64,000 nt of DNA from Pontibacter deserti. Its GTDB lineage: Bacteria; Bacteroidota; Bacteroidia; Cytophagales; Hymenobacteraceae. The position numbers and the translations under genes were made by a program. The first letter of the stretch is position 1; every line of letters starts with the position of its first letter. The stretch covers positions 1,426,001 through 1,490,000 of the forward strand of contig NZ_JALPRS010000001.1 of NCBI RefSeq assembly GCF_023630255.1. The letters are read 5' to 3'. The notes under the pieces were generated by a model, which was given only the letters and a program-made list of their open reading frames with translations, searched no databases and was not told where the DNA came from. Positions 1 through 64,000 of this stretch are shown piece after piece.

Positions 1-579
1 TGCTGTCATGATACCACGCATGTTCGGAATACGAGGCTCCGACATAGGCTGCTGTGCGCTGGCTACAAATGGCAGTTTTACTTCTACCACTTCTTTACCG
101 CCTTCAATCTCGCGCTCCAAGCGAGCTGTGCTGTCGTCAACCAAGTCCAGTTTAAATGCCGGTGTGATAGACGGAATGCCCAGCATCTCGCCTACCATGT
201 TGTGTACCTGAAAGCCGTTATAGTCGATAGACTCTTTGCCCATCAGGATGATATCGTAGTTGTTCTGCTTGGCGATAGCCGCGATCTGCTGCGCTACAAA
301 GAAAGCATCTTTAGGGTGCGCGTTAACACGGATAGCGTCGTCGGCGCCAATAGCAAGCGCTTTACGGATGTTTGGCTCAGCATCGGCCTCACCTACGTTT
401 AGTACCGTAACAGTACCGCCTTTCGCTTCTTTCAACTCAATAGCGCGGGTAAGTGCGTACTCATCCCAAGGATTGATCACGAACTGTACGCCATTCTTAT
501 CAAACGACTTGTTGTCGCCGGAAAAGTTAATTTTGGAAGTTGTATCCGGAACGTTACTGATGCAAACTAATATTTTCAT
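1..579 (-). CDS. etfB: Electron transfer flavoprotein beta subunit (3' end beyond window)
   Basis: EtfB, together with EtfA, forms the FAD/AMP-binding heterodimer that carries electrons from acyl-CoA and related dehydrogenases to the quinone pool. The 193 residues visible begin MKILVCISNVPDTTSKI and continue with NPWDEYALTRAIELKE, NVGEADAEPNIRKALAIGAD and a GKESIDYNGFQV segment, all typical of the nucleotide-binding alpha/beta fold of the ETF beta family. The start is the ATG at 577-579. The reading frame is still open at base 1, so the C-terminus, and probably etfA further on, lies outside the window. It is divergent from the TPR gene at 647. Family identity is confident; the specific dehydrogenase partners cannot be told from here. 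Confidence 0.93.
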   Translation of the reverse strand, partial: MKILVCISNVPDTTSKINFSGDNKSFDKNGVQFVINPWDEYALTRAIELKEAKGGTVTVLNVGEADAEPNIRKALAIGADDAIRVNAHPKDAFFVAQQIAAIAKQNNYDIILMGKESIDYNGFQVHNMVGEMLGIPSITPAFKLDLVDDSTARLEREIEGGKEVVEVKLPFVASAQQPMSEPRIPNMRGIMTA

Positions 580-605
580 ATGCGAAATGTTAGCTTATTA
601 AAGGT

Positions 606-613
606 TAAATTTG
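606..613 (+). promoter_or_regulatory. Candidate Bacteroidota -7 promoter element for the TPR gene
   Basis: TAAATTTG matches the TAnnTTTG -7 consensus of Bacteroidota and lies 33 bases before the ATG at 647. No clear TTTG -33 box was identified, so this rests on one element only. Confidence 0.4.
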
Positions 614-646
614 TTGCGAAGTTAGTTAAAATATAGCCAAATCGAA

Positions 647-979
647 ATGTCACAAGATAGAATAGCACAGCTTCATAAATTTCTGGAAGAAGACCCGAAT
701 GATCCCTTCACGATCTATGCCCTGGCCATGGAATATAGACCAACAGACAGGGAAAAAGCACTCTCTTACTACACGCAACTCCTGACCGAGCATGAACGAT
801 ACGTGGGTACGTATTACCACGCAGCTAAGCTGTACGAAGAGTTGGGACAAAACGACGAAGCAGAACGCATCTATAAAAAAGGAATGCTGATCAGCAGGCA
901 GGAAGGTAACCTGCACGCCTTCTCAGAATTGCAGCAAGCTTACAACAAGCTGATGGGCCTTGATTACGAAGATGACTAA
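647..979 (+). CDS. Small tetratricopeptide-repeat protein
   Basis: A 110-residue cytoplasmic protein made almost wholly of helical TPR-like pairs. A first unit starts near residue 9 (FLEEDPNDPFTIYALAMEY). A second follows around residues 34-68 (ALSYYTQLL, then HAAKLYEELGQNDEAERIY) and a last helix carries FSELQQAYNKL. TPRs are protein-interaction scaffolds; no catalytic domain, signal peptide or membrane segment is present. It is a single-gene unit between divergent etfB and a convergent terminator hairpin at 1097-1130. Its partner cannot be told from the sequence. Small TPR proteins of this type are common in Bacteroidota. Confidence 0.85.
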   Translation: MSQDRIAQLHKFLEEDPNDPFTIYALAMEYRPTDREKALSYYTQLLTEHERYVGTYYHAAKLYEELGQNDEAERIYKKGMLISRQEGNLHAFSELQQAYNKLMGLDYEDD

Positions 980-1096
980 ACTGCCGGCTGCATGTATCAA
1001 AAATAGTATGCATGCAGCATATTTCCAAACTATACTTATATAACTTGTATAAGGTGGTTTTGTTATGATTTAAATCTTTTCTAAGTTATAAACCAA

Positions 1097-1130
1097 AAGA
1101 GCAGCCTTAAACCAGCTGCTCTTCTTTTTA
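1097..1130. terminator. Bidirectional intrinsic terminator
   Basis: A 9-bp perfect stem (AAGAGCAGC / GCTGCTCTT) with a 9-base loop is followed by CTTTTT on the plus strand and preceded by AAAA, so it can work on both strands. It lies between two convergent genes. Confidence 0.8.
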
Positions 1131-1144
1131 TCTTAAACTATAGC

Positions 1145-1441
1145 TTACCCGCAAACGTGCTCCAGGAACCTTACTTTGGTGCTGCCGGGCACTAACTTCA
1201 AACCCTTCGGGATGCCGTGGTGAGAGTCTTTGTAGTGGTTGGTGAACCATACTTTGTAGCTATCTTCGTCGGTCCAGTAGGTCATCAGCCAGATTTCATT
1301 TTCATTTTCCTGCGGGTACATTACCTCCAGTTTCAGAAAACCTTTTTCCTTATCAACCATGTGCGGCCTGTTCTTAAAGGCTTCTCTCACTTCTGCGGCC
1401 ATGTCGTTGGCTATGGTAAACGTACTCAGTGCTATAAACAT
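1145..1441 (-). CDS. Antibiotic biosynthesis monooxygenase (ABM) superfamily protein, heme-monooxygenase-like
   Basis: A 98-residue single ferredoxin-like alpha+beta domain of the ABM family, which includes heme-degrading IsdG/HmoA proteins and quinol monooxygenases. The segment FKNRPHMVDKEKGFLKLEV (residues about 22-40) resembles the NRPHxVDxxxGF stretch of HmoA/HmoB-like heme monooxygenases, and WLMTYWTDEDSYKVWF (about 51-66) is the usual second beta-strand and helix. The protein is cytoplasmic, with no signal peptide. The start is the ATG at 1441. Neighbours do not indicate iron metabolism, so heme degradation is a family-based suggestion only. Confidence 0.75.
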   Translation of the reverse strand: MFIALSTFTIANDMAAEVREAFKNRPHMVDKEKGFLKLEVMYPQENENEIWLMTYWTDEDSYKVWFTNHYKDSHHGIPKGLKLVPGSTKVRFLEHVCG

Positions 1442-1570
1442 AATCAGTTCTTAAACGGCTGATGATAGTGCAACCAGCCGGAGTTTCAATCTATAAATTC
1501 TTTAAAATTAAGGAAAATCTGCCAGAACACGTACTTTAGTTCGGTTAACTATAGTTCTCATGAGATGTAA

Positions 1571-1815
1571 AACCCACCCCTGCCCCTCCCAAGAGGGGAT
1601 TTTGGCTATAGTTATAGTTGGCATTATAGTTCGTAGTATATTATCACTGGCGCGGGTTTATAACCGCTGTTCTTCGCGATTTGTAATATGACTGGACGAA
1701 AGGCACAACTATAGTTTGACACTAGTCACAGATACCAGACTTGATTTGGAAAGAAGACGCTCTCGCAACATACTAAGGTTAATTCCCCTCCTTGGAGGTA
1801 TTAGGGATGGGTTCA
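1571..1815. repeat. Extragenic G/C-cluster repeat in two opposite copies
   Basis: The 452-base space between the ABM gene and pyc (1442-1893) holds two copies of a CCCCTCC-type extragenic motif in opposite orientation. One is at 1571-1600 (AACCCACCCCTGCCCCTCCC followed by AAGAGGGGAT). The other is at about 1783-1815 (TTCCCCTCCTTGGAGG followed by a GGGATGGGTT-like end). Two perfect AACTATAGTT palindromes lie at 1547-1556 and 1707-1716. I see no gene here. Confidence 0.6.
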
Positions 1816-1841
1816 AACCTACAGCACCAACTATAAAACAA

Positions 1842-1868
1842 AGAGCCGCCCGATATACAGGCGGCTCT
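1842..1868 (-). terminator. Intrinsic terminator of pyc
   Basis: A perfect 9-bp stem (AGAGCCGCC / GGCGGCTCT) with a 9-base loop sits just past the pyc stop codon. On the minus strand it is followed by the U-rich TTTGTTTTAT. Confidence 0.8.
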
Positions 1869-1893
1869 ACAGTTCTGAACAATAAAAAATATC

Positions 1894-4800
1894 TTAAGAT
1901 AAGGTCAGCACCAGGTCGTCGGTATTTACCAAAGAGCCTTCAGCCAGGTGTATAGCGGAGATCATGGTGTCTGCCGAGGCAGTTATAGTTGTCTCCATTT
2001 TCATGGCTTCAATTACAAACAGCGGTGTGTTCTTTTTAACCGGCTTTTCTTTCTCCACCAGTATTTTAGACAGTAGCCCTTGCAGTGGTGCCCCAACCTG
2101 CTTCGGGTTAGCTTTATCTACTTTCTGGTGCTCTACTTTTTCTACCTTCACCGACTTATCGCGCACATCAATGTTACGGGTTTGTCCATTCAGTTTAAAG
2201 AACACAGTACGCATACCGTCTTCATTCACGTGCCCCAGCGACTGGTATTTTATCACGATAGATTTACCGCGGGCAATGTCAATAATGGCTTCCTCGCCTG
2301 GCTGGAAACCATAGAAGAACAAGCGTGTTGGTATTTTAGATACATCACCATATTGCTCCAGGTGCTTATGGTAACCTTCGTATACTTTCGGGTACAGCTG
2401 GTAACTCAGGAAGTCGGTATACTTGGTATGATCTCCGAACTTCTGCTGAAAAGCTGCAAATTCACCTTCCAGATCAATTGGTGCCAGGTGCTCGTTTGGC
2501 CGGTCGGTAAACGGTTTCTCATCTTTCAGGATGATCTTCTGCAACTTTTTCGGGAACCCTCCTACTGGCTGGCCCAGCTCTCCTTTAAAGAACGACTGCA
2601 CTGACTCCGGGAACGAGATCTCATCGCCGCGCTCCAGTACATCCACGGTGGTCAGGTTATTGGCTACTAAGTATAAAGCCATATCCCCTACAACTTTTGA
2701 GCTTGGCGTTACTTTAACCACATCACCGAACAGTGCATTTACTTCGGCGTAAGTTTCTTTTATAGTTTCCCACTTGTCGCCTAAACCCAGTGCATTTGCC
2801 TGCGGACGAAGGTTGGAGTACTGCCCTCCCGGAATCTCGTGGTGGTATACTTCAGCGGTACCTGCTTTCAGATCAGATTCAAACGGATAATAATATTCAC
2901 GTACTGTTTCCCAATAGTTGGAGTGGCGGTTCAGGCTTTGCTGGTCGAACTCGCGGTGGCGCTCCTGGAAACGCATCGCCTCCACCATAGAGTTAAAGTT
3001 AGGCTGTGACGTTAAGCCCGACATAGATCCCAGAGCCACATCCACCACATCAACTCCAGCTTCAATTGCCTTTAAATAAGTAGCTGATTGTATGGATGAT
3101 GTATCGTGCGTATGCAAGTGAATCGGTAAGCTTATGGTGTCACGTAGCGCTTCAACAAGCACCTGTGCTGCATATGGTTTCAACAGACCAGCCATGTCTT
3201 TAATACACAGAATATGGGCACCGCTGTCTTCAATCTGCTTAGCCAGTTGCAGGTAATAGTCCAGGTTATACTTTGTTTTCGATGGATCAAGTATATCGCC
3301 GGTATAGCAAATAGCCACCTCTGCAAGGCCCTGTGTACGCTTGCGCACAAAGTTGATGCACGGCTCCATGCTCTTCATCCAGTTCAGCGAGTCGAAGATG
3401 CGGAAAATGTCTACCCCTGTCTCCCACGACTTTTCTACAAAAGACTCGATCAGGTTATCCGGGTATGCTTTATAGCCAACACCATTCGAGCCACGGATGA
3501 GCATTTGCAGCAGGATGTTCGGGATTGCTTTGCGTATCTGTGCCAGGCGGTCCCAAGGGTCTTCGTGTAGAAAGCGCAGGCACACATCAAATGTAGCACC
3601 GCCCCATACTTCCATACTAAAGGTTTGCGGATTATCTTTGGCAAAGGCCTCAGCCACCTTCATGATATCAAAGGTACGCATGCGCGTTGCCAGCAGCGAT
3701 TGGTGTGCGTCCCGGAAAGTGGTATCGGTATAGTGTATCTGCTTATCGTTACGGAGCCATTTCGAGAACTCTTCAGGCCCCAGTTGTGTGAGCAGATCTT
3801 TAGTGCCCGGCTGGTACACCTTGTTCAGGTTAAAACCGTGATAATCTGGTTTGGTAAGTATACGGTCTTTGTCCACTTTTTTGATATCCGGGTTACCGTT
3901 CACTATAGTTTCAGCCAGGAAGCCCAGCATTTTGGTAGCACGGTCCTGCGGCTTTTTAAATATGAACAGTTCCTGGTGGTTCTTTACAAAATCAACCGTT
4001 GCATCTCCTGAAATAAAGACCGGGTGGTTAATGATATTTTGCAGGAACTGGATATTGTGTTTCACCCCACGGATTCGGAACTCGTCCAGCGTACGCGACA
4101 TCTTCATGGCGGCGTGCTTCAGGGTAGGTGCCTGCGCCGATACTTTTACCAGCAGCGAATCGAAGAACGGACTCACCTTTGCTCCCTGGTACACACTACC
4201 CTGGTCCAGGCGAATACCAAAACCTCCGGCGCTGCGGTAAGCGATGATAGTACCGTAATCCGGTTTAAAATCTTGTTCCGGGTCTTCGGTGGTTATGCGG
4301 CACTGTATGGCAACCCCATTGGCACGCACAATATCGTTAGGGCCCAACTGTACTTCTTCGTGATCTAAACGGTACCCATCGGCAATAAAGATCTGCGTCT
4401 TTATCAGGTCAATGCCTGTGATCATTTCGGTTACCGTGTGCTCTACCTGTATGCGCGGGTTTACTTCTATAAAGAAGATGTTGTTGGTATGCGGCTCCAC
4501 CAGGAACTCCACTGTACCAACGTTATTATAGTTTACTGCCGAGCAGATCTTAATAGCATAGTCGTATAGTTTATGGCGTGTTTCCCTGTTCAGGCTGATT
4601 GCCGGCGCAACCTCTACTACCTTCTGGAAACGGCGCTGCACAGAACAGTCGCGCTCGAAAAGGTGCGTGATGTTGCCATAGTTGTCGGCCACGATCTGTA
4701 CTTCGATGTGCTTCGGGTTCTCCACGTATTTCTCCAGAAATAGCGTATCGTCACCGAAAGCCTTCAGAGCTTCATTCTTTGCTTCAAAAAAGCCTTTTTC

Positions 4801-5337
4801 CAGTTGCTCATCATCCCTGATCACGCGCATACCACGGCCACCACCACCGGCAGCAGCTTTCAGCATCAGCGGGTAACCAATACGGTGCGCTTCTTCCAGG
4901 GCAGTTTCATATGTGTTCAGGTCCAGGTCGTTGCTCTGTATGATGGGCACTTCACAGCTTACGGCTACTTTTTTTGCAGCTATTTTATCACCAAGCGAGG
5001 CCATTACCTGCGGTTTTGGGCCAATAAATTTTATCCCGTTATCGGCGCAGCGCTGCGAGAAATGCTGGTTCTCAGACAGGAAACCATAGCCCGGGTGAAT
5101 GGCATCTACGTCGTTCTCTTTGGCTATCTTAATGATGGCATCGATGTCTAAGTATGGCTGCAGGGGCTGGTTATCTTTACCAACCTGGTAGGCTTCGTCG
5201 GCTTTGTAGCGGTGCAGCGAATAACGGTCTTCGTAGGTATAAATGGCAACCGTTTTAATACCAAGTTCGGTGCAGGCACGCAATACACGTATGGCAATCT
5301 CGCCGCGGTTAGCAACAAGTACTTTTTTTATGTTCAT
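1894..5337 (-). CDS. pyc: Pyruvate carboxylase
   Basis: Biotin-dependent carboxylation of pyruvate to oxaloacetate, the main anaplerotic step. At 1147 residues it has the normal length of the single-chain enzyme. The order is: biotin carboxylase with ATP-grasp (about 1-450; VLVANRGEIAIRVLRAC, GGGGRGMR, FIEVNPRIQVEHTVTE); carboxyltransferase (about 520-830; TDTTFRDAHQSLLATRMRT, LHTHDTSS); the PC-type allosteric/linker region; and a C-terminal biotinyl domain with EAMKMET, the biotinylated lysine being about residue 1113. I chose the ATG at 5335-5337 because MNIKKVLVANRGEIA is the family's N-terminus; the frame extends 48 codons upstream without family similarity. It stands alone with its own terminator. 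Confidence 0.97.
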   Translation of the reverse strand: MNIKKVLVANRGEIAIRVLRACTELGIKTVAIYTYEDRYSLHRYKADEAYQVGKDNQPLQPYLDIDAIIKIAKENDVDAIHPGYGFLSENQHFSQRCADNGIKFIGPKPQVMASLGDKIAAKKVAVSCEVPIIQSNDLDLNTYETALEEAHRIGYPLMLKAAAGGGGRGMRVIRDDEQLEKGFFEAKNEALKAFGDDTLFLEKYVENPKHIEVQIVADNYGNITHLFERDCSVQRRFQKVVEVAPAISLNRETRHKLYDYAIKICSAVNYNNVGTVEFLVEPHTNNIFFIEVNPRIQVEHTVTEMITGIDLIKTQIFIADGYRLDHEEVQLGPNDIVRANGVAIQCRITTEDPEQDFKPDYGTIIAYRSAGGFGIRLDQGSVYQGAKVSPFFDSLLVKVSAQAPTLKHAAMKMSRTLDEFRIRGVKHNIQFLQNIINHPVFISGDATVDFVKNHQELFIFKKPQDRATKMLGFLAETIVNGNPDIKKVDKDRILTKPDYHGFNLNKVYQPGTKDLLTQLGPEEFSKWLRNDKQIHYTDTTFRDAHQSLLATRMRTFDIMKVAEAFAKDNPQTFSMEVWGGATFDVCLRFLHEDPWDRLAQIRKAIPNILLQMLIRGSNGVGYKAYPDNLIESFVEKSWETGVDIFRIFDSLNWMKSMEPCINFVRKRTQGLAEVAICYTGDILDPSKTKYNLDYYLQLAKQIEDSGAHILCIKDMAGLLKPYAAQVLVEALRDTISLPIHLHTHDTSSIQSATYLKAIEAGVDVVDVALGSMSGLTSQPNFNSMVEAMRFQERHREFDQQSLNRHSNYWETVREYYYPFESDLKAGTAEVYHHEIPGGQYSNLRPQANALGLGDKWETIKETYAEVNALFGDVVKVTPSSKVVGDMALYLVANNLTTVDVLERGDEISFPESVQSFFKGELGQPVGGFPKKLQKIILKDEKPFTDRPNEHLAPIDLEGEFAAFQQKFGDHTKYTDFLSYQLYPKVYEGYHKHLEQYGDVSKIPTRLFFYGFQPGEEAIIDIARGKSIVIKYQSLGHVNEDGMRTVFFKLNGQTRNIDVRDKSVKVEKVEHQKVDKANPKQVGAPLQGLLSKILVEKEKPVKKNTPLFVIEAMKMETTITASADTMISAIHLAEGSLVNTDDLVLTLS

Positions 5338-5692
5338 ATAAGGTGAGATGAATGTATAAGTAAAATCAGATCCTTCCGTGCCACCATTATGATAGCACAA
5401 TTTGCATTTATAAGAACGTTCAATGTGATTTCTATACTTACTCCCGGGTTGAAGTAACTTGACCTGTAGCCCGTTCGGCACCCGTTAATACCGAAAAATT
5501 ATAGATAAGGTTATAATTCAATTTTGACTATATTATTAAAGTATAAAGTACGGTTTTAACTCACCGTTTTGGGCTAGGTTATACTTCAATTGGAAGGGAA
5601 GAAAATATATTCAAAGTATAGTTGCAGCTAAGTTCAGAATAGCAGATGCAATGTATTGCTGGCATTTAACAGGTGTTCCGTATCTTTGACTG
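5338..5692. other. Divergent intergenic region pyc / DUF2279 gene
   Basis: About 355 AT-rich bases upstream of both genes. No open frame or RNA is recognised. The only signal I can name is the TATCTTTG element listed separately; the pyc promoter was not located. Confidence 0.5.
5681..5688 (+). promoter_or_regulatory. Candidate -7 element directly at the start of the DUF2279 gene
   Basis: TATCTTTG fits TAnnTTTG exactly and lies only 4 bases before the ATG at 5693. A TTG-containing upstream element sits 22 bases earlier (5656-5658). Transcription would then start at or very near the ATG, suggesting a leaderless mRNA. Confidence 0.45.
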
Positions 5693-6601
5693 ATGCTGAA
5701 ACAACTGGCTATACTTTCGTTTCTGATTTGTTTGCTACTAAGGGTAAACATAGTAGCTGCTACAACTATAGCTACGCCAGATTCAAACCAGGTTCATAAT
5801 CAAAAACTGTTGCTGCTCGGAGCTGGTTTTATGGTGGGTTATTCGGCTATGCTTGTCGGGCTAAATAATGCCTGGTATGCAGAGCAGGAACGTACAGATT
5901 TCCATTTTTTTAACGATAACAGCCAGTGGCGACAGGTAGATAAGGCTGGGCATTTCTGGGGAGCTTTTCACCAGAGCCGTGCCGGTATAGATATGCTGCG
6001 CTGGGCCGGTGTACCAGACAAAAAAGCTATACTTTACGGAGGCTTGTTGGGTGTGGTATTACAAACGCCTGTTGAAGTTTTTGATGGTTACCAGAAAGAT
6101 TACGGTGCTTCGGTGGGTGATCTGGTTGCCAACACAGCTGGCTCAGCGGCTATAGTGGCCCAGGAACTGGCCTGGCGCGAAGTCCGCATCATGCCCAAGT
6201 ATAGTTTCCATAAAACCCGCTACGCTGCCGAACGGCCTAATGTATTGGGAAAAAGCCTGGCGGAACAGGCCTTGAAAGATTATAATGGACAAACCTACTG
6301 GCTTTCTGTAAATGTAGGTGATTTTCTGCCGGAGCAGAGCCGGTACCCAAAGTGGTTAAGTATAGCAGTCGGGTATGGTGCAGAGGAAGTGGTATACAAC
6401 CACGAGGCTACCAACTATAATTTAGGCTTTGATGCGCACCGGCAATTTTACCTGAGCCCAGACCTGAACCTGCTACACTTTAAAGGAAGAAGTAAAATTC
6501 TGAATACAGCTTTGTATGTGCTTAGTATAGTTAAAGTGCCTGCGCCTACGCTGGAGTATAATCGCAAGAATGGGTTTAAATTTCATAGCCTATACTTCTA
6601 G
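5693..6601 (+). CDS. DUF2279 family exported protein
   Basis: A 302-residue protein with an N-terminal hydrophobic segment (residues 1-24, QLAILSFLICLLLRVNIVAA) that looks like a signal peptide or anchor. A second hydrophobic stretch follows (LLLLGAGFMVGYSAMLVGL, about 39-57). The conserved core DKAGHFWGAFHQSRAG (about 84-99), GGLLGVVLQTPVEVFDGYQ and YGASVGDLVANTAGS matches the DUF2279 family, whose Gly/Asp-rich motifs recall small envelope proteins such as YfiM. The C-terminal half (LSVNVGDFLPEQSRYPKWL, FYLSPDLNLLHFKGRSK) is also typical. Function is unknown, though an envelope location is likely. The same strand continues to the Smr protein 69 bases downstream. Confidence 0.8.
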   Translation: MLKQLAILSFLICLLLRVNIVAATTIATPDSNQVHNQKLLLLGAGFMVGYSAMLVGLNNAWYAEQERTDFHFFNDNSQWRQVDKAGHFWGAFHQSRAGIDMLRWAGVPDKKAILYGGLLGVVLQTPVEVFDGYQKDYGASVGDLVANTAGSAAIVAQELAWREVRIMPKYSFHKTRYAAERPNVLGKSLAEQALKDYNGQTYWLSVNVGDFLPEQSRYPKWLSIAVGYGAEEVVYNHEATNYNLGFDAHRQFYLSPDLNLLHFKGRSKILNTALYVLSIVKVPAPTLEYNRKNGFKFHSLYF

Positions 6602-6670
6602 GCCAAACTATAGTAGCTTATACTTGTTCAACATCCGTAAATAGAACATAACAAACAGATTAAATAAACT

Positions 6671-7624
6671 ATGAACGTAGGAGACCGTGTGCGACTGATG
6701 TCAGGTCGTGAGGAAGGCATAATTACCAGAATACTGGATAATAATATAGTTGAAGTAGCTATTGACAACGATTTTACCATACCCGTGGCCCGCCGTGAGA
6801 TAGTGGTGATAGCTGCGGAAGAAAACAAGTATATGCGCACCGATGATGTGGTAGAGGCGCCGGTTCGTAAAGCGCCACCATCACCGGTATTAGCTGAAAA
6901 AGGCATTTACCTGGCTATGGTGCATCAGTCGGAAGAATTGCTGGCTGCAACTATAGTTAATAACACCGATTACGATGTGTTGTTTACTACCGGTGAGGAG
7001 CGCAACAACCAGTACCGCGGCCTGCAAAACGATAAGCTGGCACCAAAGACCACACGCGTTATCTCGCATTATCATCTGAAGGATTTTGAAAAATGGCCAA
7101 GCCTGGTGGTACAGTTCCTGCAGCACCGGAATGGCGCTCCTGCCCTATTTGAGCCGGTAACCAAGCGTGTGCAGTTCAGAGCTAACTCTTTTTACAAGAG
7201 CAAAAAAACAGCCCCGGTCATCAACAAGGAAGCTTACCTGTTCCAGCTCGATACAAAGCCAACTATAGTTGACACAGACAAAATCAAAGAACAGCTTGCC
7301 GAAAAGCCGGAACAAACAACTGAAAACTATAAGCTACAGGCACCAGAGCACGAAGTAGACCTGCATATCGAAAAACTGACTGAAGATTATAGCGGCATGA
7401 GCAATAGCGCGATGCTAAAACTGCAGCTCGACCGCTTTCAGGACGCATTGGACAGAGCGATGGCAGCCAATATGCACGAGATCGTGTTTATCCACGGGGC
7501 CGGCAACGGTGTACTCCGCAAAGAGATCCAGAAAATACTCAGCCGCACACCGGGCATTAAATTCTTCGAAGATGCCCGTAAAGAGAAATTCGGCTATGGA
7601 GCCACGTTGGTAAGGCTGAAGTAA
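6671..7624 (+). CDS. DUF2027 domain protein with C-terminal Smr domain
   Basis: 317 residues. The N-terminus (MNVGDRVRLMSGREEGIITR) is a small SH3-like beta-barrel. The middle part (about 75-190, IYLAMVHQSEELLAATIVNNT) is the DUF2027 domain. The C-terminus has an Smr domain: EVDLHIEKL (the LDLHG-like motif), HEIVFIHGAGNGVLRKEI (the HGxGxGxLR nucleic-acid/nuclease motif) and FGYGATLVRL. Smr domains bind or nick DNA or RNA, for example on collided ribosomes. In this motif LDLHG reads VDLHI, so nuclease activity is not assured. It is cytoplasmic with no signal peptide. The gene contains two in-frame AACTATAGTT palindromes (6949-6958, 7261-7270). Confidence 0.88.
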   Translation: MNVGDRVRLMSGREEGIITRILDNNIVEVAIDNDFTIPVARREIVVIAAEENKYMRTDDVVEAPVRKAPPSPVLAEKGIYLAMVHQSEELLAATIVNNTDYDVLFTTGEERNNQYRGLQNDKLAPKTTRVISHYHLKDFEKWPSLVVQFLQHRNGAPALFEPVTKRVQFRANSFYKSKKTAPVINKEAYLFQLDTKPTIVDTDKIKEQLAEKPEQTTENYKLQAPEHEVDLHIEKLTEDYSGMSNSAMLKLQLDRFQDALDRAMAANMHEIVFIHGAGNGVLRKEIQKILSRTPGIKFFEDARKEKFGYGATLVRLK

Positions 7625-7629
7625 GAGTT

Positions 7630-7790
7630 AGAGAGTTTAGGAGTTGATGAAGTTAGAAATTTAAAGGCAACTCTTTTTTGTCATTCCAAACGCAGTGAGA
7701 AATCTGGAACTACCAGTGTATTAGGTCCCAGATTTCTCGCGTTACTCGAAATAACAAGAATAATATTACCCCTAATTCCTAAACTCTCAA
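7630..7790. repeat. Nested palindromic extragenic element before rnpB
   Basis: An outer inverted pair, AGAGAGTTTAGGAGTT (7630-7645) and its near-complement around 7773-7790 (14 of 16 bases), encloses an inner inverted pair at 7679-7710 and 7724-7760. The inner pair is built on TGTCATTCC...GAGAAATCTGG and its complement. The inner unit recurs in diverged form at 49099-49183. No gene lies here. Confidence 0.7.
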
Positions 7791-7819
7791 ACTCTGTAAC
7801 TCCTAAACTAAAAAAGCCT

Positions 7820-7827
7820 TACTTTTG
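7820..7827 (+). promoter_or_regulatory. Candidate rnpB promoter (-7 element)
   Basis: TACTTTTG fits TAnnTTTG and would start transcription near 7834, just before the first RNase P helix. No convincing -33 box was found. Confidence 0.5.
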
Positions 7828-7835
7828 TAATCTAT

Positions 7836-8242
7836 AAAAGAGAAAACAGCAAGCCGTCTTATCGCCGCGAAGCAATTCGGGGAGGAAAGTCCGGGCAACG
7901 CAGAGCATCCTGCTTCCTAACGGGAAGGGTCTGTTTTGGAGACGAACCAGATACAGCCAGTGCCACAGAAAATTACCGCCAGCAGCAATGCTGGTAAGGG
8001 TGAAAAGGTGCGGTAAGAGCGCACCAGCGGTTGGGTGACCAGTCCGGCTGGGTAAACCTCAGGAGTTGAAAGACCAAATAGGCCGGCAGCGTCTTGCTTC
8101 GGCGAGACTAAGGGCTGCTCGTCCGATGTCGGTGGGTAGGTCGATGGAGCCTGTGCGCGAGTGCAGGCCTAGATAAATGATAAGACGCACGCTTTCGGGC
8201 GGAGCGACAGAACCCGGCTTACAGGCTTGCTGCTACTCTTTT
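7836..8242 (+). ncRNA. rnpB: RNase P RNA component, bacterial class A
   Basis: The catalytic RNA of RNase P, which trims tRNA 5' leaders. The conserved core is plain: GAGGAAAGTCCGGGC near 7880, a GTGCCACAGAAA block (7960s), the GGTAAGGGTGAAAAGGTGCG stretch, and the universal AGATAAATGATAAGACGC, GACAGAACCCGGCTTA end at about 8170-8221. Helix P1 closes the molecule: CAGCAAGCC near 7847-7855 pairs with GGCTTGCTG at 8224-8232, followed by CTCTTTTTATA as a termination signal. The exact ends are estimated from P1 and the promoter. Confidence 0.95.
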
Positions 8243-8569
8243 TATAGTTTCCTACCTGCTCCTGTTTACTTTTATACTTCCAGGAGCTAACCATCAGCCT
8301 TTAATGACGGCGATGGCACCTCTACCCCATCAAAGATACTTGTATAAGTATACCCTCCCCGGCTATAACCTTAAGAACAGAAATTTACTTTAGATAGATA
8401 ATGCTTTTGTAGTATAATAAAGCTAGATCAACCGTACTTATAATAAGTAAAAACTTGGCATGACATTTAGCTTACAAAGTATTTTCAGAATAAGCCAAAT
8501 GAGGCCAATACACAGGTTTTAGATGAGGCATTTTGCCTGCCATAACTATAAAGATTACTTTTATACCTG
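8243..8569. other. Intergenic region rnpB / MBL lipoprotein gene
   Basis: About 327 bases with no recognisable gene, RNA or clear promoter consensus. It contains scattered TATACTT and AACTATA heptamers only. Confidence 0.5.
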
Positions 8570-9706
8570 ATGATGAAGAGAATCAGCAACTGCTTGTATG
8601 TACTAAGCATACTTATACTGCTGGTTACGATGGCAGGATGTAAGGTACTGAATCTTGCCCCTCCGGTAGGTGCCAAACCAAAGGCTGATCGCCTGATGGC
8701 CATACAGAGCTCCCCCAACTTTAAGTATGGTCAGTTCCGGAACCTGGTGCCAACCAAAACTGGTCTCGACTTTTTAGGCTATACCAAGGTAATTTCGGTT
8801 AAGCTTGCCGGTAAGTTTTTCGGTGACAACGACCACCAGGAGCCAGCGCGGAAAATTCCGGTAATGAAAATCGACCTTACTCAATATGCTTGGGGTCAGG
8901 ATTCGGCTACTGTAATTTCCTGGCTGGGCCACTCGGCTTCTTTTATTCAGATAGATGGTAAGCGCCTGCTGCTGGACCCCATGCTTAGCAATGTCGCTTC
9001 CCCCGTCAGCTTTGCTGGACCTAAACGCTTCTCCCCACCGGCCATCACCGCAGAAGAACTACCCCAGATTGATGCCATTCTCATATCTCACGACCATTAC
9101 GACCACCTTGATTTTGATACTATCAAGAAACTCGGAAAGAAGACAAGGCACTTCTTCGTACCTCTGGGCATAGGAGTCCACCTGGAGCGTTGGGGCGTAC
9201 CTGCCGAAAAGATAACTGAATTAGACTGGTGGCAGGAGGCCACTTTCATGGGGCTTAAGATTGTTGCGACTCCATCACGGCACTTCTCAGGTCGCGGCCT
9301 TAATAATGGTATGCAAACCCTCTGGAGTTCATGGGTTATTATAGGCCGCGTAAACCGGATCTTCTTCAGCGGCGACACCGGATACTCCAAAAGCTTTGCT
9401 GATATTGGCAGGAAGTATGGCCCCTTCGATATTACCCTGATGGAGTGCGGCCAATACAACAAACTGTGGCCCGACATTCACATGATACCCGAACAAAGCG
9501 TGCAGGCACACCTCGACCTGAAAGGAAAACTAATGATGCCCATACACTGGGGAGCCTTCGACCTAACCTCCTACTCCTGGAATGATCCTATAGAACGGGT
9601 AACCAAAGAAGCCAGAAAACTGGAAGTGAATATTACCACACCACGTATCGGCGAATCAGTTATCCTGCATAAATATGAGCCTGAACAGGTCTGGTGGCGG
9701 GAGTAA
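8570..9706 (+). CDS. MBL-fold metallohydrolase lipoprotein, NAPE-PLD/UlaG-like
   Basis: 378 residues. The N-terminus is a lipoprotein signal with the lipobox ending MAGC (Cys24), so the enzyme is probably anchored in the envelope. The metallo-beta-lactamase core begins with SWLGHSASFIQIDGKRLLLDPML, then ISHDHYDHLD (HxHxDH zinc motif), PSRHFSGRGL, FFSGDTGY (bridging Asp) and PIHWGAFDL near the C-terminus. This order, and the mention of PKRFSPPAI between strands, is that of the NAPE-hydrolysing phospholipase D-like / UlaG branch. A phosphodiester or lactone substrate is therefore likely but not identifiable. The start could equally be the second ATG at 8573. Confidence 0.88.
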   Translation: MMKRISNCLYVLSILILLVTMAGCKVLNLAPPVGAKPKADRLMAIQSSPNFKYGQFRNLVPTKTGLDFLGYTKVISVKLAGKFFGDNDHQEPARKIPVMKIDLTQYAWGQDSATVISWLGHSASFIQIDGKRLLLDPMLSNVASPVSFAGPKRFSPPAITAEELPQIDAILISHDHYDHLDFDTIKKLGKKTRHFFVPLGIGVHLERWGVPAEKITELDWWQEATFMGLKIVATPSRHFSGRGLNNGMQTLWSSWVIIGRVNRIFFSGDTGYSKSFADIGRKYGPFDITLMECGQYNKLWPDIHMIPEQSVQAHLDLKGKLMMPIHWGAFDLTSYSWNDPIERVTKEARKLEVNITTPRIGESVILHKYEPEQVWWRE

Positions 9707-9794
9707 CCCAGGATGGCATTTATTGTTGTAAATTAAAAATGTTAAATCGGCCCTGCCAAGGTTATGTTTTATTAAAGCTTATACATTATGTAGT

Positions 9795-10316
9795 TTACTT
9801 GCTTTGCTCTGGTGGCGTAAACTCATACCCCAACTGGCGTAGCGCGTCCGCCTCATTATAAAAAGTTAAGCTTTTCACGATTTTGCCATCCTCTATCAGG
9901 TAATTGGTATTTGCCCAGATAGTAATCGGTCCTCCCCCATTTTTATAATGAATATTCAACTCCGCCCAGTTGGCTACCCAATCGCCTTTGTTATCGCCGT
10001 CGGGTATACTTACACTGGCAAACCTTGACCGGTTATATTGAATTTTTTCATACAGGTTAGTGGCGTTGGCTTTCCAGTTCTCTACCGCCTGCTCTTTTCT
10101 GATTGAATCTCCGTAAGATGGTCCCATGCCAATATAGTTATCCCCCAGATAATTACTCATCGCATTGTAATCCAGGTTCTCCACGGCTTTTATATAGTTC
10201 TTAACCAGTTCAATGTTATCATCATTCTGCCTGGTACCAGTATTCTGTTTGTCTCCGGAAGAGGTACAGGCAACCAGGTAAATATTTGCTGCTGCTAAAA
10301 GGATCAGATGTTTCAT
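9795..10316 (-). CDS. SnoaL/NTF2-like lipoprotein
   Basis: 173 residues. A lipoprotein signal (MKHLILLAAANIYLVAC) ends at Cys17, followed by a polar linker. One NTF2/SnoaL-like cone-fold domain then fills the rest: IELVKNYIKAVENLDYNAM is the first helix pair, GMGPSYGDSIRKEQAVENW the following segment, and WAELNIHYKNGGGPITIWANTNYLIEDGKIVKSLTFYNE the beta-sheet end. Such domains bind small ligands or act as isomerase-like folds; no catalytic Asp pair is obvious. The ATG at 10316 fits the signal peptide. It is the last of three minus-strand exported-protein genes. Confidence 0.8.
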   Translation of the reverse strand: MKHLILLAAANIYLVACTSSGDKQNTGTRQNDDNIELVKNYIKAVENLDYNAMSNYLGDNYIGMGPSYGDSIRKEQAVENWKANATNLYEKIQYNRSRFASVSIPDGDNKGDWVANWAELNIHYKNGGGPITIWANTNYLIEDGKIVKSLTFYNEADALRQLGYEFTPPEQSK

Positions 10317-10376
10317 ATCAGTATTTTTAAACTATAGTCTTAAGTTCAGAATTCATTAAATGCTCCACACCAGCCA

Positions 10377-10907
10377 TTATTTTATAGTGTATCCTTTCCC
10401 TTCTATACAGCCCGAAAATGCCCTAATATAACGACTCCAGTTTTCCTGTTCCTGGGCACTAACACTTGCTTGTATCTGCTGTTGTTCCGCCTTCTCTTGT
10501 TTTTTTCCTCTACGCCTGCCGGCTATAACACCGGTTATACCACCAATGGCTGCTCCTTCGCCAGCACCACCACCCACTATGGCTCCAATAGCGGCCCCTG
10601 CCGCTGCACCAGCAGCTCCACCCTTTAAGGCTTCACCGGTAGAGCTTGTTTCTGTTGGGGCTGCACCTTGCACTTTGGGCATGTTTGCCGGGTTAAGGCC
10701 GGTTTGTTGTATTGCCCAGTTATAGCACTCCGATTCATCTTTCTGTTGCTGTTCATTGCTTTGCCCCTTTGCCGGGTACACATACAAATTCAGCCCTCTC
10801 GATATCTGGTTATGACTTTGTGCTATAGTTTGGTGGGCAAAAACCACCAGGAATAAAACCAAAAGGAATAGACTGGCAGCTTTATTAATTAAATAGTTCG
10901 CTTTCAT
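10377..10907 (-). CDS. Glycine-zipper exported protein
   Basis: 176 residues with a signal peptide (ASLFLLVLFLVVFAHQTIAQ, cleavage likely near residue 29). A short domain with a Cys (DESECYNWAIQQTGLNP) follows. Then comes a long glycine zipper (about residues 92-132, GGAAGAAAGAAIGAIVGGGAG and a following GGITGVIAGRRRG) of the kind that packs into membranes. The C-terminus has a second Cys (FSGCIEGKGYTIK), so a disulfide between the two conserved cysteines is possible. Glycine-zipper envelope proteins include Lpp-type and OmpA-type anchors, but the role here is unknown. Confidence 0.75.
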   Translation of the reverse strand: MKANYLINKAASLFLLVLFLVVFAHQTIAQSHNQISRGLNLYVYPAKGQSNEQQQKDESECYNWAIQQTGLNPANMPKVQGAAPTETSSTGEALKGGAAGAAAGAAIGAIVGGGAGEGAAIGGITGVIAGRRRGKKQEKAEQQQIQASVSAQEQENWSRYIRAFSGCIEGKGYTIK

Positions 10908-11060
10908 GTAATGATCTTTTGTAGTAAGGATAGATGCTACGCCATGATAACAGATAGAGGGAATTAAAGGGTGATATTAAAGCTTATAGTGGTGTTACTT
11001 ACACCTCTTTAGAAGCCGGGGAAGTATAAGACAGTATATAATAAGTTAAGCCATTTCTGA

Positions 11061-11663
11061 TCAGATCAGGAAGCCGTCCTCTCTCATTTTGGCAGCGACC
11101 GCATCCGCAATCTCATTGATTGTTTTATCTATATCAGTTGGATTAACCGTTTCCGTAGTTCCTGCCCAAACCAGTTTATCCGGGTTTACAGTGTATACTA
11201 ATGTTTCTACCATATAATTTTTGTCAGTGGTGTAGTACCCGGGATCAGTATAGAATGCTGCCCCATACCCGTAATACCTGCCATAACCACCGTAATACCC
11301 GTGAGTTGCACCCGGCACATACCTGGTCTCCTCTTCTATATCCGCCAAACGCACCATTAAAATATGAGTGTATTGCCCGTCTGTCAGCATATTATTTAAG
11401 GCAGCTTCCCCACCTGACTTCATTGCCTCAGAATTAAGCATACTATAGGAAGCCACTGCTTTACCCGTCATGCGTTTAACCAGTTGGTCTTCCACCACAC
11501 GTCGTGATGTTTCATCTTTCACCATGGCAATAACAAGTATTTTATTATTGGCGGCCTGGGTTACAGTTGCACCAGGGTCTCTCCAGGATTTAACGATTTG
11601 CGTAGTAGGCCCACAGGCGACCATAAATACTACCACAAATACAGCTATCAGAATTCCTCTCAT
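11061..11663 (-). CDS. Tyr/Gly-rich lipoprotein, DUF4136-like
   Basis: 200 residues. A lipoprotein signal ends at Cys17 (VVVFMVAC). TTQIVKSWRDPG is followed by KILVIAMVKDETSRRVVEDQLVKRM, an alpha/beta segment like that in DUF4136 and related lipoproteins. HILMVRLADIEEETRYVPG leads into a Tyr/Gly loop (YYGGYGRYYGYGAAFYTDPGYY) and the domain ends with YMVETLVYTVNPDKLVWAG and an amphipathic helix. Family assignment is by resemblance only. Function is unknown; an outer-membrane or periplasmic lipoprotein is likely. Confidence 0.65.
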   Translation of the reverse strand: MRGILIAVFVVVFMVACGPTTQIVKSWRDPGATVTQAANNKILVIAMVKDETSRRVVEDQLVKRMTGKAVASYSMLNSEAMKSGGEAALNNMLTDGQYTHILMVRLADIEEETRYVPGATHGYYGGYGRYYGYGAAFYTDPGYYTTDKNYMVETLVYTVNPDKLVWAGTTETVNPTDIDKTINEIADAVAAKMREDGFLI

Positions 11664-12110
11664 AACTTTATCTTAACATTTATTTTTTTGTGTAGAGAGC
11701 AAACTAAGACACTTACAAGCAGAAGGGCTACTGCAGGTTTGTATTGATTATCGAATCAAATCGAATAGGCTAATTTGACCTCATTCTTTCCGTTTTTACC
11801 ATCTACAGCTTCAATTAAAATTCTTTGCACAATGCTGTAAATAAGTAGTATGGCTGGTTGTATACTATAACAACGATTATTTGAAAGATTTAGTTATTTA
11901 TAATAAAGGTTATATTTATAGCTCACAAACTTTCATCTGATCCAGTCATTTATCACGACTTAAACTATAGTTTTTCTGTTGATAAATGTGCTGTTGAGCA
12001 GCTAACTATAGCATCGGATAAAAAAAGAAATGAAGAATTTAAGGTGTGTAATGGCATAGCTATTTGTTATAAATCCCTTCAATTATTTACACAAGCATCT
12101 CAGAGCAGTA
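11664..12110. other. Intergenic region, no gene seen
   Basis: About 450 AT-rich bases between two minus-strand genes. No open frame with protein-like sequence was seen. It contains the palindrome AAACTATAGTTT near 11962-11973 and another AACTATAG near 12003. Confidence 0.5.
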
Positions 12111-13106
12111 TTAGAAAAAAACGTATTGATACCCGAATGATAAGACATCAAAAGTAGTACCGTTACCTGAATATACACTCGTATGAAACTGCAGTTTTAC
12201 TACATGCTTCCCGGCAAAAGGTACGGCACAGGTAGCACCTACTCTCCAATGGTCAATCCGTCTGCCGGATGGTATATCATCTATTGAGACCTTTCCACCC
12301 TTGAACCAGTTACCATCTATACCAATCATTGATTGATTCTTAAAATAATAACTCACATGGGCTTGTGTACTCAGTAGCGGTTCTTGTTTCAGTATTTTGG
12401 TTTCCAGGTAAGCTGGGTTGCTTTCATAGAACCACATGCCTACATAGGCATCTGCATATACCTGATTGATTTTTTTAGAAGCACCTATTTCAGGCTTAAA
12501 AGCCCATCGGTGGGTCCCAAGATTAATTCTTTTATCGGTATAATATTGCCCTGTAGGTATAGAGGTAGTAAGGGTAATTCCTACAATAGTCTTTTGTGTG
12601 TACTTAACAAAGTCTTTCCTTTCCAGGGCCGGAGAGCCAATCAGGTTTATACCTATCTGTACCCTTGTATCACCAAGTCCGTTACGTGCAATACTTGTAT
12701 CCTGCCCGATTACCTTTGCCTGGCCTGCTAAATCCACATAGGGCACAGTTACATGCATGCGTGCCAGCTTATGTGCAACCCCAAAAGTGCGGACATACCG
12801 AAAGGCATAAGTATGTGCTGTTAATGTAAAATCTTCAATAGGCAAAGAGGCATCAACAGCAACACTACCTTTTGTGTAAGCATAGCCTAATGCTACCGCA
12901 TTCAGATCTTTGGGTAAATTGGCATAGGCCCTTGCCTCCAGTTCCTGGCTATTGGCACTTCCACTAAATCCGACACATATCAACAGCAGCCAGAATGCTT
13001 TTACGAAGAACTGATTATTACTTAAAATGTATACCCAGACGTTAGCGCTAGTGGGGTGTTGACCTGACTTTTGGTTTGTGCGAAAGTCTTGCAATGCCTC
13101 CATCAT
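12111..13106 (-). CDS. Outer-membrane transporter, MetA-pathway phenol-degradation family
   Basis: 331 residues. Alternating hydrophobic/polar beta-strands run through the protein and it ends in an aromatic strand (DVLSFGYQYVFF), the usual barrel C-terminus. LEARAYANLPKDLNAVALGYAYTKG, TVGIT-like strands (IVGITLTTSIPTGQYYTDK) and LGTHRWAFKPEIGASKKI match the 'transporter' family PF13557. The N-terminus is odd: about 34 polar residues precede the hydrophobic signal (KAFWLLLICVGFSGSANSQ), with only the ATG pair at 13101-13106 as a start. The true start may be an alternative codon nearer the signal. The substrate is unknown. Confidence 0.75.
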   Translation of the reverse strand: MMEALQDFRTNQKSGQHPTSANVWVYILSNNQFFVKAFWLLLICVGFSGSANSQELEARAYANLPKDLNAVALGYAYTKGSVAVDASLPIEDFTLTAHTYAFRYVRTFGVAHKLARMHVTVPYVDLAGQAKVIGQDTSIARNGLGDTRVQIGINLIGSPALERKDFVKYTQKTIVGITLTTSIPTGQYYTDKRINLGTHRWAFKPEIGASKKINQVYADAYVGMWFYESNPAYLETKILKQEPLLSTQAHVSYYFKNQSMIGIDGNWFKGGKVSIDDIPSGRRIDHWRVGATCAVPFAGKHVVKLQFHTSVYSGNGTTFDVLSFGYQYVFF

Positions 13107-13220
13107 TTCATACCCACATTTCTGGTCAATATCAATAGTTAAGCTCTATTCTATTTCACTTTTCCAGTTGATTTTTAAGTCACTAAATTAGTGTTAAGTG
13201 AGTTTAACAAAGTAATTAGA

Positions 13221-13260
13221 CCGGGAGCGCACAATGCCTTACTGTAGCAGGCGCTCCCGG
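13221..13260 (-). terminator. Hairpin after the GH63 gene
   Basis: A perfect 10-bp inverted repeat (CCGGGAGCGC / GCGCTCCCGG) with a 20-base loop lies 10 bases past the GH63 stop. There is no strong U-run behind it on the minus strand, so it may slow or attenuate rather than fully terminate. Confidence 0.55.
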
Positions 13261-13269
13261 CCAAATACG

Positions 13270-16176
13270 TCACCCATCCTTATTTGCAGAGTTTTCACCG
13301 TCACCACTGAAGCTGCCCTGTTCAGTTGCAGTCTGCTGTTGCTCTGATGAAATGGAACCAGATGCATCTACCACCATCTCGCTTGAATTTGCATCTCTTA
13401 TCACTTCTTCAGTAATCATTTCCTTTGCGGACTCCTCTTTTTTAACGAATACTGCCCCCTTACCTGCCTTAAGCAAGCTTTCTGCGTCCAGCATACCGTA
13501 GAGCTGGATGAACTTTGCCACGAGCCCGGTCCAGCCTGTCTGATGGCTGGCGCCAAGGCCGGCTCCATTGTCGCCATGAAAGTACTCATAAAAGAGGATA
13601 TGGTCCCTCCAGTGGGGATCGGTCTGGAATTTCTCTGTGCCACCATAGACAGGGCGCCGGCCATTTTTATCCGGCAGGAAGATACGGGTAAGTCGATCCG
13701 AGATTTCCTTGCTCACCTCGAAGAGGTTCATCAGCTTGCCGGAGCCGGTAGGGCATTCTATTTTAAAATTGTCGCCGTAGTAGGCATAGAACTGTAGTAG
13801 CGCCCGGATGATGAGCGCATTTACAGGCATCCAGACCGGCCCACGCCAGTTGGAGTTGCCGCCAAACATCCCGGTGTTCGACTCGCCCGGCAGATAGTCT
13901 ACCCGGTATTCTCGATCACCCGTGTTAAAGACATAGGGGTGCTGCTCATGGAACTTGGAGAGCGAGCGAATGCCATGAGGGCTGAGAAATTCGTTCTCGT
14001 CAAGCATCTTGGTAAGTATCCGGCGTAATCGCTCAGGTGTGATTAAGGACATAATCCCGCGCTCGGCCTCACCGTAATGTCCGGGACCTACTGGATGTAT
14101 ATGCTCCAAAAGCTCGGGCATGCGCTCCAAACGCTGCTGTAAAAGGGCAAAAGCATGCGGAATTTGCTCACGTTGCCACTTTTCTGTTACCGTGACAGCG
14201 CATAAAGGAAGGAGTCCCACCATGGAGCGTACCTTCAGCTTCTGAGCACTGCCATCGGGCAGCCGCAGCAGGTCGTAGTAAAATCCGTCTTCTTCGTCCC
14301 ACATGCCCTCCTGATCAGAGCGATTCATGGCAGCCGCGATATAGTAGAAGTGCTCTACGAATTTCAAAACCATGTCTTCGTAGATGGGGTCTTCCGCGGC
14401 GAGCTCTACTGCAAGTTCTGCCATGTTTTGGGTAAAGAGGGCCATCCAGGCCGTGCCGTCCGCCTGTTCGAGATAGCCGCCGGTGGGCAGCGGTGCGCTG
14501 CGGTCAAAAACGCCTATATTATCGAGGCCAAGAAAACCTCCTTCAAAAACATTCTTGCCGAAGCGGTCTTTGCGGTTTACCCACCAGGTGAAGTTAAGCA
14601 GGAGCTTATTAAATGCAGCCCTAAGGAAGTCAATGTCAGCCTCTCCGCGCATGGCCTGCTCAGTGCGGTGCAGGAAGAGTGTTGCCCAGGCATGTACAGG
14701 CGGGTTCACGTCGCTGAAGTTCCACTCGTAGGCAGGCAACTGTCCGCTTGGGTGCAGGTAAACCCCGCGGAGCATCAGTTTCATCTGAGTCTTAGCAAAG
14801 TCAGGGTCTACAATAGAGAGCGGGAGCGTATGGAAAGCCAGGTCCCAGGCAGCATACCAGGGGTACTCCCACTTGTCTGGCATAGAGATAATATCCTCAT
14901 TCAGCATATGGAACCACTCCTTGTTCCGGAACTCACGTTTCCCTCCCAAGAGCGGGTTAGCGCGGTGTTCTTCCAGCCATTTATCAGCGTCGAAGAAGTA
15001 GTACTGCTTGCTCCACAGCATACCGGCTATGGCCTGGCGCATGACAGCAGCCGCTTCCGGGGAAACTGAAGGCGGGGTAACGGACTGGTAGAACTCATCC
15101 GCCTCCCGTAGCCTGGAAGCCATGATATCGTCAAATGCTGTTTTGAAGAAATCATCTTGTTTTTTAGCCTCTGCGCCTGGTTCATCCGGCAGGTGAGTCA
15201 GGCGCAGCCGTACCGTGGCAGATTGGCCGGCCTCGATCGTGAACCGATAATTGGCGGCCATCTTGGTTCCGGTCTTTTCGGGATTTACCGCTTCCTGTTG
15301 CCCTTTAACCACATAGTTGTTGATGCCATCCTTTGTATACCTGCTTTCATTCTCACCTTCCAGGTGTAGCAGTTCCCTGTTTGTTTCGTTGTCTGTAAAA
15401 AGTAATGGCACATCTCCTTCGCATGACAGGGTATAGTTATCCATGCCCTCGCGCATAACCAACGCAGTGCTAACTCCATTCGCTCCTTCTACCTGGCTGA
15501 TATTTGGCTTCTGCCCGGCAGGGGTAGCCAACCATGCGGCCCAATCGTTTCGGAACCAAAGCGTTGGCAGCAGGTGTAATTCAGCTGCCTCAGGCCCCCG
15601 ATTAACTGCCGTTATTTTTATTAATATGTCTTCAGGGTCAGCTTTGGCATACTCTACAAATACATCAAAGTACCGGTCATCATTAAAGACACCGGTGTCA
15701 AGTAATTCATATTCAAATTCGTTCTTGGATCGTCTGCGGTTCGTCTCCACCAGATCAGAATAGGGAAATGCCGACTGCGGATACTTATACAAGTACTTCA
15801 TGTATGAGTGGGTTGGTGTGCTGTCGAGGTAGAAGTAGTACTCCTTAACATCTTCACCGTGGTTGCCTTCGCTGTTAGTTAGGCCGAAAAGCCGCTCCTT
15901 CAGGATTGGGTCTTTTCCGTTCCAGAGGGCCAGTGCAAAGCAAAGGAGCTGCCTGTCGCCGGAAATGCCGGCCAAACCATCTTCACCCCAACGGTAAGTG
16001 CGGGAGCGTGCCTGGTCGTGTGTAAAGTAATCCCAGGCATTTCCTCCTTCACTATAGTCCTCGCGCACGGTGCCCCACTGTCGTTCGCTTAAGTAGGGTC
16101 CCCACTTTTTCCATGCTGCCTTTCCAGTGCGATCGTCCTCAAGGCGGCTTTGTTCGATGGTTAGTTCAGATTTCAT
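13270..16176 (-). CDS. GH63-family glucosidase
   Basis: 968 residues, a large (alpha/alpha)6-barrel glycosidase of the bacterial GH63 / mannosylglycerate-hydrolase-like group. An N-terminal beta-sandwich domain (WKKWGPYLSERQWGTVREDYSE, TYRWGEDGLAGISGDRQLLCFALALWNG) precedes the barrel, which has FHMLNEDIISMPDKWEYPWYAAWDLAFHTLPL, GGFLGLDNIGVFDRS, NSNWRGPVWMPVNALI and GASHQTGWTGLVAKF. The WDLAFH and FRGPVW-type motifs carry the family's acidic residues. Members hydrolyse alpha-glucosides, some of them compatible-solute glucosylglycerate. There is no signal peptide, so it is cytoplasmic. A Glu/Ser-rich tail (last about 55 residues) lies beyond the domain. The gene reads noticeably more GC-rich than its neighbours. 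Confidence 0.9.
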   Translation of the reverse strand: MKSELTIEQSRLEDDRTGKAAWKKWGPYLSERQWGTVREDYSEGGNAWDYFTHDQARSRTYRWGEDGLAGISGDRQLLCFALALWNGKDPILKERLFGLTNSEGNHGEDVKEYYFYLDSTPTHSYMKYLYKYPQSAFPYSDLVETNRRRSKNEFEYELLDTGVFNDDRYFDVFVEYAKADPEDILIKITAVNRGPEAAELHLLPTLWFRNDWAAWLATPAGQKPNISQVEGANGVSTALVMREGMDNYTLSCEGDVPLLFTDNETNRELLHLEGENESRYTKDGINNYVVKGQQEAVNPEKTGTKMAANYRFTIEAGQSATVRLRLTHLPDEPGAEAKKQDDFFKTAFDDIMASRLREADEFYQSVTPPSVSPEAAAVMRQAIAGMLWSKQYYFFDADKWLEEHRANPLLGGKREFRNKEWFHMLNEDIISMPDKWEYPWYAAWDLAFHTLPLSIVDPDFAKTQMKLMLRGVYLHPSGQLPAYEWNFSDVNPPVHAWATLFLHRTEQAMRGEADIDFLRAAFNKLLLNFTWWVNRKDRFGKNVFEGGFLGLDNIGVFDRSAPLPTGGYLEQADGTAWMALFTQNMAELAVELAAEDPIYEDMVLKFVEHFYYIAAAMNRSDQEGMWDEEDGFYYDLLRLPDGSAQKLKVRSMVGLLPLCAVTVTEKWQREQIPHAFALLQQRLERMPELLEHIHPVGPGHYGEAERGIMSLITPERLRRILTKMLDENEFLSPHGIRSLSKFHEQHPYVFNTGDREYRVDYLPGESNTGMFGGNSNWRGPVWMPVNALIIRALLQFYAYYGDNFKIECPTGSGKLMNLFEVSKEISDRLTRIFLPDKNGRRPVYGGTEKFQTDPHWRDHILFYEYFHGDNGAGLGASHQTGWTGLVAKFIQLYGMLDAESLLKAGKGAVFVKKEESAKEMITEEVIRDANSSEMVVDASGSISSEQQQTATEQGSFSGDGENSANKDG

Positions 16177-16945
16177 ATAATATACTTAAACTCTTCATAA
16201 TTGCCCATGATTTCTGCCAGGTTAATTGTCACCTTAAGCGAAAGACTTTAAGCTGAAATTGCCTCATCTTTAGCCTTTAAACTAGCAGGTTAATGAGATT
16301 TGTAATCACATACAGTGTTATATAACTGCATTAAAATGCCTCCGCAATTACTTTTAACCTGTTTTCTATACATCTGATGAAACTAGCATTCATAAAAATG
16401 AAGAAATGCGGAACAAAAACAATCAATTATTTGTATAGTGCAATTTTTTGATAAAAGTTACTTTGGGAAGCCCTTATTTGGTGAAGTGAATGATAATTTT
16501 TGTGAAGGAAATGCTTTGTATTACTAACTGTACTTTAATCAAACTTTTTAAGGTAGAAAGGCAAAAGTGCTAGTCCAGCAAAATACTCAATAATTGTTCT
16601 CAAATAATGCTTTATACCATGCAGATACCGTTGTCGCACTACAAAACACTCTATCATACTTGCCGTAATATAAATTGTACTATGGCTTTAATAGTCATAA
16701 TTATTTTGCAAATTATCGACTCCTGCTGTTAGCAATAATATAGGTAGTGCTGCTTAAAAAACTTTAACCTTACTATTTATTCTCTTCAATTTATGCCAGG
16801 ATTTAGCTGCTTAAGTCATAAATAGTGTAAGTATAAATTCTGCACTTGCTTTAATGGATATCCTATAGCTAAAAAAGTTGGCTATTAGAAGCGTAACCGG
16901 CCAAAGTAGATAACAGATGAAAAATTAACGTTACTAACAGAGATA
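16177..16945. other. Long AT-rich intergenic region, no gene seen
   Basis: About 770 bases between a minus-strand and a plus-strand gene, very AT-rich and without a protein-like frame of any length on either strand. It presumably contains the two divergent promoters; I could not assign them. Confidence 0.5.
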
Positions 16946-17677
16946 ATGCACCGGCACCCCACCATAGTAACAACTAATTTCCGGAAAGGGTATGTGAGGC
17001 CTGAACTAAAATGGTTACTGGTAGTCATAAGTATCCTGCTCTCCCTGGCTTCATGCCGCCCTCCGTTAGCTACTACTTCTCCCCGGTACCTGCCTGATGG
17101 AAAGTATAAAATTAAGCAAGAAGGTAAAGTAAGAGAGGCAACAGTTATCAACCATAACGATACTGCCTTCCTGCTTCTGGATGATAGGCAAACCCTTATT
17201 CCTGCCGCTAAGTATTTAGACGCCAATATCAAAAGTGCATTTGTAAACAAAGCCTTCGGGTTTAACGTGATTACAGTACCTTTCAAATTCCGGCCGCCAC
17301 AGGACGACGTTCCTCAGCAACTTAACACTTCCTTCAACGCAGCGCTAGCCGCAGGATTTCGGAGCGACAGGTATACCTATAAAAAAGTAACATTAGCGCC
17401 TGGCTTGCAAAGGCGGGAAAGGTTTCATAGTGGCTACGGAGTAGGCCTGTTTTTAGGAGCCGGTACCGTTTTGGTGCGGAGTGCGTTTATTAATAACGCC
17501 TTACCACACGACTACGACGGCATGGTTGTTTACTATGGAGGATCTATAGTTTTAGGCTTAGGCAGGTTCAATACAGGTATAGCGTTGGGCTTCGACCTGC
17601 TGGCTGATAAGTATAAAGATCTCTGGATCTACCAAAACAAGCCTTGGATAGGTGCAGTTCTCGGCGTTAAGTTATAA
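16946..17677 (+). CDS. Hypothetical lipoprotein
   Basis: 243 residues, not recognised. A hydrophobic segment (WLLVVISILLSLASC) ends in a lipobox with Cys38. A positively charged N-terminus of about 22 residues precedes it, so a later start is possible, although no other ATG lies before the signal. The mature part has a short beta-rich domain (DGKYKIKQEGKVREATVINHND) and a basic stretch. The C-terminal half is glycine-rich and hydrophobic (YGVGLFLGAGTVLV, YYGGSIVLGLGRFNTGIALGFDLL), suggesting beta-barrel or membrane-associated strands. It stands alone on the plus strand. Confidence 0.6.
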   Translation: MHRHPTIVTTNFRKGYVRPELKWLLVVISILLSLASCRPPLATTSPRYLPDGKYKIKQEGKVREATVINHNDTAFLLLDDRQTLIPAAKYLDANIKSAFVNKAFGFNVITVPFKFRPPQDDVPQQLNTSFNAALAAGFRSDRYTYKKVTLAPGLQRRERFHSGYGVGLFLGAGTVLVRSAFINNALPHDYDGMVVYYGGSIVLGLGRFNTGIALGFDLLADKYKDLWIYQNKPWIGAVLGVKL

Positions 17678-17824
17678 AACATGAAGATCATCTTATACCT
17701 ATTTTGCAGAGTAAAGTTCTACTCCCTAAGTATAAGATGATCTTTCAGCTTGTACAAGATGCTGACGATAAGAACCTGCCATGTATTAAACCCGCTTCTA
17801 TAGAATTTGAATTCTGCTATTCGA

Positions 17825-20053
17825 TTATCTTCTTCTGCCACCGCCTCCCCGTGACATCCCCCCTCTGCTGCCCATCGATCTTGAGGCATTATAGTTACGG
17901 CTCGAGCTCCTGCTTCGCATCTGGCTTTCGCGGTTCATACTTCCTCTATCGAAATTTGAAGCAGATTGCCAGCTTCTGCTACTGTTATTCCGCTGGTTCC
18001 AGTTGCCCTGGTTATCTCTTCGATATACATCACCGTTTCTGTCAGCATAGACATTATTGGCTGTATTAGCAGGTCTGGCTGTTGGCCTGTTGTCAAGCCC
18101 TCCCCGGTTGGCCGTAGTTGGTCGGTCGGCACCAGCTCTTCTGTCAGTTGTAGTAGGTCTGTTGGCAGCTGCTCTATCAGTTGCTCTTCTGTCCGTTACA
18201 GCACCTCTGTCAGCAGTAGAAGGTCTGGTAGTTGCCCTTTCTCTACCCCTGATATCTTCTCGTGTAGCAACACCTGGTCTATCTTTATAAACATTATTAC
18301 GACCACCATTAACCCGGTTTCTGTCGCCCCTATCCACATTCCTATCTCCCCGGTTTACAGTTCTATCCCCTCTGTCAATATTTACATCAACGTCTCCATA
18401 ATGTGATACATGGCCCCAGCCATATCCGGGATAACATCCGCCATGAAACCAACCATGCAATGCCGCGCCAACAAAAAGTCCCACAGTCAGGCCCACAAAG
18501 GCTGAACCTGCATACCAGCCAGCATATGGATTATAGGCGTATCCCATGCCCCAGGTAACAGGAGCCGGATAGTATACACTACCATACCATGGCGGGTAAT
18601 AATAGCCTGTACCATATACCACGGTAGGGCCATCTACATAACTACCCACATAGCCCGGCGTATACCCTACCACCACGTATTCTGGTGTGGTTTCATATAT
18701 GTACACGTATTTGGTATTGTACGCTTCGCTGCTGGCCGGTATATTTTCAACATCTTTTGGTCTTTCGGTGGCAACGGCCCATGGGCCTGTAGGATTAGAA
18801 GCTACAAACCAGACACCGTTATCAAGCGCGAAATACCTTCCTGATGCATCTTTCAACACAGTAATATTGGAGTTTTCGGCCAATTCCAGTGAAGTACCTT
18901 CAATATCATCGAATTTCGGCTTACCATCATATTCTACCTTAGTGGTAGCAGTTTTACGATCCACTTTGGCTGTTTGTGGAATTTCAGCATCAATTTTGGC
19001 TTCTTCTGCAGCCTCAGTACCTGCTACACTTGCCAATACTGCATCTCTTTCAGATCCTTCCGGTATTTTGGCAAAGTCTGCGGGTAATTTATCTGCACCA
19101 ACATATTGCCATGGCCCCTGCAAAGATGATGCAGCAAACCACCTGCCAGCGATTAAAATATATGTTTTCTGGTTATCAATTGCCTTAAAAACCAGGTTAG
19201 GGGAATTATCTAAATACAGGAGGTTAGTTCCCAACACGTTTTTATATACCGGCTCTCCCGTAGTTTGCAGCAGCTCGGCTGGTTCCGTGCTAACAATTAT
19301 CTCTCTTACCACTGGCTTTTCAGGTTCCGCGCCCTGAAGCTCCTCCTGCTCCTGCTTCTTGATCTGCGCATCTATGGATTTTACTTTAGCAGACAGCTTT
19401 GTATTCTGAGACCAACCACTTTTTACAGAAGTTGATTTATACCAGAGCCCCCCCACATATAAATTCCATTGATTGCCTTCCTTAAAGATCAAATAAGGGG
19501 AGTTCACCACCCGGTCAGCATCCAGTTCTATATCTTTCTGGATCTTTGGTTCCCCATCCAGGATCACGAGGGTGCTTGGTTTATCACGGTACAGTATTTT
19601 AGGTGGCTTGTTATTGAAATCTGCACCCGAGGCGATATTTTCTTTTCTGATGGTAGCTACCAGTTCATCAAGTGTTGTTTCTAGCTTCCATTTAGGTACT
19701 TCTGTTTCTATCAGGTTGGTGAGTTTGTCGATTTTTGTCTGGTCTTCAACACCCGGGAATTTAGCCTTGGTAATGTTCAAAGTTTCCAGGGTTGCCATAC
19801 GGGTATCTTTATCCGTACTTATGGTTGCTTCATAAAAAATGGCTCCGAAAATAGGCTCATCTTTCGCCGTCGGATTAACGGATACAGCAGCTCTTCCGGT
19901 TAATTTATTCCCGGTCAGGTCATCAGGTTGAGGTTGGTAAATGACTACTTTACCACCTGATTTAAGGGCAATTTCCTTTGGCCACGTATTTTGCGCTAAA
20001 GAAAAAGTGCTGATAAAAGTAGTTACTATAAGTAATACAATTCTAGATACCAT
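17825..20053 (-). CDS. Large exported protein with three WF-GPW repeats and Arg/Asp-rich tail
   Basis: 742 residues from the ATG at 20053, which gives a clean signal peptide (MVSRIVLLIVTTFISTFSLA). An upstream GTG at 20101 is less likely. An N-terminal domain (about 20-170) is followed by three related modules of about 100 residues, each ending in a W-F/Y...S...G-W signature: GLWYKSTSVKSGW, GRWFAASSLQGPW and GVWFVASNPTGPW. A Tyr/Gly/Pro-rich segment (GYYYPPWYGSVYYPAP) and a hydrophobic Gly/His-rich part (FVGLTVGLFVGAALHGWFHGG) come next. The last 180 or so residues are low-complexity Arg/Asp/Asn/Thr. Similar proteins are labelled carbohydrate-binding family V/XII, but I see no proof of sugar binding. 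Confidence 0.7.
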   Translation of the reverse strand: MVSRIVLLIVTTFISTFSLAQNTWPKEIALKSGGKVVIYQPQPDDLTGNKLTGRAAVSVNPTAKDEPIFGAIFYEATISTDKDTRMATLETLNITKAKFPGVEDQTKIDKLTNLIETEVPKWKLETTLDELVATIRKENIASGADFNNKPPKILYRDKPSTLVILDGEPKIQKDIELDADRVVNSPYLIFKEGNQWNLYVGGLWYKSTSVKSGWSQNTKLSAKVKSIDAQIKKQEQEELQGAEPEKPVVREIIVSTEPAELLQTTGEPVYKNVLGTNLLYLDNSPNLVFKAIDNQKTYILIAGRWFAASSLQGPWQYVGADKLPADFAKIPEGSERDAVLASVAGTEAAEEAKIDAEIPQTAKVDRKTATTKVEYDGKPKFDDIEGTSLELAENSNITVLKDASGRYFALDNGVWFVASNPTGPWAVATERPKDVENIPASSEAYNTKYVYIYETTPEYVVVGYTPGYVGSYVDGPTVVYGTGYYYPPWYGSVYYPAPVTWGMGYAYNPYAGWYAGSAFVGLTVGLFVGAALHGWFHGGCYPGYGWGHVSHYGDVDVNIDRGDRTVNRGDRNVDRGDRNRVNGGRNNVYKDRPGVATREDIRGRERATTRPSTADRGAVTDRRATDRAAANRPTTTDRRAGADRPTTANRGGLDNRPTARPANTANNVYADRNGDVYRRDNQGNWNQRNNSSRSWQSASNFDRGSMNRESQMRSRSSSRNYNASRSMGSRGGMSRGGGGRRR

Positions 20054-20770
20054 TATTAAATCATTTACATAAAAAGTACTATGATTTGCTGCAAATTTCA
20101 CTCGGAATCTTACTCAGGCAATGGTCTTCGAATTGATAAATTCTTAGCTTAAGTACCTGAGATTAGAACAGGAAGGGACTGGTTATTTGAAATTGTTTTA
20201 TGCAAGTTGGATACTTCATTCTAAAGGCTCTTTTAAATCCTAATAGATAAATGAGCAAGCCTATAAGCACATCACACATGTGCCACCCGCAATTCCTACT
20301 TCATTCCTTTATATCAACTTAAGGAAATGTTAAGCTTTTATACTTATAACTACCTTTATTTCTATAGATAGCATTTACATTATTTACGATTAAACAATAA
20401 AAAATGGGCTGATTTTGATATAAAGTTGTTATAACAATTATGTTATTTAGTGAAAGTTTGGTTTAATACTGTGGATATTACTCACATTTTATTTAACTAA
20501 AGTATTTAAATTTTAATTGCACGTATAATTATTATACAGTTTCAAAATATATTAATACCCGATTCTTTAATACAAGACTCAAATCACCCTTAGTATAATA
20601 TAGATTGTATCTATTTACCCTGATTTCCAGAAAATCAGGTACTCTCCGGTGCGAAACAACCGCATCATACAATTACTGTTCATTACTGCTCCGGACAGTA
20701 GTATACTTAGCTAAAAGCTATAGCTAAGCTGATCATATCTCCAGATTTTTTGTACCAACCATTAGTTCCT
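20054..20770. other. Divergent intergenic region with structured leader
   Basis: About 717 bases between the Arg/Asp-rich protein gene and the porin operon. Most of it is AT-rich with no gene. The last 160 bases contain the two inverted repeats listed separately. Confidence 0.5.
20619..20728 (+). promoter_or_regulatory. Two inverted repeats upstream of the porin-glutaminase operon
   Basis: CCTGATTT (20619-20626) pairs with AAATCAGG (20632-20639) around a 5-base loop. CTTAGCTA (20706-20713) pairs with TAGCTAAG (20721-20728) around a 7-base spacer that itself reads AAAGCTA. The second ends 42 bases before the ATG at 20771. These may be an operator, an attenuator stem or part of a structured leader; no known riboswitch was recognised. 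Confidence 0.4.
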
Positions 20771-22003
20771 ATGAAAAATTTATTTACCCTGGCTTTTGTC
20801 ATACAAAGTTTATTTGCTTCAGTAGCTACAGCTCAACAAGCTGAGCCACAGCAACAAAGACCAGTAAGTATGGAAATTTATGGGCATGCCATGACCGATG
20901 CCATTTACGATTTCAAACAAGTAGATCCTAACTGGTTTGATGTATTAAGGCCAACAAAATTACCTGCATTCGATAATCAGTTTGGTGCTGATAGAGAGAT
21001 GCACTTCAGTGTCAGGCAAACCCGGTTTGGTGTCAAAGGCTATTTACCTACAGCTCTAGGCGAACTTAAAACCACATTCGAATTTGAGCTTTTTGGTACC
21101 GGTGTAGACGCCGGACAAACCACTTTCCGGTTACGGCATGCTTATGGCGAGCTTGGAAAATTTGGTGCCGGACAGTACTGGAGTCCTTTTATGGACATTG
21201 ATGTATTCCCGAACTCATTGGAATACTGGGGGCCGAACGGTATGGTGTTTTTCCGCAATATTCAGGTACGCTATATGCCTATACAGGGTGATACCCGCCT
21301 TACCATTGCGCTCGAAAGACCTGGTGCAAGTGCTGACCAAGGGATTTATGAAGATAGGGTTGAACTTGAGGGGGTAAGCCCCCAGTTTACACTTCCTGAC
21401 CTCTCTGCTGAGTACAGGTTTGGTCAATCCTGGGGCTATGTTGAACTGGCTGGAATGCTGCGCCGAATTGCATGGGAAGACCAAGGCAATACTCAGTTTG
21501 ACTTAAGTGGTGACGACATCGGCTGGGGACTAAACCTGAGCTCAGGTATAAAATTCTTGGAAAAAGATATGCTCCACCTCCAGGTTGTTTATGGCGAAGG
21601 TATCCAGAACTATATGAATGACGCCCCTGTGGATATAGGTATTGAGAACCGCCCTGATGACCCTGTACGCCCAATCGAAGGTGTAGCACTCCCGGTACTA
21701 GGTGTTGTTGCTTTTTACGACCATTACTGGAGCGATAAGTTCAGCAGCACTATCGGCTATTCTATGTTAGATATAGATAACTCAGAGGCACAGGCACCCT
21801 CAGCATTCAAAAAAGGACAATATGCTTTAACCGACCTTATATATTACCCTACTTCTAATGTATTGATGGGCGTGGAATTCCAGTGGGGAGATCGGGAAAA
21901 TTTTAATGACGGATGGAGTGTATCGGATTACAGGCTACAGTTTTCCTTCAAGTATAACTTCAATCAGAAGTTCTATCGTGAAGCTACAGACGAAGGCCAG
22001 TAA
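20771..22003 (+). CDS. DcaP-like outer-membrane porin
   Basis: 410 residues from the ATG at 20771, which opens a normal signal peptide (MKNLFTLAFVIQSLFASVATAQ). A TTG frame 7 codons upstream is less likely. The mature protein is a beta-barrel: VSMEIYGHAMTDAIYDFKQVDPNWFDVLRPTKLP is the first strand region of the DcaP-type trimeric porins, which also have a short N-terminal periplasmic part. FGVKGYLPTALGELKTTFEFELFG, TTFRLRHAYGELGKFGAGQYWSPFMDID and a C-terminal strand DYRLQFSFKYNFNQKF follow. DcaP proteins take up negatively charged small molecules such as dicarboxylates. It is the first gene of a probable operon, with glutaminase 81 bases downstream. Confidence 0.85.
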   Translation: MKNLFTLAFVIQSLFASVATAQQAEPQQQRPVSMEIYGHAMTDAIYDFKQVDPNWFDVLRPTKLPAFDNQFGADREMHFSVRQTRFGVKGYLPTALGELKTTFEFELFGTGVDAGQTTFRLRHAYGELGKFGAGQYWSPFMDIDVFPNSLEYWGPNGMVFFRNIQVRYMPIQGDTRLTIALERPGASADQGIYEDRVELEGVSPQFTLPDLSAEYRFGQSWGYVELAGMLRRIAWEDQGNTQFDLSGDDIGWGLNLSSGIKFLEKDMLHLQVVYGEGIQNYMNDAPVDIGIENRPDDPVRPIEGVALPVLGVVAFYDHYWSDKFSSTIGYSMLDIDNSEAQAPSAFKKGQYALTDLIYYPTSNVLMGVEFQWGDRENFNDGWSVSDYRLQFSFKYNFNQKFYREATDEGQ

Positions 22004-22084
22004 AGATGCATAGCCAGCAAGTACTAAGGTGGGTAAATCAACCTTGCATATAAATGAGGATTTGGAATTTCAAAATATGATGCT

Positions 22085-23164
22085 ATGAAAAATCAATTTA
22101 TTAATAGAGATTTTATCGCTCTTCTTGTATCTACTGCATTTCTTTTCTCTACCAATACTGGTGCATTTGCACAGACAGAAAAGAAAAGAGCAGCAACTAC
22201 TACCCCACAAAAAGGGCAGATTGAATCTGTTCTGAAAGAAACTTATAACAAGTATAAAGATCTAAAAGAAGGAAAAAATGCCGATTATATACCCGAACTG
22301 GCTAAAGTACCCTCAGACCAGTTTGCAATCGTAATCATTGGCCCTGACGGCCATGTTTACAGCCAGGGCGATGTAGATGCGCTTTATTCTATTCAATCTA
22401 TATCCAAAGTACTGACACTTGCCCGCGCCATAGAGGAATCAGGAGCCAAGGCAGTTCAGGATAAGATCGGGGTAGACCCTACAGGAGAGCGATTTAATTC
22501 TGCATTAGCGATAGAACAAAACAAAGGCAAAGAGATTAACCCGCTTGTAAATGCCGGAGCCATAGCAACAACAAGTATGCTGAAGGGCAACACGTACGAA
22601 GAAAAATGGAAAAACATTATACAAACGCATAACGACTTTGCCGGTAGAAAACTTGAAGTAAACGAGCCTGTTTATAAAAGTGAGGCCGCCACAAACCAAC
22701 ACAACCAGGCGCTGGCCTCACTTATGAACTCTTTTGAGCGCATGTATTTTGATCCGCCAAAATCGGTAGACCTCTATACAAAACAATGTGCCATTAACAT
22801 AAATACCAAAGACCTGGCAATGATTGCGGCTACCTTAGCCAACGGCGGTACAAACCCGGTTACCAAGAAAAAAGTGGTTTCGCCTCAAACAGTGGCACAT
22901 GTGCTGCCGGTTATGGCCACCTGCGGCCTTTACGACGACTCCGGCATCTGGTTCTATAACGTTGGTTTGCCAGCTAAAAGTGGTGTTGGCGGCGGTATAA
23001 TGGCCATTGTGCCCGGTCAGTATGGTATTGCTGCATTTTCACCAAGGCTGGATGAAGCCGGAAACAGCATCCGTGCCCAGCGGGCAATAACTGACATAGT
23101 AAATAAGCTTAACCTGAACCCATACCTGATACATTCCAATACTTCTGGTGCAGCTAAAAAGTGA
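22085..23164 (+). CDS. glsA: Exported glutaminase A
   Basis: Converts glutamine to glutamate and ammonia. It belongs to the serine-dependent beta-lactamase-like glutaminase family. Its catalytic Ser-x-x-Lys is SISK at Ser105-Lys108 within the conserved YSIQSISK. NPLVNAGAIATTSM, ERMYFDPPKSVDLYTKQCAI and SGVGGGIMAIVPG are also family signatures. The protein is 359 residues, about 50 longer than the usual cytoplasmic enzyme, because of an N-terminal signal peptide (IALLVSTAFLFSTNTGAFAQ, cleavage about residue 30) and a short linker. It is therefore probably periplasmic. The stop at 23164 is followed 4 bases later by the second porin gene, and the first porin gene lies 81 bases upstream, so the three are probably co-expressed. 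Confidence 0.93.
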   Translation: MKNQFINRDFIALLVSTAFLFSTNTGAFAQTEKKRAATTTPQKGQIESVLKETYNKYKDLKEGKNADYIPELAKVPSDQFAIVIIGPDGHVYSQGDVDALYSIQSISKVLTLARAIEESGAKAVQDKIGVDPTGERFNSALAIEQNKGKEINPLVNAGAIATTSMLKGNTYEEKWKNIIQTHNDFAGRKLEVNEPVYKSEAATNQHNQALASLMNSFERMYFDPPKSVDLYTKQCAININTKDLAMIAATLANGGTNPVTKKKVVSPQTVAHVLPVMATCGLYDDSGIWFYNVGLPAKSGVGGGIMAIVPGQYGIAAFSPRLDEAGNSIRAQRAITDIVNKLNLNPYLIHSNTSGAAKK

Positions 23165-23168
23165 AGGT

Positions 23169-24569
23169 ATGAAGACAGGTTTAAATGAAAGCTTGCTGCA
23201 GGCTAAGGTATGGACAGGTCCTGTTAAATATAGAATAATCTCCTCAGGTTGGTTAAAAGAAGCCAGTGCGATCATACTTCTGATCGTACTGGCACTTTTT
23301 TCACCAGCCCGATTACAGGCACAGGACGACACAAAGGTAGAAGCTTATGATACACTGAAACTGGAACTGGAGAAATACCCCAATACAACTTCAGGAGAGT
23401 TTACGCCGGGCCGGGGATTCGATATTTATAAAAGTAAATGGGGAAGTCTCAACCTGAGCATTTATGGCTTGTTCCGCTATATTAACCAGCAAGACTCCGA
23501 CAGAAAATATATAGATCACCTGGGCAGGGAAAAGCCGGTAGATCCTCGACAGGATTTCCAATGGCATCGTACATTTGTTTGGGCTTCCGGCTTCTTTTAT
23601 ACTCCCAGGTTCAGGTATGTTATTAGTCTGTGGTCCTTACCTACAACAGACCAGACGCTCTTATTTGGTAACTTTCAGTACCGCTTTCACCGAGCCGCTA
23701 CATTGGGCGCGGGTATCGGCCCCAATCTTGGTGTGCGGTCCATGCAAGGTCCGTGGCCATTCTTTATGTCATCTGACAGGATCATGGCTGAGGAAGCCTT
23801 ACGACCTGGCTTTACATCGGGTATCTGGGTGAACGGAGAAGCACTGCCCCGGTTACACTACTGGCTGTTTATGGGTAATAACATGAGCCAACTAGGTATA
23901 ACTGCCAACCAGCTTACCCGGCATCTTACTAAAAGTGCCAGCGTTTGGTGGATGCCTACTACAGGAGAGTTTGGCCCAAGGGGTGGCTTTGGAGATTTTG
24001 AGCAGCATGAAAAAGGCGCTACCCGCTTTGGAGCCTCATTCGTTTATGCTCGTGAAGACAGGTCAAATGCCATTTCTAATCCAACGCCGGCCAGTACCCA
24101 GATCCGCATCTCTGATGGCTCTTATCTGTTTGAAACCGGCGCTTTAGCTGATGGCGTTACCGTGCAGCGTGCTAACTATGAGATTCTTTCTGTAGATGCC
24201 GGTTGGAAGTATAGAGGACTTCACCTGCAGACGGAGTTCTTTTTCCGCAGGCTCTATGATTTCAATTCTACCGGTCCGTTGCCTATAAGCGAAATCAATG
24301 ATAACGGATTTTATGTTCAGGCTTCTTATCCTATTATCAAGAAGCGGTTGCATATGTATGGTGCATACTCCATGGTGGTGGATGAGTTTGATCGGGATCC
24401 CTGGGAGGTTGTAGGGGGCCTGAACTATTACCCTTCAGGTACCAGAAACTGGCGCTTAAACCTGCACGCACTACGGGTAGAGAAATCGCCTGCCGGCTCA
24501 CAGTTTGGCTTTTACGTTCCCGGGCAAACTGGTGCAACACTTTCAATAGGAACCGATATTCTGTTATGA
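23169..24569 (+). CDS. Porin, DcaP/OprO-P-like outer-membrane barrel
   Basis: 466 residues starting at the ATG 23169-23171. The N-terminal 53 residues include a hydrophobic stretch (ASAIILLIVLALFSPARLQAQ) that reads as an unusually long signal peptide; no closer ATG is available. The mature part has the strands of a phosphate-selective-porin-like barrel: WGSLNLSIYGLFRYINQQ, FQWHRTFVWASGFFYTPRFRY, GTLGA-like ATLGAGIGPNLG and WLFMGNNMSQ, ending with TGATLSIGTDILL. Spacing to glutaminase is 4 bases and to the amidohydrolase 39 bases, indicating one operon. The substrate is unknown; a link to amide or amino acid uptake is suggested only by context. Confidence 0.82.
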   Translation: MKTGLNESLLQAKVWTGPVKYRIISSGWLKEASAIILLIVLALFSPARLQAQDDTKVEAYDTLKLELEKYPNTTSGEFTPGRGFDIYKSKWGSLNLSIYGLFRYINQQDSDRKYIDHLGREKPVDPRQDFQWHRTFVWASGFFYTPRFRYVISLWSLPTTDQTLLFGNFQYRFHRAATLGAGIGPNLGVRSMQGPWPFFMSSDRIMAEEALRPGFTSGIWVNGEALPRLHYWLFMGNNMSQLGITANQLTRHLTKSASVWWMPTTGEFGPRGGFGDFEQHEKGATRFGASFVYAREDRSNAISNPTPASTQIRISDGSYLFETGALADGVTVQRANYEILSVDAGWKYRGLHLQTEFFFRRLYDFNSTGPLPISEINDNGFYVQASYPIIKKRLHMYGAYSMVVDEFDRDPWEVVGGLNYYPSGTRNWRLNLHALRVEKSPAGSQFGFYVPGQTGATLSIGTDILL

Positions 24570-24608
24570 TGTAATTTCAAAACAAGGCTTTTCACTTCAA
24601 AGTATTCA

Positions 24609-25775
24609 ATGAAGAACCTTCTACTATCTACACGCTCTAGCCGGGTTGTCAGTATTATAATTTCTGCCATACTGCTGATGCTGTTTTTAACACATACTGC
24701 TGAAGCCCAAAAGAGAAACAGGCAAACCCAGGCACCTCCTGACAATACCTTTCATGATTCCCATTTTCACCTGACTAACTACATCCAGGAAGGCGTCGAT
24801 ATTCATAAGTATTTAGAAATTATGGGCAGCCGCGTTGGCCGGTCTACGCTGTTTGGCATACCCTTGCAACAAATGTGGTATTACCCTAACTCAGGCAACT
24901 ATGCTCCTACTTATTACCTGCAAAGCGATGCCCCACTCTATTATTATTCTTTTACTGACGCTTATATAGCAAGTATCTATAACTCTCTTTCAAAAGAAGA
25001 GAAACAACGCTTCGACCCTATGATTATAGGCTTTAACCCGGCTGATATGTATGCAAAAGCTCATATAAAAAGGGTGCTCCATACTTTTCCGGGTGTATTT
25101 ACCGGTATCGGAGAATTCAGCATACACAAAGAGTTTGTTTCTGCAAAAGTAGCCGGTGAAGTTGCCAGCCTTACCAATCCTGCCCTTGACAGCCTGCTGG
25201 ATTTTGCAGGAGAAGTTGGCTTGGTGGTGCTTTTTCATAATGATATGGATATGCCTTTTGCCAAAGCCGGTACAGAGCCAATATACTTAACCCAAATGAA
25301 AGACTTACTGAAAAGACATCCCAAAACAACAATTATCTGGGCACATGTGGGCTTAGGAAGGATAGTACGCCCGATTCAGGGCTCCCCTTCGGCTCCGTCA
25401 ACAGAACGCACGCCCAGGCAAATGCAGATTGTGGACGATATTCTTTCGGACCCTGCGCTACGGCATGTATACTTTGATATCTCCTGGGATGAGGTTGCCA
25501 AGTACATTGTGGCTTCGCCGGAAGTGCTACGAAATTCTATCACAATTCTTAACCGATATCCTGACCGTTTTCTTTTTGGATCAGATGTGGTAGCACCTAC
25601 AAGTCCGGAGATGTATTATGCAGTGTACAACATGTACGAGCCACTTTGGAAGGGACTTAAACCGGAAACCAGTGAAAAATTACGGAAGGGTAATTACGAG
25701 CGGATTTTTAACGAAGCCAGGCAAAAAGTACGACAATGGGAGAAGGTGCATGTAAGTACCGGAGCTAAAAAATAG
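24609..25775 (+). CDS. Exported amidohydrolase-superfamily enzyme
   Basis: 388 residues. The signal peptide (VVSIIISAILLMLFLTHTAEAQ) places the enzyme outside the cytoplasm. The TIM-barrel metallohydrolase (amidohydrolase_2 type) has DSHFHL (metal-binding HxH, about 50-55), IGEFS (acidic ligand region), VLFHNDMD, IIWAHVGLGR (the next His) and FLFGSDVV (the C-terminal Asp). The order and distances match cyclic amide, lactone or carboxylate hydrolases and decarboxylases of this group; the substrate cannot be read. It lies between the second porin and the first DUF4239 gene (24 bases downstream). Together with glutaminase it may degrade an amide-containing nutrient in the periplasm; that is inference. 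Confidence 0.85.
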   Translation: MKNLLLSTRSSRVVSIIISAILLMLFLTHTAEAQKRNRQTQAPPDNTFHDSHFHLTNYIQEGVDIHKYLEIMGSRVGRSTLFGIPLQQMWYYPNSGNYAPTYYLQSDAPLYYYSFTDAYIASIYNSLSKEEKQRFDPMIIGFNPADMYAKAHIKRVLHTFPGVFTGIGEFSIHKEFVSAKVAGEVASLTNPALDSLLDFAGEVGLVVLFHNDMDMPFAKAGTEPIYLTQMKDLLKRHPKTTIIWAHVGLGRIVRPIQGSPSAPSTERTPRQMQIVDDILSDPALRHVYFDISWDEVAKYIVASPEVLRNSITILNRYPDRFLFGSDVVAPTSPEMYYAVYNMYEPLWKGLKPETSEKLRKGNYERIFNEARQKVRQWEKVHVSTGAKK

Positions 25776-25799
25776 CAAGATCCAAAATATTAAAACTAT

Positions 25800-26645
25800 A
25801 TGAGCCAGGTAAATTCAGGAATCGTTAGCGAGCCTAAACAGGAAAAGAAGGGACAGGGAATCGGGCAATTCTTTAGATCTATACCTGCTTGGGCTTTGTT
25901 TTTGATTGTTGTATCGGCTTGTATAGTAATTGCTGGCCTTGGATCCTGGATCGGGCAAGTAAGGTATCAGTCTGGAGCCAGAGAATCTGAGCAGCACCTT
26001 GGTACTGCGGTTGCAGCTATACTTGGGCTGCTGGCATTTATGCTGGGTTTTACCTTTTCCCTGACCTGGAGCCGCTACTCCAACAGAAACACCCTTGTTA
26101 TACAGCAGGCAAAAGCCCTTGAAGCATGCTACCTGCATACCAGCCTGCTACCAGAAAACCAACGATCAGAAATTCAAAATTATTTAAAAGAATACATTGA
26201 TATCCTGCTTGTTATCCAATCTTCAAAAGAGGTAGAAAAGCTGCTGGAACGGTTAGAGGAACTGCACGCTTCTATTTGGCGAGTTACATCATCCCTGGCT
26301 CAGGCAGATATGGATTCTGAGTTGAGGTCACAGTTTATCAGTTCAGTGAAAGACGTTTTAAATATAGCCCTGGAAAGAAGAATTGTAGCACTTAAGTTCC
26401 GGATTCCTGCCCCTATCTGGTCATCACTTTTGGTTCTCGCAGGTATGGGTATGCTTGCTTTTGGTTATCAAACCGGCATTACAGGTTCGAGTAGAACATT
26501 CGATATGCCGTTAGTCCCGATAGCTTTTGGAGTGGTTATAGTACTCATTTCCGATCTAAACTCTTCCGGGGTAGAACGCCGGTTTCAGGTTACAAAAGAG
26601 CCGCTACTTGAAGTAAAGAAGATGATTGAGAAAGAGATTGTTTAG
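25800..26645 (+). CDS. DUF4239 (bestrophin-like domain) membrane protein, paralogue 1
   Basis: 281 residues. Two N-terminal hydrophobic segments are visible (ALFLIVVSACIVIAGLGSWIG and VAAILGLLAFMLGFTFSL), then a cytoplasmic helical part (RNTLVIQQAKALEACYLHTSLLPENQ, YLKEYIDILL, SSLAQADMDSELR) and two more C-terminal segments (SSLLVLAGMGMLAFGY, VPIAFGVVIVLISDL). The four-segment layout and LAFMLGFTFSxTxSR signature are those of the DUF4239 / bestrophin-like family, of unknown function, possibly ion channels. It follows the amidohydrolase by 24 bases and is the likely last gene of that operon. Confidence 0.82.
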   Translation: MSQVNSGIVSEPKQEKKGQGIGQFFRSIPAWALFLIVVSACIVIAGLGSWIGQVRYQSGARESEQHLGTAVAAILGLLAFMLGFTFSLTWSRYSNRNTLVIQQAKALEACYLHTSLLPENQRSEIQNYLKEYIDILLVIQSSKEVEKLLERLEELHASIWRVTSSLAQADMDSELRSQFISSVKDVLNIALERRIVALKFRIPAPIWSSLLVLAGMGMLAFGYQTGITGSSRTFDMPLVPIAFGVVIVLISDLNSSGVERRFQVTKEPLLEVKKMIEKEIV

Positions 26646-27017
26646 ATCGCATCCATACCCAGCAGCTATAATAACATATAATGTATGCAAACACTACCTA
26701 AGTATAGCTCATAAATCATCATTTAGTGCTAGCAAAAGAACAAGTATTGTCTGCTCTCCCGGCCCGGGTAAATTATTTGAGCTATACTATAAAGCGTTGT
26801 TAGTAGTAATCTAATGTATTCATTTTTATCTCGAAATGCCCAAATCTGAAACTCCTATAATCAACTACGTTCACTTCATCAGCCAGCAACTTTTTTGATT
26901 ACTGATATAAGTATGGTACAAGAATAATTTAAGCTTATTTGCTTATTATTTATGATTATATGAAGGTTATATTTCGTATACGTTTATATAACCTGCCATT
27001 CATGAAATTTGCTACTA
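26646..27017. other. Intergenic region between the DUF4239 paralogues
   Basis: About 370 AT-rich bases with no gene. It breaks the run of tightly spaced genes, so the second paralogue probably has its own promoter, which I did not identify. Confidence 0.45.
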
Positions 27018-27818
27018 ATGAAAATAGGTTTGCTTATTACAAGTTTGCCGTCGTGGGCCTTATTTATACTTATTGTAATCATTGGTGTACTTGCGGCCTT
27101 AGCTGGTATCCATATTGCGCTAAAAAAGGCCCCAAAAGAGGTTAAAGTTATGGAAGCCACTATCGGAACCGACGTTGGAGCAATGCTGGCATTGTTAGCA
27201 TTCATGTTAGGCTTTACTTTCTCCATTACCTCATCCCGCTTTGCAGAGCGCAAGGAATTAGTGATACAACAAGCAAACGCTATTGGTACGTGTTATCTTC
27301 GTACAAGCTTTCTTCCGGAAAAACAAAAGAAGGCAATACGTGGGTATTTTCTTGAATATATCGGCATCCTGGTAAAATTACCAAGACAACCAGATAAGGA
27401 TGTTATTAAAAAAGCTACCCAGAGAATGGATGCCATTAATTTATTGCTCTGGAAGCAGACCGCTTCGCTGGCTCAGGCAAATATGGATAGCGAATTGAGA
27501 GCTGCATTTATTGAGTCAGTAAATGAGGTAATAGATGTTTACAGCGAAAGAGAAACAGTAGCACTGGTATTTCGGATCCCCGATCTGCTATGGTTTTCCC
27601 TTATTTTACTCTATTTGTTAAGTTTATTTGCGATGGGTTATCAGAACGGCACCTATAAAAACCGGGGAGTTATTGATATTGCCTTTCTTGCCGCTGCTTT
27701 TGCTTTAGTTATTGTAATGATTGCTGACATGGATTCCTCCACCAAACCAACAAAATTCAAAGTAAGCCAGCAGCCTCTTGAAAATACTCAGAAGCTGATA
27801 CAAACATATGTTCCTTAA
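27018..27818 (+). CDS. DUF4239 (bestrophin-like domain) membrane protein, paralogue 2
   Basis: 266 residues from the ATG at 27018; a TTG three codons upstream is not needed. It shares the layout of the gene at 25800: FILIVIIGVLAALAGIHIAL and AMLALLAFMLGFTFSITSSR, then RKELVIQQANAIGTCYLRTSFLPEKQ, SLAQANMDSELRAAF, and the C-terminal pair DLLWFSLILLYLLSLFAMGY and IAFLAAAFALVIVMIADMD. It probably arose by duplication. The two proteins could form a hetero-oligomer, but the spacing of about 370 bases means they need not be co-transcribed. Function is unknown. Confidence 0.82.
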   Translation: MKIGLLITSLPSWALFILIVIIGVLAALAGIHIALKKAPKEVKVMEATIGTDVGAMLALLAFMLGFTFSITSSRFAERKELVIQQANAIGTCYLRTSFLPEKQKKAIRGYFLEYIGILVKLPRQPDKDVIKKATQRMDAINLLLWKQTASLAQANMDSELRAAFIESVNEVIDVYSERETVALVFRIPDLLWFSLILLYLLSLFAMGYQNGTYKNRGVIDIAFLAAAFALVIVMIADMDSSTKPTKFKVSQQPLENTQKLIQTYVP

Positions 27819-27980
27819 AACTTATACATCTAAATATCAGGCAATAAGTTTAATCAAATTAAAACCTTCTACAGCTTTTTCTTATCTGTTACTGTTAAGT
27901 TTCGGCTTCTTAACATATGATCTATACTTAAAGATAACAAACTGTTTTCTGCTCCTGAACAACTATTTTGATTACTAGCT

Positions 27981-28856
27981 ATGAGCATGAACGAAATTGT
28001 AATACTGGCACTTAAGGCAAGCATTTTACTTATAGTGCTTGGCTATGGTTTAAAAGCTACAGTAGATGAGGCTTTTTACCTGTTCCGAAAGCCAATGAAA
28101 CTGTTTCGTACGCTGCTGGCCATAAACATTATCATGCCGTTGTTTGTAATTCTGTTGGTTAGCTTAATAGACCTGGCTCCATTAATCAGGGTTACGCTAC
28201 TTGCTCTGGCAATCTCCCCTCTTCCGCCCTTGTTTCCTGCCAAACCACTTAAAGCCGGTGAGCGCGAAGAATATGTTATAGGTCTGCTGGTAGCTGCTTC
28301 TCTACTTTCAATCTTATTGATTCCGCTTTCATTGGAGGTATTTGAAGCAATAGCTAATAAACCTGTACAAGTATCTGAAAAGCGCCTCCTTTTAACTATA
28401 CTTGTTACCATTATAGCGCCTTTGTTTTTGGGTATTGCTATCCGGCATTTAGCTCCTGGCTTTGCAGAAAAAGTTGCCAGTTCAGTTATCAAATTCGCTC
28501 AAGTCTTATTGATTCTGGCAATCGTGCCGCTGCTTTTTCTATTGTTCCCACTAATCAGGCATCTGGTAGGTAGCGGCATTGGGTTCATATTACTGCTCTT
28601 TGTATTTGTTGGTCTTATAGTTGGTCACCTTTTGGGTGGTACCTCCCAAAAAGACCGGAATATACTTGCTGTAGCAACCGCTGCCCGACATCCGGGTATT
28701 GCAATGACACTGGCTAGCGCTAATATTCAGCAGCAAGAGCTGGTACCTGCTGCAATTGTTTTATACTTGTTGATCGCCGCCCTGATTACGACCCCTTATC
28801 TGCTATGGCAAGGACGTGAAAAGCCCTCTCCTTCGCTATCCAAACCTCCCCTCTAA
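27981..28856 (+). CDS. Bile acid:sodium symporter (BASS) family transporter
   Basis: 291 residues with about nine hydrophobic segments (for instance IVILALKASILLIVLGYG, LLAINIIMPLFVILLVSLI, LLTILVTIIAPLFLGIAI, VLLILAIVPLLFLLFPLI). The central AISPLPPLFPAKPLKAG and a late ATAARHPGIAMTLA segment correspond to the conserved crossover regions of the bile acid:Na+ symporter family, where sodium and substrate bind. Bacterial members move bile acids, pyruvate, pantothenate or other organic anions, so the substrate is undetermined. It lies 162 bases after the second DUF4239 gene and 37 bases before the GH13 gene, with which it is probably co-transcribed. Confidence 0.82.
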   Translation: MSMNEIVILALKASILLIVLGYGLKATVDEAFYLFRKPMKLFRTLLAINIIMPLFVILLVSLIDLAPLIRVTLLALAISPLPPLFPAKPLKAGEREEYVIGLLVAASLLSILLIPLSLEVFEAIANKPVQVSEKRLLLTILVTIIAPLFLGIAIRHLAPGFAEKVASSVIKFAQVLLILAIVPLLFLLFPLIRHLVGSGIGFILLLFVFVGLIVGHLLGGTSQKDRNILAVATAARHPGIAMTLASANIQQQELVPAAIVLYLLIAALITTPYLLWQGREKPSPSLSKPPL

Positions 28857-28893
28857 AAATTTATATTTATCTATCTATTTCAGATAAAAAGTT

Positions 28894-30441
28894 ATGGACT
28901 TAAAACAAAATAGTGAGGTTCAGCATTCAGAAACAATGCAGGAAACCTATAGCAGGAACCCGGAAAAGCCATGGGCCAAACATCCTGTTATTTATGAGAT
29001 CAACACCTGGGTATGGCTGGAAGAACTAAGCCGGAAATACCAACAGAAAGTGAATCTCTCCTCTGTGCCACCGGAGGAATGGGATAAGATCGCCATGCTT
29101 GGTTTTGATGCCGTGTGGCTGATGGGTGTCTGGGAGCGGAGCCCTGCCGGAATTGAAATATCCATGCGCAACAAGGGGCTGCTCGAAGACTTTAACAGAG
29201 CGCTGCCTGACTTCTCTGCTGAGGACAATGTTGGCTCGCCTTACTGCGTACGCAACTATGTGGTTGACGATCACCTCGGTGGGCCACAGGGTCTTGCTGC
29301 AGCCCGCGCCATGTTCCGTGATAGGGGGTTACGACTTATACTTGACTTTGTCCCTAACCATGTTGCAATTGATCATCCCTGGGTAACCGAACACCCTGAA
29401 TACCTGGTACAGGGAAATGCTGACGATGCTAAGAAAGATCCGAATTCCTTCATAGAGTCGGGCGGTAAGGTGTTTGCCTGTGGCCGGGATCCATTCTTTC
29501 CGGCCTGGCCTGATGTACTCCAACTCAACGCCTTTGCTCCGGGACTCCGACATGCAGTTATCGACACACTTACGGATGTAGCAGGGCAGTGTGACGGTGT
29601 TCGCTGTGATATGTCTATGCTGATGCTCAATAAAATATTTGAACGCACCTGGGGAAACCGGGCTGGCACAAAACCGGCGGAAGAGTACTGGGCCACCATC
29701 ATACCTGCAGTTAAAGCAAAGTATACGGAATTTAAATTCATAGCTGAGGCATACTGGGACCTTGAATGGGAACTGCAACAACAGGGTTTTGATTTCACCT
29801 ACGACAAGAAACTCTATGACAGGATGGAGCACCAGGATGCCGAAAGCATACGTCAACATCTGCTGGCAGACCGTTCCTTTCAGGAGAAAAGTGTACGCTT
29901 CATCGAGAACCACGACGAGCCAAGAGCGGCTCACACATTTACTGGCGGTAAAGCCCGCGCTGCAGCTGCCGTAATTCTTACGCTACCTGGCGTGAAGCTG
30001 CTGCACGAGGGACAATTTGAAGGCAGGAAAGTGAGAGTGCCCGTGTTTCTTGCACGTCGCCCGGAAGAGCCGGTAGATCAGGATCTGCTAGCCTTCTATG
30101 GACGGCTGCTAAAGGGAGTAAACCATGATGTTTTTAGAAACGGGGAATGGCGGCTTTGTGAGCGGAGCGGCTGGCCCGATAACCAGAGCTACCTCCGTTT
30201 GTTGACATGGTGCTGGGTAAAAGGTGAAGAGCGCTTCCTTGTGGTCATCAATTTCAGCCAGGAGACTGCCCAGGCGCTGGTTCATATGCCGTGGGAAGAA
30301 CTGGGAGAAAAGAAATGGCGTCTCAAAGATGTGCTTTCAGAAGAAACTTATGACCGAAGCGGCAGCGAACTACTTAATTCCGGACTGTTCGTCAATCTGG
30401 AGGCTTGGAAATGTAACTTGTTTCAGGTGCTCGCACTGTGA
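28894..30441 (+). CDS. GH13 alpha-amylase-family enzyme
   Basis: 515 residues, a (beta/alpha)8 barrel of the alpha-amylase family without signal peptide, so cytoplasmic. VIYEINTWVWLEEL opens the barrel, RLILDFVPNHV is conserved region I, GVRCDMSML carries the nucleophile Asp239 (region II), FIAEAYWD the general acid Glu285 (region III), and ENHDEPR the third acid Asp341 (region IV), so all three catalytic residues are present. A C-terminal beta-sandwich (LVVINFSQETAQALVHMPWEE) follows. The substrate is not evident; glucosyl-transfer or solute-glycoside hydrolysis is possible. It follows the BASS gene by 37 bases. Another cytoplasmic glycosidase (GH63) lies about 13 kb away in the same locus. 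Confidence 0.88.
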   Translation: MDLKQNSEVQHSETMQETYSRNPEKPWAKHPVIYEINTWVWLEELSRKYQQKVNLSSVPPEEWDKIAMLGFDAVWLMGVWERSPAGIEISMRNKGLLEDFNRALPDFSAEDNVGSPYCVRNYVVDDHLGGPQGLAAARAMFRDRGLRLILDFVPNHVAIDHPWVTEHPEYLVQGNADDAKKDPNSFIESGGKVFACGRDPFFPAWPDVLQLNAFAPGLRHAVIDTLTDVAGQCDGVRCDMSMLMLNKIFERTWGNRAGTKPAEEYWATIIPAVKAKYTEFKFIAEAYWDLEWELQQQGFDFTYDKKLYDRMEHQDAESIRQHLLADRSFQEKSVRFIENHDEPRAAHTFTGGKARAAAAVILTLPGVKLLHEGQFEGRKVRVPVFLARRPEEPVDQDLLAFYGRLLKGVNHDVFRNGEWRLCERSGWPDNQSYLRLLTWCWVKGEERFLVVINFSQETAQALVHMPWEELGEKKWRLKDVLSEETYDRSGSELLNSGLFVNLEAWKCNLFQVLAL

Positions 30442-30553
30442 GCAACTATAGCCTATTATTAAATCAGAACGATTATTTTCAAAAATGAGCATATAGATTG
30501 TGTAAAAAACCAAGGGCAGCATAAGGCTTGTAGAGTAGTTAATTTTCTTGCCA

Positions 30554-31675
30554 ATGAAGCGACCTTTACAAATTTTGTCAGTATGGCTGTTGTTAACCTA
30601 TTGTTGCAGCTCTGCTATATTGGCACAACCCTCTGAACAACCTGCCCCTGTCAAAGGCCCCTGGTCATTTGGAGCTAATGCAAACTATGGAGCTATGTTA
30701 CGCTACAGAAGTGGGATGTCAACGCTAAGCTTTACGCATCCTTTTGGGGTTGAAGTATACGCCAACAAGCATACTATTGGGAAACATACTTGGGAGCGGC
30801 TCTATAATTATCCCCAAATTGGCCTTGCCTTGTCATATTATAACTATGGCGTACCAGATGAACTTGGCATGGCAGTTTCGTTTACAACTTACCTGGATAA
30901 CGCGCTTTGGCAATTCAGGAAAAGTAGCCTGCGCTTTAACCTGGGTACTGGCTTGGTATACTCTACCCGCTGTTATACCCCCGGCAGCAATGAGCAAAAC
31001 TTAGCCATTGGCAGTAAGTTAGCCTTCGAGCTTCGAGGAACTTTACGTTATGAGTTCCCGGTAAATGAGCATGTCTTCCTGAACCTCAACCTGGCCTTCC
31101 GGCATTTTTCTAATGGAGCCTTCAGTAAGCCGAACCATGGCATGAACTTACCTTTAGTAGGCGTGGGAGTACGGTACCAGCCAGGAGAAGTCAGGTTGCT
31201 GGGTGTTCAGGATACCGTGCCCTCCTCTATAGCTAAACGCCTCCATTTCAATCTGAGAGTAGCTGGCGGCGTGAAGGAAGTGGTGAGGGTTGATGAGAAA
31301 CACCCGATGTACAGCCTTACAATGTATGCCAGTAAAAGACTGACACAGACTAATACACTTTTGATCGGTGCTGATGGTTTTATAAATAAATCGCTGCTGA
31401 AAGAGTTTATTAATAATGGGCTTACTGTGCCCAACGATGACCTGGACCCGCGATTGGCAGGCGTAACTATAGGGCACGAACTTCATATGGATAGGCTATC
31501 GATTTTATTTCAGCTTGGGCGATATGTCTACCAGCCCTACAATCTGTATCCCAACTATTACCAGCGCTACGGCCTGCAATACATGCTCTCTCAAAACTTT
31601 TCTGCCGGTATTATGCTCTTGGCACATACCCGTTCGGCGCACGTTATTGAGTGGGGATTTGGTTTACATCTGTAA
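30554..31675 (+). CDS. Acyloxyacyl hydrolase / PagL-like lipid A 3-O-deacylase
   Basis: 373 residues from the ATG at 30554; a TTG two codons earlier is less likely. The signal peptide is ILSVWLLLTYCCSSAILAQ. The N-terminal half is a PagL-like outer-membrane barrel: WSFGANANYGAMLRYRSG, FGVEVYANK, LRYEFPVNEHVFLNLNLAFRHFSNGAF. The His and Ser of the HFSNG segment correspond to the catalytic His-x-Ser of PagL. Such enzymes remove the 3-O-acyl chain of lipid A, remodelling the outer membrane. The C-terminal half (about 225-373) is a second strand-rich region ending SAHVIEWGFGLHL, making the protein about twice the length of PagL; this doubled layout is usual in Bacteroidota. Confidence 0.82.
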   Translation: MKRPLQILSVWLLLTYCCSSAILAQPSEQPAPVKGPWSFGANANYGAMLRYRSGMSTLSFTHPFGVEVYANKHTIGKHTWERLYNYPQIGLALSYYNYGVPDELGMAVSFTTYLDNALWQFRKSSLRFNLGTGLVYSTRCYTPGSNEQNLAIGSKLAFELRGTLRYEFPVNEHVFLNLNLAFRHFSNGAFSKPNHGMNLPLVGVGVRYQPGEVRLLGVQDTVPSSIAKRLHFNLRVAGGVKEVVRVDEKHPMYSLTMYASKRLTQTNTLLIGADGFINKSLLKEFINNGLTVPNDDLDPRLAGVTIGHELHMDRLSILFQLGRYVYQPYNLYPNYYQRYGLQYMLSQNFSAGIMLLAHTRSAHVIEWGFGLHL

Positions 31676-31872
31676 AGATCAGCTATGTAATAAGCAGCAG
31701 GATTAGTGAAAGGATATACTTCTATTGTTTTCTATTATGCTAAACAAGCCTCACCTATACTTAGAAAACTCATTCGCCTGAGTTTTGGCTACATTGCTTC
31801 TTAAAACTTATTTAACCGCAATCCATTTTATAAACTATAATCTCTCAGAAGGGAGGTATACAGCTATGTTTG

Positions 31873-31880
31873 TATCTTTG
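31873..31880 (+). promoter_or_regulatory. Candidate -7 element for the HNH-like gene
   Basis: TATCTTTG, followed by CACCGCAAA as in the tRNA-Glu promoter region, lies 20 bases before the ATG at 31901. No -33 box is clear. Confidence 0.5.
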
Positions 31881-31900
31881 CACCGCAAAATTTACAAGCC

Positions 31901-32893
31901 ATGGCTGACCTTAACCTATACAACCCATTTGGAAATATGCAGTTCGCCGACGAGCACTGTTTCCTGTGCGGTACAACTATAACCAAAGCTGACAGAACAC
32001 CTGTTTTTGGAGAGTGGATGCAGCAAAAGTATAACCTCGAAAATAAAGAACTACTCCTGCTCGATAAAAGTGTTACCACGTTCAGTCAGCTTACCATCCC
32101 CTGTTGTGATCATTGCAATTCTGAATATATACTTCCGCTGGAGCAAGAAATTGAAACAGCAGCCGACTCAGGTTTTGAAGGTATAAGTGCGCTGGACCCG
32201 AAGAGGCTGTTTCAGTGGATCGGCAAGATGTATTACGGCACCTTGGTTACAGAACTTATCCGGGAAAAAGATCCGCTCATTATGCCGGAAAACCCTGTAA
32301 GTGAAAACCCTCAGATGCTGGGCAAATTCAAGACCTTTTTCCAGGTGCTGCAATCCCTGCGGGTGCCAATGGTTTTCTCAGATTTTTTGCCTTGCTCGCT
32401 GTTTATACTTCAGGTTGATCCTACAGAAGATGAGCTTCCTTTCGAGTACCAGGATGAGCTAACAACTATGGCTTTCAGCATAAAGCTTGGGCCTGTAGTT
32501 ATCGTTTGTAAGTTGCTGGATAACGGTATCATCAACAAAGCACTGCACAGATTATACAAGCTTACAGAAGGCCAACTGTTACACCCAATACAGGTAGCAG
32601 AATTTAAAGCGCGTGTTTTCTATGCCGCCTATATCTTTAATGTAGTTCCGGATTATTTCATCAGAACTATAAAACCTGGAGATGAGCAACTGGTGCTGGA
32701 TACCCTGATTGATGATGTGACCAACGAAGTATTTAACCCATGGGAGCCGCTGGCCTACGTACATATGCTGGAAGAAATGCTGAAACCATGGAGCATTCGG
32801 GAGCATGACATCATGAAAGACCCACAGCAGCCATTAACATTCCTGACGAATGAAGACGGCACATTTAAACAGATAGCAAAGTTTGAGCGATAA
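31901..32893 (+). CDS. HNH-endonuclease-like protein with altered active site
   Basis: 330 residues, without signal peptide. The N-terminus has a zinc-ribbon pair CFLCG (about 20-24) and CCDHCN (about 69-74), in the spacing of HNH nucleases of the CxxC...PxW...CxxCN type. Between them the region that normally reads T-x-E-H-x-x-P is KADRTPVFGEW, so the catalytic His is missing. The rest (about 90-330) is an all-alpha-rich domain I do not recognise, with LFQWIGKMYYGTLVTEL and NPWEPLAYVHMLEEML segments. It has its own promoter-like element and terminator. It may be an inactive nuclease-like sensor; that is inference. Confidence 0.6.
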   Translation: MADLNLYNPFGNMQFADEHCFLCGTTITKADRTPVFGEWMQQKYNLENKELLLLDKSVTTFSQLTIPCCDHCNSEYILPLEQEIETAADSGFEGISALDPKRLFQWIGKMYYGTLVTELIREKDPLIMPENPVSENPQMLGKFKTFFQVLQSLRVPMVFSDFLPCSLFILQVDPTEDELPFEYQDELTTMAFSIKLGPVVIVCKLLDNGIINKALHRLYKLTEGQLLHPIQVAEFKARVFYAAYIFNVVPDYFIRTIKPGDEQLVLDTLIDDVTNEVFNPWEPLAYVHMLEEMLKPWSIREHDIMKDPQQPLTFLTNEDGTFKQIAKFER

Positions 32894-32898
32894 AATAC

Positions 32899-32933
32899 AA
32901 AAAAGGCTTCCGGTTAATCCGGAAGCCTTTTTT
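32899..32933. terminator. Bidirectional intrinsic terminator
   Basis: A perfect 15-base arm (AAAAAAGGCTTCCGG) pairs with CCGGAAGCCTTTTTT around a 5-base loop. It stops both the HNH-like gene and the convergent SIMPL gene. Confidence 0.92.
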
Positions 32934-32950
32934 AAAGTATAAGTATAAAA

Positions 32951-33667
32951 TTAGTTTTCGATTATAAAGCTTACACTAACATTAGAAGTAACTATAACTT
33001 CACCACCAGCTATAGTTGGGCCTTCGGCACCTGCGCTATCCTGCGTTTTCATCATAGCAGCTTCGGCATAAAGAGGTATTGGTCTTCCACCGTTCGTACT
33101 TTCATTAATAGCATACACTCTGCCAACTTTTGCTCCAAGTTCGGTTGTTAAAGCTGTTGCTTTCTGCTTGGCATTATTTACTGCTTTTTTGCGTGCTTCT
33201 GCTTTATACTTTTCTATATCTGCAACCTGAAACTGCACACCATCAACTCTGTTCACTCCAGCTCCATACAAGCCAGACATCAGGTCATCAAACTTATTGA
33301 GCTTTCTTACAATTACAGTCATTGTTTTTTGAGCAGTATAAAAGTCCGGTGATGCTTTCCCATATTCGCCGCTGGTATAGATCGGGTAAATACTCATATA
33401 AGATGTCTGGATGTCTTTTTCGCTTACTCCCTGTTTTTTAAGATAAGAAATTATAGCAGCGGCCTTTGCATCCGCCTGTTTCCGCGCCTGTTCAAGGGTT
33501 TTCTCGCGTACTTCCACGCCCATAGCAAGTATAACCTGATCAGGCTGCACGCGCACCTCACCTACCCCATTTACATTTACCAGAGGCGGTAATACCTGTT
33601 GCTGTGCCTGTACTGCTACCTGGCCAAACAGGAACAAGGCCAGCAAAATAAAGAATGTCTTTTTCAT
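32951..33667 (-). CDS. SIMPL domain (DUF541) exported protein
   Basis: 238 residues with a signal peptide (FFILLALFLFGQVAVQAQ, cleavage about residue 21). The single SIMPL/DUF541 domain shows VNVNGVGEVRVQPDQVILAMGVE-like strand pairs, AKAAAIISYLKKQGVSEKDIQTSYM, TVIVRKLNKFDDLMSGLYGAGVNRVDGVQF and an ARKKAVNNAKQKATALTTELGAKVGRVYAI helix. Members form large periplasmic ring-like assemblies in some bacteria and have unclear roles in oxidative stress or outer-membrane maintenance. It is monocistronic, with terminators on both sides. Confidence 0.88.
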   Translation of the reverse strand: MKKTFFILLALFLFGQVAVQAQQQVLPPLVNVNGVGEVRVQPDQVILAMGVEVREKTLEQARKQADAKAAAIISYLKKQGVSEKDIQTSYMSIYPIYTSGEYGKASPDFYTAQKTMTVIVRKLNKFDDLMSGLYGAGVNRVDGVQFQVADIEKYKAEARKKAVNNAKQKATALTTELGAKVGRVYAINESTNGGRPIPLYAEAAMMKTQDSAGAEGPTIAGGEVIVTSNVSVSFIIEN

Positions 33668-33756
33668 GGTTTTATAGTTTTAGTCAGATAAAAGTATAGA
33701 GATTTTCTATATAGATGCGAATATCAAATGTTATACCACAAATTACCAATTAAAAA

Positions 33757-33787
33757 CAAAAAGCCCTTACTATCTAGTAAGGGCTTC
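33757..33787 (-). terminator. Intrinsic terminator of the 104-residue protein gene
   Basis: AAGCCCTTAC / GTAAGGGCTT, a 10-bp stem, is followed on the minus strand by TTTTTGTTTTT. Confidence 0.85.
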
Positions 33788-33806
33788 CATTTATAGCTCA
33801 GGACTA

Positions 33807-34121
33807 TTAGTCTCCAGAATACTCAAATTCATCAGCGTTCTGACGTGCCAGCAATACAGCACCTATAGTTAGAGCTCCGGCTGCAAGTATAAGCTGGGTT
33901 GTTGTCAACCTTCTTGAAGCTCTGACAATAATGTTCCCGATATCCTGCAACAGGTCAGGCAGTTTCTCATGGTTACCCTGCAGCACATGCATTGCTGATT
34001 CTACCGTCTTCGACATATCATGCGGGTGCAAAAGTTTTAATACACTTTCATTTGAATCGCTTTGCTTCCCCTCTGATTTCTTAGAGTTATTATTTTGATT
34101 CTGTTTATTTTCGTTTTCCAT
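33807..34121 (-). CDS. Small protein with C-terminal membrane segment, unknown
   Basis: 104 residues, not recognised. The N-terminus is a Lys/Asn/Ser/Gln-rich disordered stretch (about 1-27). An amphipathic helical part (SVLKLLHPHDMSKTVESAM, KLPDLLQDIGNIIVRASRR) and a single hydrophobic segment (TTTQLILAAGALTIGAVLLAR, about 73-93) with a short acidic end follow. The layout suggests a tail-anchored membrane protein with its N-terminal part in the cytoplasm. It has its own terminator. The gene at 34200 lies upstream on the same strand with 78 bases between, and the two may be transcribed together. Confidence 0.65.
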   Translation of the reverse strand: MENENKQNQNNNSKKSEGKQSDSNESVLKLLHPHDMSKTVESAMHVLQGNHEKLPDLLQDIGNIIVRASRRLTTTQLILAAGALTIGAVLLARQNADEFEYSGD

Positions 34122-34199
34122 AGTTATAATAGATACTTACACGAATGATAAATTAAATGAGTTTGTCTTTATACGGTATTTAACAACCTATCAGTTAAC

Positions 34200-34475
34200 T
34201 CAGGAAGCAGATCTTCCGCCATACTCCTCTACCATCTGCGTCATACGTTGTACTAAGCTGTTCTCATTCACCATCATACTAGCCGGAAATCCAACACTCA
34301 GGTCATCAATTTGCAGACTCTGCTGCTCAGGGTTATAGTTATACTTTGCTTTAACACCTTTCTCATTTATATTTCCCTCGTTGCCCTGCAGGCTAAGTCC
34401 GAGTTGTTTCAATTTATCTTTTAACTGAGTGAAAGCATCCGGGCTAACACTAGTAAAATGAACTTGTCGTGCCAT
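34200..34475 (-). CDS. Small conserved-looking protein of unknown function
   Basis: 91 residues. It has a helix-strand pattern (ARQVHFTSVSPDAFTQLKDKLKQLGLSLQG, KYNYNPEQQSLQIDDLSVGF, MVNENSLVQRMTQMVEEYGG). The sequence is soluble with no signal peptide or membrane segment. The first gene of a two-gene minus-strand group, it precedes the tail-anchored protein by 78 bases. Protein-like amino acid use and a clean ATG make it a real gene; no family is recognised. Confidence 0.6.
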   Translation of the reverse strand: MARQVHFTSVSPDAFTQLKDKLKQLGLSLQGNEGNINEKGVKAKYNYNPEQQSLQIDDLSVGFPASMMVNENSLVQRMTQMVEEYGGRSAS

Positions 34476-34613
34476 ATGTTTGATTGTTTTGATTATGAAC
34501 CTTAAAAGTACACTAACGCTATAAATAAATAATAGGTTAAGAGGCTGACATGTCTGTAAATACTGTCAGGTGGCTTATTTTAAGAACAGCATAAATAATT
34601 TAGCAATCAGATA

Positions 34614-34644
34614 TTTGTTTTTAAGAAAAGGCATCCTATATTTG
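34614..34644 (+). promoter_or_regulatory. tRNA-Glu promoter
   Basis: TTTG (34614-34617), 19 bases, then TATATTTG (34637-34644): a full match to the Bacteroidota TTTG-N19-TAnnTTTG promoter, 22 bases before the tRNA. Confidence 0.8.
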
Positions 34645-34666
34645 CACCGCAATACAGCAATTGCAC

Positions 34667-34738
34667 GGTCCGTTCGTCTAGGGGTTAGGACTTCAGATTT
34701 TCATTCTGGCAACAGGGGTTCGATTCCCCTACGGACTA
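34667..34738 (+). tRNA. tRNA-Glu (anticodon TTC)
   Basis: 72 bases. The acceptor GGTCCGT pairs with ACGGACT (one G-U at the end), the anticodon stem TCAGA/TCTGG frames the loop TTTTCAT with anticodon TTC, and the T-arm is GGGGTTCGATTCCCC. CCA is not encoded; the discriminator is A. A hairpin terminator follows at 34755-34788. Its 3' end is the model for the repeat elements at 39.4-46.8 kb. Confidence 0.97.
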
Positions 34739-34754
34739 CATGATTACCCATCAA

Positions 34755-34788
34755 AACCCGCTTATTTTATCAAATAAGTGGGTTTTTT
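34755..34788 (+). terminator. Terminator of tRNA-Glu
   Basis: AACCCGCTTATT pairs with AATAAGTGGGTT (one G-U pair) around a 6-base loop and runs into TTTTTT. Confidence 0.85.
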
Positions 34789-35093
34789 GTTTCCAGAGTA
34801 ACAGAAAAGTAACAAAAATGATCAATAGCGACGTTACTCTCCCACTTTATAACACATTATAGTTTAACGCTTCTTGTACTTCTTGGATATGAGGAGCTGT
34901 AAAATATTGTATATACTCACAGCTCTTTAAAAAGAAAAATCTACTAAATCAACTACCTTTACACTCTATTACTGAACCTAGTTTATCAGTAAGATTAGCA
35001 CCTAAAAGAAGCCTACTTTAGCAAGCTTTTCAGTGATCAATCTTTACCTTCGGCTAAGTAAATTCCATCTTATCATTTATTCACAATTAATTC
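34789..35093. other. Intergenic region behind tRNA-Glu
   Basis: About 305 bases. No gene or integrase fragment is seen. It is the likely left flank of the accessory region. Confidence 0.45.
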
Positions 35094-36137
35094 ATGAAAC
35101 ATCTCTCTACTGTGGTATTACTACAGCTCATACACAAAAGCCCACTAGCATTAGCCATGCTCTTGGCATTCACGCTCATTTCGAGCCAAGCCTTTGCCCA
35201 ACAGTTAATTTATACAGGAAAAGATCTCAGTAATAAATTCTATCTCTACAAAGGAGACAAGCTGAGGATTGAATACGCTGGGCCAGTTAAGAAAATGAAA
35301 GTATTCTTTAATGGTGCTTCAGATCCTGCTGCATCTTATGAGGATTATAACAAAAGAGCCGTTAAGCTAGAGAATATAGAACAATCGGAATGGGTTATTA
35401 CTAAAGAAGGTTTACATAAGATCTCTGTGACACAGGAGAAGGGCGATTACGACCTTAAGCTGTTCCGCTATCCTGCCCCGGGCAAAGAAAAGGCCCCTTT
35501 AACCTATACCAAAAAATATTCTTTTGCCTACGAGCCAACTGATTTTAAAGCTGATGGCTTTACAACGTCTTACAAGAAAGTTCTAACCTCTAAACTCGTT
35601 TGGGATAATGTGGACGCAGAATGTTATGTTCCAGGCGATGAGGGACTCATAGATCATTCAATTAATAAATTCAATGCCAAGAAGGGCATTATCCTGTATG
35701 ATGACACTTATAAAACGGGTCCTATCGTAGCAGGTGACAAAGTATTATCTAACCAATTGCCTTTTGCTTTACAGGCAGGTGATACCCTTACGTTTGAAAT
35801 AAAATATGATGCCCCGGCTTCTTCCGGTAGTACATTCGGCAGAGCCTGGATTGCCCGGTATGATCAGCATTATGCGTTTGATCCAGAAACAGGATCGATG
35901 CCGGATTTTATTTTAAATACAGGGATGATCAAGGCTAGTACGCCTTCCAGCCATTCGATTGTGGCGGGGGCAGACGGCATGTTCTCTTTCTTTTTTAATG
36001 GGAGTGGTACCTTCACGGTGAAAGTAGTCAGACATCCAGGAAAAAACAACAACCCTAAATTTAGAATCCCTTACGACATGGTACCTGTAAAGCGAGAAGG
36101 GACACTACTATATTTCATTGAACCAAAGCTCAAATAA
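35094..36137 (+). CDS. Exported hypothetical protein
   Basis: 347 residues, not recognised. A signal peptide (PLALAMLLAFTLISSQAFAQ, cleavage near residue 36) is preceded by an unusual 16-residue N-terminal part; the ATG at 35094 is the only one in place. The mature protein is beta-rich with three segments: LIYTGKDLSNKFYLYKGDKLRIEYAG (about 38-64), an YSFAYEPTDFKADGF part with AECYVPGDE in the middle, and a lectin- or sandwich-like C-terminus (SGTFTVKVVRHPGKNN). The repeated pattern of strands suggests tandem immunoglobulin-like or jelly-roll domains. It probably belongs to the accessory region behind tRNA-Glu. Confidence 0.65.
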   Translation: MKHLSTVVLLQLIHKSPLALAMLLAFTLISSQAFAQQLIYTGKDLSNKFYLYKGDKLRIEYAGPVKKMKVFFNGASDPAASYEDYNKRAVKLENIEQSEWVITKEGLHKISVTQEKGDYDLKLFRYPAPGKEKAPLTYTKKYSFAYEPTDFKADGFTTSYKKVLTSKLVWDNVDAECYVPGDEGLIDHSINKFNAKKGIILYDDTYKTGPIVAGDKVLSNQLPFALQAGDTLTFEIKYDAPASSGSTFGRAWIARYDQHYAFDPETGSMPDFILNTGMIKASTPSSHSIVAGADGMFSFFFNGSGTFTVKVVRHPGKNNNPKFRIPYDMVPVKREGTLLYFIEPKLK

Positions 36138-36156
36138 AGCACAACAAAAAGCAATC

Positions 36157-36192
36157 AAAAGCCCGTTACGGAAGTTTTCCTAGCGGGCTTTT
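36157..36192. terminator. Intrinsic terminator
   Basis: AAAAGCCCG / CGGGCTTTT with an 18-base loop, behind the exported protein gene. Confidence 0.75.
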
Positions 36193-36328
36193 ATATTTCA
36201 ATAAGCCTGAACATTTAGGAACTAAATGTTTCTAAATACACAAATAGTTTATTGATACTCTCTTTTTGATTAACGCTCTTTTGCTCCCGTAAAGCTCAAT
36301 ATGCCCTAACCTTGACCTTGAAAACAAG

Positions 36329-36359
36329 AAGACGCAAAAGGTATCTCTCGCGTCTTTTG
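36329..36359 (-). terminator. Intrinsic terminator of the NHL-repeat gene
   Basis: AAGACGC / GCGTCTT stem with flanking A and T runs; on the minus strand it lies about 22 bases past the stop codon of the gene at 36382. Confidence 0.7.
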
Positions 36360-36381
36360 TAATAAATCAAACTAGTAAAGC

Positions 36382-39081
36382 TTATTGCTTATGCACTTTG
36401 ATCGTTTTCACTTCTTTATCGTTGGTCACACGTACCAAGTACAGGCCCGCAGCATGAGAAGAAAGATCTATCTCTGTCGGTGCAGTACGCCTGATGTGCA
36501 TGCTGCGTACCAACCTTCCGCTAACCGAATATACTTCAACCAGCAAGCTGTTTTTGAAAATTACGTTGTCTAGTTCCAGGTAGAGTTTGCCATCCCGGGT
36601 CGGGTTTGGATACAGGCTCACACCCTTCAGCTCTTTTAAGTCATCTCCTAAACCGGTAGGTGCCTGAATGGTCAACGTCGCTGTAGCAGTGCCTTTGTAG
36701 TTGGGATCATTCACGGTGGCTAGTACCTCGTAAGTACCTTTGAGTGTAGGTGCTTCTGCTACGCCATTATAGGTAATGGTAACAGCTAAGCCTGCTGGTG
36801 TAGTGGTGGCTGTTACTACGCGTGGCTGGCCATTCTCCGGCTGCTCCAGATCATTTAAAGTAATAGTAGCAGTTGCTTTCTCCACCTGCATGGTTTGGGT
36901 AACTGGTGTGGCAGCTTCATAACACCCAGTACCAGCCTGAGTAGCTGTCACCTTTACTTCGCCAGCTCCCGTAATGTTTAGTATGTTACCATTCACTGTA
37001 GCGGGCCCTTCTGTGGTGTAGGTAATGGCCACGCCCGATGTCGTAGTGGCATTCAGCGTAATCGGTGCAGCACCATAGGTACTCGCAGCAAGGGCGTTGA
37101 AGGTAATCGTTTGCGGAGCTTTCTGTACGGTTACTGTGGCAGTAGCGGTATTGGTGTTGCCGCTTTTATCTGTCACGGTTAAGGTAACAGTGTTAGCTCC
37201 AACGTTTTCACATGAAAAACTTGTTTTAGAAAGCGCTATGTTTTGAATACCGCAGTTATCAGTAGAGTTATTATTTACCTGCTCAGGCGTGATGGTGGCT
37301 GCTCCGTTGGCATCCAGTGTTACTGAGATGTTCTTGGCTATGGCGGTCGGCTTGGTTACATCCGCAGCAGAAAGCGTTACGGCCTGCGTAATAGCTTCCG
37401 GAGAGCTGTTACCTGTTACCACGCAACGGTACTGCTTGTTGTGCAGGTCAGTGGAGTTGGCTATGGTTAACTTGGTAGTAGTAGCACCGCTGTAGATAGT
37501 ATTGTTGGTGATGTTCTGCCAAGAAGTAGTAAACACCTGCCACTGGTAAGATACAGCATTGTTAGCTGTTACCGTAAAAGACGCGCTTATGCCCGGGCAA
37601 ACGGTTGCATTCATTGGCTGTGTACCTATACTGGGAGCCGGGAGAGCAGCGCGTGTTATAGCAAGCGTATAGGTTTTAGTGATACCATTTTCGGCTGTCA
37701 CCACTATGGCTAGTGTATTCACACCCACATTTAGGCTCATAGACTTTGCCGCTCCGCTTGCACTAACTGTACCATTAACAGTTAGAGTTGCTTTGGTATG
37801 GCTGAGAGTAGGTGTAATGTTAACAGTTGTTATTTCATTCGCTACTGAAGCGGTATAGCTGGTTGTAGCAGCAGCAAAAGCAGGTGAAAGTGTTCCTGTA
37901 GATAAGGTAAAAGATTTTAGATCAGCATCCGGTGACAAAACTACATTGTCTACCTTACGGATACGGTGACGTATCTCTTCTACGATGTAAAGATTATCCC
38001 TATTATCTAAGGCAACAGAATTTGGACGGATAACCATAGCATTAATTGCTAACACATTCTCTTCTTCACTTCCAGACCATGCACTACCGGTCCCCGTTAA
38101 TGTTGTGATTATACCATCAGTAGTTACTTTCCGCACTCGGTAATTTTGAGAGTCTGCAATATATAGAATGCCACTACCATGGACTGCTAAGCCATTGGGA
38201 TTATATAACTGAGCATTGATTGCCAATCCACCATCACCGTTATATCCAGATGTTCCAGTTCCTACTACGGTGGTGATGACACCATTCGTGCTGACTTTCC
38301 GGATTCTATGATTACCATATTCCGAAACATAAAGATTACCAGCGTCATCCAAAGCAATTTCAACAGGATTGTTAAATTGAGCATTTACTGCCTGCCCGCC
38401 ATCTCCACTGAAACCTCTTACCCCAGTTCCTGCAACCGTAGTGACTACACCATTCGTGCTAATTTTACGAATCCTATGATTATTATAATCTGCAACGAAG
38501 AGATTGCCATTCTTATCAAATGTTAATCCCCAAGGCGTGTTAAACAGCGCATTAACTGCCTGCCCCCCATCTCCACTATAGCCTTGCCCATAACCAGCTA
38601 TTGTCGAAATGATGCCATTTGTACCAATTCTACGGATCATATTTCCCGTTGAAAAATAAACGTTTCCTGCAGCATCTACAGCAACTCCCAGGGGATGATA
38701 TATTTGCGCATTTATTGCTAAGCCACCGTCACCAGTAAACCCTCCAGTTCCGGTTCCTGCTATTGTAGTTATGATACCATTTGTATCTACTTTTCGAATT
38801 CGATGATTTCCCCAATCTGCAATAAAGAGATTACCAGCTGCGTCAATGGCTATGTCATTGGGATTATATAACGCGCTAGAGGTAGCAGGCCCCCCATCTC
38901 CTGCATAATAATAACCGTACCTGTTATCCGTAGTTCCGGCAATGGTAACAATGTTTTGCGCAACAGAAATAAAAGGAACCAAGAATAGGAAGCAAAGGAG
39001 TATTGGTTTCAATAGAGCATTGAGGTAGACACATCCCTTGTTTGGTCTTTGCATCGCAAAGACAATGTTAGTTGTTGTCAT
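36382..39081 (-). CDS. Secreted NHL-repeat protein with type IX sorting domain
   Basis: 899 residues. The signal peptide is LLKPILLCFLFLVPFISVAQ; a later ATG at 39054 would give a shorter N-terminus, so the start is open. The N-terminal third has six NHL-type beta-propeller repeats of about 55 residues, each with a NHRIRKV-like block and AGTG...GDGG loop. Next come a cadherin-like beta-sandwich (about 400-480), an Ig-like segment, a HYR-like segment, an MBG-like segment (TITFNALAASTYG) and finally a T9SS type A sorting domain (GVSLYPNPTRDGKLYLEL, GLYLVRVTNDKEVKTIKVHKQ). It is secreted or surface-bound through type IX secretion. Propeller proteins of this kind bind other proteins or sugars; the target is unknown. 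Confidence 0.9.
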   Translation of the reverse strand: MTTTNIVFAMQRPNKGCVYLNALLKPILLCFLFLVPFISVAQNIVTIAGTTDNRYGYYYAGDGGPATSSALYNPNDIAIDAAGNLFIADWGNHRIRKVDTNGIITTIAGTGTGGFTGDGGLAINAQIYHPLGVAVDAAGNVYFSTGNMIRRIGTNGIISTIAGYGQGYSGDGGQAVNALFNTPWGLTFDKNGNLFVADYNNHRIRKISTNGVVTTVAGTGVRGFSGDGGQAVNAQFNNPVEIALDDAGNLYVSEYGNHRIRKVSTNGVITTVVGTGTSGYNGDGGLAINAQLYNPNGLAVHGSGILYIADSQNYRVRKVTTDGIITTLTGTGSAWSGSEEENVLAINAMVIRPNSVALDNRDNLYIVEEIRHRIRKVDNVVLSPDADLKSFTLSTGTLSPAFAAATTSYTASVANEITTVNITPTLSHTKATLTVNGTVSASGAAKSMSLNVGVNTLAIVVTAENGITKTYTLAITRAALPAPSIGTQPMNATVCPGISASFTVTANNAVSYQWQVFTTSWQNITNNTIYSGATTTKLTIANSTDLHNKQYRCVVTGNSSPEAITQAVTLSAADVTKPTAIAKNISVTLDANGAATITPEQVNNNSTDNCGIQNIALSKTSFSCENVGANTVTLTVTDKSGNTNTATATVTVQKAPQTITFNALAASTYGAAPITLNATTTSGVAITYTTEGPATVNGNILNITGAGEVKVTATQAGTGCYEAATPVTQTMQVEKATATITLNDLEQPENGQPRVVTATTTPAGLAVTITYNGVAEAPTLKGTYEVLATVNDPNYKGTATATLTIQAPTGLGDDLKELKGVSLYPNPTRDGKLYLELDNVIFKNSLLVEVYSVSGRLVRSMHIRRTAPTEIDLSSHAAGLYLVRVTNDKEVKTIKVHKQ

Positions 39082-39426
39082 GAAAGGGTGGGTTGGTAGA
39101 AGTTTTACTATAGGATAAGTTTTTATGCAAAAGTATAAGTTTAATTCAATATAACAATGCCATGATCAAGCAAATAATCTATTAACTATCAGCCCATTAA
39201 ACACAACAAAGCACTATATCTCTTATAAGAATTATCTAAGCCTAAGCTCATTAAGTTTGATGGAAATGGTAGCAGAATAAAGAATCTTAAAAATATGGAT
39301 TTGCAAGAGACAAAGGAATACCTATTTCTAAGTATAAATTAGATTAATTAATTACACAAACTATAGATGATTTACCCTCAGAAATTAATTAAAAATAGAA
39401 ACACTATTTCTTAAACTTACTAATTG
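39082..39426. other. AT-rich intergenic region before repeat copy A
   Basis: About 345 AT-rich bases upstream of the NHL-repeat gene. No gene is seen, and I found no promoter I would name. Confidence 0.45.
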
Positions 39427-39530
39427 CAAACAGGTTAATATTTAAAACCCACTACGGACTACTACTATAAAAAGTCGCTCCATATTAAATGGAGCGACTT
39501 TTTTGGTTCGATAAATTTCCCCTTTGGTTA
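39427..39530 (+). repeat. tRNA-Glu-3'-end-like repeat with terminator, copy A
   Basis: Contains CTACGGACTAC (39452-39462), identical over 11 bases to the end of tRNA-Glu plus two following bases. Before it, GCAAACAGG and AAAACCC parallel the tRNA's GCAACAGGGG and TCCCC. A strong hairpin follows (AAAAAGTCGCTCCAT / ATGGAGCGACTTTTTT, 39469-39504). The unit GGTTCGATAAATTTCCCC, then TTTGGTTA (39505-39530) again resembles a T-arm and acceptor end. Copies B, C and D share these parts. Confidence 0.7.
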
Positions 39531-39542
39531 TGCATATCGAAC

Positions 39543-39752
39543 CTAATAAAAGAGTAATCTTACATTATTACTGATAAGGAAGCGGGCATTAAAAGCCACA
39601 TCTCCCAGCCATCCCCCCTGATGCCCTATCAGGTTCATCCCCGGTTTCCAATCTACCTCAATAGAAAAGAGAATATCCCGGAAAGAATACTCCAGCCCCA
39701 GGATCAATTCCACTCTTACTACGTTGTGGTGGTGGTCATCTTCATCATTGTA
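39543..39752 (-). pseudogene. C-terminal remnant of an outer-membrane beta-barrel protein
   Basis: A 69-residue frame without start, YNDEDDHHHN followed by strands VVRVELILGLEYSFRD, ILFSIEVDWKPGMNLIGHQ and DVAFNARFLI, has the usual ending of Bacteroidota porin-like barrels (x-DWKPxxNLIGxxGxW). The frame is closed by a TGA just upstream, so only the last strands survive. It overlaps in another frame the 3' end of the lipoprotein pseudogene, as if a deletion joined two genes. Confidence 0.65.
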
Positions 39753-40092
39753 TCATCATCAAACCAAGGATGCTTGTGATGGCCGTGATGATGCAGTTCC
39801 GCCTCACGACGCTTGTATTCTGCTTTCTTTCCTGCCACTCTGCCTCGGTGGCATTTTCTGCTTTAGCTGTATTTTCGTTTACCCAGGCAGAGAACTCCCC
39901 AAGCTCATTGTCTGCTTCCTGAGTGGCCTCGTTGGTTTCTCGTTAGGTATCATCTGCAGCAGCATCCATTTCCGTTTCTACCTTATTGGCTTCTTGCTCG
40001 GTCTCCCGTTGGGCCTCCTGGTTGCAGGCAAACATAAAGCCTCCTAAAGCAAAGGCCATTACAAACAATCTGATATAATCTTTTATTTTCAT
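39719..40092 (-). pseudogene. Decayed lipoprotein gene
   Basis: From the ATG at 40092, MKIKDYIRLFVMAFALGGF leads into the lipobox MFACNQ (Cys23) and a Glu-rich helix (ETEQEANKVETEMDAAADDT). Then a TAA occurs, and the same frame continues as RETNEATQEADNELGEFSAW. Further on, one base is missing after WQERK; the next frame reads AEYKRREAELHHHGHHKHP. A single C-to-T change could explain the TAA. The gene therefore carries at least one nonsense and one frameshift lesion. It was probably a small helical, His-rich lipoprotein. Confidence 0.7.
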
Positions 40093-40236
40093 AGTTTTCC
40101 TAGGGTTTGGCGTTTCTATTTATCGCAGTATAGCCTATAAATAATATGGAACTAACATTTTTAACAGTCAAATAACAAACCTCCTACACCTCTCCTAAAC
40201 AAAACCCTTTATATTTGTACCTTAAAATATCCCCTG

Positions 40237-40650
40237 TTGATACTCTACAGCGACCACATTATTAAACTGGATTACAAGCCAGCACATGACATCCTAACAG
40301 CATCCCTGCAAGTGCTGCGGGATTATGATGCAGCCGAAATCCGTAATGCCTTTCTATCTATTGTGGTCACGGTAAAAGAGTATAATGTTACGCGCTTACT
40401 GCTGGACTTTACCCGAAACACCTTGGATCTGACAGAGACAGAATACAAGCACTCCATCGCGCAGCTGACTGTTGGCTTGATGCAGACTCCGCTAGAGAAG
40501 ATTGCCCGCATCGGCACCACACATCATGTGCGGGAGCAAAAGATTTCAGGCCTTTATGAGGGAATCAAAAATGCCGTTACACTGCCGATTGCTTTTCATA
40601 TCTTTTCTGACAAAAGCACAGCTCTTGACTGGCTGCTGAAACAGGAATAA
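40237..40650 (+). CDS. STAS/SpoIIAA-like small protein, TTG start
   Basis: 137 residues, not firmly recognised. The fold pattern alternates strand and helix (HIIKLDYKPAHDILTASL, YDAAEIRNAFLSIVVTVKEYNVTRLLLDFTRNTLDLTETEY, KIARIGTTHHVREQKISGLYEG, ALDWLLKQE), as in SpoIIAA-like / STAS-type proteins found as lone regulators in Bacteroidota. No ATG lies near. TATATTTG (40210-40217), a good -7 element, ends 19 bases before the TTG at 40237, which supports that start. It has its own terminator at 40895. Confidence 0.6.
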   Translation: MILYSDHIIKLDYKPAHDILTASLQVLRDYDAAEIRNAFLSIVVTVKEYNVTRLLLDFTRNTLDLTETEYKHSIAQLTVGLMQTPLEKIARIGTTHHVREQKISGLYEGIKNAVTLPIAFHIFSDKSTALDWLLKQE

Positions 40651-40894
40651 CTGCCTTATTAAGCTTTTGTATAGGTGGTCTGACACTAACTGTTTCTGAC
40701 CCAGGTAAATACTCTTTTAATATGCTATAAAAACAAAATATAGCTATAAGCAATACTTTGTTTAAATTCGTATAAACCAGTAGAACTTTCATAAAGTGGA
40801 GCATAAAAACAAGAAGTAGTGCTGATACCCCACCCTTATACTTCTTGGTTTATGCATAAACCCTTACCCCACCCTTACAGTTGATACCCACTAA

Positions 40895-40922
40895 AGGCTC
40901 CTGTCCCGGGAGCCTCCCTTTT
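40895..40922 (+). terminator. Terminator-like hairpin
   Basis: AGGCTCC / GGAGCCT, then CCCTTTT, lying 245 bases after the STAS-like gene. Two direct ACCCCACCCTTA copies lie just upstream (near 40828 and 40867). Confidence 0.6.
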
Positions 40923-41066
40923 AAAACACAACCAACTCAATACCTGGTGACATGGCATTTAGGCAAACACTGCATTTGCTATCGCGCCGTTACACTATTT
41001 GACTCAGATTTGATTTATTTGGTGAAATAACTTTAAACTTACTGCTATCCTAGCTCTATACATACT
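40923..41066. other. Intergenic region before repeat copy B
   Basis: Together with 40651-40894 and copy B this is a gene-free stretch of about 590 bases between two convergent genes. Nothing else is recognised in it. Confidence 0.4.
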
Positions 41067-41184
41067 TCAACAGCAGCCAAATCCCTATGCAAATAGTTCG
41101 ATAATTCATTCCTTTTTACCACAGTAAAAAAGCAATTTCAAGAAAATGGAGCGGCTTTTTGGTTTGATAATTTCCCCTTTGGTT
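41067..41184 (+). repeat. tRNA-Glu-like repeat with terminator, copy B
   Basis: CAGCAGCCAAATCCCTATGC leads into AAATAGTTCGATAATTCATT and CCTTTTTACCAC, then an imperfect AAAAAAGC...GCTTTTT hairpin and GGTTTGATAATTTCCCC plus TTTGGTT (41161-41184). It shares its first 30 bases with copy D and its end with copies A and C. Confidence 0.65.
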
Positions 41185-41244
41185 GGGCTTATCTAACTTT
41201 TACAAATCGGGCGGTCATGGCAGCTATACTTCTTGGCAGCTACA

Positions 41245-42099
41245 TCACTCTTCTTTGAGAAAAGAGAGTATCTGTAGGTTCACTTTTTCCGGCTGCTCAT
41301 GATGCAGCCAATGCGTGGCCTCTTCCAAAAAGACAAGTTTCCCGTTCAGGCACCTGCCTATACTTTGCCGGGCCATGTGAGCGTCTAGCACAGCGTCCTT
41401 TTCCCCCCAGATCAGGAGTGTCGGCACTTCTACAGTCTGGTTTAAGCGGAGGCGGGAATACTTAAAAGCTCTGTACCAGTTAAGCATACCTGTCAAAGCA
41501 CCAGGCTTTCGCCAGGCCTGCCTATAAGCAGCCAGGTCTTCTTTGGCAAAGGTGGAGGAATGCGCAGTACTCGTCATAGCATGAGCCAGCAATTTATAGT
41601 TAAGCGCCTGTAGCACTACCTCCGGCAGCACCGGCACCTGGAACGCAGCTGCATACCAGCTTTTGAGCATCTGTCGCGGGCTGTGCCGGAGGTAGTGCTG
41701 CATCACGTCCGGATGTGGAATATTGAGCAAGATCAGTTTGTCAAGCAGGTGCGGGAAATGCATGCCCATAGCCCAGGCCACCACTCCTCCCCAGTCGTGT
41801 CCTATCAGCACCACCTTTTCTCTGCCCAGCTGTTGGATAAGTCCGATTATATCAGCTGTTAGCTTTTCCAGCATATAGTCCTTTACTTCTTTGGGCTTGC
41901 TGCTTAGGTTATAGCCCCGTTGGTCTGGGGCAACGATATGGTAGCCTTGGCTGGCAAAGAAAGAGAGTTGTTTATGCCAGCCATACCAGTATTCCGGGAA
42001 GCCATGCAGAAACACCAGCACCTGACCCGCTTTGTCGCCCGCTGTCGCAGCATGCAGTGTTACATCAGGCAAGTGGAAATACATATGCTCCAGGTCCAT
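41245..42099 (-). CDS. Alpha/beta hydrolase, epoxide-hydrolase-like
   Basis: 284 residues with the soluble epoxide hydrolase / haloalkane dehalogenase layout. It has HGFPEYWYGWHKQL (oxyanion loop, about 32-45), GYHIVAPDQRGYNLSSKP, VVLIGHDWGGVVAWAMG with nucleophile Asp102, a cap region (about 130-215), LIWGEKDAVLD with a probable acid, and THWLHHEQP with the catalytic His. HGxP and GHDWGG are typical of epoxide hydrolases. It is cytoplasmic. The ATG at 42099 gives the usual N-terminus; it is a single gene convergent with the STAS-like gene across repeat B. Confidence 0.88.
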   Translation of the reverse strand: MDLEHMYFHLPDVTLHAATAGDKAGQVLVFLHGFPEYWYGWHKQLSFFASQGYHIVAPDQRGYNLSSKPKEVKDYMLEKLTADIIGLIQQLGREKVVLIGHDWGGVVAWAMGMHFPHLLDKLILLNIPHPDVMQHYLRHSPRQMLKSWYAAAFQVPVLPEVVLQALNYKLLAHAMTSTAHSSTFAKEDLAAYRQAWRKPGALTGMLNWYRAFKYSRLRLNQTVEVPTLLIWGEKDAVLDAHMARQSIGRCLNGKLVFLEEATHWLHHEQPEKVNLQILSFLKEE

Positions 42100-42559
42100 G
42101 GCAGAAACAATAGTTTAAAGCGGTTTGAGTTATCTTACCTATAGCAGGTAAAATAGTTTTAACACTGCTATGCAAGCATAAAACACAGTTTAACATTTAC
42201 ACCCTATACCAATTCATGGAGTTTCATAGATCATACTCCACAGAAAAATGGTTTACATTCAGAGCATGGGTAGGGAGCCATATGTCTTATTGAAGTTTCT
42301 ATTTTGAACCATAAGCTTACCTTACCCTTTGCTCTAAATATTCTTTATTAGCAGCAAAATAACCTTGAACAATGCGCTATAACTCCATGTAGGGGGCTAC
42401 CACTATAAAACACTATCTATCTGATAAAGGCTTACTTATCTGCAAAGTTTACCTATTCCGTTTGCCGTCACATATTAACTAACCAATCACGTTTACTATA
42501 AGCGAGTGCATTGTAGCCTAGTGTATATACTTTACTTGGTACTCAACGTTGAAAATAAA
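42100..42559. other. Divergent intergenic region, no gene seen
   Basis: About 460 AT-rich bases between the alpha/beta hydrolase and the OmpA gene. No promoter could be assigned with confidence. Confidence 0.45.
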
Positions 42560-43687
42560 ATGAAAACTATCCTGCTATACTTATTATTCTGTTTATACAT
42601 AGGACAGGTTAAGGCACAGAACCTTGTACGGAACCCAAGCCTGGAGGAGTTGAAAAATTACATTGTTGGGTTCAGGGGCGTAAGTGGCACACCAGACATT
42701 GCTTCCAAAGAAGATAAAGTCATACAATATCCACCCTATCATAATGCCTACATGTCAGACTCTCCTACACGCCATATTACCAGTATACGGTTTGGGGATA
42801 TTTGCTTCTGCCAATGGTTCAGTTCCACATCCAGCGAACTGATGCAGGCACAGCTAAAAAAGCCACTTAAAAAGAATACCCAATATATTGTATCCCTTTA
42901 TACAATAAGAGCCACTGTAATTGAGCCGCCAATTAGAGAGATAACTGTCTCTTTTACCCAAAAGCCTTTACCTTTAAACAGAAAGGTATATGGACAGCAA
43001 GACCACACATTAACAAGTGAGGGTATACCTTATTTGTCTCTGACTTCAGCTGCATCACCAAGTCTTGCTTCCCGCGAATCCTGGACAAAAGTAACCGGGG
43101 TTTATAAAGCCAGAGGAGGAGAAAAGTACCTACTTATTGGCAATTTTATAGGAGCAAACAGTATCGAGTTGGATGCATTGAACCCGGATAGTCCCCGGAT
43201 TACAAGGTATAACAAGATAAAAGGAACCTACTACTGCTATGACAACATCAGTGTGATTCCTGTTTCCGCAGCCGCAAACCGGTCTGAATCAGCTATACCA
43301 GATCCAAAGCCACTATCAACTAAATTCGCCATAGGCAATACCATTACGCTGAAAGATTTAAACTTTAAAACAGGTGAATTTCAGATTTTAGAAACGGCTT
43401 ATCTTACCCTCGACTCTCTGGCGGCATTTCTTAAAACCAAGCCGGAAGCTGTAATTGCTATTCAGGGGCATACAGATGATGTTGGATCAGAAGAAGCCAA
43501 CCTCATCCTATCAGTACAGCGGGCAAAGGCTGTGATGGACTACCTGCTACAAAAAGGGATAGTGGCTGAAAGAATGACTTCAGAAGGGTATGGGGAAGCG
43601 ATGCCGAAAGCAGATAATCTAACAATAGAAAGCAGAGCAATCAACAGAAGAGTGGAGATAAAGATTCTTCATAAAAAAGGTACTTGA
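42560..43687 (+). CDS. OmpA-family outer-membrane/peptidoglycan-binding protein
   Basis: 375 residues from the ATG at 42560, which opens a signal peptide (MKTILLYLLFCLYIGQVKAQ); the GTG frame 18 codons earlier is not needed. The N-terminal half (about 21-240, NLVRNPSLEELKNYIVGFRG and YYCYDNISVIPV) is a carbohydrate-binding-like jelly-roll common in Bacteroidota. The C-terminal 110 residues are an OmpA domain (VIAIQGHTDDVGSEEANLIL, SVQRAKAVMDYLLQKG, INRRVEIKI), which binds peptidoglycan. It probably tethers the envelope or binds a surface polymer. It is monocistronic in the accessory region. Confidence 0.85.
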   Translation: MKTILLYLLFCLYIGQVKAQNLVRNPSLEELKNYIVGFRGVSGTPDIASKEDKVIQYPPYHNAYMSDSPTRHITSIRFGDICFCQWFSSTSSELMQAQLKKPLKKNTQYIVSLYTIRATVIEPPIREITVSFTQKPLPLNRKVYGQQDHTLTSEGIPYLSLTSAASPSLASRESWTKVTGVYKARGGEKYLLIGNFIGANSIELDALNPDSPRITRYNKIKGTYYCYDNISVIPVSAAANRSESAIPDPKPLSTKFAIGNTITLKDLNFKTGEFQILETAYLTLDSLAAFLKTKPEAVIAIQGHTDDVGSEEANLILSVQRAKAVMDYLLQKGIVAERMTSEGYGEAMPKADNLTIESRAINRRVEIKILHKKGT

Positions 43688-44005
43688 ACTCAAGGAGAAT
43701 TCCTGTTGGCATTTCAATGTCTGAGATAAGTGAGTTTAGGCAGCTATACAAAGAAGAGGGGTAAATGATCAGCGGTTCCTTTTAGACATCGATAAGTAAC
43801 AACTTGCGATACAATATCTACAAGCGTTTGTAAGTTAATTATCTAAGAAAGTCTTTCTTTTAGTAGAGTGGTTGTTAGACACAACAAAAGCTAGGTTTCA
43901 GAATACCATGACGTATGGAAAAGCTAACTATCACTTAACCTGAAGTATTTATTCTTTTAATCCTGAGTAATTAGACTTATTCACAATCATCAATTTACAA
44001 CGCCT
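43688..44005. other. Intergenic region, no gene seen
   Basis: About 318 bases without a protein-like frame. The exported protein that follows has no ATG in it. Confidence 0.4.
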
Positions 44006-44440
44006 ATTAAACAACTACTGCTGGTTTTCGCGCTGCTGTTTAGCACCACTGCTTCTTTTGCCCAACAAGCTGCTACAGCCACAGATCCTTGCAGGGAGCC
44101 TGTTGTAGAACTCTATGATACCAATCGGCAAAAGCTGGCCGAAGATGCTTTGCCCACTGGCAAGGTGACCGTGCTGGTTCGAAATAATCCAAGCTGCAAC
44201 AAGGACTTCACCTTTAAAGCAGAAAAGATGAAACTGTATCTGATGGATGGGGAAAAGCCCCTAACCCAGGTAGAACTGAGTGGAAACAGCTTCGACTTTA
44301 GCGGCTGGCAAAAGTATTATGCAGCTGCCGACAACATCCGTTTTGAAATCACACAGGTGAGCTTTACCTACAACAAAGGCGAAGAAACTGGTAGCTTCCC
44401 AGGGAGCGTTCACAAAAGCTGGCCCCTCAAGACAAAGTAA
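44006..44440 (+). CDS. Small exported protein without ATG (ATT at the expected start)
   Basis: 144 residues when read from the ATT at 44006. The following KQLLLVFALLFSTTASFAQQ is a complete signal peptide that would normally begin ATG-AAA, so the start has apparently changed to ATT. No ATG, GTG or TTG lies in frame between the upstream stop (43964) and this point. The first ATG is inside the mature protein at 44150 and would remove the signal. The mature part is a single beta-rich domain (TGKVTVLVRNNPSCNKDFTF, KMKLYLMDGEKPLTQVELSG, IRFEITQVSFTYNKG) of unknown family. ATT is a rare start; the gene may be translated poorly or be a young pseudogene. Confidence 0.5.
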   Translation: MKQLLLVFALLFSTTASFAQQAATATDPCREPVVELYDTNRQKLAEDALPTGKVTVLVRNNPSCNKDFTFKAEKMKLYLMDGEKPLTQVELSGNSFDFSGWQKYYAAADNIRFEITQVSFTYNKGEETGSFPGSVHKSWPLKTK

Positions 44441-44581
44441 CCTGAGCAGGATAAAGCTTACCTAAGCTTACTACTACTGCAAGTAAACTTTATAAAAAAC
44501 TACACGAGGTATACGCTTTATCTGGGACTATTTTAGCTATTAAAAGTTAATGGAAGTACTATTCTAAAATTTAAGATCACT

Positions 44582-44686
44582 GTGTAATTGGTTCAATAAT
44601 TATATCCTTTGGTCTACTACAGTAAAAAAGCCACTTCATACCAAATGGAGTGGCTTTTTGGGTTCGATAAATTTCCCCTTTGGTTA
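44582..44686 (+). repeat. tRNA-Glu-like repeat with terminator, copy C
   Basis: GGTTCAATAATTATATCC, then TTTGGTCTACTACAG (44590-44621), a hairpin AAAAAAGCCACTTCATA / TGGAGTGGCTTTTT (to about 44659), and GGTTCGATAAATTTCCCC then TTTGGTTA (44661-44686). It lies about 140 bases behind the ATT-start gene. The first unit resembles copy D, the last is identical to copy A. Confidence 0.7.
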
Positions 44687-44748
44687 GAGTCTGAAGTTGT
44701 TTGACCTATAGAATACAACTTCTACACTTCAGTATAGGAGTCTGCACG
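44687..44748. other. Spacer between repeat copy C and the small minus-strand frame
   Basis: With copy C and the small frame this completes the 511-base stretch between the ATT-start gene and the AraC gene. Nothing else is seen here. Confidence 0.35.
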
Positions 44749-44895
44749 TTAATGTTTTCTTAGAGGAGGCTTTCGGGCAAGGTCATGTCTTCCCATGCGA
44801 GAAACAAAATCGTACTTCTTGCTCCAGTTTGCAATCCACTCTCTTTCGCCCAACAAGTTCTGTTTATCTGTTATATTTGGCCCAGCAAGGCCCAT
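44749..44895 (-). CDS. Possible 48-residue small protein
   Basis: A short frame from the ATG at 44895 (MGLAGPNITDKQNLLGEREW, then IANWSKKYDFVSRMGRHDL, a basic end ARKPPLRKH). Amino acid use is protein-like, with a Trp-rich, charged helix, and no frame of this kind is expected by chance, but a short length leaves it uncertain. It is divergent from the AraC gene. No family is recognised; it could also be a remnant of a longer gene. Confidence 0.35.
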   Translation of the reverse strand: MGLAGPNITDKQNLLGEREWIANWSKKYDFVSRMGRHDLARKPPLRKH

Positions 44896-44951
44896 AGTGC
44901 CTACACGCCGTATCACTAAATGACTGAAAGCTAAAACAGCAGGCAGAGAAA

Positions 44952-45839
44952 TTGAGAACTATAAGATTTGATAAGACTAAGTGTGGTGTAGAGGTCTTGC
45001 TTCGGACAGGTTCTGGCAATGAAATAAAAGGAGCCTACACCGACACAGAAGTATACAACACCGATTACTTTGAGATCCTGATTTTCAGAAAAGCAAAAGG
45101 TTTTGTCGTACTAAACCAGCGAAAGATAGAGCTTACCGATAATACCATTGTCTTTATTTCTCCTTTTCAGAAGCGACAATGGAAGCTTGATCCGGATCAC
45201 CTGGACTTTACGTTTCTTATATTTCAGGAAGATTTCCTCAACGACTTCTTTGCTGACAAGCTGTTTACGTACCGGTTGCTATACTTTTACCAACTGGATT
45301 ACCCGCTGAGCATGAAGGTCACTGCTGAGTATATCCAAAAAGCCTGTAGTACCCTAACCGAAATTCATACAGAACTCAGAGATGCCAATCCGGACAGTGA
45401 ACACCTCATCCGTTCCCTGCTCTATTACTTACTGCTTAAGCTCAACAGGGATTACGCCCGGCTAAACAACCTCCCACTCGATAAGCCGGAGAACAATTAT
45501 GCCTACCAGTTCAAGAAGCTGCTGGAGCTGCACATAAAGGAAAAGCAAAGGATCAGTGAGTATGCGGAGCTCTTAGGTATAAGCAGGATCACGCTAAATA
45601 AAGCGGTACAGGTGCAGTTTAACGTAACGGCCATGCATTTACTCAAGCAGCGGCTACTCTTTGAGATTAAGAATTACCTGATCCATTCCGGTTTAACAGT
45701 AGCCGAGATTGCGCACGAACTCCACTTCTCAGAGCCCAACCATCTGATGCGCTTTTTCAAAACCCAAACCGGACAGACCACATCAGAATTCCTTGCAGAT
45801 TATCAAAATGGTAGCAAGGTCAATAGCTTTGGTAGCTAA
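44952..45839 (+). CDS. AraC-family transcriptional regulator, TTG start
   Basis: 295 residues. The N-terminal half is a cupin-like sensor (YFEILIFRKAKGFVVLNQRKI, IVFISPFQKRQWKL), the C-terminal 100 residues an AraC/XylS DNA-binding domain with two helix-turn-helix units (ISEYAELLGISRITLNKAVQ; LTVAEIAHELHFSEPNHLMR then FFKTQTGQTTSEFL). The start is TTG at 44952, as no ATG is available before the sensor domain. The MBL hydrolase gene begins 59 bases downstream with its own promoter-like element, and is the natural target for regulation. The inducer is unknown. Confidence 0.88.
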   Translation: MRTIRFDKTKCGVEVLLRTGSGNEIKGAYTDTEVYNTDYFEILIFRKAKGFVVLNQRKIELTDNTIVFISPFQKRQWKLDPDHLDFTFLIFQEDFLNDFFADKLFTYRLLYFYQLDYPLSMKVTAEYIQKACSTLTEIHTELRDANPDSEHLIRSLLYYLLLKLNRDYARLNNLPLDKPENNYAYQFKKLLELHIKEKQRISEYAELLGISRITLNKAVQVQFNVTAMHLLKQRLLFEIKNYLIHSGLTVAEIAHELHFSEPNHLMRFFKTQTGQTTSEFLADYQNGSKVNSFGS

Positions 45840-45857
45840 GCACCAGAGCAGCGCCCC

Positions 45858-45865
45858 TACCTTTG
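45858..45865 (+). promoter_or_regulatory. Candidate -7 element for the MBL gene
   Basis: TACCTTTG fits TAnnTTTG and lies 33 bases before the ATG at 45899. A TTTG occurs 26 bases upstream, slightly far for a -33 box. Confidence 0.5.
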
Positions 45866-45898
45866 TATTGAATTTAAGAATATTAAAATCAATACGAT

Positions 45899-46666
45899 AT
45901 GGCAACAAGAGCAAGTATACAGTTAGTCCGAAATGCAACGCTGGTAATCAATTATGCTGGTAAGAAGATACTGGTAGACCCTATGCTGATGCCGAAGGAT
46001 TCTTTTGATCCGCTGGCCGGCAAGGCAAGAAACCCGATGGTTGATTTACCTTCGTCTATCGAAGAGATTGTGAAGGACGTGGACCTGGTGCTGGTAACGC
46101 ATACTCACCCGGACCACTTCGATACAGTGGCCATTCAAACACTTAGTAAATCCATTAAACTGATCAACCAGCCTGCCGACGAGGAATACTTTCGGAAGGA
46201 AAGTTTTATTAATTCCGAGACCTTACAGGACAGCACTGTTTGGAACGGCATCACCATCCACAGGACAGGTGGCGAGCACGGCAGCGGCGAGATTCTGAAG
46301 CAAATGGGCACCGTTTCCGGTTTTGTTCTGAAGGCAGAAAGCCAGCCTACCATCTATATCGCGGGCGATACTATTTGGATAGACGAAGTGGAACAGGCGA
46401 TTAAAAAATATAGGCCTGATTACATTGTGACAAACTCTGGTGGCGCTGCTTTCCCTGGCTTTGAAGCAACGCCTATTCTTAAAGACGAAGAACAGACGAT
46501 GTCATTGATACAGGAGAGTGGTGAGGCCAAAGTGATAGCTGTACACATGGATGCACTCGACCATTGCCGTACTACGAGAAACTCGCTACGTGAAAAGGCA
46601 AATGAGTTGAACATCGGAGAAAACAAACTGCTCATTCCGCAGGATGGTGAAGTCATAGTGCTCTAG
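45899..46666 (+). CDS. MBL-fold metallohydrolase
   Basis: 255 residues, cytoplasmic. It has the UlaG-like metallo-beta-lactamase fold: RNATLVINYAGKKILVDPML, VLVTHTHPDHFD (HxHxDH zinc motif), TGGEHGSGEI, IYIAGDTIW (bridging Asp), VTNSGGAAFPGFEATPIL and VIAVHMDALDHCRTTR. The family acts on phosphodiesters, lactones and related esters; nothing here fixes the substrate. It lies 59 bases behind an AraC regulator on the same strand, with a candidate promoter in the gap, suggesting AraC-controlled induction, for instance by a small aromatic or quinone compound. That last point is inference. Confidence 0.87.
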   Translation: MATRASIQLVRNATLVINYAGKKILVDPMLMPKDSFDPLAGKARNPMVDLPSSIEEIVKDVDLVLVTHTHPDHFDTVAIQTLSKSIKLINQPADEEYFRKESFINSETLQDSTVWNGITIHRTGGEHGSGEILKQMGTVSGFVLKAESQPTIYIAGDTIWIDEVEQAIKKYRPDYIVTNSGGAAFPGFEATPILKDEEQTMSLIQESGEAKVIAVHMDALDHCRTTRNSLREKANELNIGENKLLIPQDGEVIVL

Positions 46667-46697
46667 TCTCAAACCTGTATTTACCTTTCAAAATAAC

Positions 46698-46797
46698 GCT
46701 CCACAGCAGCCAAATCTCTGTGCAAATAGTTCAATAATTCCATCCTTTGGACTACTGAAAGGGAAAAGTAAATATCAGATTTGCTTTTCCCTTTTTC
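46698..46797 (+). repeat. tRNA-Glu-like repeat with terminator, copy D
   Basis: CAGCAGCCAAATCTCTGTGC leads into AAATAGTTCAATAATTCC and ATCCTTTGGACTAC (to 46755). GGACTAC is the tRNA's last bases. A hairpin AAAGGGAAAAG / CTTTTCCCTTTT follows. The trailing GGTTCGATAAATTTCCCC unit is not present, so this copy is shorter. It lies 31 bases behind the MBL gene. Confidence 0.65.
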
Positions 46798-47177
46798 TTT
46801 TGCGCTAAAAACTGCTGCACGAGGCTGGAAAGGACAAAAAAGCCATTCACCTTTGTCGTTCAATAATCTTCATTTTCCCCTGCTTTCTTTGGTTTACTTG
46901 TAGTTGGCTAATTCCATGTACCCTGCTAGTAGTAAAGACAACTTATGATCCATAGTCACTTTTCTGATCTACAGTGATAATGCTAATAAGTTTCAAGAGA
47001 GCTTCACTACCGCCACCCAACTAATTTTCTAACTACTTAAAATAGAGCCAAGGTCAATAAAGTCTGACAGCTATCGTTGATTACAAGAAGCACAAGCGGT
47101 AATAATCCGGTTAACAAGAGGTACCAATCAATATATTTATGTCTATATTTACTACCAACATCAACTAAACTAAAGAC
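46798..47177. other. Intergenic region, no gene seen
   Basis: About 380 bases with no recognisable gene, between repeat copy D and the membrane protein gene. It is the likely right end of the accessory region. Confidence 0.4.
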
Positions 47178-47615
47178 ATGTATACAGGATTACAACACCT
47201 ACACTCTTACCTGAGCTATTTAGTGCTGCTTGGTCTGCTGATAAGTTTTGCAGTTGCCCTTATGGGTTGGCTGGGTAATAAAACCTTCAGTGATAAAGAC
47301 CGAAAGCTTGGCCTGCTGGGTCTGATTCCGGTGCATTTGCAATGGGTAATTGGCCTGATTTTATACTTTGTGTCACCACTGGGTTTTAAGAACTTCTCCG
47401 GCGAGGCGATGGGTGATTCTATTTCAAGACTATACATTTTGGAACACCCCCTCACCATGGTTATTGCTGTTATCCTGATCACAATTGGTTATTCTCGTGC
47501 CAAGCGCCAGATCGGTAACGACAACAGAGGCTTTAAGAGCATTGCAATTTTCTATGGTTTAGGCCTGATACTTATACTTAGCCGTATCCCATGGAATGCC
47601 TGGCTGGGTAATTAA
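47178..47615 (+). CDS. Small cytochrome b-like membrane protein
   Basis: 145 residues with four hydrophobic segments (YLSYLVLLGLLISFAVALMGW, LGLLGLIPVHLQWVIGLILYF, LEHPLTMVIAVILITIGY, IAIFYGLGLILILSRIPW). Histidines in the first segment's approach (LQHLHSYLSY), second (PVHLQW) and third (LEHPLT) could ligate heme or metal, as in the family commonly labelled cytochrome B in Bacteroidota. No other domain is present. It is monocistronic with a strong terminator at 47637. The electron-transfer role is family-based only. Confidence 0.75.
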   Translation: MYTGLQHLHSYLSYLVLLGLLISFAVALMGWLGNKTFSDKDRKLGLLGLIPVHLQWVIGLILYFVSPLGFKNFSGEAMGDSISRLYILEHPLTMVIAVILITIGYSRAKRQIGNDNRGFKSIAIFYGLGLILILSRIPWNAWLGN

Positions 47616-47636
47616 TATAAACTTATTATAACGTAA

Positions 47637-47680
47637 AACAGCCGCTTTACCTACTACAGATAAAGCGGCTGTTTTTTTTA
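47637..47680 (+). terminator. Intrinsic terminator
   Basis: A perfect 13-bp stem (AACAGCCGCTTTA / TAAAGCGGCTGTT) followed by a T run of about eight. Confidence 0.92.
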
Positions 47681-47745
47681 AAACTACTTTTGATATTGAT
47701 TTTAAAACTGAAGTACGCTGGTAATCAGGCATGGGTACAATACAT

Positions 47746-48832
47746 TTAACCAAAGTATACCTTAAACTCAGCAACTTTACCTAGTTCTGAGGTTATTTCT
47801 ATTTTACCGCCCGCATTTTCTACAATACGTTTTACGATGTAAAGCCCGATACCTGAACCTTCAACATGGTCGTGAAAGCGTTTAAACATGGTGTATAGTT
47901 TATCCTGGTCTTCCCGACACATCCCTAGCCCATTATTTTTTACAGATAAAACTACACAGTCCTCTTCCTCAAAGGTTTAAATTCCTATTTCACATGCGCT
48001 ATCATGCGAACGGTATTTAATGGCATTACTCAGCAGGTTATACAAAATGCTCCGGAAGTTCTTGCGCGAAAACTTAAGCTGCCTTATCTTGAAATCTGAA
48101 TCAACTTTGCATGGGAAACTGGACTCTTGATATAAAATAATTTCAAATCTTACATTATTTCATCAAACACAACCTGCACTGCTACCCGCTCCTGGTTATC
48201 CTCATCATCAACAGACCGCTGTACCTTACTAATACTGGTCAGATCCTCAATCGTTGTTTTAAATCTGTCTACAGACTTTTGGAAAAAACAGACTAATTCA
48301 TTTAGTTCGGGGTCATGTATATTCTTCTCTTCCAGACAGTATACCAGGCGCTGCACCTAGCCATCAATGTTCAGTATAGGCGCTTTCAGGGCGTGGGAGG
48401 CAGCATAAATAAAGTTGTCTAGGTCACGGTTGGTACTAACCTGTTCATCGTATTTACGGGTTAAGTCTTCTTCATCGCGGCTTTTGTCTGAAAGATCGCG
48501 AGTTTTTTTTATCGTTATAAATCGGCATAAGTGTTTTACTGGCCCAGAACAAGGAACCATCTTTTTTTGCCGCCAGCCCTCAGACTGGTGTTGCTCCCTT
48601 GATTTAGCTTCTTTCAGCTCCTGTTCCGGCTTTTCCTGTGTATGGTCTTCATCAGTAAAAAGCATAACGTTAAACTAGCCTATAACCTCTTCAGCTTTAT
48701 AGGCTTTCATGCATTCTGCACCTTCGTTCCAGGTGTCTATAATGCTATTAGGGTCCATGGCAAAATAGCGTACTCTTTTACCTGCTCAATAAAAGTAGAA
48801 GTAATGCTCTCGGTAAAATGTTTTGTCTTCAT
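47746..48832 (-). pseudogene. Decayed PAS-domain sensor histidine kinase
   Basis: From the ATG at 48832 (MKTKHFTESITSTFIEQVKE) the reading frame is broken repeatedly. A PAS domain (MDPNSIIDTWNEGAE, MKAYKAEEVIG) follows a frameshift, then a TAG, then MLFTDEDHTQEKPEQELKEA. The second half of the PAS is shifted again (EGWRQKK, then out of frame). The kinase helix is clear (FIYAASHALKAPILNIDG, the His in SHALKAP), followed by TAG, a TAA near 48150, a frameshift, then the ATPase domain (NFRSILYNLLSNAIKYRSH with a TAA after EIGI, then NNGLGMC, GSGIGLYIVKRIVENAGGKI). I count at least six lesions, so the gene is dead. A likely partner regulator is not visible. Confidence 0.85.
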
Positions 48833-49343
48833 GTTCGAATTATAATTGGTGCACTCCCCGGATGCAGGTTAATAAATATGCGCATGAAGTGATATTTAAA
48901 ACAAACTAACGGGAAAGCCACAACTGAAGTTAATGGTAATTACCTATGTGCACTGCACTGCTAAAAAAACCGAAGCTTTTAACCCTGCCTGCCGCCGGTG
49001 TGAGTGGAGCGGTAAAGGTACTTGGTATAGAAGGCCGAGTTGTAAAAGTGCTATCCAAATTTATACTTGCGTCAGGTATAAACCCTGCAAGTATAGTCCT
49101 GTCATCTCAAGCGCCAATGAGAGATAATGGGTACTATTGTATGGAATGTCGCAGATCTCTCTCGCTGGTTGGAATGACAAAAGTAGTAAACCGCAGTTCT
49201 TACATGACATAAATCATACTTTAAGACAAAATAAAACCTGAAATTTACTAACTGACTTTAAATTTGAGAGTTTAATAATTATACCCCTGTGCTGAAAGGC
49301 TGCATGTCGATCTGAGTAATTGCCATCGTTAGTGAGAAGTATA
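48833..49343. other. Intergenic region with a palindromic repeat
   Basis: About 510 bases before the efflux operon. Apart from the repeat at 49099-49183 I see no gene; an 88-codon plus-strand frame spans the repeat and looks like chance. Confidence 0.5.
49099..49183. repeat. Diverged copy of the GTCATTCC...GAGA palindromic repeat
   Basis: CTGTCATCTCAAGCGCC then AATGAGAGAT (49099-49125) is the inverted match of AGATCTCTCTCGCTGG then TTGGAATGACA (49153-49180). It belongs to the same family as the inner palindrome at 7679-7760. Confidence 0.65.
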
Positions 49344-52300
49344 ATGCTGAACAGAATTATAGCCTTTTCGATACAGAACAAGCTCATTATAGGCCTTTTT
49401 GTATTCGCGCTGATCGTGATTGGGGTTTATAATGTGACGCGGCTGCCCATTGATGCCGTGCCCGACATAACCGATAACCAGGTACAGGTAATAACAGTAG
49501 CGCCTTCGCTGGGTGCCCCCGACATTGAGCGGCTTATTACGTTTCCGGTAGAACAGGCCAACAGCAACATTCCAGGCATAAAAGAGATCCGCAGTTTTTC
49601 ACGTTTTGGCCTTTCGCTGGTAACTATAGTTTTTAAGGAAGGCGTGGATGTGTACTGGGCTCGGCAACAGGTGGCAGAGCGGCTGCAAACCGTGCAGCAA
49701 CAGATACCCGAAGGCGTTGGCAGCCCCGAACTTGGCCCCGTAACGACTGGCCTGGGAGAAATTTACCAGTACATGGTGCGCCCCAAGGAGAGTTATGTAG
49801 GAAAGTATGATGCCATGGAGTTGCGTACAATTCAGGACTGGATCGTACGCAGGCAGTTGTTAGGTGTGCCGGGTGTGGCCGATGTAAGCAGTTTCGGAGG
49901 TTACCTGAAGCAATATGAGATCGCAGTAGACCCTTCGCGGTTAAAATCCTACGGCCTTACTATTTCCGATGTGTTTACAGCACTGGAGAACAACAACCAG
50001 AACACCGGCGGCTCTTACATACACAAAGGCGATGCAGTGCTTTTTATCCGGAGCGAAGGCCTACTGGGAAGTATAAAGGACATTGAAAGTATAGCCATTA
50101 AAAATACAGCAGGCGGCTCCCCATTATACCTGCGCGATGTGGCGGTAGTAGGCTACGGCCATGCTACCCGCTTCGGGGCCATGACCTATAACGACAAAGG
50201 CGAAGTGGCCGGTGCCGTAGTAATGATGCTGAAAGGCGCCAACAGCAACCAGGTAATTAAAGAAGTAAAAGCCCGCATTGCCCAGATTCAGGAATCGTTA
50301 CCAGAAGGAGTTGTGATAGAGCCTTTCCTTGACCGAACCAAAATGGTGAATAACGCCATCAGTACCGTTGAGAAAAACCTGCTGGAAGGTGCCCTGATCG
50401 TGGTGTTTGTGCTGGTGCTGTTCCTCGGTAACCTGCGTGCCGGGCTTATAGTTGCTTCCGTTATTCCGCTTTCGATGCTGTTTGCCGTTACCATGATGAA
50501 CACCTTTGGCGTGAGCGGTAACCTGATGAGCCTGGGAGCTCTGGACTTCGGGTTAATAGTGGATGGGGCTGTGATTATAGTGGAAGCCGTGCTGCATACT
50601 TTCCATTTTAACAAGCGCTTTGCCACTACCAACTGCATCGACCAGGCACAGATGGATGATACCGTGCAGCAGTCGGCGAGCCGCATGATGAACAGCGCCA
50701 TTTTCGGGCAGATCATCATCCTCATCGTTTACCTGCCTATACTTACGTTGCAGGGCATTGAAGGCAAAATGTTCAAGCCCATGGCACAGACGGTTACATT
50801 TGCCCTGATCGGCGCGGCTATACTTTCGCTAACCTATGTACCCATGATGAGCGCCCTGTTCCTGAGCAAAAAGATCAGCCACAAGGATACATTTTCGGAC
50901 AGGATGATGGCCAGGGTGGAGAACTTTTACCAGAAGAACCTGCGCCGTGTGATAGAATTCCCTAAAATGATAATTGCCGGTGCGGTTATACTTTTTGCAG
51001 GTGCTGTGCTGGTTCTACTATCGTTGGGTGGTGAGTTTATACCTGCCCTGGAAGAAGGCGATTTTGCCGTAGATACCCGCGTACTCACGGGCAGTAACCT
51101 GAACACAACTATAAAATCAACACAACAGGCCGCAGGTATATTGTTAGACCGTTTCCCGGAAATAGAGAAAGTAGTTACCAAGATTGGCTCCGGCGAAATA
51201 CCCACCGACCCGATGCCACTGGAAGCCAGTGATATGATGGTGATACTAAAACCTAAAAAAGAATGGACCTCTGCCAAAACCTTTGATGAACTGGCAGAAA
51301 AAATGGGCAAAGCCCTGCAGGATGTGCCCGGTATCACAGCCGGTTTTCAATACCCGGTGCAGATGCGCTTTAACGAACTCATGACTGGTGCCCGACAGGA
51401 TGTGGTATGCAAGATTTTTGGCGAAGATCTGGATACACTGGCACACTATGCAAGAGAACTGGGCCAGATAGCCACGACAGTACAAGGCGTCACAGACCTG
51501 TATGTAGAAACTGTAACGGGCATGCCGCAGATCGTGATCAAGTATAACCATTCCGCCATTGCCCAATACGGCACCAACATAGCTGACATAAACCGCACCG
51601 TAAATGCCGCTTTTGCCGGCGTGAGTAGTGGCCTAGTGTTTGAAGGCGAACGGCGTTTTGACTTGGTGGTCCGGTTAAAAGGGGAATTGCGCCAGAACCT
51701 GTCCGATGTGCAGAACTTACTTATTCCGACGCCTGCCGGGCAACAAGTTCCGCTATACTTGCTTGCTGATGTGCAGCTACAGGAAGGCCCCTACCAGATA
51801 CAGCGCGAAGATGCTAAGCGCCGCATTATAGTTGGCTTTAACGTGCGTGGCCGTGACGTGCAAAGTATAGTTGCTGAGCTACAGCAGAAAGTACAACAGC
51901 AGCTAAAGTTACCACCAGGCTACTATGTAGTGTATGGCGGCGCATTCGAGAATTTAGAGGCTGCCCGCAAACGCCTGACGGTAGCAGTTCCGGTCTCATT
52001 GGGGCTGATATTCCTGTTGCTATACTTTGCTTTCCGGTCAGTGCGTTATGGCTTGCTTATTTACTCTGCAATACCTTTATCGGCTATCGGGGGCATTTTC
52101 GCACTGTGGCTGCGGGGTATGCCATTCAGTATTTCGGCAGGAGTTGGTTTTATTGCGTTGTTTGGTGTGGCCGTGCTGAACGGTATTGTGATGATCGCAG
52201 AGTTTAACCGCTTGCGGATGTCCGGTGGTATGAGCTTAAAAGAGATCGTGCTGGAAGGTACAAAAACACGCCTGCGCCCGGTACTAATGACTGCCAGCGT

Positions 52301-53717
52301 AGCAAGCCTGGGCTTTTTACCTATGGCGCTCAGCTCGGGAGCAGGTGCCGAAGTGCAACGCCCGTTAGCGACTGTGGTTATTGGAGGGCTGATAGTAGCC
52401 ACCATGCTTACGTTATTTGTGCTGCCATCACTTTACATCCTGTTCGAGAAAGCTGCCCACCATGAGGATAAACCAACTACACCGGTAACAAAAGCCATTG
52501 GAATTATACTGCTACTATTGCTTTTATCGAACCTGGCATCGGCACAACAGCCTATAACCTTAGAGCAGGCCATAACCAAAGCCCGGAAACAAAACCATCA
52601 ACTACAAAACGAGCGACTGCAGGCCAATACTTTGCAAAAGTTACAGGGCACCGCCTGGGACATACCCCAGACTACAGTAACCGGAGAGTATGGGCAGATA
52701 AACAGCACCTACAAGGACACCCGCTTTAACATGTCCCAAAGTATAAAATTCCCGACGGTATATACCCGGCAAAAGCAACTGCTGAAAAAGGAATGGCAAC
52801 AGGGCGTGTTGCAGGCAGAACTGACAGATTTTGAACTGCAATGGCAGGTAACGCAACTGTACTATGAGCTACTGTATGTTCGCGAAAAACAGCACTTACT
52901 GCTACGCGCCGACAGCCTGTACAAAGAATTTTTACGTACTGCCGAACTTCGTTTTAAACTGGGTTCTAGCAATATCCTCGAAAAAAATACCGCCCAGACA
53001 CAGCGCGGTCAGGTAGGGCTGCAATTAAAAGAACTGCAACAGCAACTGGCAGATCTTCAGCAACTATTCCAGCTAGCGCTAAACACCGATACCGTTTATT
53101 TACCCGCTGCGGGCCCGCTAAAACTGGATATAGCCATACCCAACGACTCAGCAACTATAAGTACACACCCTTATTTAAAACTATTGCAGCAACAGCAACA
53201 GGTTAGCCAGGCCAGCACAAAAGCAGAGCGGTCCCGCCTCCTCCCCGACCTGCAGCTAGGCTACAACAACCAAAGTATAAAAGGCATACAAAATGTAGAT
53301 GGCGTGGAACAAAATTATACTTCATCAGACAGGTTTACCTCTGTGGAAGTGGGTGTAGGCATTCCGCTGTTTTATGGGGCGCAGAAAGCCCGGGTACAGG
53401 CTGCTAGGATACAGGAACAAACCACCCTAAACAGTTATAATGCCGGCAAACGCTCGCTGGAACTGCAGTTGCACAAAGCCATAGCGCAGTACCAGATAGC
53501 TACCGAAAACCTTGCTTATTACGAGCAAATCGCATTACCAAATTCCAGGTCTATTATTAAAACAGCTGATGAACAGTTCAGAGGTGGCGAAATTGATTAC
53601 CTGGAATGGGTACTGCTCACTAACCAGGCTATCGGGCTACAAACCAGTTACCTGGATGCCGTGCGAAACTATAACCAAACCATACTTGAAATTAAAGCCC
53701 TGACCGGAAGCCAATGA
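49344..53717 (+). CDS. CusA/CzcA-type RND metal efflux pump fused to a TolC-like domain
   Basis: 1457 residues from the ATG at 49344 (MLNRIIAFSIQNK); a TTG eight codons upstream is not needed. Residues 1 to about 1040 are a heavy-metal RND pump: LPIDAVPDITDNQVQV, the proton-relay helix GALDFGLIVDGAVIIVEA with Asp401, Asp407 and Glu414, and a second RND half (VGFIALFGVAVLNGIVMIAEF). Then a hydrophobic segment with an Ala-x-Ala end (IGIILLLLLLSNLASAQQ, about 1052-1070) leads into a TolC-type outer-membrane efflux domain with two alpha-helical repeats (ITLEQAITKARKQNHQLQ, FLRTAELRFKLGSSNILEKN). Fusion of pump and outer-membrane channel is known from Bacteroidota. It exports metal ions such as copper, zinc or cobalt; the ion is not fixed. 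Confidence 0.93.
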   Translation: MLNRIIAFSIQNKLIIGLFVFALIVIGVYNVTRLPIDAVPDITDNQVQVITVAPSLGAPDIERLITFPVEQANSNIPGIKEIRSFSRFGLSLVTIVFKEGVDVYWARQQVAERLQTVQQQIPEGVGSPELGPVTTGLGEIYQYMVRPKESYVGKYDAMELRTIQDWIVRRQLLGVPGVADVSSFGGYLKQYEIAVDPSRLKSYGLTISDVFTALENNNQNTGGSYIHKGDAVLFIRSEGLLGSIKDIESIAIKNTAGGSPLYLRDVAVVGYGHATRFGAMTYNDKGEVAGAVVMMLKGANSNQVIKEVKARIAQIQESLPEGVVIEPFLDRTKMVNNAISTVEKNLLEGALIVVFVLVLFLGNLRAGLIVASVIPLSMLFAVTMMNTFGVSGNLMSLGALDFGLIVDGAVIIVEAVLHTFHFNKRFATTNCIDQAQMDDTVQQSASRMMNSAIFGQIIILIVYLPILTLQGIEGKMFKPMAQTVTFALIGAAILSLTYVPMMSALFLSKKISHKDTFSDRMMARVENFYQKNLRRVIEFPKMIIAGAVILFAGAVLVLLSLGGEFIPALEEGDFAVDTRVLTGSNLNTTIKSTQQAAGILLDRFPEIEKVVTKIGSGEIPTDPMPLEASDMMVILKPKKEWTSAKTFDELAEKMGKALQDVPGITAGFQYPVQMRFNELMTGARQDVVCKIFGEDLDTLAHYARELGQIATTVQGVTDLYVETVTGMPQIVIKYNHSAIAQYGTNIADINRTVNAAFAGVSSGLVFEGERRFDLVVRLKGELRQNLSDVQNLLIPTPAGQQVPLYLLADVQLQEGPYQIQREDAKRRIIVGFNVRGRDVQSIVAELQQKVQQQLKLPPGYYVVYGGAFENLEAARKRLTVAVPVSLGLIFLLLYFAFRSVRYGLLIYSAIPLSAIGGIFALWLRGMPFSISAGVGFIALFGVAVLNGIVMIAEFNRLRMSGGMSLKEIVLEGTKTRLRPVLMTASVASLGFLPMALSSGAGAEVQRPLATVVIGGLIVATMLTLFVLPSLYILFEKAAHHEDKPTTPVTKAIGIILLLLLLSNLASAQQPITLEQAITKARKQNHQLQNERLQANTLQKLQGTAWDIPQTTVTGEYGQINSTYKDTRFNMSQSIKFPTVYTRQKQLLKKEWQQGVLQAELTDFELQWQVTQLYYELLYVREKQHLLLRADSLYKEFLRTAELRFKLGSSNILEKNTAQTQRGQVGLQLKELQQQLADLQQLFQLALNTDTVYLPAAGPLKLDIAIPNDSATISTHPYLKLLQQQQQVSQASTKAERSRLLPDLQLGYNNQSIKGIQNVDGVEQNYTSSDRFTSVEVGVGIPLFYGAQKARVQAARIQEQTTLNSYNAGKRSLELQLHKAIAQYQIATENLAYYEQIALPNSRSIIKTADEQFRGGEIDYLEWVLLTNQAIGLQTSYLDAVRNYNQTILEIKALTGSQ

Positions 53718-53721
53718 TGCT

Positions 53722-54861
53722 ATGAAGAAGTTAAGCTATATATGTTTTGTAACCGCTATGCTGGCTGGCTGCAGTTCTGAACAACCTGCAGGATCTACTG
53801 TTTCCGAAAAACCGCAGGAAACTAACCTGGTGCAGCTTACCCCCGCCCAGATAAAAAATGCGGGTGTAGTTACCGGTAAAGCCGAATTAAAGAAAATTGC
53901 ATCGGTATTGCAGGTAAACGGCGTAATGGAAGCTCCGCCACAAAGTATGGTTTCGGTGAGTGTTCCTTTGGGCGGATACCTGAAAAAGACAAGCCTGCTG
54001 CCCGGCATGCACCTTAAAAAAGGACAACTGATGGCTGAACTGGAAGACCAGGCATACATACAACTGCAACAGGATTTCCTGACGGCCAAAGCCAGACTTG
54101 GCTACCTGAGCAGGGAGTACACCCGCCAGCGCGAACTGAACCAGAGCAAAGCCACCAGCGACAAAGTATACCAGCAAACTCAGTCCGAATACCAAAGCCA
54201 GCAGGTATTGCTGAAAGCCCTGAGCGAAAAACTGCGCATGGTAGGCATTAACCCGAACCGCCTCACCGAAAATAACCTCACCCGCACCCTCAGGCTCTAT
54301 TCCCCTATTGATGGCTACGTAACCAAAGTAAATGTAAATATTGGCAAGTATGTGGTGCCTACCGATGTGCTTTTTGATTTGGTAGACCCACGCGACCTGC
54401 ACCTGATGCTTACTGTTTTTGAAAAGGACTTGGACAAGCTGGAGATAGGGCAGCGGGTGGTGGCTTACCGCGCCAATCAGCCTGAGAAGAAGTATCCCGG
54501 AAAGATCATTTACATTGGTAAAGATGTAACAGACGACCGCGCTGTAGAAGTACACTGCCACCTGGAAAAAGAAGACCCTTCGCTGGTGCCCGGCATGTTT
54601 ATGAACGCGGAGATTGAAGTACAAATCAAAGAAGCCTATACCTTGCCTGAAGATGCCATTGTTCGCTATGGTAACAAGCAGTACATCTTCGCAGCCCGCG
54701 ACAGCGGCGTTTTTGAAATGATGGAAGCACAGACCGCCGCCTCCGAACATGGTTTTACGGCTCTGGTTCCTGGCCAAACTATAAACCCCGAAAACCAGAC
54801 CTATGTAACCCGCAGCGCCTATACCCTGCTCATGAAACTGAAAAATAAGGAAGAAGAGTAG
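53722..54861 (+). CDS. RND efflux periplasmic adaptor (CusB/CzcB type), lipoprotein
   Basis: 379 residues. A lipoprotein signal ends in LAGC (Cys17). The membrane-fusion protein domains follow: beta-barrel/lipoyl part (GVMEAPPQSMVSVSVPLGGYLKKTSLLPGMHLKKG), an alpha-hairpin (LQQDFLTAKARLGYLSREYTRQRELNQSKATSDKVYQQ), the second lipoyl half (LRLYSPIDGYVTKVNVNIGKYV) and barrel (GMFMNAEIEVQIKEAYTLPEDAIV). It joins the pump and the TolC-like domain across the periplasm. It starts 4 bases after the pump's stop, so the two form one operon. No adjacent metal regulator or sensor is intact. Confidence 0.93.
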   Translation: MKKLSYICFVTAMLAGCSSEQPAGSTVSEKPQETNLVQLTPAQIKNAGVVTGKAELKKIASVLQVNGVMEAPPQSMVSVSVPLGGYLKKTSLLPGMHLKKGQLMAELEDQAYIQLQQDFLTAKARLGYLSREYTRQRELNQSKATSDKVYQQTQSEYQSQQVLLKALSEKLRMVGINPNRLTENNLTRTLRLYSPIDGYVTKVNVNIGKYVVPTDVLFDLVDPRDLHLMLTVFEKDLDKLEIGQRVVAYRANQPEKKYPGKIIYIGKDVTDDRAVEVHCHLEKEDPSLVPGMFMNAEIEVQIKEAYTLPEDAIVRYGNKQYIFAARDSGVFEMMEAQTAASEHGFTALVPGQTINPENQTYVTRSAYTLLMKLKNKEEE

Positions 54862-55198
54862 GTAATCTGCAATGTATTAAGGGTACTTGATCAGGGGCTT
54901 CGTCGGAAAAAGAAGATATACCCACCAGACTTTTGCAGGTCTAAACCAGGCATTTTGATGTTTTTACATGCTCCTATACTTTGCAAATAATCTTCCTACT
55001 TACATTTGAATCCATCGAAGTATAAGCTCATTGCTGCAGGCTATCTATAAATAAAGCCAATCCTCAACATAAGAAGCGACTCCAGAACTAACTAACTACC
55101 TTCCTGCCTATTCAGTAAAAGTTAAACCCAAACCGAAAGTTTTCAGTTTGTCTCCGCAGCAGGTTACGTTTATACTTTCCTGCTAGTCGTTAAATACA
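54862..55198. other. Convergent intergenic region, no gene seen
   Basis: About 337 bases between the adaptor and cyanophycinase genes. No terminator hairpin was obvious. Confidence 0.4.
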
Positions 55199-56113
55199 TT
55201 ATTTCAGGTCTTTTCCGTCGCTTTTATCCTCGTTAAAGGCAGGAATAGTGTAAGTTTTACCATTGCCCAGCAGGTGCATCTTCAGGTCAAAAATGGAAAA
55301 CGGATCGCCTGGTTTTATGTCGTAGATATCGGTCTTGCTGATGTCCATGCCATCGAGAATGGTGACCAGCCCGCTGCCTACCACTTCTATTTCTCTTCCG
55401 TTCTTTACCAGTATAGCCGTGTCTTCTTCCAGGCCAATGCCGATGCAGGCCGGGTTCTGCGCCACCACCTGCGCCATGCGGATGATGCGGCCCCGGTCGA
55501 TGAAGTGGGTATCAATGGCTACGTTTTTAAGCAGGTCCAGCCCGGCAGTGGAGCTTACCTCGTCTTTCAGCATGCCCCCTTGTGCTTCTCCTTTGTAGAT
55601 CATGTTGGTAGACATGGCCGAAGCTCCCGCACTGGTACCGGCTACCACTATCCGTTCTTTGGTGTAGCGTTGTTTGATGCGCTCCAGGAAAGGGCTTCCG
55701 CCCAGTATAGAAGTAAGCCGTAGCTGGTCTCCGCCGGTAAACATAATGCCGGCAGCTTTATCGACCAGTTTTATGTTCTCCGGGTCTTTGGCATCCTGGC
55801 GGGTTTCTATATCCACTACTTTCACGTTATTAACACCAAGGCTTTTGAATAACTTCACATAGTCCTGTGCTGCCGGTACAGGATCGCTGGAGGCGGCCGG
55901 CACCACCACCACCAGCGGATTATCTCCTTTGAGTTCTTCTACAAAGCGCTTTAGTATCTGCTCGCTGATAAAGCTGGAGTTTTCCTCCTGCGACTCAGGA
56001 CGCTTTTCTTCGCTCTTGCTTTCTTTTCCGCCTATAGCCAGCAATATGCCCTGGGGTATGGGTAAGCCCAAATGATCTGTTTTCTTTTTCGGAGATTTAT
56101 GTTTTACTGCCAT
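55199..56113 (-). CDS. cphB: Cyanophycinase
   Basis: 304 residues of the peptidase S51 family. It hydrolyses the arginine-aspartate polymer cyanophycin to dipeptides. LLAIGGKE opens the domain; VVVVPAASSDPVPAAQDY, IMFTGGDQLRLTSIL and the nucleophile elbow VVAGTSAGASAM with Ser161 are the family signatures. IDTHFIDRGR with GIGLEEDTAIL forms the rest of the active-site surroundings. An N-terminal basic stretch of about 15 residues precedes the domain. No cyanophycin synthetase (cphA) lies in the window, so the enzyme may degrade polymer made elsewhere or act on other beta-Asp-Arg dipeptides. Confidence 0.88.
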   Translation of the reverse strand: MAVKHKSPKKKTDHLGLPIPQGILLAIGGKESKSEEKRPESQEENSSFISEQILKRFVEELKGDNPLVVVVPAASSDPVPAAQDYVKLFKSLGVNNVKVVDIETRQDAKDPENIKLVDKAAGIMFTGGDQLRLTSILGGSPFLERIKQRYTKERIVVAGTSAGASAMSTNMIYKGEAQGGMLKDEVSSTAGLDLLKNVAIDTHFIDRGRIIRMAQVVAQNPACIGIGLEEDTAILVKNGREIEVVGSGLVTILDGMDISKTDIYDIKPGDPFSIFDLKMHLLGNGKTYTIPAFNEDKSDGKDLK

Positions 56114-56342
56114 ACTTCCTGCTGTGGTTTAGGGTGCTGCTTGTCAGCAATATACCTTATACTTCCTGTCGCTACAGAGGTTTGCGCTCTGGCTTTATTT
56201 GCTGACAAATGATTCTTTCTTTACTAAACCGCTTATACTTACAGATTTTAAAAAGTAATAAACCAACTAAAACTAAGAAGTCTTTGTTAATTTACACTTC
56301 CGTAGTCGCACCTGATATTCATATTCTGCTTTTCTGTTGTAA

Positions 56343-57050
56343 ATGAAAGCTCTTAATTCCTCTCTCAAATATTTTATAGTTCAGAAATTAAACTTATCCA
56401 ATAAAGTTGCAATCCATTATATTCTAACAAGAAGAGTGCTGGTAAACGGCAAACCCGGAACATTAAACCAGGTGCTGTTACCAGAGGATGAAGTACAGGT
56501 GGATGATCAGGTTATAAAAGAAGCGAGAAAAAACGTTTACATAGCCTATCATAAACCACGTGGTATAGAATCCACGATGAACGCTCAGATAGAAAACAAC
56601 CTCTTAAATGCTTTAGACTTTTCGCATAGTGTATTTCCTGTCGGAAGGCTGGACAAGGCATCGGAAGGGCTTATGCTGCTCACTAACGATGGAAGAACTT
56701 CATTTAAGATACTTCACGCAGAAAAGCACCAGGAAAAAGAATACGTCGTAACCGTTGATAAACCTTTAACACAGCACGCTATTAATTGTCTAGCCACTGG
56801 TATAGTTATTATGGGAAAAAAAACACGCCCCGCTATAGTTAGACAGGTAGATGACATTACGTTTAATATTATTCTGAATCAGGGACTTAACCGGCAGATC
56901 AGGAGAATGTGTTATAAGCTTGGTTACCAGGTGGAGAAACTAGTGCGTACACGCATCATCACTCTTGAACTGGGAAATCTACCTCCCGGGGAATGGCGCT
57001 ATCTAAATCAGTCAGAAATCAGCAATTTAATTCAGCAGGTTTCTAACTAA
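56343..57050 (+). CDS. RluF/RsuA-family rRNA pseudouridine synthase
   Basis: 235 residues. An N-terminal S4-like RNA-binding part (LKYFIVQKLNLSNKVAIHYI, RRVLVNGKPG) precedes the pseudouridine synthase domain: YIAYHKPRGIESTMN, VFPVGRLDKASEGLMLLTNDG with the catalytic Asp104, and GLNRQIRRMCYKLGYQVEKLVRTRI. The latter motif is typical of the RsuA/RluF branch that modifies 16S or 23S rRNA. It probably acts on 23S rRNA; exact site cannot be told. It is monocistronic. Confidence 0.88.
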   Translation: MKALNSSLKYFIVQKLNLSNKVAIHYILTRRVLVNGKPGTLNQVLLPEDEVQVDDQVIKEARKNVYIAYHKPRGIESTMNAQIENNLLNALDFSHSVFPVGRLDKASEGLMLLTNDGRTSFKILHAEKHQEKEYVVTVDKPLTQHAINCLATGIVIMGKKTRPAIVRQVDDITFNIILNQGLNRQIRRMCYKLGYQVEKLVRTRIITLELGNLPPGEWRYLNQSEISNLIQQVSN

Positions 57051-57290
57051 GCAGCTTTATACTTAAGTCCGATACACCTTACAGGTTTACAGCTTACGCA
57101 ACAGCAGTGGCAGCTATACTTTGTATATGTTAATCTTACAAAGTTCTGTACCAGTAAAAATACATTCTTAGCACAAGTCAGCATTGTGTTTACTCAGTAA
57201 TACCTTTTTTAATTCTTACTCACTCAGAAAATAAGTAAATTAGGTAATACTGTTTACTTAACCTCCCTCCCCACCTAAAACCTTACAACT

Positions 57291-57899
57291 ATGAAAACAT
57301 TACTCCTTCTTACATCTATTGTTATCTTTTCGGTACTGATGCTTGTTAAACCTTTTGCCGAAAACCAGCAAGTTAAAAAAGAGTTAAAAACTGCCAATTC
57401 TCAGCAACGAATTCAAGAGCAGATCGACCTGGGCGAACACCTTGTTCTTATTTCGGCATGCCATGATTGCCATACACCAAAAAAAATGACAGATAAAGGT
57501 ATGGAAATGGATTACTCCAGAGCCTTGTCAGGGCACCCGGCTAAACTGCCGCCGCCAGCTATAGACCGAAAACTGTTGGAAAGTAAAGGGCTTATTGTAA
57601 CACAAACGCTAACAGCCTGGGCGGGACCATGGGGAATTTCTTATGCAGCCAATTTAACATCTGATGCTACCGGAATCGGCAACTGGACAGAAAAACATTT
57701 TATTACGGCCATAAGGCAAGGAAAGCATAAAGGGCTGGAGTCTTCGAGAATGTTACTGCCACCAATGCCCTGGGATATGTACAGAAACATGACAGATGAA
57801 GAACTGAAAGCTGTATTTGCTTATCTTAAATCCACGAAACCCATAAAAAACGTGGTTCCAGCTCCACAACCTCCTTTAGCTGCTGCGTCTGGTAAGTAG
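57291..57899 (+). CDS. Membrane-targeted c-type cytochrome
   Basis: 202 residues. The N-terminal hydrophobic segment (LLLLTSIVIFSVLMLVKPFA) is a signal or anchor. A single heme-binding motif CHDCH lies at Cys57-His61, followed by a cytochrome c-like core (DRALSGHPAK-like SRALSGHPAKLPPP, WGISYAANLTSDATGIGNWTEKHFITAIRQGKHKG, RMLLPPMPWDMYRNMTDEELKAVFAYL). MPW supplies a likely Met axial ligand. The family is usually described as cytochrome c of the diheme-553 type, but here only one CxxCH is seen. It acts in the periplasm in electron transfer; partners are not in the window. Confidence 0.85.
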   Translation: MKTLLLLTSIVIFSVLMLVKPFAENQQVKKELKTANSQQRIQEQIDLGEHLVLISACHDCHTPKKMTDKGMEMDYSRALSGHPAKLPPPAIDRKLLESKGLIVTQTLTAWAGPWGISYAANLTSDATGIGNWTEKHFITAIRQGKHKGLESSRMLLPPMPWDMYRNMTDEELKAVFAYLKSTKPIKNVVPAPQPPLAAASGK

Positions 57900-58169
57900 C
57901 ACTTCTGGCACAAATACTCGCTTGCCTGTGCAGGTATAGTGGCTATTTACTCATGTATTACAATGATACACGCACCTGACCGCAAACACACTATGAGGTA
58001 CTTAGAATCAGAGACTTAATAGTTAGCTGATAATTCCTGCTTTAAACCAATTTAAAGGCTTGTTGAAAATAAGCGGTTTTCTTAGTGTTGCTATTTAAAG
58101 TATAACCTAAAAAGTAAATGAACTATGGCTTTCCAGAAGTCTTTGCTTTACTTAATGTTTCGATAGCAA
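57900..58169. other. Convergent intergenic region
   Basis: About 270 bases, AT-rich, no gene or clear terminator. Confidence 0.35.
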
Positions 58170-58772
58170 TTAACGGTTAGCTTTGCCTGGCAGGTATATC
58201 TGGAAACCTAAAGAAAGCGCTATACCACCTCCACCTGACTCCAGGTCAACGTCAGCTTTTGAATAAGTATAACCAATGATAGGTTCTATAGATACATTGC
58301 GTGCTACAAAATGCGCATACCCAAAGCGTATACCGGCCAATACTGAAAGAGGTTCATCATCATCGCTGTCTTCAGTGGAGCTACCGGCAAAGCCAAAAAC
58401 GATTTCCTGGAAAATGCGTCCGGATGGGCCGCCACCTTGTGTGTAGTAGTAGCGCATGAATGGAGTTAAACCATACTGAAAATTTGTGCCCCCGTCAAAA
58501 GCATCTAAACCTAGAATAACTTCACCACCTATCGCTATATTCTGACCAAAGAAGTAACCTGCTTTCGGGTTGACCAATAAACTGTAGGTGTCGGTACTGA
58601 AATTGTAACCAGTTGAGGCAATACTCGCACCCACGAGCCAATTGCCTTTCCGGATAGATTCATCGGCTACACCAGCTGAGGTTTCAGGTAGCTGTATATC
58701 TGTTTCGTCTTGTGCTAGTGCGCTCCCTGTAATAATAAATACTAAAGCTGTTAATAGAAAAAAGTGTTTCAT
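58170..58772 (-). CDS. Outer-membrane beta-barrel protein
   Basis: 200 residues. The signal peptide is FFLLTALVFIITGSALAQ (cleavage near residue 20). A barrel follows with about eight strands (WLVGASIASTGYNFSTD, YSLLVNPKAGYFFGQNIAIGGEVILGL, TPFMRYYYTQGG, IVFGFAGSS, VLAGIRFGYAHFV, VSIEPIIGYTYSKADV) and closes with GIALSLGFQIYL. A Shine-Dalgarno-like GGAGG lies 11 bases before the ATG, unusual in this window. Function is unknown; the family includes OmpX/OmpW-like porins. Confidence 0.82.
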   Translation of the reverse strand: MKHFFLLTALVFIITGSALAQDETDIQLPETSAGVADESIRKGNWLVGASIASTGYNFSTDTYSLLVNPKAGYFFGQNIAIGGEVILGLDAFDGGTNFQYGLTPFMRYYYTQGGGPSGRIFQEIVFGFAGSSTEDSDDDEPLSVLAGIRFGYAHFVARNVSIEPIIGYTYSKADVDLESGGGGIALSLGFQIYLPGKANR

Positions 58773-59310
58773 GGTAATAGTCCTCCATATTATAGTTAGA
58801 TAAAATGCCCAGTATATTTATTGCATTATTTATACTATATCTAACGCTGCAGCCACTAGTTCGTTTTATATATATAGGTATAACTTTCTGAAATATAGCT
58901 ATTTACAACACACTAAAGCAGCAAAACCAATTTAACTTGATTTTGGATCATACAGCATTTTACAACTAGGGCAAAGGCTGAAAAGGGAGGTTTATCAGGC
59001 GAACAAGATCTTGTGTTTAGTAAAAGGTATGATCTCAGGGGTGACTGCAGAATAAAAGAAGCTGTGCAATTTTTAATATATCAACAGCCTATTACAAAAC
59101 GGATGACAGAACTGCAGAATTGGTTTCGAAATGCTGGCTTTCCAGGTGCGGATGATCTGGTAATATGTTTCCGTTATATCGTGAATTTGATGAGGTCTGC
59201 GACAGTGTTCGAGCAATAACAGGGCTCTTTAAGGCATAATCTACTTAATTGAAAAATCACTTTTCAGCGTTTAAGCCAGAGAGCATCCTGTTTGAACTTC
59301 GTGGCATAAG
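58773..59310. other. Intergenic region, no gene accepted
   Basis: About 540 AT-rich bases. A 68-codon frame from a GTG at 59013 is present but does not look like a real gene (see rejected). Confidence 0.4.
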
Positions 59311-59733
59311 TTATTTCCAGATCAGAATTAAAGTGCCAGCCAGTATTGTTCCCATGCCAAGCAACAGTCTTGGTGTGAGTGGCTCTTTTAACAGGAAGTA
59401 AGAAAGCAATACAGTAATAATGATACCGGCCCGGTCTATGGTAGCCACTACAGAAACATCTGCTGTTTTGATAGCTTTAAAGTATAAGATCCAGTAAACG
59501 GCGGTGCAGGCGCCGGCAAGTATAAACCATGTAAGCGTTTTATTATCAATTACGCGCAGACCCTTTAGCGCACCGGCATACCAGGCATTGGCCACCACCA
59601 TCGCAAACAAAACCCCAGTTCTTATTACCAGCGCTACATGCTCATCAGCGCCGCCCATGCCCATCTTAGCAAATACCATCGCTACACCTCCTGTGAGCAT
59701 GGCGATCAATGCATAACTAAGCCAGGGCTCCAT
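59311..59733 (-). CDS. EamA-family transporter, single-domain (half-size)
   Basis: 140 residues, one EamA repeat of about five membrane segments (WLSYALIAMLTGGVAMVFA, VALVIRTGVLFAMVVANAWY, WFILAGACTAVYWILYFKAI, VATIDRAGIIITVLLSYFLL, RLLLGMGTILAGTLILIW). Full EamA transporters have two such repeats, so this protein probably works as a dimer. Members export amino acids or other metabolites; the substrate is unknown. The ATG at 59733 is right at the first segment. It is a single gene. Confidence 0.82.
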   Translation of the reverse strand: MEPWLSYALIAMLTGGVAMVFAKMGMGGADEHVALVIRTGVLFAMVVANAWYAGALKGLRVIDNKTLTWFILAGACTAVYWILYFKAIKTADVSVVATIDRAGIIITVLLSYFLLKEPLTPRLLLGMGTILAGTLILIWK

Positions 59734-59950
59734 ACTTTTGTAAGATTCTTTTTTTCATCCTGCAATAGTACAGCATGTTTGCTTTACAACTGCCAGCTTT
59801 CTTAAAAAATATTAAGTAGTAACAGGTAAGCTGTGATACATCAACTACTAAGGCTGGTAATGTTGATCTTATGTAGTAAACAAAAGTTGACCTTAACATT
59901 AATTACTTACAAAAGTATAGCGCTCTAAAGTACCAGCCTGCAACGCATCA

Positions 59951-60505
59951 TTACAATGGAATTTTCTGTACTAATTCCCTTACTCCTGTCCTGATCCGTT
60001 CCTGCAGTTTGGTTGTATTATCTTCCGGTAAAACCCCTTCGGCTGCACCGTGCCATACCAGTTTATTTGTTGTGTTATCAACCAGATGCAGCGAAAGCGT
60101 GCCCTGTTTATACTTTCTTACAACTACCTCTTCACTTTTCCAGGTATAATGTCGCTCGCCAAAGTATAAAGGGGCATCATTCGTGAAATTTGTCTGGCGC
60201 GTCTGCACTTTTTCTGCTAAAACTAGTCCGAGATTAATTTTTAGGTCTGGGGATGAGGAACTCTGCTGAAGACCACGTTGCTGCAATTGCTGTACTAACT
60301 CCTGCTCCAGGTAATTAAGCTGGGTTCTATATGGTTTCAGGGTATCGCCGTTTGCTTCAATTTCATAAAACCCGAAGGTTTTATATTTACTGAGGCTAAA
60401 ACCTGTATCTGCTTCGTGGTCAAGCACCCTGACAGGCGAACATGCTGCTGAGCACAGTATAAGCAATAAGCTTACTAGCCATATTTTATAGGTAGGGTTC
60501 AACAT
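59951..60505 (-). CDS. DUF4136 lipoprotein
   Basis: 184 residues. A lipoprotein signal ends SAAC (Cys22). The single DUF4136 domain shows FSLSKYKTFGFYEIEANGD, TQLNYLEQELVQQLQQRGLQQSSSSPDLKINLGLVLAEK, YTWKSEEVVVRKYKQGTLSLHLVDNTTNKLVWHGAAEGVL and an EERIRTGVRELV-like final helix. Such lipoproteins sit in the outer membrane or periplasm; function is unknown. Its layout parallels the lipoprotein at 11061. Confidence 0.88.
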   Translation of the reverse strand: MLNPTYKIWLVSLLLILCSAACSPVRVLDHEADTGFSLSKYKTFGFYEIEANGDTLKPYRTQLNYLEQELVQQLQQRGLQQSSSSPDLKINLGLVLAEKVQTRQTNFTNDAPLYFGERHYTWKSEEVVVRKYKQGTLSLHLVDNTTNKLVWHGAAEGVLPEDNTTKLQERIRTGVRELVQKIPL

Positions 60506-60839
60506 TCTCTGTTATTGTACTTAAATATGTATACGCCACCATCATTGCCCGGTTCCATCTATAGTTCGGATGTCTGTTATCTGAATTGACTTTTTAACGC
60601 CCATAGCCTGCTTCTTTTAACAACATTGGCTATTTAATGGCCTAGAAGGTAAATTTTACTATAAAGAAAAGAAGCTGAACTATTTGGGCTTACCTCCTTA
60701 AACCTGCTACCATTTTATGTTTCAGGTTTGCATTAAAATATACTAAACGTGTTGTACTTTTGCATTTTTAAACAGCTATTATAATTGACCGTAAAGGCAC
60801 ATATAGGAGGTGCCAGTGGTTGCCGGCAGAACAGAGGTG
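60506..60839. other. Divergent intergenic region
   Basis: About 334 bases between the DUF4136 lipoprotein and the acyl-CoA synthetase. It contains the promoter described at 60727-60762. Confidence 0.4.
60727..60762 (+). promoter_or_regulatory. Candidate promoter of the acyl-CoA synthetase gene
   Basis: TTTG (60727-60730), 24 bases, then TACTTTTG (60755-60762). It matches the Bacteroidota consensus with slightly long spacing. Confidence 0.5.
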
Positions 60840-62675
60840 ATGGAACCAGAAAATAAGGATATTGTGACGAAGATGGAGCCGAAACGGCTGTTTGATTGTC
60901 TAACGTACCAACTACAAAACTTCCCGCTTGAGGACATGTTTGCCGCCAAAGAAAATGGCGAGTGGCGTAAGTATAGCACTCCGGAAGTACAGCATAAAGT
61001 AAATCAGTTGAGCGCCGGCTTGCTCGCAGCAGGCATTACCCGCGGCGACGGTACCATCGAAGGTCGTGATAAGATCGCAATCATTAGCCAGAACTGCCCG
61101 GAATGGATGTTCGTGGACATGGCCATTCAACAAATCGGGGCAGTTTCAGTACCGGTTTACCCAAACATAAACGACAATGAGCTACAATTTATACTTCAGG
61201 ATGCTGGTATAAAAATGGCCTTTGTGGGTGACAAATTACTTCATAAGAAAATGGAGCGCATCCAGGCTAACCTTTCTGGTTTTGATACCATCTATTCATT
61301 TAAGCCGGTGGAGTTTGTGCCCCACTGGTCTGAACTGCTGGCAGATGTAACGGAAGACGTTCTGGCACAACTCGAACATTATCGCGAACAGGTACTAGAA
61401 ACTGACCTGGCTACCATACTTTATACTTCCGGCACTACCGGAATTCCTAAGGGAGTGATGCTTTCCCACCATAACATGATCAGCAATGTTTTTGGCAGTG
61501 CCAGGATCATTCAGGAAATAGGTGTACATGGAAAAAGAGCGCTCAGCTTTCTGCCTTTGAACCACGCCTTCGAACGTATGGCAACCTACTGCCTTATCTA
61601 CTCCGGCACTTCTATATACTATGCCAAGGGCATGGATAAGATTTCGGCAAACCTGCGTGAAGTTAAGCCCACCCTATTCACCACCGTACCACGACTGCTG
61701 GAGAAAGTATATGAAGGCATTGTAGCTAAAGGAAAGGAACTAAAGGGCCTGAAACGAACGCTGTTTTTCTGGGCGCTGAAACTGGCCGAACAGTTTGAAA
61801 TAAACAAGCCACTGCCCCTATCGTACAGACTGCAACTAGCTTTGGCAGATAGACTGATCTTTAGTAAATGGCGTGAAGCGATGGGTGGTGAACTGAAAGC
61901 CATTATTACCGGAGCCGCTGCCTGCCAGATACGCTTATTAAAAGTATTTACCGCCGCCGGCATTGTGATACAGGAAGGTTATGGCCTTACCGAAACATCT
62001 CCAATCATCAGCGGAAACCGTTACAACGAAGCAGGCCGAATGTTTGGCACTGTAGGTCCGCTGCTGGACGGTGTGGAAGTGAAAATTGCCGAAGATGGTG
62101 AAATACTTGCCAAAGGCCCGAATGTGATGATGGGTTACTACAAGCGCCCTGACCTGACTGCTGAAGTGATGGACGGCGAGTGGCTGCGCACAGGTGATAT
62201 TGGAACTATGGTAGATGGTAAGTTCCTGAAAATAACAGACCGTAAGAAAGAACTCTTCAAGACCAGCGGTGGCAAGTATGTGGCACCACAACCCATCGAA
62301 AACAAACTGGTGGAAAGCGACTGGATTGAGCAGATCATGGTAGTTGGCGAACAGCAAAAGTTTGTAGGTGCGCTTGTTGTGCCCGCCTTCCAGACACTGA
62401 AACAATGGTATACCCAACAGGGCAAGCCCTACCCCGGCGACCAGGCAGTAACAAACGACAAACAGATTAAAGCCCTTATCCGGGATGCCATCAATAACTA
62501 TAACAAACAGTTTAACCCTGTAGAACAGGTAAAAAAGTTTGTGCTGATGCCAAACCAGTGGACGATTGAGAACGGCGAACTAACTCCTACGCTTAAGCTG
62601 AAGCGCCGGGTAATTGTTAAAAAGTATGAGGATATGATCGGATCTATGTATGCTAACACCAATCTGGCATCTTAG
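60840..62675 (+). CDS. Long-chain acyl-CoA synthetase (AMP-binding enzyme)
   Basis: Activates fatty acids to acyl-CoA via acyl-AMP. 611 residues from the ATG at 60840 (MEPENKDIVTKMEPKRLFD), with AGAGGTG upstream; a GTG at 60810 with GGAGG is a possible longer start. The ANL-superfamily motifs are present: YTSGTTGIPKGVMLSHHN (phosphate loop), FTTVPRLLEKVYEG, EGYGLTETSPII, GEWLRTGDIG and KITDRKKELFKTSGGKYVAP. The long N-terminal part with VYPNINDNELQFILQDAG is that of the FadD15/long-chain subgroup. It is cytoplasmic or membrane-peripheral. No beta-oxidation gene is adjacent. Confidence 0.92.
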   Translation: MEPENKDIVTKMEPKRLFDCLTYQLQNFPLEDMFAAKENGEWRKYSTPEVQHKVNQLSAGLLAAGITRGDGTIEGRDKIAIISQNCPEWMFVDMAIQQIGAVSVPVYPNINDNELQFILQDAGIKMAFVGDKLLHKKMERIQANLSGFDTIYSFKPVEFVPHWSELLADVTEDVLAQLEHYREQVLETDLATILYTSGTTGIPKGVMLSHHNMISNVFGSARIIQEIGVHGKRALSFLPLNHAFERMATYCLIYSGTSIYYAKGMDKISANLREVKPTLFTTVPRLLEKVYEGIVAKGKELKGLKRTLFFWALKLAEQFEINKPLPLSYRLQLALADRLIFSKWREAMGGELKAIITGAAACQIRLLKVFTAAGIVIQEGYGLTETSPIISGNRYNEAGRMFGTVGPLLDGVEVKIAEDGEILAKGPNVMMGYYKRPDLTAEVMDGEWLRTGDIGTMVDGKFLKITDRKKELFKTSGGKYVAPQPIENKLVESDWIEQIMVVGEQQKFVGALVVPAFQTLKQWYTQQGKPYPGDQAVTNDKQIKALIRDAINNYNKQFNPVEQVKKFVLMPNQWTIENGELTPTLKLKRRVIVKKYEDMIGSMYANTNLAS

Positions 62676-62730
62676 CTTTATAACCCCCTGCAAGTCAGAT
62701 CTTATCTATACTTGTTTTGGTACTAATGCT

Positions 62731-63504
62731 TTAATCTGTCAGCTCTATCCAGACGGGGGCATGATCGCTCGTTTTTTCCCAGGCTCTTACTTCCCTGTCT
62801 ACCCCGGCTGCTGTAAGCCGGTTAACAAGTGGTGGGCTAAGCAATACATGATCGATTCTTAGACCAGCGTTGCGCCCAAAGGCGTTGCGGAAGTAGTCCC
62901 AGAAAGTATAGATTTGCTCATTAGGATAAATTTTACGTAATGCGTCCGTCCACCCTTGTTCCAGTAGCTTTTGGTAAACAGCACGGGTCTCTTGTCTGAA
63001 TAAGGCATCATCAAGCCAACGTTCTGGCCTGTATACATCCCGTTCAGTTGGTATCACATTAAAGTCACCGAGCAATATTACAGGCTTGTCAGTTGCCAGT
63101 AGTTCAGACGCATGAGTAGCTAACCTTTCAAACCAGTGTAATTTGTAATCAAACTTCGGACCGGGAGCAGGATTTCCGTTTGGCAAGTATAAGCAGCCAA
63201 CAATGATATCCTTTACTGCAGCTTCAATATACCTGCTCTGCATATCATCCGGATCGCCTGGCAATGCATGACGTATTTCTACCGGCTCCAAACTGTGGGT
63301 AAGTATAGCAACACCATTCCAGCTCTTCTGCCCGTGCCAGATAGCGTTATAACCAGCTTCCTGAATAACTTGTATCGGAAATTTTTCCTGAGGTGCCTTC
63401 AGCTCCTGCAAGCATACCACATCCGGCTTTTTTTCTTGTAACCACCGGAGTAAGACAGGTAGCCGAGCATTTATACCATTCACATTATAGGTCGCTATTC
63501 TCAT
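62731..63504 (-). CDS. xth: Exodeoxyribonuclease III
   Basis: 257 residues of the exonuclease-endonuclease-phosphatase family, an apurinic/apyrimidinic endonuclease and 3'-5' exonuclease in base-excision repair. MRIATYNVNGINARLPVLLRWL, VVCLQELKAP (metal-binding Glu), GCLYLPNGNPAPG, VILLGDFNVIPTERDVY, FWDYFRNAFGRNAGLRIDHVLLS and the C-terminal KTSDHAPVWIEL (catalytic Asp-His) are all present, the normal length and order. It is convergent with the acyl-CoA synthetase gene across 55 bases. Confidence 0.94.
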   Translation of the reverse strand: MRIATYNVNGINARLPVLLRWLQEKKPDVVCLQELKAPQEKFPIQVIQEAGYNAIWHGQKSWNGVAILTHSLEPVEIRHALPGDPDDMQSRYIEAAVKDIIVGCLYLPNGNPAPGPKFDYKLHWFERLATHASELLATDKPVILLGDFNVIPTERDVYRPERWLDDALFRQETRAVYQKLLEQGWTDALRKIYPNEQIYTFWDYFRNAFGRNAGLRIDHVLLSPPLVNRLTAAGVDREVRAWEKTSDHAPVWIELTD

Positions 63505-63796
63505 AGTTGTCAGCAGTTGTCTTATATTACTAAAGGGGCTTATATGTATGCAGCGCTTAACAACATCAGTTAGTGCTATAAATTAAGAAATCATCTCTTT
63601 CAGGCTTGTTGTTTGCTAACGCTGTACAGGTATCAGGGTGCACCTTATATGAAAGTAGTAGAAAGAACTGTTACCTGTGATACAGACTGTGCTGGCTATA
63701 CTTGAAAATCAATTACCTGTAGTAAACAAAAACTCATTTTTTTCAAAACCTGATTTTTCTGTTAGAAAAGAGACTGATTATAATAGTACAACTAAC

Positions 63797-64000
63797 TTAA
63801 ATAACTAACCTCACTCCACCTAGTTCCTGCAAACCATAGGGGAACCGATCACCGGGCGAGCCAATGAACATAAAATTCTTTGGTATGCCCCACTTTTCTG
63901 ACAGTTGCTGAATAAGGTCCGGACCGAAATGCCCCCTGATGATGACAAAATCTACTACTAGTTCGGGATAGGCCAGATCCAACACTTCTACTTCATGCAT
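63797..64000 (-). CDS. C-terminal part of an unidentified protein (continues beyond window)
   Basis: 67 codons open to the window edge, ending with GGVRLVI. The sequence MHEVEVLDLAYPELVVDFVI, then GHFGPDLIQQLSEKWGIPKNF and FIGSPGDRFPYGLQELGGVRL, is protein-like. The initial Met may be internal, since the frame reaches base 64000. I do not recognise the family. It lies about 290 bases from the xth start. Confidence 0.5.
   Translation of the reverse strand: MHEVEVLDLAYPELVVDFVIIRGHFGPDLIQQLSEKWGIPKNFMFIGSPGDRFPYGLQELGGVRLVI

Follow-up and report, generated by a model that had tools for sequence, protein, structure and literature searches.

What do the four repeated elements behind a tRNA-Glu gene of Pontibacter deserti represent, and how did the genes between them come to lie there? 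The locus is part of a window of 64,000 nucleotides, which is the whole stretch of DNA that was analysed. We propose, with a probability of about 0.82, that the repeats are recombined attachment (att) sites and belong to elements that use a large serine recombinase (LSR) to insert at the 3' end of tRNA-Glu. Small gene packages appear to have been added one by one behind the tRNA gene by a serine recombinase, in the following arrangement (positions in the window).

34667..34739, + strand: tRNA-Glu (TTC), head of the array (ARAGORN, Rfam)
34740..34840, + strand: right half type III behind tRNA-Glu, a terminator hairpin and then GAGTAACAGAAAAGTAAC (read from the sequence)
34740..39462, strand not given: first segment, 4.7 kb, between tRNA-Glu and copy A
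35094-36137, + strand: first-segment ORF, no Pfam family
36382-39081, - strand: first-segment ORF, NHL repeats and Por secretion tail
39427..39545, + strand: copy A, literal tRNA-Glu end and right half type I (Pp1 61 bits)
39463..41118, strand not given: cassette A-B, 1.7 kb
40237-40650, + strand: ORF of cassette A-B, no Pfam or NCBIfam family
41067..41200, + strand: copy B, left half and right half type I (P 41 bits, Pp1 43 bits)
41119..44617, strand not given: cassette B-C, 3.5 kb
41245-42099, - strand: alpha/beta hydrolase of cassette B-C
42506-43687, + strand: OmpA-family protein of cassette B-C
44150-44440, + strand: small ORF of cassette B-C
44568..44701, + strand: copy C, left half, core CTAC at 44614-44617, right half type I (P 46 bits, Pp1 64 bits)
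44618..46755, strand not given: cassette C-D, 2.1 kb, with a homologous cassette bearing junctions at both ends in G031
44952-45839, + strand: AraC-family regulator of cassette C-D
45899-46666, + strand: metallo-beta-lactamase-fold hydrolase of cassette C-D
46698..46755, + strand: left half of copy D, ending in core CTAC at 46752-46755 (P 49 bits)
46756..46879, + strand: LSR-type right half behind copy D, terminator GGGAAAAG..CTTTTCCC (Pp2 model 109 bits)
46681..46863, - strand: 60-aa ORF, recombinase C-terminus remnant (FSAKEKGKSKSDIYFSLS) in frame with a left-half-encoded tail (VVQRMELLNYLHRDLAAVERYFER)

The initial annotation had placed the tRNA gene and the four elements here, and ARAGORN, Rfam and the sequence itself confirm this, as well as the absence of the last unit from copy D. 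The units recur above chance: GGTTCGATAAATTTCCCC has two matches with at most three mismatches (0.06 expected) and GTTCRATAATTCCATCCTTTGGACTAC has two (0.00 expected), while CTACGGACTAC by itself is weak (two matches with at most one mismatch; 0.54 expected). In copy A, the tRNA-Glu end CTACGGACTAC at 39452-39462 is joined to the type I right half at 39463-39545, and the left-half model recognises no left half there. The core of copy B is mutated to TTTACC. In cassette A-B, the stretch ahead of the ORF is apparently broken.

The repeat elements are attachment-site junctions, in which a conserved left half meets, at CTAC, one out of a small set of right halves that start with a terminator. The T-arm/acceptor half of tRNA-Glu constitutes an attB-type left half, with GTTCGAT separated from CTAC by 11 nt, a spacing found in 49/49 tRNA-Glu genes. 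In the repeats the spacing is 16 nt in 70 of the 74 scored left halves (97 in all, 23 of which hold no scorable motif). In a published model of LSR action, the zinc-ribbon motif of attB lies 5 bp nearer the centre than that of attP (PMC3783163), and the 5-bp shift between 16 and 11 nt matches this difference. We conclude that the conserved left half is a phage-type half-site and not a tRNA copy. The earlier proposal that the units copy the tRNA-Glu 3' end thus holds for copy A, which carries the literal end, but not for copies B, C and D, in which GTTCGAT lies 5 nt farther from CTAC. The shifted motif is confined to the left half: right halves lack it and have no evident inverted copy of it at the mirror position. 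The published numbering is fitted best by a TA centre; such a centre would be palindromic, and orientation would then not be fixed by the centre alone.

Right-half types I, III, IV, LSR and other number 5, 4, 10, 9 and 21 behind the 49 tRNA-Glu genes, and 20, 11, 14, 4 and 24 behind the 74 scored left halves (one is too short), compared with a control in which 951 of 1000 random CTAC sites are followed by the type "other". A terminator-like hairpin lies within 35 nt of CTAC at 49/49 tRNA-Glu genes and 72/73 left-half junctions, versus 281/1000 in the random control. Locus L073, a duplicate of L145, was excluded from the spacing, tail, orientation and hairpin counts. The terminator was rejected as stand-alone evidence: weak covariance hits are generic terminators, and the covariation term is 0.06. 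Types I, III and IV do not evidently resemble the LSR-type right half, and the binding of all of them by one LSR is therefore unproven.

Relatives of P. deserti carry a likely recombinase, and it is of the serine kind. Nineteen LSR genes are present in 15/50 Pontibacter genomes (at least 59% identity over about 500 aa or more), and in all 15 an LSR gene adjoins tRNA-Glu or a relic of it: 13 of the genes neighbour an intact tRNA-Glu, four a tRNA-Glu 3' relic, one a tRNA cut by a gap and one a contig end. Resolvase (PF00239, 1.3e-28) and Recombinase (PF07508, 3.2e-11) domains score above cut-off in these proteins, the zinc ribbon reaches 19.4 bits, under its cut-off of 25.3, and the TP901-1 and A118 integrase structures are matched. 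The best NCBIfam family is CcrB (E 9.7e-31). Sister LSRs sit at tRNA-Met. The module consists of the LSR and two further ORFs, about 145 and 313 aa long, and those of G007 (143 and 313 aa) have no Resolvase match in Pfam. For the 313-aa protein the predicted structure is weak (mean pLDDT 65) and matches nothing in Foldseek at E≤0.001; the top rows include MerR regulators, and MerR_1 is found in 9/14 homologues, weakly (best E 0.002).

The P. deserti genome itself has no LSR match at E≤1e-20, consistent with the earlier remark that no integrase is visible on the spot, and the array there would thus be non-autonomous or a relic. What does persist is a decayed recombinase end at copy D, where the right half overlaps it on the minus strand. 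Positions 46877-46761 align by tblastn with recombinase residues 539-579 (48.8%, E 3e-6), and judging from this sequence match the DNA behind copy D is what remains, decayed but in frame, of the end of a serine recombinase gene. By eye, the reading frame of the recombinase end runs on into the left-half-encoded tail in 6/7 junctions of a left half with an LSR-type right half, and the antisense recombinase end stays open for 20 codons or more in 61/73 left halves. With identical rows merged, the third-codon-position test of the tail is weak (permutation p 0.09; synonymous fraction 0.25 versus 0.19 expected). A full-length protein ending in the minus-strand peptide was rejected, as the listed open frames reach at most about 100 aa.

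Copy D had also been considered as an attR site with the original chromosomal flank. This was rejected when the DNA behind it proved to be a recombinase end, so that the vacant site was not found there. The DNA behind copy D was predicted to follow tRNA-Glu in other genomes, and does so in 9/49. A vacant attB did not turn up: in the genomes compared by eye, some 12 kb or more separates the flanking genes.

The loci of the other genomes are the surroundings of matches and of one tRNA-Glu in each genome. Many rows are related to one another, and the counts given here are therefore not independent. In the loci fetched, neighbouring junctions share their orientation in 55/55 cases, and a co-oriented tRNA-Glu lies upstream at the head in 28/29; the exception is an array in G035 that runs against the nearest tRNA-Glu. 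Some segments seem to have moved between species with CTAC as the boundary. Genomes G014 and G045, whose recA genes are 90.0% identical at the nucleotide level, have in common a 24.8-kb block that is 99.2% identical. In G045 and G049 (recA 84.8%), a 5.3-kb cassette is 90.9% identical and homology stops at CTAC on both sides. Among 11 pairs checked for boundaries, only some end at junctions on both sides; G003/G011 and G042/G043 have cargo in common but differ in right-half type. Species divergence was gauged by recA, in a comparison that leaves out G031, because a single 91-aa core gene exaggerated it; by this yardstick G010/G035 (78.6% versus 82.8% for recA) was removed as a transfer case and may reflect vertical descent. 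Eleven other fetched loci hold genes of cassette C-D, and the likeness reaches the junctions only in G031. Vertical inheritance may thus apply to some of the segments, as the C-D genes also lie outside junctions in other species.

Could the stack have been built once by LSR elements and now be reshuffled only by homologous recombination between repeated halves? Left halves offer about 50 bp of similar sequence, P. deserti lacks an LSR match, and cargo is sometimes common despite unlike right-half types (G003/G011 and G042/G043). However, the G014/G045 block, which holds an internal junction, stops precisely at CTAC, with unlike right halves beyond it, and both genomes have intact LSR genes, which makes reshuffling of this kind alone unlikely. 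Less probable still is a tandem stack due to several tyrosine integrases, unrelated to each other, that left tRNA 3' ends behind. Copy A and five other LSR-bearing or P. deserti junctions do show a short tRNA end after unrelated DNA, and short repeats in right-half types III and IV could be arm sites. Yet the conserved left half does not copy the tRNA, carries the 5-bp shift of LSR sites and continues the LSR reading frame, and the genes recovered beside tRNA-Glu are of the serine type (the search sought serine recombinases only).

Elsewhere in the P. deserti genome, another copy lies at C1:842.5 kb. The first 19 kb around it contain no tRNA; a second tRNA-Glu is located upstream in the same orientation, at C1:875.3 kb (-), and more, weaker junctions occur at C1 815-857 kb. 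The strong copies of this genome thus form two co-oriented clusters, each with tRNA-Glu ahead of it, rather than a scatter at non-tRNA loci. An ordinary dispersed, terminator-bearing extragenic repeat, with no integration involved, is hardly credible: the family is genus-wide (the covariance model matches 50/50 Pontibacter genomes at E≤0.01, weak matches being generic terminators) and mostly intergenic, but it shows uniform orientation, tRNA-Glu heads, the same right halves behind the tRNA, homology ending at CTAC and an antisense frame kept open. The stepwise accretion at tRNA-Glu put forward in the initial annotation is supported by the single orientation, the tRNA head, the common right halves and the transfers ending at the core.

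In the LSR-mediated reading that we prefer, each junction consists of a left half (the attB-type tRNA end, or a P half in which its motif lies 5 bp farther out) fused to a right half within CTAC. An excised circle would carry P|right half, and its integration into tRNA|R0 would yield tRNA|R1-cargo-P|R0. With the tRNA half remaining on the left, every newcomer would enter beside the tRNA and push older elements away, giving a co-oriented stack, and the terminator of the right half would re-close tRNA transcription after every insertion. In autonomous elements, the recombinase gene lies at the left end, convergent with the tRNA, and integration would swap its last codons, antisense tRNA sequence replacing the P-half-encoded tail. 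Segments without a recombinase would be non-autonomous cassettes that an active LSR moves in trans, including those with types I, III and IV, or that travel along with an autonomous neighbour. It is conceivable, if rather doubtful, that the whole is a serine-recombinase counterpart of the integron, with tRNA-Glu as permanent docking head for small cassettes (common P half, interchangeable terminator-bearing right halves) stacked by LSR in trans, and with an LSR that senses its own state via its C-terminus, ending in the P-half tail in circle or stack and in antisense tRNA codons at the tRNA.

The closest precedent is the ssrA islands of Dehalococcoides, followed by SCC. The former are tandem, lie downstream of one tRNA-like gene and have short direct-repeat borders; the CcrB-like serine recombinase DsiB sits beside attL on the reverse strand with its 3' end running over the att site, and islands without a recombinase are read as cis-mobilizable elements (PMC3146451). 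Pontibacter arrays are likewise tandem and repeat-bordered, with a recombinase end across the att site and recombinase-less segments, so that the repeat as a mobile cassette border, earlier taken as a novelty, has a close forerunner. The target there is the tmRNA in Chloroflexota, and here tRNA-Glu in Bacteroidota; the Dehalococcoides module adds a small serine recombinase (DsiA) and RecF-, ParB- and Mom-like genes, whereas that of Pontibacter is an LSR with two ORFs, and Pontibacter cassettes go down to about 1.7 kb with interchangeable terminator-bearing right halves.

SCC elements use large serine recombinases (Ccr) and insert at the 3' end of rlmH, where they form composite islands in tandem; some have no recombinase. 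Pontibacter arrays share these traits, and a type I restriction system stands beside the recombinase in one element; the target is tRNA-Glu instead of rlmH, and the LSR reaches 107 bits with its top family, CcrB, far short of the cut-off of 900. In the CIME/IME accretion of streptococci, at tRNA or other genes, recombinase-less att-bounded segments lie beside autonomous ones. The recombinase-less segments between Pontibacter junctions, and the internal junction of the G014/G045 block, suggest something similar, but with many small segments, one left half and few alternative right halves. Integrons, which employ the tyrosine integrase IntI and folded attC sites, also have co-oriented arrays of small gene cassettes with a fixed head, but the Pontibacter system has a serine recombinase, double-stranded half-sites and a tRNA gene as head. 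Tycheposons, too, are small cargo elements that gather at tRNA genes, but with a tyrosine recombinase and in another host group. New here are the very small cassettes, the interchangeable terminator-bearing ends and a conserved recombinase tail that the left half encodes.

This tail bears on a question that was posed for DsiB in 2011 and left open (PMC3146451): does the recombinase function only if the circle or an adjacent island provides its 3' end? Dozens of natural sequences are now at hand for asking it. The att sites and recombinases are also ready for use, as LSRs are wanted as DNA-integration tools. A puzzling repeat thereby becomes a mapped system by which a whole bacterial genus acquires genes, stacking behind tRNA-Glu being a route of foreign-gene collection found across Pontibacter.

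The tRNA-Glu and four repeats that the initial annotation described in the window are present there, and more frequent than expected by chance. Each marks a junction at which a left half, or the tRNA itself, is fused within the core CTAC to one of several types of right half (I, III, IV, or that of a large serine recombinase, LSR).

34667-34739, tRNA-Glu (TTC), followed by a type III right half
39427-39545, copy A, type I right half
41067-41200, copy B, type I right half
44568-44701, copy C, type I right half
46698-46755, copy D, LSR-type right half
7846-8237, bacterial RNase P RNA class A (Rfam RF00010, 268 bits), a separate feature

Copies B and C align over ∼134 bp with copies from many Pontibacter genomes, the element being one in which the left half (consensus ..CAAATCCCTGTGGAAATGGTTCGATAATTCCATCCTTTGGTCTAC) precedes a terminator hairpin, itself followed by GGTTCGATAAATTTCCCCTTTGG. 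BLAST with copy C matches 39 of 50 Pontibacter genomes; a covariance model matches all 50 at E≤0.01, the weak matches being generic terminators, and in a family sample also matches genera g2 and g6, outside Pontibacter, at E≤1e-8. Among the fetched loci, adjacent junctions are co-oriented in 55 of 55 instances, and a tRNA-Glu pointing the same way lies upstream of them in 28 of 29. The sole array opposite in direction to its nearest tRNA-Glu is at G035:C1 4280.8-4300.7 kb (L123).

The few right-half types are common to tRNA-Glu and left-half junctions. Those behind 49 tRNA-Glu genes are I (5), III (4), IV (10), LSR (9) and other (21), and those behind 74 left halves are I (20), III (11), IV (14), LSR (4), other (24) and short (1), compared with 951 classed as other among 1000 random CTAC control sites. 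Similarly, a terminator-like hairpin lies within 35 nt downstream of 49/49 tRNA-Glu genes and 72/73 left halves, and of 281/1000 random places.

In relatives, a gene of ∼590 codons lies directly behind tRNA-Glu in convergent orientation, its frame terminating within the antisense tRNA (..FSLPVARRGIEPLL). The product has Resolvase and Recombinase domains and PDB matches to the TP901-1 and A118 integrases; its top NCBIfam family is CcrB, with a score far under the cut-off. Such genes number 19 and are spread over 15 of the 50 genomes, adjoining an intact tRNA-Glu (13), a 3′ relic (4), a gap-cut tRNA (1) or a contig end (1). The window's own genome has no LSR match at E≤1e-20. Five elements have in common a module of the LSR, a 143-148-aa ORF and a 313-aa ORF with a weak MerR-like match, and the G007 element additionally encodes a type I restriction system. 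Three genomes contain more distant LSRs (38-47% identity) associated with tRNA-Met (L170, G043:C1 228 kb; L171, G010:C8 247 kb; L168, G044:C19 29 kb), with the 3′ end at the tRNA in two and about 75 nt away in one; these are perhaps a parallel family using another tRNA target.

As best read from sequence, the LSR would integrate elements at the tRNA-Glu 3′ end, such that the newest insertion would adjoin the tRNA, and cassettes without a recombinase would be carried in trans or as composites. Right halves of types I, III and IV are putative LSR sites.

The distance from GTTCGAT to CTAC is 11 nt in 49/49 tRNA-Glu genes and 16 nt in 70 of the 74 left halves scored (97 copies in all). The published LSR model has the zinc-ribbon motif shifted by 5 bp between the element-side (attP) and target-side (attB) sites (PMC3783163). 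It also names positions for A118-type sites that both halves match when the TA of CTAC is taken as the centre, a numbering assigned here: C11, G15, T17 and T18 in the tRNA half, with G20, T22 and T23 in the left half. One left half with tRNA-type spacing (L102:4953-5113, GTTCGATTCCCCTACGGACTAC) resembles a left half/tRNA end hybrid. In two copies of the repeat, L037 and L041, the segment between GTTCGA and TTATCGAAC of a type I right half is apparently inverted (AACCGAAGGGG, not CCCCTTTGGTT).

The minus strand of the left half encodes a VDQRMELSNHFHRDLAALEEYL-like peptide in most copies, and this tail frame runs for 20 codons with no stop in 61/73 (the other two minus frames, 0/73 and 17/73). 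An LSR-type right half (109 bits) lies 3′ of the CTAC of copy D, where a 60-aa minus-strand ORF fuses the recombinase end to the left-half tail. Judged by eye, the frames join in 6 of 7 such junctions; thus, integration at tRNA-Glu would alter the recombinase C-terminus, a change that may have a function.

We compared 82 inter-junction segments, 29 cross-genome pairs of which have a stretch of at least 200 bp in common, and examined 11 locus pairs for boundaries. G045 and G049 have in common a 5.3-kb cassette (90.9% identity; recA 84.8%) whose homology stops at CTAC on both sides. G014 and G045 have in common 24.8 kb at 99.2% (recA 90.0%) and two more blocks of ∼7.7 kb each at ∼95%, which stop exactly at ..CCTTTGGTCTAC with unlike right halves beyond; a junction internal to the block indicates that a composite moved. 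Cargo is likewise common to G042 and G043 (90.0%; recA 84.7%) and to G003 and G011 with unlike right halves, so ends are exchangeable separately from cargo. Identity between G010 and G035 is not above the recA level. Cassette C-D, the 2.1-kb segment between those copies with AraC-family regulator and metallo-beta-lactamase-fold hydrolase genes, has a counterpart in G031 whose likeness extends into both flanking junctions (77.8% and 68.8%), where the G031 contig stops. Both genes occur in 10 further fetched loci, with likeness limited to the genes. The AraC gene has four equal-scoring G031 matches near contig ends (C2 1-2290; C2 1073.5 kb; C5 625.7 kb; C6 533.5 kb), a pattern that assembly breaks at identical copies of the cassette would produce.

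At L152, L156, L161, L162 and L174:4920-5120, a bare tRNA-Glu 3′ end following unrelated DNA precedes the LSR-type right half, and copy A likewise has a bare end. Together these hint that this tRNA also receives insertions of a second kind, the bare ends perhaps originating from another integrase.

The Dehalococcoides ssrA islands, as described in PMC3146451, have the same architecture as the Pontibacter arrays, including a recombinase 3′ end running over the att site. Its authors suggest that the recombinase may be functional only when carried on the circle or placed behind an island supplying a 3′ fragment; the Pontibacter left halves look like such fragments. In the literature collection searched, no paper linked Pontibacter to a serine recombinase, and none dealt with a serine-recombinase cassette chromosome in connection with Bacteroidetes and tRNA; the available portion of the Pontibacter korlensis genome paper reports islands and mentions neither tRNA nor recombinase. 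Given this precedent and these searches, the Pontibacter system is new as a variant of a kind already known.
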